A DNA stretch of 22,782 nucleotides from a virus: the IMG/VR virus record IMGVR_UViG_3300038626_000002, positions 1 through 22,782 of that record; one strand, written 5' to 3'. Shown in pieces: positions 1 through 22,782 of this stretch (position 1 is the first letter of the stretch; each line of letters begins with the position of its first letter). Below the pieces are notes generated by a model. The model was not told the DNA's origin. It did no database searches and saw only the letters and a list, made by a program, of their open reading frames with translations. The position numbers were made by a program, and so were the translations under genes.

Positions 1-1
1 A

Positions 2-1006
2 CCTAATAAGAGAGGTAAGCCTACAGCTAAGTTAAAGCTTAATCCTAAAGACTATGACTTAGTTATTATAGATGAGTCTCATAACTTAGGTACACTAGGT
101 AAGCCGTCTAATAGAATTAAACTAATTAAGTTACTATGTTATAATATGCCACATATTCATCTTAGTGGTACAGCTATAGTTGAGAGTCCTTGTAGTATTT
201 ATCATCAAATGTTTATTAGTAAATTTAATCCATTCAAGTTTAAAAACTTCTATGATTTTCATAGAGTATATGGAGAGCCTTACTATATTAAAGCAGGTGG
301 TAGAGATATTAACCAGTATGATAAAGCTAAGGATACATTACTACCTAAGATAAATGAGTTCACTATTTATATGAGCCAAGAAGATGCCGGTATTAGTGAA
401 GACGTACAAGCTACAGACAAGGTACACTATGTTGAACTAAAAGAAGCTACTAAATGGCTTTATAATAGATTGCAAGAAGATATGATTATCTATTTACCAG
501 TTGATAAGCCAGGAGAGTTTAAAGGTAATTTACAGGATAAAATACCACTAGTTTGTGATAGTACAATGAAACTTAGAACTAGCCTACATATGATAGAGTC
601 AGGTATTGCTAAGATAGATGATGAGTACATAGAACTAGGTAATACAGAGAAGATAGACTATATTAAGAATGAGTTTGGTGATGAAGAAGACATTGGAATT
701 ATGTGTCACTTTGTTGGTGAGCGTAAGTTATTAGAGAGGAAGTTTAAAAAGGCTAAAATATATAGTTCATCGTCTCATGCAGAAGGTGTTGATCTATCTC
801 ATCTAAGACATTTTATTATTCTTTCAAGTGATTATAGTGGTAGCAAGTTTGTACAACGTAGAGATAGGATTGTTAACATTAATGGAAGTAAGTCAACTAC
901 TGTTAATCACATACTGGTTAAGAAAGCTATATCAGAGCAAGTTTATAAGAAGGTGTCTAAGAAGTTAGACTTTAATAATAGTACATATATAAAGGAAGAG
1001 TTATGA
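2..1006 (+). CDS. SF2-type DNA helicase/ATPase, C-terminal part (truncated by window edge)
   Basis: The frame is open from base 2 to the TGA at 1004-1006, giving 334 residues; the N-terminus with the Walker A motif lies outside the window. The visible motifs are in superfamily 2 order. The Walker B box reads YDLVIIDESHN (DESH codons at 71-82), motif III is LSGTA (SGT at 164-172), and a C-terminal RecA-like half carries SSSHAEGVDLS (motif V-like) and QRRDRIVN at about 854-877 (motif VI, QxxxR type). Seen: these motifs. Known: SF2 enzymes with this set are ATP-driven translocases or helicases used in phage replication and recombination. Inferred: a replication-module helicase of the broad SNF2/UvsW-like group; the exact subfamily cannot be set from a fragment. 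An ATG at 146 is only an internal methionine, because coding evidence extends upstream of it. The stop overlaps the next start (ATGA). Confidence 0.88.
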   Translation, partial: PNKRGKPTAKLKLNPKDYDLVIIDESHNLGTLGKPSNRIKLIKLLCYNMPHIHLSGTAIVESPCSIYHQMFISKFNPFKFKNFYDFHRVYGEPYYIKAGGRDINQYDKAKDTLLPKINEFTIYMSQEDAGISEDVQATDKVHYVELKEATKWLYNRLQEDMIIYLPVDKPGEFKGNLQDKIPLVCDSTMKLRTSLHMIESGIAKIDDEYIELGNTEKIDYIKNEFGDEEDIGIMCHFVGERKLLERKFKKAKIYSSSSHAEGVDLSHLRHFIILSSDYSGSKFVQRRDRIVNINGSKSTTVNHILVKKAISEQVYKKVSKKLDFNNSTYIKEEL

Positions 1007-1131
1007 ATAAGTTTTTAAGATTGATAGGGTATATTAATAGTAGAGGTAAAGTGGATACAGTAGAGATAGCAGTAGATATTATAGCAGTAACAGTTATAAT
1101 GTTAATAATAGTAGTACTGTACAAATTATGA
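1003..1131 (+). CDS. Small single-pass membrane protein, 42 aa, function unknown
   Basis: The ATG at 1003 overlaps the helicase stop in an ATGA arrangement and follows an AAGGAAGA ribosome-binding site (AAGGA at 992-996) at a normal distance. The 42-residue product has a basic, polar N-terminus (MNKFLRLIGYINSRGK) and a hydrophobic run IIAVTVIMLIIVVLY that is long enough to cross the membrane, ending with KL. No family is recognised. The start/stop coupling on both sides and the clear ribosome-binding site are the arguments that it is real. Its position between a replication helicase and another tiny membrane protein is typical of small accessory phage membrane proteins, but no function can be assigned. 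Confidence 0.6.
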   Translation: MNKFLRLIGYINSRGKVDTVEIAVDIIAVTVIMLIIVVLYKL

Positions 1132-1304
1132 GTAATATACTAGAAGTATTTGTGTGGTTTTTATTGTTAATATTTGCTTTATCAGTAATTGGTAAAGCAA
1201 ATGAACCTATTTGCTATCAGCCTACAGATGATATTTATATCTGTCAGGATGATAACACTACTTATGTATTTACTGTAGACTGGCTAGAGTCTCAGCATTT
1301 CTAA
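1128..1304 (+). CDS. Small exported or membrane protein with two cysteines, 58 aa, function unknown
   Basis: The ATG at 1128 overlaps the TGA of the preceding 42-aa gene (ATGA), so the two are probably translationally coupled. Residues about 5-21 form a hydrophobic helix (EVFVWFLLLIFALSVIG), which could be a membrane anchor or an uncleaved signal. The rest is an acidic tail with two cysteines nine residues apart (ICYQ...YICQDD), which could form a disulphide in the periplasm. There is no lipobox. The last 35 nt (1270-1304) are antisense to the 3' end of the lysozyme gene, so the two transcription units converge and overlap in coding sequence. No strong separate Shine-Dalgarno is seen. No family is recognised. 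Confidence 0.5.
   Translation: MSNILEVFVWFLLLIFALSVIGKANEPICYQPTDDIYICQDDNTTYVFTVDWLESQHF
1172..1202. repeat. Perfect 10-bp inverted repeat at the convergent junction
   Basis: ATTTGCTTTA at 1172-1181 and TAAAGCAAAT at 1193-1202 are exact reverse complements around an 11-nt loop. The repeat lies inside the 58-aa gene and about 70 nt beyond the lysozyme stop, so transcripts from both sides could fold it. No T-run follows the stem on either strand and the stem is AT-rich, so it is not a textbook intrinsic terminator. It could still reduce read-through at the junction, or be chance. Confidence 0.35.
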
Positions 1305-1989
1305 TAGCTCTACCCTTAGTTTGCTTAGCATATCTAGACTTTAAGATATTATTAGCGGCCGCTTTATATCTACCTTCTTTTAGTTGTCTGGAAAAGATAG
1401 GCCACTTATTAATAAAAGCTGCTCCCATATTGTAAGACATGTCTTTTAATACCTGTTGTACCTCTTCGGGTTGTTCTTTTACCCAAGGAGCATTTTTATA
1501 TAGTCCAGCTGTATGAAGTTTTTCATCTTTCTCATACATCTTTTGTGCTTCTTCCCTAGTAATACCATTAGCAAATATACCTGATTTCTTTTCCTCTTTA
1601 GTAAGTTTATGACCATAACCTATAGTAGCATAACCTAAACTATCTTTATAGACTTTAGATCTAAACCCTTCATTTTGTTGTGTGGTTGTCATACTAGAAT
1701 CCTTTTGTTGTGTGGTTGTACCTTTTATACTATATTCACTAGTAGCTTTTGCAGTTAGTTCGTTTTCTGCCTTTAATGAACCAGCAACAAAACTAGATTT
1801 ATTAGGTAGCATATCTTTTATCCATATACTAGCAGCATCTAGTTCATCATACTCTTCTAAGTCCTCACCATAACTAAGTTGCTGAGACTCGTCCATAGTG
1901 GATAAGTTAGGTTCAATATTTGATGGTTTAGTTACTCTATTGTCATCACTCTCTACTATATTACCAAAGTTAAATTCTTGTTGTGTCAT
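1270..1989 (-). CDS. T4-type lysozyme (GH24 muramidase) with a 99-residue N-terminal extension
   Basis: The 239-residue product ends in a GH24 lysozyme domain (about residues 101-239) that cleaves the peptidoglycan glycan strand. The catalytic set has exactly T4 spacing: E107 (in NEGF), D116 (in YKDSLGY) and T122 (in ATIGYGH) match E11/D20/T26. A conserved tail with SRYAKQTKGRAIRNAETL follows. The N-terminal 99 residues are acidic, of low complexity and without a signal peptide or membrane helix, so export would need the holin, or the protein travels in the virion. The ATG at 1989 has an AAGGAG site 8 nt upstream that overlaps the stop of the internal virion protein gene. A second start with its own ribosome-binding site lies at 1692. 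It is the last gene of the late cluster, about 12 kb from the holin and spanin genes, and no other endolysin is visible. Confidence 0.92.
   Translation of the reverse strand: MTQQEFNFGNIVESDDNRVTKPSNIEPNLSTMDESQQLSYGEDLEEYDELDAASIWIKDMLPNKSSFVAGSLKAENELTAKATSEYSIKGTTTQQKDSSMTTTQQNEGFRSKVYKDSLGYATIGYGHKLTKEEKKSGIFANGITREEAQKMYEKDEKLHTAGLYKNAPWVKEQPEEVQQVLKDMSYNMGAAFINKWPIFSRQLKEGRYKAAANNILKSRYAKQTKGRAIRNAETLASLQ
1673..1719 (-). repeat. 17-bp direct repeat in the linker of the lysozyme gene
   Basis: TTTTGTTGTGTGGTTGT occurs at 1673-1689 and 1703-1719, a period of 30 bp or ten codons. It encodes TTTQQ twice (TTTQQKDSSM then TTTQQNEGF) exactly between the N-terminal extension and the catalytic domain. 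The internal ribosome-binding site lies between the two copies, as would happen if a short in-frame duplication accompanied joining of the two parts. Confidence 0.75.
1690..1706 (-). promoter_or_regulatory. Internal ribosome-binding site and start codon in the lysozyme gene
   Basis: On the minus strand AAAAGGA (1700-1706) precedes an in-frame ATG (1690-1692, Met100) by 7 nt, the same signal and spacing used by the recognised genes in this cluster. Starting here gives a 140-residue protein in which the catalytic glutamate is residue 8, close to Glu11 of T4 lysozyme. It would therefore yield an almost bare lysozyme domain in addition to the 239-residue form. Seen: the motif and its spacing. Inferred: its use. 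Confidence 0.55.
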
Positions 1990-2001
1990 TTACTATTCTC
2001 C

Positions 2002-5000
2002 TTATTTGTTAGATTTATTATCTACATCTATTAGATCTCTAAGAGTCTTACCAATCTCTCTACCTTTCTCATTAACTAATGGCATATCTAGTTCCTTACC
2101 AGTTAAATCTTTAAAACGTCTATTACGTATCTGTATATCCACTGGTATTTCTATATCTATATGAAACATATATCGTACCATTTCTGTTCTATGTCTACCT
2201 TCGTGTCCAGTGATAAATAACTTACCATTTTTTATTTCACCAAATAGTATTGGAGGTGCTACTCTTGGTATCTTACCTTCTTTATACTCTTTTAGTATGT
2301 TCTTACTGAAGTCTAGTGCTTTCTCGTTATTAACTTCAGGACTATAATCTAAAGGTTCTGATAGTCTCTTAAATAAAGAAGGTTTAGTCTTAATAGTAAA
2401 CCCTCTATAAGCATGTTCACTTTTAGATTGATTACCAATAATACCCTTAGGATAGTCCTCCAAGCTTCTAGAACTAAATAACTTATCTACCATAGTCTGT
2501 CTAACATTTTTAGGTAGTAATCTAATTTTCTTAGGGTCACCAGATAGTACAGCATCTGATACTGGCTTCTTCCATAATCCTTCTATCTGTAAATCTTTAC
2601 TAGCAGTAGTATCTATATTCTGTAAGGATTCTTTAACTAATTTATCATTTACATTTTCTGTATTTCTTAATGCTTTATTATATCTTTCAATTATCCTATT
2701 AGTTAATTTCTCAGCATCTTTTTTACTAAGTTTTACTCCTGAATCTCTTTGTATACTACCAATTAATATCTTAGCTTCTTTATTTATATAATCTGCTGTA
2801 GACTTAACATTATTATTACGAGTATCTACTTTCATTCTCTTAAAGTGTTTAAGTAGTTTATCCATCCTAGTATCTGTAACTATTTTATATGTAGAATCTA
2901 TAACTGCTTTACTATCTTCTGCACTAAGTTTAACGTCTCTTATCCATTCAATTAAATCTTCTGATTGTACTGCCTTTGATACTTCCCTACCTTTAACTGC
3001 TTGTTTACCCTTAGAGGTAACATATAAAGGCTCATTAGTTTTAGTAAATGGTACTGAATCAGGTTTCCATTCTAACAATTTAGGATTAGTTCGTACTATA
3101 TCTTGTATCATAGTATTCTTAACACCTGCTGTTAATTCGTTTATAGCTTTCTGAACTTCTTTCATCTTACTAGGAGTCTTTAGTATATTAGCTAGTCTAT
3201 CTTCCATACGTACAGCTCTAGCACTCTTACCTGGAAACATCTTTAGCACACGTCTAACTATTTGAGTAGTTAGGAATACTTTAAATCTTTCCCACATATC
3301 AGAGCCTAAACCACCCACATCAGTATCCGAACGTAATGCTATGGCACGTATAACATCATCAGTTCTAAATGCTTTTGCTACATCGTCAGCTAACTGTTGT
3401 ATCTGTTTACCTTGTTTAGTTACAAACCCTTTGGTAGAAAGTGCTTTACTAAATGTTTTCCATGATAAGTCATCTATATGGTCACCAAATGCTTCTTTAA
3501 TAATCAAGTTCTCTAGTGCATAAGTATCCTTAGAACCTATCACATTCTGTATAGCTTCAAATGTAAGCTCACCACTATCTCTATCAGCTTGAAGTAATTC
3601 TAGTACTCTTCCACTTGTTATTTGTTTTTTCTTATCTACCCTTCCAGTAGCACGTAATAATGCTTCACCTACTTTAGACTCCTTAAGTGCTATCATATCT
3701 ATGTAGTCAGCATTAACTTCTTTCCACCTAATATAATCTTCAGGTTCAAGTATATTTTTTATATGTTTCTCTACCTTATCCTTTACCTTAGTCCAATCAT
3801 TTAGATGCACTCCTTTTACTTTGCGTAGTACAGAATTTATATGTGGCATAGCAGTAAGATAATCTTTTATAGTAACATCAGGTTTACCTAATAATCTTTT
3901 TATAGCCGTTCTATCAGTAGCTATTGCTTCTAATTCTTCTGGTAGAGTTACAGGATTATCTACCTTAACAGCTTTATTAATAACACCCTTTTTAACAGTA
4001 TTATAGTTAGCTTTTACATTCTCAACGGACTGTCTCATTCTAATAGAAAAACCTTCAGTATCTACTGGTTCATCAATTAGTTTTTCAAACACTCGTCTCC
4101 TATTAACTCTGCCTTCATCCATAGCCTTCTGCATATCAGGGTCATATCCAGCTAGTCTCATTTTAAGTTTAGCACCTTTTTCACCCATATAGTCAAGCAA
4201 TGCCCTAGTTTTATCACCATAGCTACCATCAGTAGATTCTATCCCAGCCCAGTTAGTATATATTTTATCTGCTTCATCATCAGTAAGGTTGAATTGACTT
4301 TTATAGTACTGATATACATTCTTCTTTGCTGGTTCAGATAGTTTCTCCATAATTTTAACTGCACCAGCACTTACAATACCTGATGCTAAACCTAATGCAG
4401 CTGATGTACCTTTGTCTTCTGTAGCTCTAGCAGTAGCATAACCTAGCATACCTTCTACTGCAAAGATACCTAATTTAGATTGTATTGTAAAAGGTAGTGT
4501 TATTAATGATGGAAAGACCTCACCTGCTGTACCCTTAGAAAAGAAGTCTTTATCTTGTCTATTTCTAATATACATTTTAGTCCACTTATCTATCTCTTCA
4601 AACCTAGCATTATATTCTTTATCATCTATACGACCAATAGCATGTCTTATATCATTAGCAGCTTTACTAACACCAGTCATAGTTTTAAGTACGCCCATAT
4701 GAAAGTCACTATTAATAACAGAAGGCCCGAGAGCTTTAACATCCTCATCCCACTGTTTGTCCTGCTTAGCTTCATGTGCTTTATTATACAAGTGAGCTAG
4801 TATTTGTCTATCTGCTTCTTCTGGTGCAATATCTTTTTCTAATAGTGCAGACTTAGCACCTTGTATATCAAACATAGCACCACTCTGTTCTAAATGGGCT
4901 AATATTTGTTCATCACTAGCACCAGCATTTCTAGCGCCTAGATAATCAAATGTATTCTCTATGTTATTAAGACGTTTTTCTCTTTGTACTACTGCATCAT

Positions 5001-5124
5001 CAGCAATAAATTCTTGTGCTTGAGGGTCAGTCTCTTGCATATGTTGTACAGTAGGATTCTCAGACTGTACTATTCCAGTACCATCATTAATATTTTCTAT
5101 TTGTTCTCTTAAACTAACCATCAT
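2002..5124 (-). CDS. Large internal virion (ejection) protein with a C-terminal HEGRHR, ParB-like motif
   Basis: The 1040-residue protein is mostly charged and helical. Residues about 200-260 form a hydrophobic, Ala/Gly-rich stretch (LITLPFTIQSKLGIFAVEGM, then AALGLASGIVSAGAV) that could insert into a membrane. The final 100 residues contain ITGHEGRHRTEMVRYM (about 971-986), resembling the D/E-G-x-H/R-R motif of the ParB/Srx fold found in phage polyvalent proteins. Size, position between portal and lysozyme, and the membrane-like segment suggest a T7 gp16 or N4-type protein injected with the DNA. No lytic transglycosylase motif was seen; the muramidase is the next gene. The start overlaps the portal stop: ATGATG gives possible starts at 5124 and 5121. 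The AAGGA site is only 2 nt from the first but 5 nt from the second, so 5121 may be used. The role is inferred from context. Confidence 0.75.
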   Translation of the reverse strand: MMVSLREQIENINDGTGIVQSENPTVQHMQETDPQAQEFIADDAVVQREKRLNNIENTFDYLGARNAGASDEQILAHLEQSGAMFDIQGAKSALLEKDIAPEEADRQILAHLYNKAHEAKQDKQWDEDVKALGPSVINSDFHMGVLKTMTGVSKAANDIRHAIGRIDDKEYNARFEEIDKWTKMYIRNRQDKDFFSKGTAGEVFPSLITLPFTIQSKLGIFAVEGMLGYATARATEDKGTSAALGLASGIVSAGAVKIMEKLSEPAKKNVYQYYKSQFNLTDDEADKIYTNWAGIESTDGSYGDKTRALLDYMGEKGAKLKMRLAGYDPDMQKAMDEGRVNRRRVFEKLIDEPVDTEGFSIRMRQSVENVKANYNTVKKGVINKAVKVDNPVTLPEELEAIATDRTAIKRLLGKPDVTIKDYLTAMPHINSVLRKVKGVHLNDWTKVKDKVEKHIKNILEPEDYIRWKEVNADYIDMIALKESKVGEALLRATGRVDKKKQITSGRVLELLQADRDSGELTFEAIQNVIGSKDTYALENLIIKEAFGDHIDDLSWKTFSKALSTKGFVTKQGKQIQQLADDVAKAFRTDDVIRAIALRSDTDVGGLGSDMWERFKVFLTTQIVRRVLKMFPGKSARAVRMEDRLANILKTPSKMKEVQKAINELTAGVKNTMIQDIVRTNPKLLEWKPDSVPFTKTNEPLYVTSKGKQAVKGREVSKAVQSEDLIEWIRDVKLSAEDSKAVIDSTYKIVTDTRMDKLLKHFKRMKVDTRNNNVKSTADYINKEAKILIGSIQRDSGVKLSKKDAEKLTNRIIERYNKALRNTENVNDKLVKESLQNIDTTASKDLQIEGLWKKPVSDAVLSGDPKKIRLLPKNVRQTMVDKLFSSRSLEDYPKGIIGNQSKSEHAYRGFTIKTKPSLFKRLSEPLDYSPEVNNEKALDFSKNILKEYKEGKIPRVAPPILFGEIKNGKLFITGHEGRHRTEMVRYMFHIDIEIPVDIQIRNRRFKDLTGKELDMPLVNEKGREIGKTLRDLIDVDNKSNK

Positions 5125-6938
5125 AATCCTTCATTAGTATTTTGAGGTAATTTTAGCTGTTGACTATTAGCAGACTGCCCGCCTAATTGCCCACCTGAAC
5201 CTAAGTTCTCTTGCATTTGTGGTTGAGGTTGTAGCATATTAGCTGTCTCATCTAGTATTCTAGCTATATCAACACTATGTTTAGACTTCATACTCTTAAC
5301 AGATAGTGAAGCAGCTTTCATATAACCTGCTGGATTAACAGTCATAAGTGCATTACCTATGTTACCACTAAGCATAGTCTCTAACATTAGTTGGTTCTTT
5401 TCATCTTCATCGTTATAACTAACTGGGTCTATCTCTATTTCTACATCACTAAATTCTAGGTCTGTATCAGGGTCATTGAGTGGCATCATTAATATGTTAC
5501 CATATTTATCTTTTTCAGGTTCACTAGTTTCTTCGTCTATTACCTCGTCATAAAATACTTCACCTGTAACTGGATGCTGTAATGGTTTATTTAGTGCTAC
5601 CCATCTTTCACCAGTAGCTTCATCAACAACACGTATGATTTGTTCTGATCTATAGTACTGTTTAATAAGGTTAACTGTATCCCAGCCATCTAACATATAA
5701 AATAATTCAAGCTTGTTATTTATATATCTTAAAGCCATAATAGCAGCGTTTTGCTGTAGTTTAACTTTACGTCCACTATCACTAGCAAAGGCCATACCTA
5801 AGAAACTATCGTTAATACCTAGTACTCTTTGTATTCTATCAAATGCCTTATCTATGATAATATACTGCTGCTGTATGTCACCACTTAAATTATCTATTTT
5901 GATACCATTTAAGTTGTTAACTGGTATAACAGAGTTAACACGTTGATATGCTTTAGTAAATTCTTCTACATCATCTACAGCACCGTCTTGTACCATCACT
6001 TTATTAGTATTAGCCATCATCTGTATCTGAATTAATGCCTGATTAATAGCATTTTGAGACTGGTATACTTCTTCAAATACACCATAGTATTCAGCATTAT
6101 TACTATCTTGCAACTTAGTCACGTTGTATGAGAACTTAACATCTTTATACGGTAATTTCTTTTTACTTAATAGATAATCACCAGACCAGTAACAACTCCA
6201 TACCTGACCATTATCATCTACTATATTAGTATGAACTACTAAGAAGTTATCATAAGTATGGTAGTACCCTTGAAATTGTGTGTCATGCCTAAATGTAAAT
6301 TCAGATTCATCAGTATTTAAGAAGTTATAGTAGGCATCTAACTTATTATGTTTATTAGGAAACATTTTCTTAACTTCATCTTTGTGCATCCACTTAAATC
6401 TATGTATAAATCTAGCATCTGAATAATCAGCACTAGTACTCATAGGGTCTAATACTACTTCACTAGATGGTACATAGTTCTTTAATATCTTATTAACTTT
6501 TCTACCAAATCTATCAGTTTTAGGGTTACCATTAGAATCAGTATCAACTACTACTTCTTTCTCTACTACCATAAGTCCTGATAACATCAAGTCTAGCTTT
6601 AGTTTATCTCCTACATTATCAAATCTATTAGTTCTATTTACATAAGAAACTACATCACTAAGAACACCAGCAATAGTAATATATCGTTGGTCAGTAGGAG
6701 ATACTTTAACTGTATTAATTACAGTAGAGTAATAGCCTATCATCTGCCTAGCAAATAACTTAATAATATTAAATGTCTCAGCAGGCTGTCCTCTATCAGC
6801 TAGTACAGTTAGCTGTTCATCAGTGTACTGTCTATTATGATACATATCTTCTATCATATTAGCCTTAGTCCTACTAGCTAGGTAGTCATCATATCCTAAT
6901 TTAAAGGTATCTTTAAGAGTATCTATATTAATCTTCAT
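5121..6938 (-). CDS. Portal protein (P22/N4-like podovirus type)
   Basis: The 605-residue protein matches podovirus portals in length and layout. The N-terminus has a conserved RGQPAETFNIIKLFARQM stretch (about 48-65) followed by a GYYS segment. The middle contains YGVFEEVYQSQNAINQALIQ, and the long helical region carries FASDSGRKVKLQQNAAIMAL, which resembles the stem or wing of P22-like portals. The C-terminus is Gln/Gly/Asn-rich (PQPQMQENLGSGGQLGGQ). The portal forms the dodecameric ring at one head vertex through which terminase packs DNA and to which adaptor and nozzle bind. The ATG at 6938 follows GGAGG at 7 nt, a sequence that also encodes the last two glycines of the upstream gene. Its position is unusual: it lies among ejection-protein genes about 14 kb from the terminase gene instead of beside it. 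Confidence 0.88.
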   Translation of the reverse strand: MKINIDTLKDTFKLGYDDYLASRTKANMIEDMYHNRQYTDEQLTVLADRGQPAETFNIIKLFARQMIGYYSTVINTVKVSPTDQRYITIAGVLSDVVSYVNRTNRFDNVGDKLKLDLMLSGLMVVEKEVVVDTDSNGNPKTDRFGRKVNKILKNYVPSSEVVLDPMSTSADYSDARFIHRFKWMHKDEVKKMFPNKHNKLDAYYNFLNTDESEFTFRHDTQFQGYYHTYDNFLVVHTNIVDDNGQVWSCYWSGDYLLSKKKLPYKDVKFSYNVTKLQDSNNAEYYGVFEEVYQSQNAINQALIQIQMMANTNKVMVQDGAVDDVEEFTKAYQRVNSVIPVNNLNGIKIDNLSGDIQQQYIIIDKAFDRIQRVLGINDSFLGMAFASDSGRKVKLQQNAAIMALRYINNKLELFYMLDGWDTVNLIKQYYRSEQIIRVVDEATGERWVALNKPLQHPVTGEVFYDEVIDEETSEPEKDKYGNILMMPLNDPDTDLEFSDVEIEIDPVSYNDEDEKNQLMLETMLSGNIGNALMTVNPAGYMKAASLSVKSMKSKHSVDIARILDETANMLQPQPQMQENLGSGGQLGGQSANSQQLKLPQNTNEGL

Positions 6939-6940
6939 TA

Positions 6941-8515
6941 TTAACCTCCATTAAACTGATTAAGGTCTATGGCACTATCAGTAGTAGCTGTATTATCTGG
7001 TGATTGTACTGCATCTTTAGGTATTCCTGACTGCCACACATTACCAGTGTCTACCATATCATACTGAGCTTTTAACATTTCTTGTGTCTTTGTCTTAATC
7101 TTATCCCAGTTCTGCAATTCATAAGACTTAGTGAACGCATACTTACTTTGTCTCATATCGTGTGGATATTTCATCACATTAGAGGAATATATGTCATTAG
7201 TTTTCTGAATAAGACCTGATGTAAACTGTTCTAGTGAAGCTAGTGCCGCATCGTGAGTAGACCAGTCACCTGCTTGTGAAGCGAAATTATATCTGTCAAA
7301 TTCTGACTCAGTTACAGCAGTACCTGACATCAACTTAATATACTCTGCTAGTGCAGCAGTTATTGACGTATCAAATCTTATCTGTGATAGTTCTGCCTTA
7401 CGTTTTTTATAGCTTTTAATATTTGCTAGTCTAGCTATTATCTTATTAGCTTTTTCAAATGCATCTCTATCTATACCTTGTAGTTGTTCGGTAACTCTAA
7501 TAAATCTTCTAGTGATACCTTCCATACCAGCTAGGTCTTGTTGTGGCTTACCTTTCCACTCATTATCACCTTGTAATTGTTTAGCTATGATAGTCTGTTC
7601 TTTATCAGCTAGATTATCATCTCTAAGAGTAGCTTCTTTCCATTCTGTAGGATTAATCTTTCTCATCTTTTCAGATAAGGCTCTATCTTTTAGTTTCTCT
7701 TCTAACTCAAGCTCTTTTATCATATTACTAGCACTAGAAGTTCCAGTAGCTTTAGAACCAGCAACTTTTTGTTCCCATCCTAACCAATCACCACCATTTT
7801 GGAAATGTTCAGTCATTTGTTTATTTAATGCTTCTGCACTCATATTAGCACTATCAGCCATTGTCTGCTTAGTAGAATCCTCGGTAGGACTAGATACTAC
7901 TCCTGCAAGTACTTGTCTTATTTTATTAAGTGAATTTTCTGCTACCTCTCTACTTTTACTAGAGCGGTATTGGTTCTGACCAGTAACTTTATATAAAGAT
8001 TCAGTAGTGTTTACCTGCCATTTACCGTTCTTACGTACTTTAAAGAAACCTCTTTTAAGTGCTTCTGCTACTTCTGGGTAAGTCTTTGCTATCTCTACTG
8101 CTTCACTCATACCAGGAATTTCTGATAATAATGTAGTATCATTAGTAAAATCCACTGGCATTACTTCATCTACACCTTTATCTTTCATAATCTTATAAAG
8201 TCCAGGATTTTGCTTAATAGTACCAGATACATCAGACGCATTACCAGCAATAATCTGATTAACTGCTTTCTCTATCGTATCTTTATTCATTATAGACTGT
8301 ATCTGCTTATTTTGCTCTTGTGTTACCATAAGCTCTTGTTGTAATTTTTGATTCTGTAAATCTAGTGCAGTCTGTCCTCTTTCATTAGGTGCATACTGCC
8401 CTTGTTCATTTAACTCAAAACCTTTAATATAGTTTTTAAGTCGTTGCTGTTTTTCTTGTCTGTCTACTTGTAGTGACTGGTTACCAGCACTAACACCTTC
8501 TGTAAATGCACTCAT
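6941..8515 (-). CDS. Internal virion/ejection-type structural protein (524 aa)
   Basis: The 524-residue protein is strongly helical and polar. The first 90 residues are Gln-rich and coiled-coil-like (SLQVDRQEKQQRLKNYIKGF and later QKLQQELMVTQEQNKQIQ). The C-terminus is less ordered and ends DLNQFNGG. No enzyme motif, signal peptide or membrane segment was found. Its place between a small Ala-rich virion protein and the portal, in a row of three such genes, fits a T7 gp15 or P22 gp16/gp20-like internal core protein that is ejected into the cell. This is inference from context and composition. The ATG at 8515 has AAGGA 6 nt upstream. The stop nearly touches the portal start, and the portal's ribosome-binding site lies in this gene's last codons. 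Confidence 0.65.
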   Translation of the reverse strand: MSAFTEGVSAGNQSLQVDRQEKQQRLKNYIKGFELNEQGQYAPNERGQTALDLQNQKLQQELMVTQEQNKQIQSIMNKDTIEKAVNQIIAGNASDVSGTIKQNPGLYKIMKDKGVDEVMPVDFTNDTTLLSEIPGMSEAVEIAKTYPEVAEALKRGFFKVRKNGKWQVNTTESLYKVTGQNQYRSSKSREVAENSLNKIRQVLAGVVSSPTEDSTKQTMADSANMSAEALNKQMTEHFQNGGDWLGWEQKVAGSKATGTSSASNMIKELELEEKLKDRALSEKMRKINPTEWKEATLRDDNLADKEQTIIAKQLQGDNEWKGKPQQDLAGMEGITRRFIRVTEQLQGIDRDAFEKANKIIARLANIKSYKKRKAELSQIRFDTSITAALAEYIKLMSGTAVTESEFDRYNFASQAGDWSTHDAALASLEQFTSGLIQKTNDIYSSNVMKYPHDMRQSKYAFTKSYELQNWDKIKTKTQEMLKAQYDMVDTGNVWQSGIPKDAVQSPDNTATTDSAIDLNQFNGG

Positions 8516-8524
8516 CTATTATCC

Positions 8525-9202
8525 TTAATATAAAACGCCATCATCTACTCCCCCATAAGGTGCAGTAGTTCCTACTGAAGATGGCATACCAGTAATCATC
8601 CTACTACCGTAACCAACTAGGCTGTTTATATTATTACCTAGATTCTGTTGTATTCCAGCTTGATTAACACCTGCTGAGGTATATGTACTAGATAAGTTAT
8701 TACTAGTATTACCCATAGCATTAGATATATTTTGTCCTTGATTTAATCCTAATGATAAGAATCTAAGTCTAGCATCACTAGCTCTTTGATCTGCACTAGC
8801 TCTTGACTGTGCTTTCTGCATCTCAGCACTATAGATATTCTGGTTAGTAAAATTAGCTTCTAGACCACTATCTGTCATACCTCTTTGAGCCATTTGTTGT
8901 TCTATCTCTTTATTAGCTTGCTGCTTAGCTTTTTGTATTTCAGTAACTTCTTTATTACTAATTGTTTTACCAGTCAAGTTTTTATAGTAATCACCTTCTG
9001 ACTCTTGTAAATCACCATATATATCTTTCCAGTCATTATACTGTTCCATCTGAAAATCTAGTTGGTTCTGTTGTACTTGAGCCGCAGCATTTGCTGAATC
9101 ACTAATAGCCTTAGACTGTGTCTTTGATGAACTATATGATACTGCCGCACTAACTCCAGTACCTATAAGCATAGCACCAGCCGCACTTATACCAAATGCC
9201 AT
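8525..9202 (-). CDS. Small internal virion/ejection-type protein with an N-terminal hydrophobic segment (225 aa)
   Basis: The 225-residue protein begins with FGISAAGAMLIGTGVSAAVS, a glycine- and alanine-rich hydrophobic stretch able to enter a membrane. A long Gln/Ala-rich helical region follows (about 30-140), with the segment QQMAQRGMTDSGLEANFTNQ, a type common in podovirus gp14-like internal virion proteins. The C-terminus is Asn/Gly/Ser-rich and ends GGVDDGVLY. Known: T7 gp14-like proteins form the outer-membrane part of the DNA ejection channel. Inferred: the same role here, from composition and the following internal-protein and portal genes. The ATG at 9202 has AAGGAG 7 nt upstream, overlapping the stop of the cupin gene, so the two are coupled. 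Confidence 0.68.
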   Translation of the reverse strand: MAFGISAAGAMLIGTGVSAAVSYSSSKTQSKAISDSANAAAQVQQNQLDFQMEQYNDWKDIYGDLQESEGDYYKNLTGKTISNKEVTEIQKAKQQANKEIEQQMAQRGMTDSGLEANFTNQNIYSAEMQKAQSRASADQRASDARLRFLSLGLNQGQNISNAMGNTSNNLSSTYTSAGVNQAGIQQNLGNNINSLVGYGSRMITGMPSSVGTTAPYGGVDDGVLY

Positions 9203-9203
9203 G

Positions 9204-9587
9204 TTATTCTCCTTGTAATAATCTAAGAGGTTGTAATAAACTCTCTATATTGTCAGGTATTGTTTTATCTACCACAGCATTTTCTATATCATCTAAGTCT
9301 TCTAGGTCTGTAGGTATAATATTCATAATTTGAACATTACTATGAGCATAAGCTACTTTACGTGAACCTTCTAAGGCTTCAAATATGTAAGGCGCTTCTA
9401 CTGTTCTTACTTCATTACCTATGCCTATAGAGACTTTACCTTTTAACAATACGTTCAAGTGAGTTGTTAGATGTAAAGCACCTATTGCTATATCACCAGC
9501 TTTAATATGAAGCACTCTACAATACACACCGTCTGATTTATAATGTTCAGTAAAACCTACTTCCGATATATTTGCTGATAATTTCAT
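9204..9587 (-). CDS. Single-domain cupin-like protein in the virion gene cluster (127 aa)
   Basis: Residues about 25-95 have the pattern of a cupin beta-barrel: a KAGDIAIGALHLTTHLNVLL motif, then LKGKVSIGIG (the G-x-V strand), EAPYIFEALEG, and YAHSNVQIMNIIPTD as the second motif. The histidines around HLTTH and YAH are candidates for a metal site, but the classical HxH(x)nE set is not complete. The C-terminus is acidic (LEDLDDIENAVVD). Small cupins of this kind recur beside tail and ejection genes of podoviruses; whether they are structural or enzymatic is not known to me. The ATG at 9587 has AAAGGA about 7 nt upstream. It is the first gene after the second-largest gap in the cluster and may head a sub-operon with the ejection and portal genes. 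Confidence 0.65.
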   Translation of the reverse strand: MKLSANISEVGFTEHYKSDGVYCRVLHIKAGDIAIGALHLTTHLNVLLKGKVSIGIGNEVRTVEAPYIFEALEGSRKVAYAHSNVQIMNIIPTDLEDLDDIENAVVDKTIPDNIESLLQPLRLLQGE

Positions 9588-9664
9588 TTAGCTATCCTTT
9601 ATTAATTATAATAGCATAATTTCTATTAAAATAATATTAAATGTAATTATGTTATATAGCACCA
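9588..9664 (-). promoter_or_regulatory. 77-nt AT-rich gap with an extended -10 promoter candidate
   Basis: On the minus strand TGCTATTAT (complement of 9608-9616) matches an extended -10 element (TGn plus five of six bases of TATAAT), and TATAAT itself overlaps it. No good -35 is visible. A 7-bp inverted repeat, CATAATT at 9615-9621 and AATTATG at 9645-9651, with a 23-nt loop spans the gap. The site would drive the cupin, ejection, portal and lysozyme genes. In sequence this AT-rich a chance match is quite possible. Confidence 0.3.
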
Positions 9665-11149
9665 TTACGAAGATATATTTAAAACACCTGAGTTATTCCA
9701 TAGTCTACCAGTAACTCCTGGGTCAGTAGTTGGCAATCCAGTTAAAGTAACATTACCACTAACAGTTAAGTTACCACCTATAGTTACATTGCCATCTACT
9801 GTCAAATCATCTTCAAAGTACACATTAGCTGTACCACCTAATATTGGTGCTACATGTAATGCCCAGCCATCACCGAAGGCTTTTCGTATATCTACTACAG
9901 CATTACCAGTACTAGGTGCACCTACAGCAAGTACTGAGTTACCTGAGCCTCCTGACTCGAATACTGCATTATATGTTCCTAGTGATATAGTATGTAACAC
10001 CGCAGTATATCCGTCAGCTGTTTGGGTCTCATCAAGATAAAGTGAGCCACCTTTCATAGTAGCACCATAAATATGTGCATCATTATCAGGGCCGGCTCCA
10101 CCTGCTGCATCCATATCAAACCCTGTTCCACCTGTAGTAGTAATCCTATCTGCTGCTAGTGTGCCAGTGATTATAGCATCGCCATTAATATATAGCTTAG
10201 TACTATATTGCCAAGAACTTCCATTATATGTATATATAGCAGGGAAGTTAGGATAGTCAAGTGTTTGACTAATGATAATCTGGTCTCCTTCTATCTCTGT
10301 ACTATATATAGTACCTGAGGTAGCTAAGTTCCATAAATTAGCAACGTCAATACTACTCATAGTTGCACCATCAGTATAATAAGAACTACTTACTGTATAG
10401 AATTGTATAGCAGTACCTCTAGCACCATCAGTACCATTAGTGCCATCCTCTCCATCTACACCATTAGTACCGTCCCATCTAGAAACTGTAGACCAGCCAT
10501 TTAAATCTATTAGCCAAGTACCATCTTCTTGAGGTAACCACGTAGATTTAGACATATAGATAGGACTAGCTTGAGCAGGCACATCACCTGGATTATCATA
10601 CCAATCTGTAGGATAAGTAAATGTAGTACCATCAAAACTACCTTCGGTATCTAAAGGTTCTACAGATAAATTACTATATGCAAATTCTATCCATCTAGCA
10701 GGTAAACCATTCCATCTTACTGGTGTAGACCATTCACTATATAAAGACCATATACCAGTAGTCATATCAAATGCCCAAGTAGATGATGATTGATATACTA
10801 TAGCATTAGGGTCTGGTACTTCTGATGGTGTATCATACCAATTAACTGGATAAGTCATAACTGAACCATTATAACTACCACCAGTACTAGCTATTGTCTC
10901 CTCATTAGAATAAGCAAACTCTGTATAAGTTATATCAGGTATAGATAGTTCACCATCATCAACCAAAGTATCTAAAATAGTTTGCATAGCACTTATTAGT
11001 AAAGCTAGTCTATTTAGCTCATTATTAATTTCTGTCAGGTCTGTATCACCTTCACCAGTTTGTATAGATTCTATTCTACTATTTAACTCAGTAAGATAAC
11101 GTCTAACTGCTATCTCATCTGTTAGGTCTATTGGAACTACTGTACTCAT
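9665..11149 (-). CDS. Tail fibre with duplicated N-terminal module and short collagen-like segment (494 aa)
   Basis: Residues about 16-65 are a probable coiled coil (RYLTELNSRIESIQ, then EINNELNRLALLISAM), suited to trimer formation. Two related modules follow, about 77-147 and 155-225, each running EFAYSN ... YP-x2-WYD-x-P-x2-VP ... STW ... WS-x3-RW. Residues 227-245 are Gly-x-Y-like (DGTNGVDGEDGTNGTDGARG). The next part contains INGDAIITGTLAADRI, a pattern shared with phage tail-tip and host-specificity proteins. The C-terminus is a run of short beta repeats (VDGNVTIGGNLTVSGNVTLT) ending in LWNNSGVLNIS, a common fibre ending. A role in host binding on the short tail is inferred. The start overlaps the stop of the nozzle gene (TAATG), with an AGGGA site inside that stop region. 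Confidence 0.8.
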   Translation of the reverse strand: MSTVVPIDLTDEIAVRRYLTELNSRIESIQTGEGDTDLTEINNELNRLALLISAMQTILDTLVDDGELSIPDITYTEFAYSNEETIASTGGSYNGSVMTYPVNWYDTPSEVPDPNAIVYQSSSTWAFDMTTGIWSLYSEWSTPVRWNGLPARWIEFAYSNLSVEPLDTEGSFDGTTFTYPTDWYDNPGDVPAQASPIYMSKSTWLPQEDGTWLIDLNGWSTVSRWDGTNGVDGEDGTNGTDGARGTAIQFYTVSSSYYTDGATMSSIDVANLWNLATSGTIYSTEIEGDQIIISQTLDYPNFPAIYTYNGSSWQYSTKLYINGDAIITGTLAADRITTTGGTGFDMDAAGGAGPDNDAHIYGATMKGGSLYLDETQTADGYTAVLHTISLGTYNAVFESGGSGNSVLAVGAPSTGNAVVDIRKAFGDGWALHVAPILGGTANVYFEDDLTVDGNVTIGGNLTVSGNVTLTGLPTTDPGVTGRLWNNSGVLNISS

Positions 11150-13008
11150 TATTCCCTACCTCTAGCATTAAATTCTAATTCATGTAACTCACCAGTACCA
11201 ACTACAGTATAATGTAGACCGTAACCATCACGCGTTCCGATAGATTTTGCATTAAACTGAGTTTTACTAGGGTCTAATGTTTTACTAAATATAGATACAC
11301 CATCTAAGAATATCTCTATAGTTATATCACCTTCATAAGATATATAAAAATCTTTAAATGTCTTACGTTCACTAAGTCTACCAGTAACAGTAAGTAATGG
11401 TGATTTATAAGACATCTGAGCATATGATGAACTAGCGTTCATTATAGACAAAGTAGTATCACCATTTTTTAGTATATATAAAGTATCATTAAACTTTCCT
11501 ACATAACCTAATAAGTCTATAGTTCTTAAGCAAATATTGTATCTAGTATCTACAACCAATATACCAGCTGTAGTAGTTAAGAAATACATACTATCATGTA
11601 CTACCGCATTATAAGATACTGGAGTATACCTACCCAATTTAGGTAATGTTAGAAGTTGTATCTGACCACCATTAGTAGCACATACACCATCATGAGATAA
11701 CCATGCTAGTGTATTATTTACAAACTGTATAGTGTTATGATTTACACACCCATGCTCACCACTAAGTAAAAATTTAGAGAATGTTGATGGGCTATTACCA
11801 GTAACAATATAGGATGAATACTCAGTAAATACAACTAGACCATTCTGTAATGCTCCAATACCAGTTATAACTTCATCAAAATCTATGAAGTTAGTTGCAG
11901 GCCAATATGCAGGCTCTGCTATATTGCTATAGTATAACTTATTACCTACTGCACCAAATAACATTGCATAAGATAAAGTTAAGTATTTAAAATTACTAGG
12001 CGGAGGTAAATTATTAAAAGTATCACAAATATAATTACCTGCTATAGTCTCATCAAGTGCATTATCATAGTATGTAAAGAAACCTGATACATAATCTATT
12101 TCAGTAACTAATGTATAATCAGTAAGTGTTCCTCCTATTCTATATAATCTAAACTTATCTATCCTAGTATCAGTTGTTGTAACTAGCCCTACCACTCTTA
12201 CCTGATTTCTTGCACATACTGCTTCAGCTGATGGAGAAGGTGCTGTTTCATATCCAGTTGATGAGTCATAGTAAGTAAATATGTAACTATAAGTACCATC
12301 TAGATTATACTCAGAATAATATCCCGTATCTGTTATTTTTAATACTTCTAATGTTGTATTACCTATTAGTGTAATAGCAGGATTAGCTATAATATCTGCA
12401 TCTGCTGAGTTATCATTATAAGGACTACCATCCCAGTTAGCAGCATCTATTGTATATACTCTATAGAAATTACTACCTCCTGCAGTGGTTCTATAAATAC
12501 GTATCTCATCAGTACTAGCTAATTTAGGCCAACTAATATTTATAAGTGTTTGTTCATTAGATAGACCAGATATATATAGTATATTAGAGAGAGGCCCTTC
12601 TTCATCTAAGTCAGAGTTATATGTTAGTACTATATATTTATAATTACCAGTTAAGTTACCAGCAGTAGATTGTACTGTTAGCTCAGGTGCTGTAGTAGGT
12701 GCATCTACTCCAACTGCTTTGCTATTTATACCATCTAATGTTTCATACAACTCTCCTACATTAGCATAATATAGCACATCATCATATTCTGCGAATGAGG
12801 TTTCAGTAGTAAAACTAACTAATGTATCTTCAGATTCAAACCATTTAAAATAACTATCTGAAGATATTGATGTTTCTAATGGTAGTTTTACTGGTTTCAG
12901 TATGCCCGGCTCATTATCACAATTAGTATATACTTGACTCTCTGTCTGAGATATTAAAGATGGGTGAGCTCTAGTAAAAAGTCCGCCACTAAAGTCATTT
13001 ATTCTCAT
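11149..13008 (-). CDS. Tail nozzle/tubular protein (T7 gp12 / P22 gp10-like)
   Basis: The 619-residue, beta-rich protein begins MRINDFSGGLFTRAHPSLIS and continues with TESQVYTNCDNEPG, the FSGG...P-LI...Q...NCDN pattern typical of podovirus tail nozzle or stabilisation proteins that extend the tail tube below the adaptor. Fibronectin-like stretches follow (for example PTTAPELTVQSTAG and GNYKYIVLTYNSD, with a second YSYIFTYYDSSTGYETAPS copy). An open frame extends upstream to 13047, but the ATG at 13008 is chosen because AAGGAG lies 8 nt before it and because homologous proteins start at MRxNDFSGG. The first 14 nt overlap the outer spanin gene. Identity with the T7 or P22 proteins is by fold-level resemblance only. 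Confidence 0.8.
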   Translation of the reverse strand: MRINDFSGGLFTRAHPSLISQTESQVYTNCDNEPGILKPVKLPLETSISSDSYFKWFESEDTLVSFTTETSFAEYDDVLYYANVGELYETLDGINSKAVGVDAPTTAPELTVQSTAGNLTGNYKYIVLTYNSDLDEEGPLSNILYISGLSNEQTLINISWPKLASTDEIRIYRTTAGGSNFYRVYTIDAANWDGSPYNDNSADADIIANPAITLIGNTTLEVLKITDTGYYSEYNLDGTYSYIFTYYDSSTGYETAPSPSAEAVCARNQVRVVGLVTTTDTRIDKFRLYRIGGTLTDYTLVTEIDYVSGFFTYYDNALDETIAGNYICDTFNNLPPPSNFKYLTLSYAMLFGAVGNKLYYSNIAEPAYWPATNFIDFDEVITGIGALQNGLVVFTEYSSYIVTGNSPSTFSKFLLSGEHGCVNHNTIQFVNNTLAWLSHDGVCATNGGQIQLLTLPKLGRYTPVSYNAVVHDSMYFLTTTAGILVVDTRYNICLRTIDLLGYVGKFNDTLYILKNGDTTLSIMNASSSYAQMSYKSPLLTVTGRLSERKTFKDFYISYEGDITIEIFLDGVSIFSKTLDPSKTQFNAKSIGTRDGYGLHYTVVGTGELHELEFNARGRE

Positions 13009-13288
13009 TGTTAAACTCCTTATTGAATTGTATATTCTGTCTCTCATAAAAGTCTACTTTATGCCTTACTTTTTGAGACACTTCCGAAGCTTTATGTAAT
13101 TCCTTTTTATTAACAGAGTAGTATGTAGCATTAATATCATAGTAGTCAGTAATAGTAAATGGTTCTACTTTATATAATACCCTTAGTCTTGGTATATTTT
13201 CTTTAATATATATCTTCTTAGGTTCTACTACTGGTTTAGGTGAGCAGCCACTAAAAAGTAAGGCTGTTATTAATAGTACTGTTCGCAT
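12995..13288 (-). CDS. Outer-membrane lipoprotein, o-spanin (Rz1-like)
   Basis: From the ATG at 13288 the 97-residue product has a lipoprotein signal, MRTVLLITALLFSGC, with lipobox LFSGC and lipidated Cys15. SPKPVVEPKK follows, a proline-containing start like that of Rz1 proteins. The rest is a charged periplasmic region (ITDYYDINATYYSVNKKE, then a helical EVSQKVRHKVDFYERQN). The o-spanin pairs with the i-spanin across the periplasm to fuse the membranes at the end of lysis. This start is preferred over one nine codons upstream because AAGGA stands 7 nt before it and because the shorter form gives a normal signal peptide. The gene begins inside the i-spanin gene (38-nt overlap), the classic Rz/Rz1 arrangement. 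It is longer than lambda Rz1 (60 aa). Gram-negative host implied. Confidence 0.82.
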   Translation of the reverse strand: MRTVLLITALLFSGCSPKPVVEPKKIYIKENIPRLRVLYKVEPFTITDYYDINATYYSVNKKELHKASEVSQKVRHKVDFYERQNIQFNKEFNNENK

Positions 13289-13520
13289 CTGAATATCCTT
13301 TGAAGTATGTCTCAAATGTATTTACTTTAGTATCACTTTTACATTTCTGTAAGTCAACCATTATATTATCTTTTTCTAATGTTATAGAGTTTATCTTATT
13401 TTCCAGTTCTGAATTATTATTTCTTAAATCTTTTAGTGGTTTACTATGATATTTATAATATATAGAACCTAATATAAGTATAATAATAATAGTTATACTT
13501 AGTTTAGCATATTGTAGCAT
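13251..13520 (-). CDS. Inner-membrane spanin (Rz-like), 89 aa
   Basis: Residues about 7-23 are a single membrane helix (LSITIIIILILGSIYYKY) with a short N-terminal tail. A heptad-like periplasmic coiled coil follows (LRNNNSELENKINSITLEKD, about 32-52), then a Cys/Lys-rich and polar C-terminal region. This is the i-spanin layout: inner-membrane anchor plus coiled coil that contacts the outer-membrane lipoprotein. The ATG at 13520 overlaps the holin stop (TAATG), with AAGGA 6 nt upstream. At 89 residues it is shorter than lambda Rz (153). The identification rests on layout and on the overlapping lipoprotein gene, because spanin sequences diverge too far for motif matching. Confidence 0.8.
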   Translation of the reverse strand: MLQYAKLSITIIIILILGSIYYKYHSKPLKDLRNNNSELENKINSITLEKDNIMVDLQKCKSDTKVNTFETYFKGYSDANSTINNSLTF

Positions 13521-13969
13521 TACTTATCCTTATCTTCACTTAGTCTTATTAACATAGTTCTTATCCTATGACCTAGAGCTGCTACTGCATCCCACTCAGG
13601 TAACTCTTCTTTACTTCTTATTGTATATATATTACCTACAATACTATAAACTTCCGATAGTATAAGTATATTCATACCAATATATAAAAATTCATCACTA
13701 TTAGCTTGCAATGCCTTAGCACCTAAAGCTATAACTAGTGGAATTAGCACAAGAGAAAACTTAGATACTACACCATACTTCATTTTATTTGATGATATAC
13801 AGTGACTTAATGTCCTTGCTTTAAGTATGCCAGTAACATAGTCTATAAATAATAAATAACCTAAGATTGTAAATGTTTCTACATCTAATCCTAAGTATGT
13901 TAATATGCTAGCTAAAAATACTAGTATTGTATTAAGTACTACTTTCATCCCTATTGTCCACTCTATCAC
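13520..13969 (-). CDS. Phage holin of the toxin-secretion/holin family 4 (Cp-1-like) type
   Basis: The product (149 residues from a GTG at 13969) has about four hydrophobic segments: VVLNTILVFLASILTYLG, FTILGYLLFIDYVTGILKA, KFSLVLIPLVIALGAKAL and LYIGMNILILSEVYSIVGNI. The second holds the D-x-x-T-G-I motif (IDYVTGILKA) characteristic of family-4 holins, and the charged C-terminus ends LSEDKDK. It would form the inner-membrane hole that releases the lysozyme. Start choice: a TTG two codons earlier sits directly against the AAGGA and is too close. The GTG has AAGGA 6 nt upstream and shares one base with the preceding stop (TAGTG). It forms a holin/i-spanin/o-spanin block with overlapping ends, placed between tail genes. 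Confidence 0.82.
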   Translation of the reverse strand: MIEWTIGMKVVLNTILVFLASILTYLGLDVETFTILGYLLFIDYVTGILKARTLSHCISSNKMKYGVVSKFSLVLIPLVIALGAKALQANSDEFLYIGMNILILSEVYSIVGNIYTIRSKEELPEWDAVAALGHRIRTMLIRLSEDKDK

Positions 13970-14631
13970 TACCAATCCTTGACATTATTTCTATATCTTG
14001 TTACTGCTTGCCCTAGAACCAACGTACCATCAATGTCGTTAGCTACATCTTCTGCTGTAATTGTATAATCATAAGGTTCATTTTCATACTTCTCGCATTC
14101 AGCGATAGTTGCAAGAGCGTTAATTTCTGATTCTTTAGTATCTTTTGTGTTAAATAAAGAAATACCATTCATTTGAATTTCATTAATAATAGTGTCATAA
14201 TCAGCACTAGTTGCGTCATGCTTTATGTTATCAGCATCTTTTATTTGTGGTAATGCAAATTTCTTTCCTATTTCAAAGTTTACAATATCATTGTACCCAC
14301 CATCCACATCAAAACCTAATGAAGTTGTAACCCTAGGTCTTATTTGCTTTTCTTTATATACTTTTGACAGGTCTTTTAGCATAGATTTTTTTACTTCATC
14401 AAGTGGTCTTTCTGTCTTAGTGTAACCAACTACATACTTGTTACCTACCAATGAAGAAGATTTAACACTTGTGTAATATCTTCTATTAGGTGGAGATTGA
14501 TACTCTATTTTGTAGTAATCATAATCATTGAGTTGTTTTTCTGTAAGTCTATCAACATACATAGTGCCATCAAGTGTTGTAATAGTTTTACTATTTTCTA
14601 TCTTATTTGTGTTTTGATTGTAAAGTTTCAT
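13969..14631 (-). CDS. Tail fibre assembly chaperone-like protein (DUF4376-like C-terminus)
   Basis: The 220-residue protein has no signal peptide or membrane segment. The C-terminal half contains LGFDVDGGYNDIVNFEIGKK, then KDADNIKHDATSADYDTIIN and NTKDTKESEINALATIAE. This spaced pattern is like the DUF4376 domain found in phage tail-fibre assembly proteins. It follows a LamG tail protein gene and an adaptor-fibre gene, the usual place for a fibre chaperone. I judge the family by pattern rather than alignment. The ATG at 14631 has AAGGAG 7 nt upstream, and the stop shares one base with the holin GTG. Confidence 0.6.
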   Translation of the reverse strand: MKLYNQNTNKIENSKTITTLDGTMYVDRLTEKQLNDYDYYKIEYQSPPNRRYYTSVKSSSLVGNKYVVGYTKTERPLDEVKKSMLKDLSKVYKEKQIRPRVTTSLGFDVDGGYNDIVNFEIGKKFALPQIKDADNIKHDATSADYDTIINEIQMNGISLFNTKDTKESEINALATIAECEKYENEPYDYTITAEDVANDIDGTLVLGQAVTRYRNNVKDW

Positions 14632-14640
14632 TTAAACTCC

Positions 14641-16011
14641 TTATATTGTATAATCTATTACGGCTTGCTGTTCTGTGGATAAAGCTTTATTATACTTTCT
14701 AACATTACTTAAAGTACAATTTGTAAGAGTATTTAATGTACTTTCGGTGGTAGTCTTTGTAACAATCCCATTTAGTGTATAATACGCTTCCACGAAGCCT
14801 GTTGCATTTGGAAATGTTATTGTATCTCCATCCGCTATAGTTGCTTTTTCACCATCATAAGTAACTCCACTACTATCAGTACCATCATATTGATTATTAT
14901 AGTTGTCTAAACTATTCTCTGCAAGTGGGTAATAAGCTATAAGTCCGTCATCTATATCAATAGGTCTAAAGTTCTTTTCATAGTTATAGATGTCTGTGAT
15001 TTCTTGTGGGGTTAGGACTGTATTTAGTAATCGTAATGATTTCATATAACTAGTCCCTGAAGAAATTGTTGGTAAATTATCAAGAAGTTTACTGCTATAT
15101 GCTCCTAGCAGGGTATCTAGGGATGAATAACTGAAAGGCAAGTAAGTGTGCTGTAAGGTACTCTCTAGTATTCCATTGATATATAATTTAATTTCTGTAG
15201 TAGATATTGTTACTGAAATAAAAGTAAAGTTACTTATTGTTAATTTAGTTGTTGATACTATATTTAAAAATTCAGTAGCACTATTGGCAAATAAAAATCT
15301 TATCCCCCCGTCTGTATCTAGCCTTAAATTATTCCATATACTCACTTGTCCAGTATGATTATCAAATCTAAATCCTAATAATCCTTCAGTACTGCCTAAT
15401 ATTTTAGGTTTTACCCATACAGTAATGGTTTGAGTACCATTATAGTTATTTAGTATTGTTTGTCCTAAATCAATATACTTTGGAGTTTTTTCAAAGTTAG
15501 CCACGCTACCAAACTCAGCATCGTCTACATAAGTAAGTCCACCTACCTCTGTACCATCATAATTACCAGTAGTGTCCTCTGCTGTACCAGTTAAAGGATA
15601 GTGAGCTATAAGTCCATTAGTTGTAGGTAGTGGCAATGGTTTAGGGTAGTATCCCTCTTCGTATAGTGCATCTATGAAGGTTTGGTTTTTGGTTTCATTA
15701 TATATTCTAAGATTTGAATAATTATCTGTTGCAAGTGATGTAGGAATAGTAGAAGATGTAATGTGCGCCATACCTGAACCAGTATCTTTCCAGTAACTGC
15801 ACCAACTACCACCTGTTGCTGGAATAGTTACACTTCCTGATAATGGGTCTAATTGGTCTCCCTGAAAGTCAACAGTCCCAACAACTGTACCATCATAAGT
15901 ACCATGACTATCATCTGCATTATTGTTAAGTAGATAATGAGCTACAAGACCATCTGTTAAGTCTACTGCTGTATCAGCATCATGATGTAATAGTTTCTTA
16001 GACAGTTGCAT
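14641..16011 (-). CDS. LamG-like modular tail protein, probable receptor/carbohydrate-binding
   Basis: From the ATG at 16011 the product has 456 residues and three modules, each opening DGL(I/V)A(H/Y)Y-x-L ... D ... YDGT at about residues 20, 132 and 355. Only the central module (132-345) is full length. It has a concanavalin/LamG-like core (IDLGQTILNNYNGTQTITVW, then TTEIKLYINGILESTL) and a closing MKSLRLLNTVLTPQEITDIY. Modules one and three are about 100-110 residues, keeping the opening and the closing helix-like motif (YSNLRIYNETKNQTFIDALY; LSNVRKYNKALSTEQQAVID) but lacking the core. LamG domains bind glycans; a receptor-binding role on the tail is inferred. The start is chosen from AGGTGG 5 nt upstream; a GTG at 16020 is an alternative. 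It overlaps the adaptor-fibre gene by 14 nt. Confidence 0.72.
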   Translation of the reverse strand: MQLSKKLLHHDADTAVDLTDGLVAHYLLNNNADDSHGTYDGTVVGTVDFQGDQLDPLSGSVTIPATGGSWCSYWKDTGSGMAHITSSTIPTSLATDNYSNLRIYNETKNQTFIDALYEEGYYPKPLPLPTTNGLIAHYPLTGTAEDTTGNYDGTEVGGLTYVDDAEFGSVANFEKTPKYIDLGQTILNNYNGTQTITVWVKPKILGSTEGLLGFRFDNHTGQVSIWNNLRLDTDGGIRFLFANSATEFLNIVSTTKLTISNFTFISVTISTTEIKLYINGILESTLQHTYLPFSYSSLDTLLGAYSSKLLDNLPTISSGTSYMKSLRLLNTVLTPQEITDIYNYEKNFRPIDIDDGLIAYYPLAENSLDNYNNQYDGTDSSGVTYDGEKATIADGDTITFPNATGFVEAYYTLNGIVTKTTTESTLNTLTNCTLSNVRKYNKALSTEQQAVIDYTI

Positions 16012-18412
16012 AATCGCCACCTACCATTTGACCATCCCAGTTAGTACCATCTACACACTCAAATACAAAATAAGCTATAGAAGTATAAGTAGGTATTGTA
16101 CCACCTTTCCATCTAATAGCAGGAGCAGCACCCCAGCCAGATATGAATGCACCAGTATCAAGAACTACAAATGACTTACCAGCTGATGCTGTAGGCATTG
16201 TTACTGTTGCTGTGCCTGTTACTTTAAATATTGTACCTTCTGTATCAAGATTAGGAGTAAAGCTCACTGCTTTTGATGTAACTGTTTCAGTTACACCAAG
16301 AATTGTTTGTGTTGCTGTAAATGTGTTTGCAACGTCATTTTTTGTAGTATCAGCATCATAGGCTTGTACTGTAACACCAATATCTGCATCTACTACTATA
16401 GTTGCATCATAAGCTTGTACTGTAACTCCAATATCTGCATCTTTAAGTATAGTTGCATCTGCTGGTTCATATACACCACTGTGGTCATGTGTTGTATCCG
16501 ACTTATTACCTAACTCTTCAATAATCTTAGAAGCTGAAAATAACTCTGTAGTCAAAGTACCAGCATCATTAATTACTCTGTGCTTAGTAGCATCTGCAAT
16601 ATGTGTATCTATCTGTGCATGAGTATTAGTACCGATATTAGTTAATAATGTATGGTCTGTTACACCAGACGGAACAGTTTCCCATGTATATACACCTGCT
16701 ACTGCACTAGCAGTTAATACTTTACCAGCATTAGTAGTACTATTTGCAGGAACGTGTAAACTACCATCACCAGTAGGGTGAGTATAGATAGTATCTGTGT
16801 CAGTATATCTGTCAGCGTGTATTTGCTCTGCACCAGTTACAGACCAGTCAATATGTTCACTAGCTAGTGCTGTATGAGTGTCTAATCCATCTTTTAGTAG
16901 TTTACCTTGGTTAGCAGTTAGTGCTTGTACTGTACTTGTACTAAGTAATGTATCATTTAACTGCACATAACCAGCTTGAGTAGTACTTGCAAAGAATGTA
17001 GGCTCAGAGAACTCAACTAATAGAACACCTTGTGTACTATGGCTTCTCATAACTACTGCAACTGCTTGATATCTGATAGATGTAGGTTTAGTATCTGTTA
17101 GTGTACCTGTATCTGCTGGATATAATATAGTACCCTCATCCCATAAACTGGTATCGACAAAGTCATCACATACACCAGTATTAGTACACATTCCAGTATC
17201 ATTATTAGCTAGATCAGTATGTAGAATACCCAATGCAATTTGTGTAGTAGGGTCAGTAAATGCCACTACTTGTAGGTAGTCAGTACCTGGCTGAGTTGAG
17301 TCAGCAGTAATCACTGTACCTTTAGTTAATAAAGAACCACTCTCATTCCTGACCTTATAGTGAACATGGTCTGCGCCTACAGTATTAGTTATATCATCTA
17401 TAGTTTTATTTGTGAGTGTTTCGATAGCAGAAGTATCATATACAGTATCTGTAAATACTGCTCCTGATGGTACTGCTGTTTCTACAGTCAAATTATTTAC
17501 TTTTTCTGCATTATCTACTATACCGTTATCATTTGTATCATATACAGACTTAGTCATATCTGCTGTAAAACCACCAGAATCTAATGCAACCTTATCAGCG
17601 GCAGTCATTAATCCTGCTTCTGTCTCAGTAGCTGAAGGTATTACTGCATTAGTACCACTCGATGAAGCTACTGTTAATGTAGTAGCTGTTTTATCAATAA
17701 CACTAAGGTTTGCATCATTTATAGTAGTCTGTTCAATAACTTGAGTAGCTGAACCGCCACTACCACTAGAACCTCCACCGCCTACACTAAAGCCATTAGT
17801 GTACCCCATCTCATAATGTGAGCCAGTAGTAAATCTTAGTGCAGCTAATTTCTTAAGGTACTTTAACTCATTACTATATAAAGCAAGTTCATCGTTACCC
17901 AATGCAATAGATTGTGAATCTTTATCTGAACGTAGTAAGTGTCCACACACGTAAAATTTAAGTGCTTGTTCGTAATGTGATTTAACATCTAGTGTATCTG
18001 AGATAGAGTCTATGTTATTTGGTAATCCAAAGTACTCAAGTTTTAAACTATAAGCTTGGTCAGCCTTAGGATACAATTTAAAGGTATTCTGCTCTAGTAG
18101 TACGCTTGTAGGCATACCTCTAACATCAGTATAATCTATATTAATACCATCTAGCATCTCTGCTGTAACTATCGGTATCTCTGTACCGTTTATTGAAAAC
18201 CTCAATACTTTAATACATGAAGCTGGTAAAGTATCAGAATAGCTGTCTTCAGTAAGTGAAACTGTTGTGTTCTGTAACAGTCCGTTAGTCTTACCTACAA
18301 CGTCTTCCTGTGCTTTATCCAATAGATAGAGAACAGTGGTATCTGACCATCTGTCTCCATCGGGGTCATGCAAAAAGTCTCTAATATAAGAAACTAAATT
18401 GCTTGTTGCCAT
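15998..18412 (-). CDS. Head-tail adaptor domain fused to a tail fibre (804 aa)
   Basis: Residues 1 to about 205 look like a complete podovirus head-tail adaptor (T7 gp11 / DUF6682-like): SYIRDFLHDPDGDRWSDTTV, then LYLLDKAQEDVV, and later a helical HYEQALKFYVCGHLL with ELALYSNELKYLKKL. A linker GGGGSSGSGGS at 211-221 (17750-17782) separates it from about 580 residues of fibre-like sequence. That part has many short beta/Ala/Thr stretches, a duplicated 17-residue ADIGVTVQAYD unit, and a compact C-terminal domain (TATVTMPTASAGKSFVVLDT to YFVFECVDGTNWDGQMVGG). Inferred: one polypeptide binds the portal ring and projects as a fibre. No stop, frameshift or start signal separates the two parts. The ATG at 18412 has no good ribosome-binding site and follows the previous stop after 1 nt, so it is probably coupled. 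Confidence 0.75.
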   Translation of the reverse strand: MATSNLVSYIRDFLHDPDGDRWSDTTVLYLLDKAQEDVVGKTNGLLQNTTVSLTEDSYSDTLPASCIKVLRFSINGTEIPIVTAEMLDGINIDYTDVRGMPTSVLLEQNTFKLYPKADQAYSLKLEYFGLPNNIDSISDTLDVKSHYEQALKFYVCGHLLRSDKDSQSIALGNDELALYSNELKYLKKLAALRFTTGSHYEMGYTNGFSVGGGGSSGSGGSATQVIEQTTINDANLSVIDKTATTLTVASSSGTNAVIPSATETEAGLMTAADKVALDSGGFTADMTKSVYDTNDNGIVDNAEKVNNLTVETAVPSGAVFTDTVYDTSAIETLTNKTIDDITNTVGADHVHYKVRNESGSLLTKGTVITADSTQPGTDYLQVVAFTDPTTQIALGILHTDLANNDTGMCTNTGVCDDFVDTSLWDEGTILYPADTGTLTDTKPTSIRYQAVAVVMRSHSTQGVLLVEFSEPTFFASTTQAGYVQLNDTLLSTSTVQALTANQGKLLKDGLDTHTALASEHIDWSVTGAEQIHADRYTDTDTIYTHPTGDGSLHVPANSTTNAGKVLTASAVAGVYTWETVPSGVTDHTLLTNIGTNTHAQIDTHIADATKHRVINDAGTLTTELFSASKIIEELGNKSDTTHDHSGVYEPADATILKDADIGVTVQAYDATIVVDADIGVTVQAYDADTTKNDVANTFTATQTILGVTETVTSKAVSFTPNLDTEGTIFKVTGTATVTMPTASAGKSFVVLDTGAFISGWGAAPAIRWKGGTIPTYTSIAYFVFECVDGTNWDGQMVGGDYATV
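16353..16454 (-). repeat. 51-bp tandem duplication in the fibre part of the adaptor-fibre gene
   Basis: Two near-identical 51-bp copies at 16353-16403 and 16404-16454, followed by a partial third, encode a 17-residue unit containing DADIGVTVQAYD twice. Units with ADIGVTVQAYDADT are common in phage fibres. The copies differ by a few bases, so the duplication is not brand new. Confidence 0.8.
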
Positions 18413-18413
18413 A

Positions 18414-18824
18414 CTATACTGCTTCTACTCTATTTCCGTTAGTCAAGTCGAACTCAATGAATTCTACTAGCACTACCACTCTACCAGCACTTACAATAGC
18501 ATCTGCTGAGAAATTAACATCTTTAGCATCAGTAAGTAGTACTGGAGCAGCTACTACTAATTCTACTACATCATCGTCAATGTCAGAAGCTGCTAGTGTA
18601 TAAGCTACACTATCAATTGTAACAGTTGGTACTGTTGCTGTACCTAGCCCAATACCAACTACTTTAATTCCAGTAAGCACTACATTTTTAGGTAGTGAAC
18701 ATACTGTTGCTAGATCTCCGATTGGTAGTGAACCATTCTCAGAAGGGATTAACTCCCCTCCTACTGTTCCACTAATTCTTCGCTCATTGTTTCTGTGAGC
18801 ATATTGAATATCAATTGTTGCCAT
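18414..18824 (-). CDS. Small beta-rich virion protein, possible head decoration protein (136 aa)
   Basis: The 136-residue protein lies directly after the capsid gene and before the adaptor-fibre gene. It is rich in Val, Ile, Ala and Thr and reads as alternating beta strands (VVLTGIKVVGIGLGTATVPT, then VVELVVAAPVLL and AGRVVVLVEFIEFDL), with no cysteines, signal peptide or enzyme motif. Small beta-rich proteins coded next to the capsid gene are often decoration or cement proteins, but I recognise no family, and a role at the neck is also possible. The ATG at 18824 has AAGGAG 7 nt upstream, giving it one of the better ribosome-binding sites here, consistent with a high-copy structural protein. 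Confidence 0.6.
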   Translation of the reverse strand: MATIDIQYAHRNNERRISGTVGGELIPSENGSLPIGDLATVCSLPKNVVLTGIKVVGIGLGTATVPTVTIDSVAYTLAASDIDDDVVELVVAAPVLLTDAKDVNFSADAIVSAGRVVVLVEFIEFDLTNGNRVEAV

Positions 18825-18834
18825 ATGTCACTCC

Positions 18835-20001
18835 TTATACGTGAGCAAGGTCTATAGCGATAACACTATAGTCAAGTTCAGCTACTTTCGCAGCACCATA
18901 ATCTTTACCTGACTCTACAGTTAGGTTAGTTTTCTTAGCATTACACCAGTACTCTACGGCAGACTGTGATGTCTTACCAAAGTTATCGGACTTTTGGAAT
19001 AAATAGTCTGGCATCTTACCAAATGCAGATTGTACTGCACCACCACCAAGTAGTAACCCTCTTGAATATACTGTACCAGTAGCAGAATCGAATGTATCTT
19101 GACCTTCCCAAATAATTGAATCGTCAGCAGTTACTTTCTTATACTTTCTAAGTCCTGCAAAATCAATGTCACTATCTTCTAGGTTAAACGCACCAGTACC
19201 ATCAGTGATACCGAAGAAGTCACCTGCTTCGACATAAATAACTTTCCCTAGTCTACCAAGTACCATTGAAATGCTTCTGTTATTATTACCTCTAACATCA
19301 GCATTGATTACAATAGTCTGATAGTCAGCTGACTTCTTAAGAGTCTTAGCCATGTAGCTATCCATGATACATAGGTATAGTTGGTCACCGTTCTCTGTCT
19401 TAAAGAACTCTAGTGGGCCACGTCTATCAGCATCAGTAGTACCTACAACACCTGAAGAAAGTGGTGCTACCATACCTTTACCAGTCTTAGCTGCATCTTC
19501 AATGTCAATAAGGTCATCATATACAAATGTAGTACCTAGTGATATAATATGTGATGGGTTTTCACCTAGACAACCTTGAAGTGTATCAAAAATCATTTGG
19601 TCTTTCCATCTAATAAACAAGTCACCAAGTTTATTTCTAGAATCACTATGTTCGTTAATCGTTAAGTCACCAATATCTACACCATCAAACTTTTTACCGT
19701 TATCTACTGGAATAGTATATTCATCTACAGAGATTTTATCTGAGAATTTTCTCTTAATCTCACCTTTACCATAGGCTATGTTATCACCCTTAATTGCTTT
19801 ACCAGTTAGTTTACCTGAGTAATCAAAAACAACTGTGTGACCAGTACTAGCACTCTCGTTATTTACTTGGTAGACAATAGAATCTGAAGTTCTACCAGTA
19901 TAAGGTTGCCAGAATGATACTGATGCGGACTCAAGCAGTCCGTCATTCATCCACTGTTTTCTTTGAAGATCAGAACCTAAAGCTACTTTACCTGTACCCA
20001 T
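18835..20001 (-). CDS. Major capsid protein (N4 gp56-type, DUF4043 family)
   Basis: The 388-residue length and sequence fit the N4 gp56 family of HK97-fold capsid proteins. An N-terminal segment reads SVSFWQPYTGRTSDSIVYQV, then TVVFDYSGKLTGKAIKGDNI and GKGEIKRKFSDKISVDEYTI. A middle part has RNKLGDLFIRWKDQMIFDTL followed by LQGCLGENPSHI, and later YLCIMDSYMAKTLKKSADYQ. The C-terminal part contains YSRGLLLGGGAVQSAFGKMP. It forms the icosahedral shell. There is no obvious N-terminal cleavage peptide or fused scaffold, because scaffold is a separate gene immediately upstream. The ATG at 20001 follows AAAGGTAG 7 nt upstream. The gene order scaffold, capsid, decoration is typical. Confidence 0.9.
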   Translation of the reverse strand: MGTGKVALGSDLQRKQWMNDGLLESASVSFWQPYTGRTSDSIVYQVNNESASTGHTVVFDYSGKLTGKAIKGDNIAYGKGEIKRKFSDKISVDEYTIPVDNGKKFDGVDIGDLTINEHSDSRNKLGDLFIRWKDQMIFDTLQGCLGENPSHIISLGTTFVYDDLIDIEDAAKTGKGMVAPLSSGVVGTTDADRRGPLEFFKTENGDQLYLCIMDSYMAKTLKKSADYQTIVINADVRGNNNRSISMVLGRLGKVIYVEAGDFFGITDGTGAFNLEDSDIDFAGLRKYKKVTADDSIIWEGQDTFDSATGTVYSRGLLLGGGAVQSAFGKMPDYLFQKSDNFGKTSQSAVEYWCNAKKTNLTVESGKDYGAAKVAELDYSVIAIDLAHV

Positions 20002-20012
20002 GTTCTACCTTT

Positions 20013-20663
20013 CTAATATACGCTATTGATATATTTCTTAGATGCAGTTTCTTCAGGTTTTGTATCACCTGAATAACTGCCTTGACCATTTAAAGATGGT
20101 TGTTTAAGAGTGTCATCTGTATTCTTAACTTTCTTTGGTGTATGAATGTATTCATGTGCCTTAGTAAGTAATTCTTCAAATGTAATCTCACCATTTTCTA
20201 ACTGTTTAGTAAGTCTAGGCGGTATATCATTAGCTAGTTGCTCGTCCGTTAAAGGAGTAGCAGAGTTAGCATTGAACTCATCTAGAACTTTCTCTCTGCG
20301 AGATAGCTCAAACTGAATAGAGGCTTCTGAACCTGCCTTAGTAGTAGCTTCATTAACTCTACTATTAAATTCATTTTGTGCTTGTGTTTCATAACTGTTA
20401 AGCTTAGTACGCCAAGCATCAGGGTCAGAATATTTCAGATCCTCTAACTCTTCTACTTGCTCATTACTAAGTTTCACATTACTTAACGCTAAGTCTTTAA
20501 GGGTACTAATTTCAGCTTCTGTTTTCTTTAAATTTTGTTGAGATTTAGTATAAGCTTTCTGTGTATCCTTGTATCTCTTCTCCCAGTCGACTGCTTGTGG
20601 TTCAGTAGGTACTGTACCCTCAGTCTGTATGTTGGTATCTAGCTTAGTAGGAGTACCTGACAT
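20013..20663 (-). CDS. Capsid scaffolding protein
   Basis: The 216-residue protein is acidic, Gln/Lys/Glu-rich and predicted helical. A coiled-coil core runs over about residues 25-125 (WEKRYKDTQKAYTKSQQNLK, then LSNEQVEELEDLKYSDPDAW), with a Pro/Gly/Ser-rich disordered C-terminus ending ASKKYINSVY. No enzyme motif is visible, and there is no sign of a fused protease. Composition, size and position directly before the capsid gene are those of a podovirus scaffold, which templates procapsid assembly and then leaves. The ATG at 20663 has AAAGGA 6 nt upstream. A promoter candidate lies in the gap before it. Confidence 0.82.
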   Translation of the reverse strand: MSGTPTKLDTNIQTEGTVPTEPQAVDWEKRYKDTQKAYTKSQQNLKKTEAEISTLKDLALSNVKLSNEQVEELEDLKYSDPDAWRTKLNSYETQAQNEFNSRVNEATTKAGSEASIQFELSRREKVLDEFNANSATPLTDEQLANDIPPRLTKQLENGEITFEELLTKAHEYIHTPKKVKNTDDTLKQPSLNGQGSYSGDTKPEETASKKYINSVY

Positions 20664-20689
20664 ATTTAATCCTTTATATTAATATCTAT

Positions 20690-20718
20690 ATAATATAGTA
20701 TATATAATGATTGGTTAA
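20690..20718 (-). promoter_or_regulatory. Candidate sigma70-type promoter before the scaffold-capsid genes
   Basis: In the 62-nt gap 20664-20725 the minus strand carries TTAACC (complement of 20713-20718) and TATTAT (complement of 20690-20695) separated by exactly 17 nt. They match -35 TTGACA at four of six and -10 TATAAT at five of six positions. Transcription would start near 20683, leaving about 20 nt before the scaffold start. This is reasonable because capsid genes need higher expression than terminase, but AT-rich DNA gives such matches by chance. Confidence 0.4.
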
Positions 20719-20725
20719 TATATGC

Positions 20726-22288
20726 TTAAAGTGCTACCTGATTTGATGTCTTTTTATTACTTTTTACTTGTTTACTATTCTTTGTGTTATTAACTAGGTG
20801 TGAACTAAGTCCTTGACTACCGTATCTAAAGGCCGCCATATAGTTAGAGTGTATATCATGCACGTCAGTGTCTAAGTAAGCATTAAGCTTCTCGTCTTTC
20901 TTTTTACGATAATTTTGTATTGCTGTAATCGTATTTTTACACTTTGTAGAAATAATTAAGTCACTAAGCATCATACTCCTAGCTATATTAATACTTTCTA
21001 TAAATGATACCCTAGTTAATTGTTTTATCTTAGTTATACCTAGACTATTAAGTGTTTCTCTGCGTGTTCTACCAGTTGACATTTCCCTAACTTCAAGGTC
21101 AAACGGAAATATATGCCAATCATAGTCATAACCTAGTGTATCTCTATTATGATGTAATACTTCTGCGTAATGTTTAAATGCTTCACCAGTACTATGGTAC
21201 TCATCTATTAGAAATACTCTACCATCCACTACTTGCCAAAATAGTATTACCATCTCATCATTTACACCTAAATCCCAACTAGTATGCACTTTGTAAGAGG
21301 TAAATGGAGTCATTTCCTTAAATCTATTCTCTTCTTTTATTACATCATACTGCTTCTTGAAGTAAGTACCCTCTATAGACTGTGCAAATGCCATCTCAGG
21401 AGTTGCTGGGTATTCTCTATTAAAGTCCTCTCCTAATTCTCTAAGTTTAACTATCAGCCAATTAATCTGATACTGTGTTAATTCTAACTCAGGGTATTTA
21501 TTACTAGTATTAAATGCAATGTACTCACTAGGTAGACTAAGCGAAAAGCTCTTACCCAGTTCTTTAAGATACTCCTCACCAGCTTCAGTAATATCTACAT
21601 ATGTAGCTAGTTGGCAGTCAGGGTCTCCCATCCAACTAAGGAAAATCGCCTGAAAATCTAGTGCAGTAAGTTCTATACCTGCATCCTCTAGTGCCTTAGC
21701 CTGATACCACATATCAGGGAATAGTCCAGTATTACCCTCAGCCGTTGTTTCTACTGTAATCTTAGAGTTTTGTGATACTGCCTGAAATGCACCAGTCTTT
21801 AGCTCTCTAGCCTTCTCAGGATACTTCTTAGAGATTTTAGCTAGTTCACTTACATGTAACCCTTGTAGTGTATCCCCTCTAAAGTTACCTATCTTTAGTA
21901 TTGAGCCATTACTAAACTCCATGCCGTTAGAGTTACTAGCTATCAAACTAATATTCAAAGCACGTTTGATTATAGGGTCTAGCTCGTTCCACATTAGTAA
22001 CGCCCTCTTTTGTAGTTTGTTACTTTCGTCTCTACCATATGATTGTATACCAGCCTGAAAACCTGGTTTGAATAAGCAATCATCAAAATAGTAGGATAGG
22101 AATAGAGTACTTATACCTTGTTGTCTACTTTTAAGTATTATCTTCTTATTATGTTTATAGTCTAATAGTGTTTTTTGTTGGGAGTTATTAAGTTTTAGTA
22201 GTATAAGATTAGCATCTTTATCTCTAATATAATAGAGGTGATTCATCCTCCAATATTTTGAGCCTATTGTATTCTCTATATCAAGCAT
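20726..22288 (-). CDS. Terminase large subunit (packaging ATPase and nuclease)
   Basis: The 520-residue protein shows the full terminase layout. A Walker A-like loop ILKSRQQGIST lies at residues 51-61 (R-Q-x-G-x-S type). Walker B is LHVSELAKIS at 144-153, with catalytic Glu148, and the coupling motif is ITVETTAEG at 177-185. The FNREYPATPEMAFAQSIEG block (289-307) links to the nuclease. The RNase H-like nuclease has acidic residues D339 (SWDLG), D362/E363 (LIDEYH) and D478 (VHDIHSNYMAAFRYG). It translocates DNA through the portal and cuts the concatemer. The ATG at 22288 is the first possible start after an in-frame stop; its AAGGA is 13 nt away, rather far, so it may be coupled to the preceding gene, which ends 3 nt upstream. 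No portal gene follows it. Confidence 0.93.
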   Translation of the reverse strand: MLDIENTIGSKYWRMNHLYYIRDKDANLILLKLNNSQQKTLLDYKHNKKIILKSRQQGISTLFLSYYFDDCLFKPGFQAGIQSYGRDESNKLQKRALLMWNELDPIIKRALNISLIASNSNGMEFSNGSILKIGNFRGDTLQGLHVSELAKISKKYPEKARELKTGAFQAVSQNSKITVETTAEGNTGLFPDMWYQAKALEDAGIELTALDFQAIFLSWMGDPDCQLATYVDITEAGEEYLKELGKSFSLSLPSEYIAFNTSNKYPELELTQYQINWLIVKLRELGEDFNREYPATPEMAFAQSIEGTYFKKQYDVIKEENRFKEMTPFTSYKVHTSWDLGVNDEMVILFWQVVDGRVFLIDEYHSTGEAFKHYAEVLHHNRDTLGYDYDWHIFPFDLEVREMSTGRTRRETLNSLGITKIKQLTRVSFIESINIARSMMLSDLIISTKCKNTITAIQNYRKKKDEKLNAYLDTDVHDIHSNYMAAFRYGSQGLSSHLVNNTKNSKQVKSNKKTSNQVAL

Positions 22289-22291
22289 CTG

Positions 22292-22549
22292 CTACACATC
22301 ATCCTTACGTGAGTACTTGCTTAGTAGTGCTTCTAGTATGCCCTCATTTTCGCTCTCTTTTAGTGAGTTTTCTATACTAATCACTATACTAGTTACGTCT
22401 TTTAATGTTTTAGCTTCTATATAGGTATCATCTAGTATGTAATCTAGTTTAGCCATTATGATGCTTTTTGCTGAGTCTATAGTCTTTTGAAGTTCATCTT
22501 CTTTGGACTTAGGTGCGTTCCCTTTCAGGATATCATCAACAGTTATCAT
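22292..22549 (-). CDS. Small terminase subunit candidate (85 aa)
   Basis: The 85-residue product begins MITVDDILKGNAPKSKEDEL and is helical and charged, ending ILEALLSKYSRKDDV. Position immediately upstream of the large subunit, size and acidic helical character suggest a small terminase or other packaging protein. The C-terminal LSKYSRKDDV tail resembles the end that contacts the large subunit, but no helix-turn-helix can be assigned with confidence. The frame is open upstream to an ATG at 22621. The ATG at 22549 is preferred because AAAGGA lies 9 nt before it and because a longer start would place a near-perfect palindrome inside the coding sequence. A 109-residue form cannot be excluded. 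Confidence 0.5.
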   Translation of the reverse strand: MITVDDILKGNAPKSKEDELQKTIDSAKSIIMAKLDYILDDTYIEAKTLKDVTSIVISIENSLKESENEGILEALLSKYSRKDDV

Positions 22550-22575
22550 GTGCAAAGTTCCTTTGTTATGGTAGG

Positions 22576-22597
22576 TGCATGGAGTAAACTTCATGCA
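22576..22597. promoter_or_regulatory. 22-bp near-perfect palindrome in the leader of the packaging genes
   Basis: TGCATGGAGT, AA, ACTTCATGCA form 10-bp arms around 2 bp with a single mismatch (G opposite T). It lies 27-48 nt upstream of the chosen ATG at 22549. As DNA it could bind a dimeric regulator; as RNA it would be a short stem next to the ribosome-binding site. Both are inference from symmetry and position. Confidence 0.45.
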
Positions 22598-22622
22598 ATC
22601 ACATATATATAATGTAAGCATA

Positions 22623-22649
22623 ACTTAGGTTTACTTAGGTTTGACTTAG
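22623..22649. repeat. Tandem 10-mers ACTTAGGTTT upstream of the packaging genes
   Basis: ACTTAGGTTT occurs twice back to back (22623-22632 and 22633-22642), followed after one base by ACTTAG (22644-22649). Such helically phased 10-bp repeats can be binding sites. They overlap the end of the possible repeat-protein reading frame on the minus strand. Confidence 0.5.
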
Positions 22650-22781
22650 TAGGCTGTGTAAATCTGTTATTTTTGGTGTTTTGGTAGTGTAATTTAGTTC
22701 TAGGACATTATTGGTCTGATGAGTGAGATTTATGGGTGTGTAATTTAGTTCTAGGACATTATTGGTCTGATGAGTGAGATT
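22635..22781 (-). CDS. Possible C-terminal end of a tandem-repeat protein (partial, cut by window edge)
   Basis: One minus-strand frame is open from the right edge to a TAA at 22635-22637, giving 48 residues. It reads the 17-residue unit NLTHQTNNVLELNYTPI, then a second copy of its first 15 residues, then TKTPKITDLHSLLSQT. The other five frames across the repeats all contain stops. The DNA repeat period (51 bp) is a multiple of three, as expected if the array is coding, and the strand matches the late genes. With no start and so short a length it remains a hypothesis, and no family is recognised. Confidence 0.35.
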   Translation of the reverse strand, partial: NLTHQTNNVLELNYTPINLTHQTNNVLELNYTTKTPKITDLHSLLSQT

Positions 22782-22782
22782 T
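22687..22782. repeat. Tandem direct repeat, 51-bp period, running into the window edge
   Basis: A 45-bp sequence starting GTGTAATTTAGTTCTAGG and ending GATGAGTGAGATTT is present without a mismatch at 22687-22731 and 22738-22782, separated by 6 bp (ATGGGT). The second copy stops exactly at the end of the window, so the true copy number is unknown. The identity implies recent duplication. Confidence 0.9.

Follow-up and report, generated by a model that had tools for sequence, protein, structure and literature searches.

A GH24 muramidase gene with an acidic N-terminal extension in the ejection gene cluster of a viral contig and an in-frame ATG at its domain boundary

The lysozyme gene and its neighbours

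The stretch of DNA analysed here (the window) is linear and makes up the whole of an IMG/VR record (22,782 bases). It is most likely a fragment lacking some 20 kb, judging by the complete genomes and long contigs of its relatives (mostly ~37-46 kb), and an endolysin may therefore still lie outside it. The gene of main interest, for which the original prediction had named no strand, lies on the minus strand and encodes a GH24 (T4-type) muramidase preceded by an N-terminal extension. It occupies the position immediately after the gene of a 1040-aa putative long ejection protein (hereafter, the slot), which is itself next after the P22-type portal gene. Coordinates of all features are collected in Table 1.

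Table 1. Features of the lysozyme locus, the lysis cassette and tagged slot proteins of relatives
Feature	Position	Strand	Remarks
Lysozyme gene: N-terminal extension and GH24 (T4-type) muramidase, 239 aa	1270..1989	-	Start 1989, stop codon 1272-1270
Strong SD region of the main start, TAAGGAGAATAGTAA	1990..2009	-	
N-terminal extension, 99 residues	1693..1989	-	Net charge -11; no transmembrane stretch; low model confidence
Catalytic domain, aa 100-239	1270..1692 (stop included)	-	Net charge +10; E107/D116/T122
Internal in-frame ATG, codon 100	1690..1692	-	
SD-like AAAAGGA	1700..1706	-	7 nt 5' of the internal ATG (AAAAGGA-TTCTAGT)
Two exact 17-nt copies, ACAACCACACAACAAAA, 30 nt apart	1719-1703, 1689-1673 (1673..1719)	-	Flank the internal ATG
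1040-aa protein, putative long ejection protein	2002..5124	-	Comes after the portal; homologues directly 3' of the portal in relatives
P22-type portal	5121..6938	-	Query for finding relatives
DNA ejection protein (phrog_21132)	8525..9202	-	
Gene after the lysis cassette	11149..13008	-	Likely start 13008
Holin (phage_holin_4_1), Rz-like and Rz1-like cassette without hydrolase	12995..13975	-	
Tagged slot proteins of relatives	L032:7738, L032:7908, L081:14454, L092:7198, L106:3900, L123:14136, L123:14784, L213:7654, L225:8124, L230:7411		

By profile search, Phage_lysozyme (PF00959) was matched at residues 105-224 (E 3.8e-13; 50.3 bits, above the curated cut-off of 22.3), and T4 lysozymes were the PDB matches of the gene product. 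Both direct reading and alignment place E107, D116 and T122 at the spacing of E11-D20-T26 in T4 lysozyme (Glu-x8-Asp-x5-Thr). The AlphaFold2 model, built from 38 aligned sequences, has pLDDT values of ~46-56 over residues 1-100 and of 89-98 from residue 101 on, and a helix (residues 49-60) is modelled in the extension. A signal or SAR endolysin was also considered and was ruled out by the highest 19-residue hydropathy in the extension, which is 0.37. Beyond the domain itself, no close homologues of the lysozyme were found in IMG/VR or among GenBank phages, and the portal-related group, in which PF00959 is rare, yielded no relative with the same architecture of extension plus GH24 domain.

Relatives were collected by portal searches. 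A first set of 42 related IMG/VR loci was followed by one of 80, with some overlap, and three genome contigs and named phages such as PH1, KF-1 and VPMS1 were also obtained. The direct homologue search with the 1040-aa protein returned none, and its homologues were reached solely as neighbours of related portals. Its ~340 C-terminal residues (window 2002-3030), which include a GHEGRHR stretch and have no family match, are mostly missing in relatives. Three GenBank records (MW202665.1 and MW202744.1, i.e. L008 and L009, and KX365747.1) label as 'putative terL' a protein that matches the P22-type portal. Two near phage-sized contigs of the group, L131 (SAAC01000007) and L132 (PCWQ01000011), have been binned into Negativicutes and Komeilibacteria MAGs; these placements are probably binning errors, or else host links.

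The internal ATG and the junction repeat

Because the AlphaFold2 model is confident only from about residue 101, the modelled domain boundary coincides with the in-frame ATG at codon 100. The original prediction had proposed that translation from this ATG removes exactly the 99-residue extension, and the model agrees; the product would be the 140-aa catalytic domain, in which E107 becomes residue 8, as had been stated. The AAAAGGA upstream of the ATG is likewise present at the claimed distance. These features raise the possibility of a dual product, with the long form serving as a virion muramidase and the internal start giving a 140-aa lysis endolysin.

Several properties of the site are compatible with such a second start. 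With an anti-SD energy of -5.4 kcal/mol, it ranks close to the median for the 19 gene starts in the window but falls well short of the start of the lysozyme gene itself (-9.3 kcal/mol) and that of the portal (-10.0 kcal/mol). Of the internal in-frame ATGs of the window, 125 in all, 3 are preceded by a site as strong and properly spaced. The chance of finding one is thus ~0.5% if it must fall no more than 11 codons from a chosen boundary, and ~10% for any place in a 239-codon gene. The RNA flanking the internal site is no more structured than shuffled sequences. In a comparison of the site's surroundings with the whole window on either strand, the start region of the gene itself matched best, by a narrow margin noticed post hoc (score 14, the next being 13.5).

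Other observations argue against a selected start or bear on the junction. When the peptide QQKDSSM was re-encoded by synonymous draws with the codon usage of the window, the site was recreated in 29% of draws, and the SD-like sequence alone is therefore weak evidence. The duplication of TTTQQ that had been described at the junction is real: at the DNA level, 17 nt are repeated exactly and in direct orientation, 30 nt apart, and the junction looks fusion- or insertion-like. The slot proteins of the syntenic loci L042 and L079 have no Met, and thus no start codon, at the boundary between extension and C-terminal domain.

The short form would also be an unusual GH24 enzyme. In each of the 66 GH24 ORFs examined in viral contigs, 10 or more residues can precede the catalytic Glu, which places the Glu at residue 11 or later, as against seven preceding residues and a Glu at residue 8 in the 140-aa form. 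The position four residues before the Glu is I, L or V in 48 of 48 distinct GH24 sequences and Thr in the window's lysozyme, which lacks the helix A with hydrophobic core that usually precedes the Glu (although this is no formal family criterion). Since Met100, at Glu-7, is the sole hydrophobic residue among the eight preceding the Glu, it may also have been retained as a core residue. We infer that the 140-aa form would be unstable. The model nonetheless forms a short helix at residues 102-107, confident despite the polar sequence, and the remaining fold is intact.

The polar helix A, unlike that of the 48 compared sequences, and the repeat at the junction might together suggest a degenerate or recently fused gene, whose domain was joined by recombination and lost its helix A, leaving a weak or dead enzyme. 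We regard this as very improbable, given that the catalytic triad is intact, the frame is open and the model is confident across the whole domain.

The slot after the long ejection gene and the lysis cassette

Of the fully syntenic relatives, L042 is the closest; it matches the gene order of the window through the portal and the long ejection protein (37% identical). Its slot gene encodes a 175-aa protein whose N-terminus (LTAGQQLAYGEEWFKDL, with QQLAYGEE) resembles that of the lysozyme gene (DESQQLSYGEDLEEYDE), where the motif reads QQLSYGED. Alignment of the two extensions beats shuffled sequences (p 0.004), and the strict QQLxYGE motif is confined to these two syntenic genes. A similarity between the extensions of the window and L079 was also considered and was rejected, not being above shuffles (p 0.29). 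The C-terminal domain of the L042 protein is of an NNNPSNI type, unlike that of the window, and has no PDB, Pfam, PHROG or NCBIfam match; its structural model was poor (mean pLDDT 41.6) and was not used. A homologue of this domain occurs in an otherwise different phage contig (L077:4947-5693), where the end of a gene module encodes a protein of 248 aa. Its C-terminal domain is of an NNNPGNI type, its identity to the L042 slot protein is 57%, and it belongs to no database family.

Among the relatives, the contents of the slot are exchanged. In most close relatives the long ejection gene is directly followed by a convergent helicase gene, and in the others one or two genes lie between. These encode, besides the GH24 protein of the window and the NNNPSNI-type protein of L042, an Amidase_2 behind a 115-residue extension (L079), GH108 proteins (L024 and L025) and several unclassified proteins. 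Ten distinct slot proteins with otherwise unrelated remainders (Table 1) share an N-terminal CxKLxKEAL-like tag (C-x-K-L-x-K-E-A-L), for which 14 matches were found among 9,454 ORFs, compared with 0.4 expected by shuffling. Every match directly follows the long ejection gene or another tagged slot gene, and none lies elsewhere in the 9,454 ORFs. This arrangement suggests that the position after the long ejection gene is an exchangeable cargo slot and that the tag is a possible packaging or ejection signal. The extension of the window's lysozyme carries the QQLxYGE motif and not this tag. For one tagged protein (L092), a transglycosylase-like profile was matched weakly (E 0.02) and did not reach the curated cut-off. 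Another (L123:14784-15503 and L216:6866-7585) has no Pfam match and contains a YRGTAL...GSTSKD stretch reminiscent of ADP-ribosyltransferases. The GH108 gene of L025 (14594-15202) was considered as a second dual-start case and rejected, since its relative L024 starts at the inner site; the upstream ATG in L025, with a strong inner SD-ATG downstream, is probably an annotation trap.

The lysozyme gene does not adjoin the holin/Rz/Rz1 cassette, from which it is separated by ~11 kb. The original prediction had noted that no endolysin lies beside the holin and spanins; we confirmed this, and relatives carry a hydrolase exactly there. In the window, Rz1 overlaps the next gene and leaves no room for a hydrolase between them; the start of that gene is probably 13008 (TAAGGAG, -8.8 kcal/mol) in preference to the first ATG at 13047. 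The hydrolase or hydrolase-like genes found before this structural gene in relatives comprise an Amidase_3 (G032), M15-type peptidases (G022, G009 and L123) and a DUF5675 protein (G003), and the gene at the same place in G040 is probably also of the M15 type, though without a profile match. In L042 a separate Amidase_3 endolysin directly follows Rz and Rz1, and its slot protein is thus not the sole candidate hydrolase of that genome. No other wall-hydrolase family was detected among the window genes scanned, and a Pfam search of 89 ORFs of 80-320 aa in the early halves of five relatives revealed no endolysin family. With the endolysin slot empty and the early halves of relatives without an endolysin, either the lysozyme serves lysis or the missing half of this genome differs from theirs.

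The former case could be realized in two ways. The single 239-aa protein might act as the endolysin in lysis, whether or not it is also in the virion, without any second start. More distant relatives do have an endolysin at the end of the structural module (GH108 in KF-1; GH24 in L082 and L089), where these annotated or predicted genes precede convergent early genes, and the window genes scanned offer no other hydrolase. However, the endolysins of these distant relatives have no long acidic extension, and the motif of the extension is common to L042, which has another endolysin; we consider this explanation unlikely. Alternatively, the internal start would supply the missing enzyme. Genes for two-product endolysins are known in phages of Gram-positive hosts, but such products were deemed unlikely for single-domain endolysins of Gram-negative ones, and among portal genes, which served as controls in that survey, 15.2% were predicted to have internal starts (PMC9430671). 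Taken together with the abnormal helix A, the synonymous draws and the syntenic loci, a dual product is a possible, though not the best, explanation and appears rather unlikely.

Proposed function and comparison with known systems

The reading that we favour, at a probability of roughly 0.55, is that of one virion-carried 239-aa muramidase, docked to the ejection machinery by its extension and used at DNA entry. According to this proposal, the gene would yield mainly one protein, in which the GH24 muramidase follows an acidic, largely unstructured N-terminal segment. This segment would dock the enzyme to the ejection machinery of the virion, so that the muramidase could be packaged, let out with the ejection proteins and cut peptidoglycan during DNA entry. 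The internal ATG and its SD-like site would most likely be incidental, a consequence of the 10-codon repeat where the two parts were fused, and would give little or no separate product. Of the dual role originally predicted, the virion or ejection role of the long form thus gains support from the slot and the N-terminal motif, whereas the internal start as a selected second start does not. Points against the virion reading are the empty endolysin slot together with the lack of an endolysin family in the early halves of five relatives, the ATG at the exact modelled boundary, the slight resemblance of its surroundings to the gene's own start region, the confidently modelled helix A, and the L042 slot domain, for which no family match was found.

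A broader proposal, in which the slot is a modular protein-delivery site of this podovirus group, with short N-terminal tags that bring diverse payloads into the particle, and the internal start in this phage frees an untagged muramidase that replaces a lost endolysin, would provide for both entry and exit; we consider it quite doubtful. If the cargo slot is real, it would give these podoviruses a simple tag-plus-payload route by which enzymes, often wall hydrolases, reach virions and cells. If the dual start were also true, this would be an unusual single gene with separate entry and exit enzymes.

In comparison with known systems, the gene resembles T4 lysozyme and the GH24 endolysins (PF00959, phrog_7) in fold, Glu-Asp-Thr spacing and size of the catalytic domain, but differs from them in its 99-residue acidic extension, its polar helix A and its location in an ejection operon, away from the holin. 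Virion muramidases (T4 gp5-type hubs, and internal virion lysozymes of phrog_13211, phrog_430 and phrog_2083) are similar in domain sequence and in the presumed entry role; unlike them, the window's enzyme has a small gene of its own and does not form a segment of a hub or of a long internal protein. An in-frame internal start with SD, lying between regions of one gene, is shared with two-polypeptide endolysins (Pinto et al. 2022, PMC9430671; CTP1L, PMC4777826). The second product has its role within the endolysin itself there, and the phages concerned infect Gram-positive hosts (PMC9430671); in CTP1L it is a truncated wall-binding domain (PMC4777826). None of these cases splits a virion form from a lysis form (PMC9430671, PMC4777826). 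Kafunavirus KF-1, Pseudoalteromonas phage PH1 and Vibrio phage VPMS1 have a similar structural gene order and ~50% portal identity; their GenBank records contain no GH24 gene, and KF-1 has the GH108 endolysin mentioned above. Finally, in the internal proteins of T4 diverse payloads are joined to a conserved capsid targeting sequence (PMC3012670). The slot proteins resemble them in having a short conserved N-terminal tag ahead of varied payloads, a likeness of logic and not of homology; T4 belongs to another phage group, and the packaging of the slot proteins is a proposal made from sequence.
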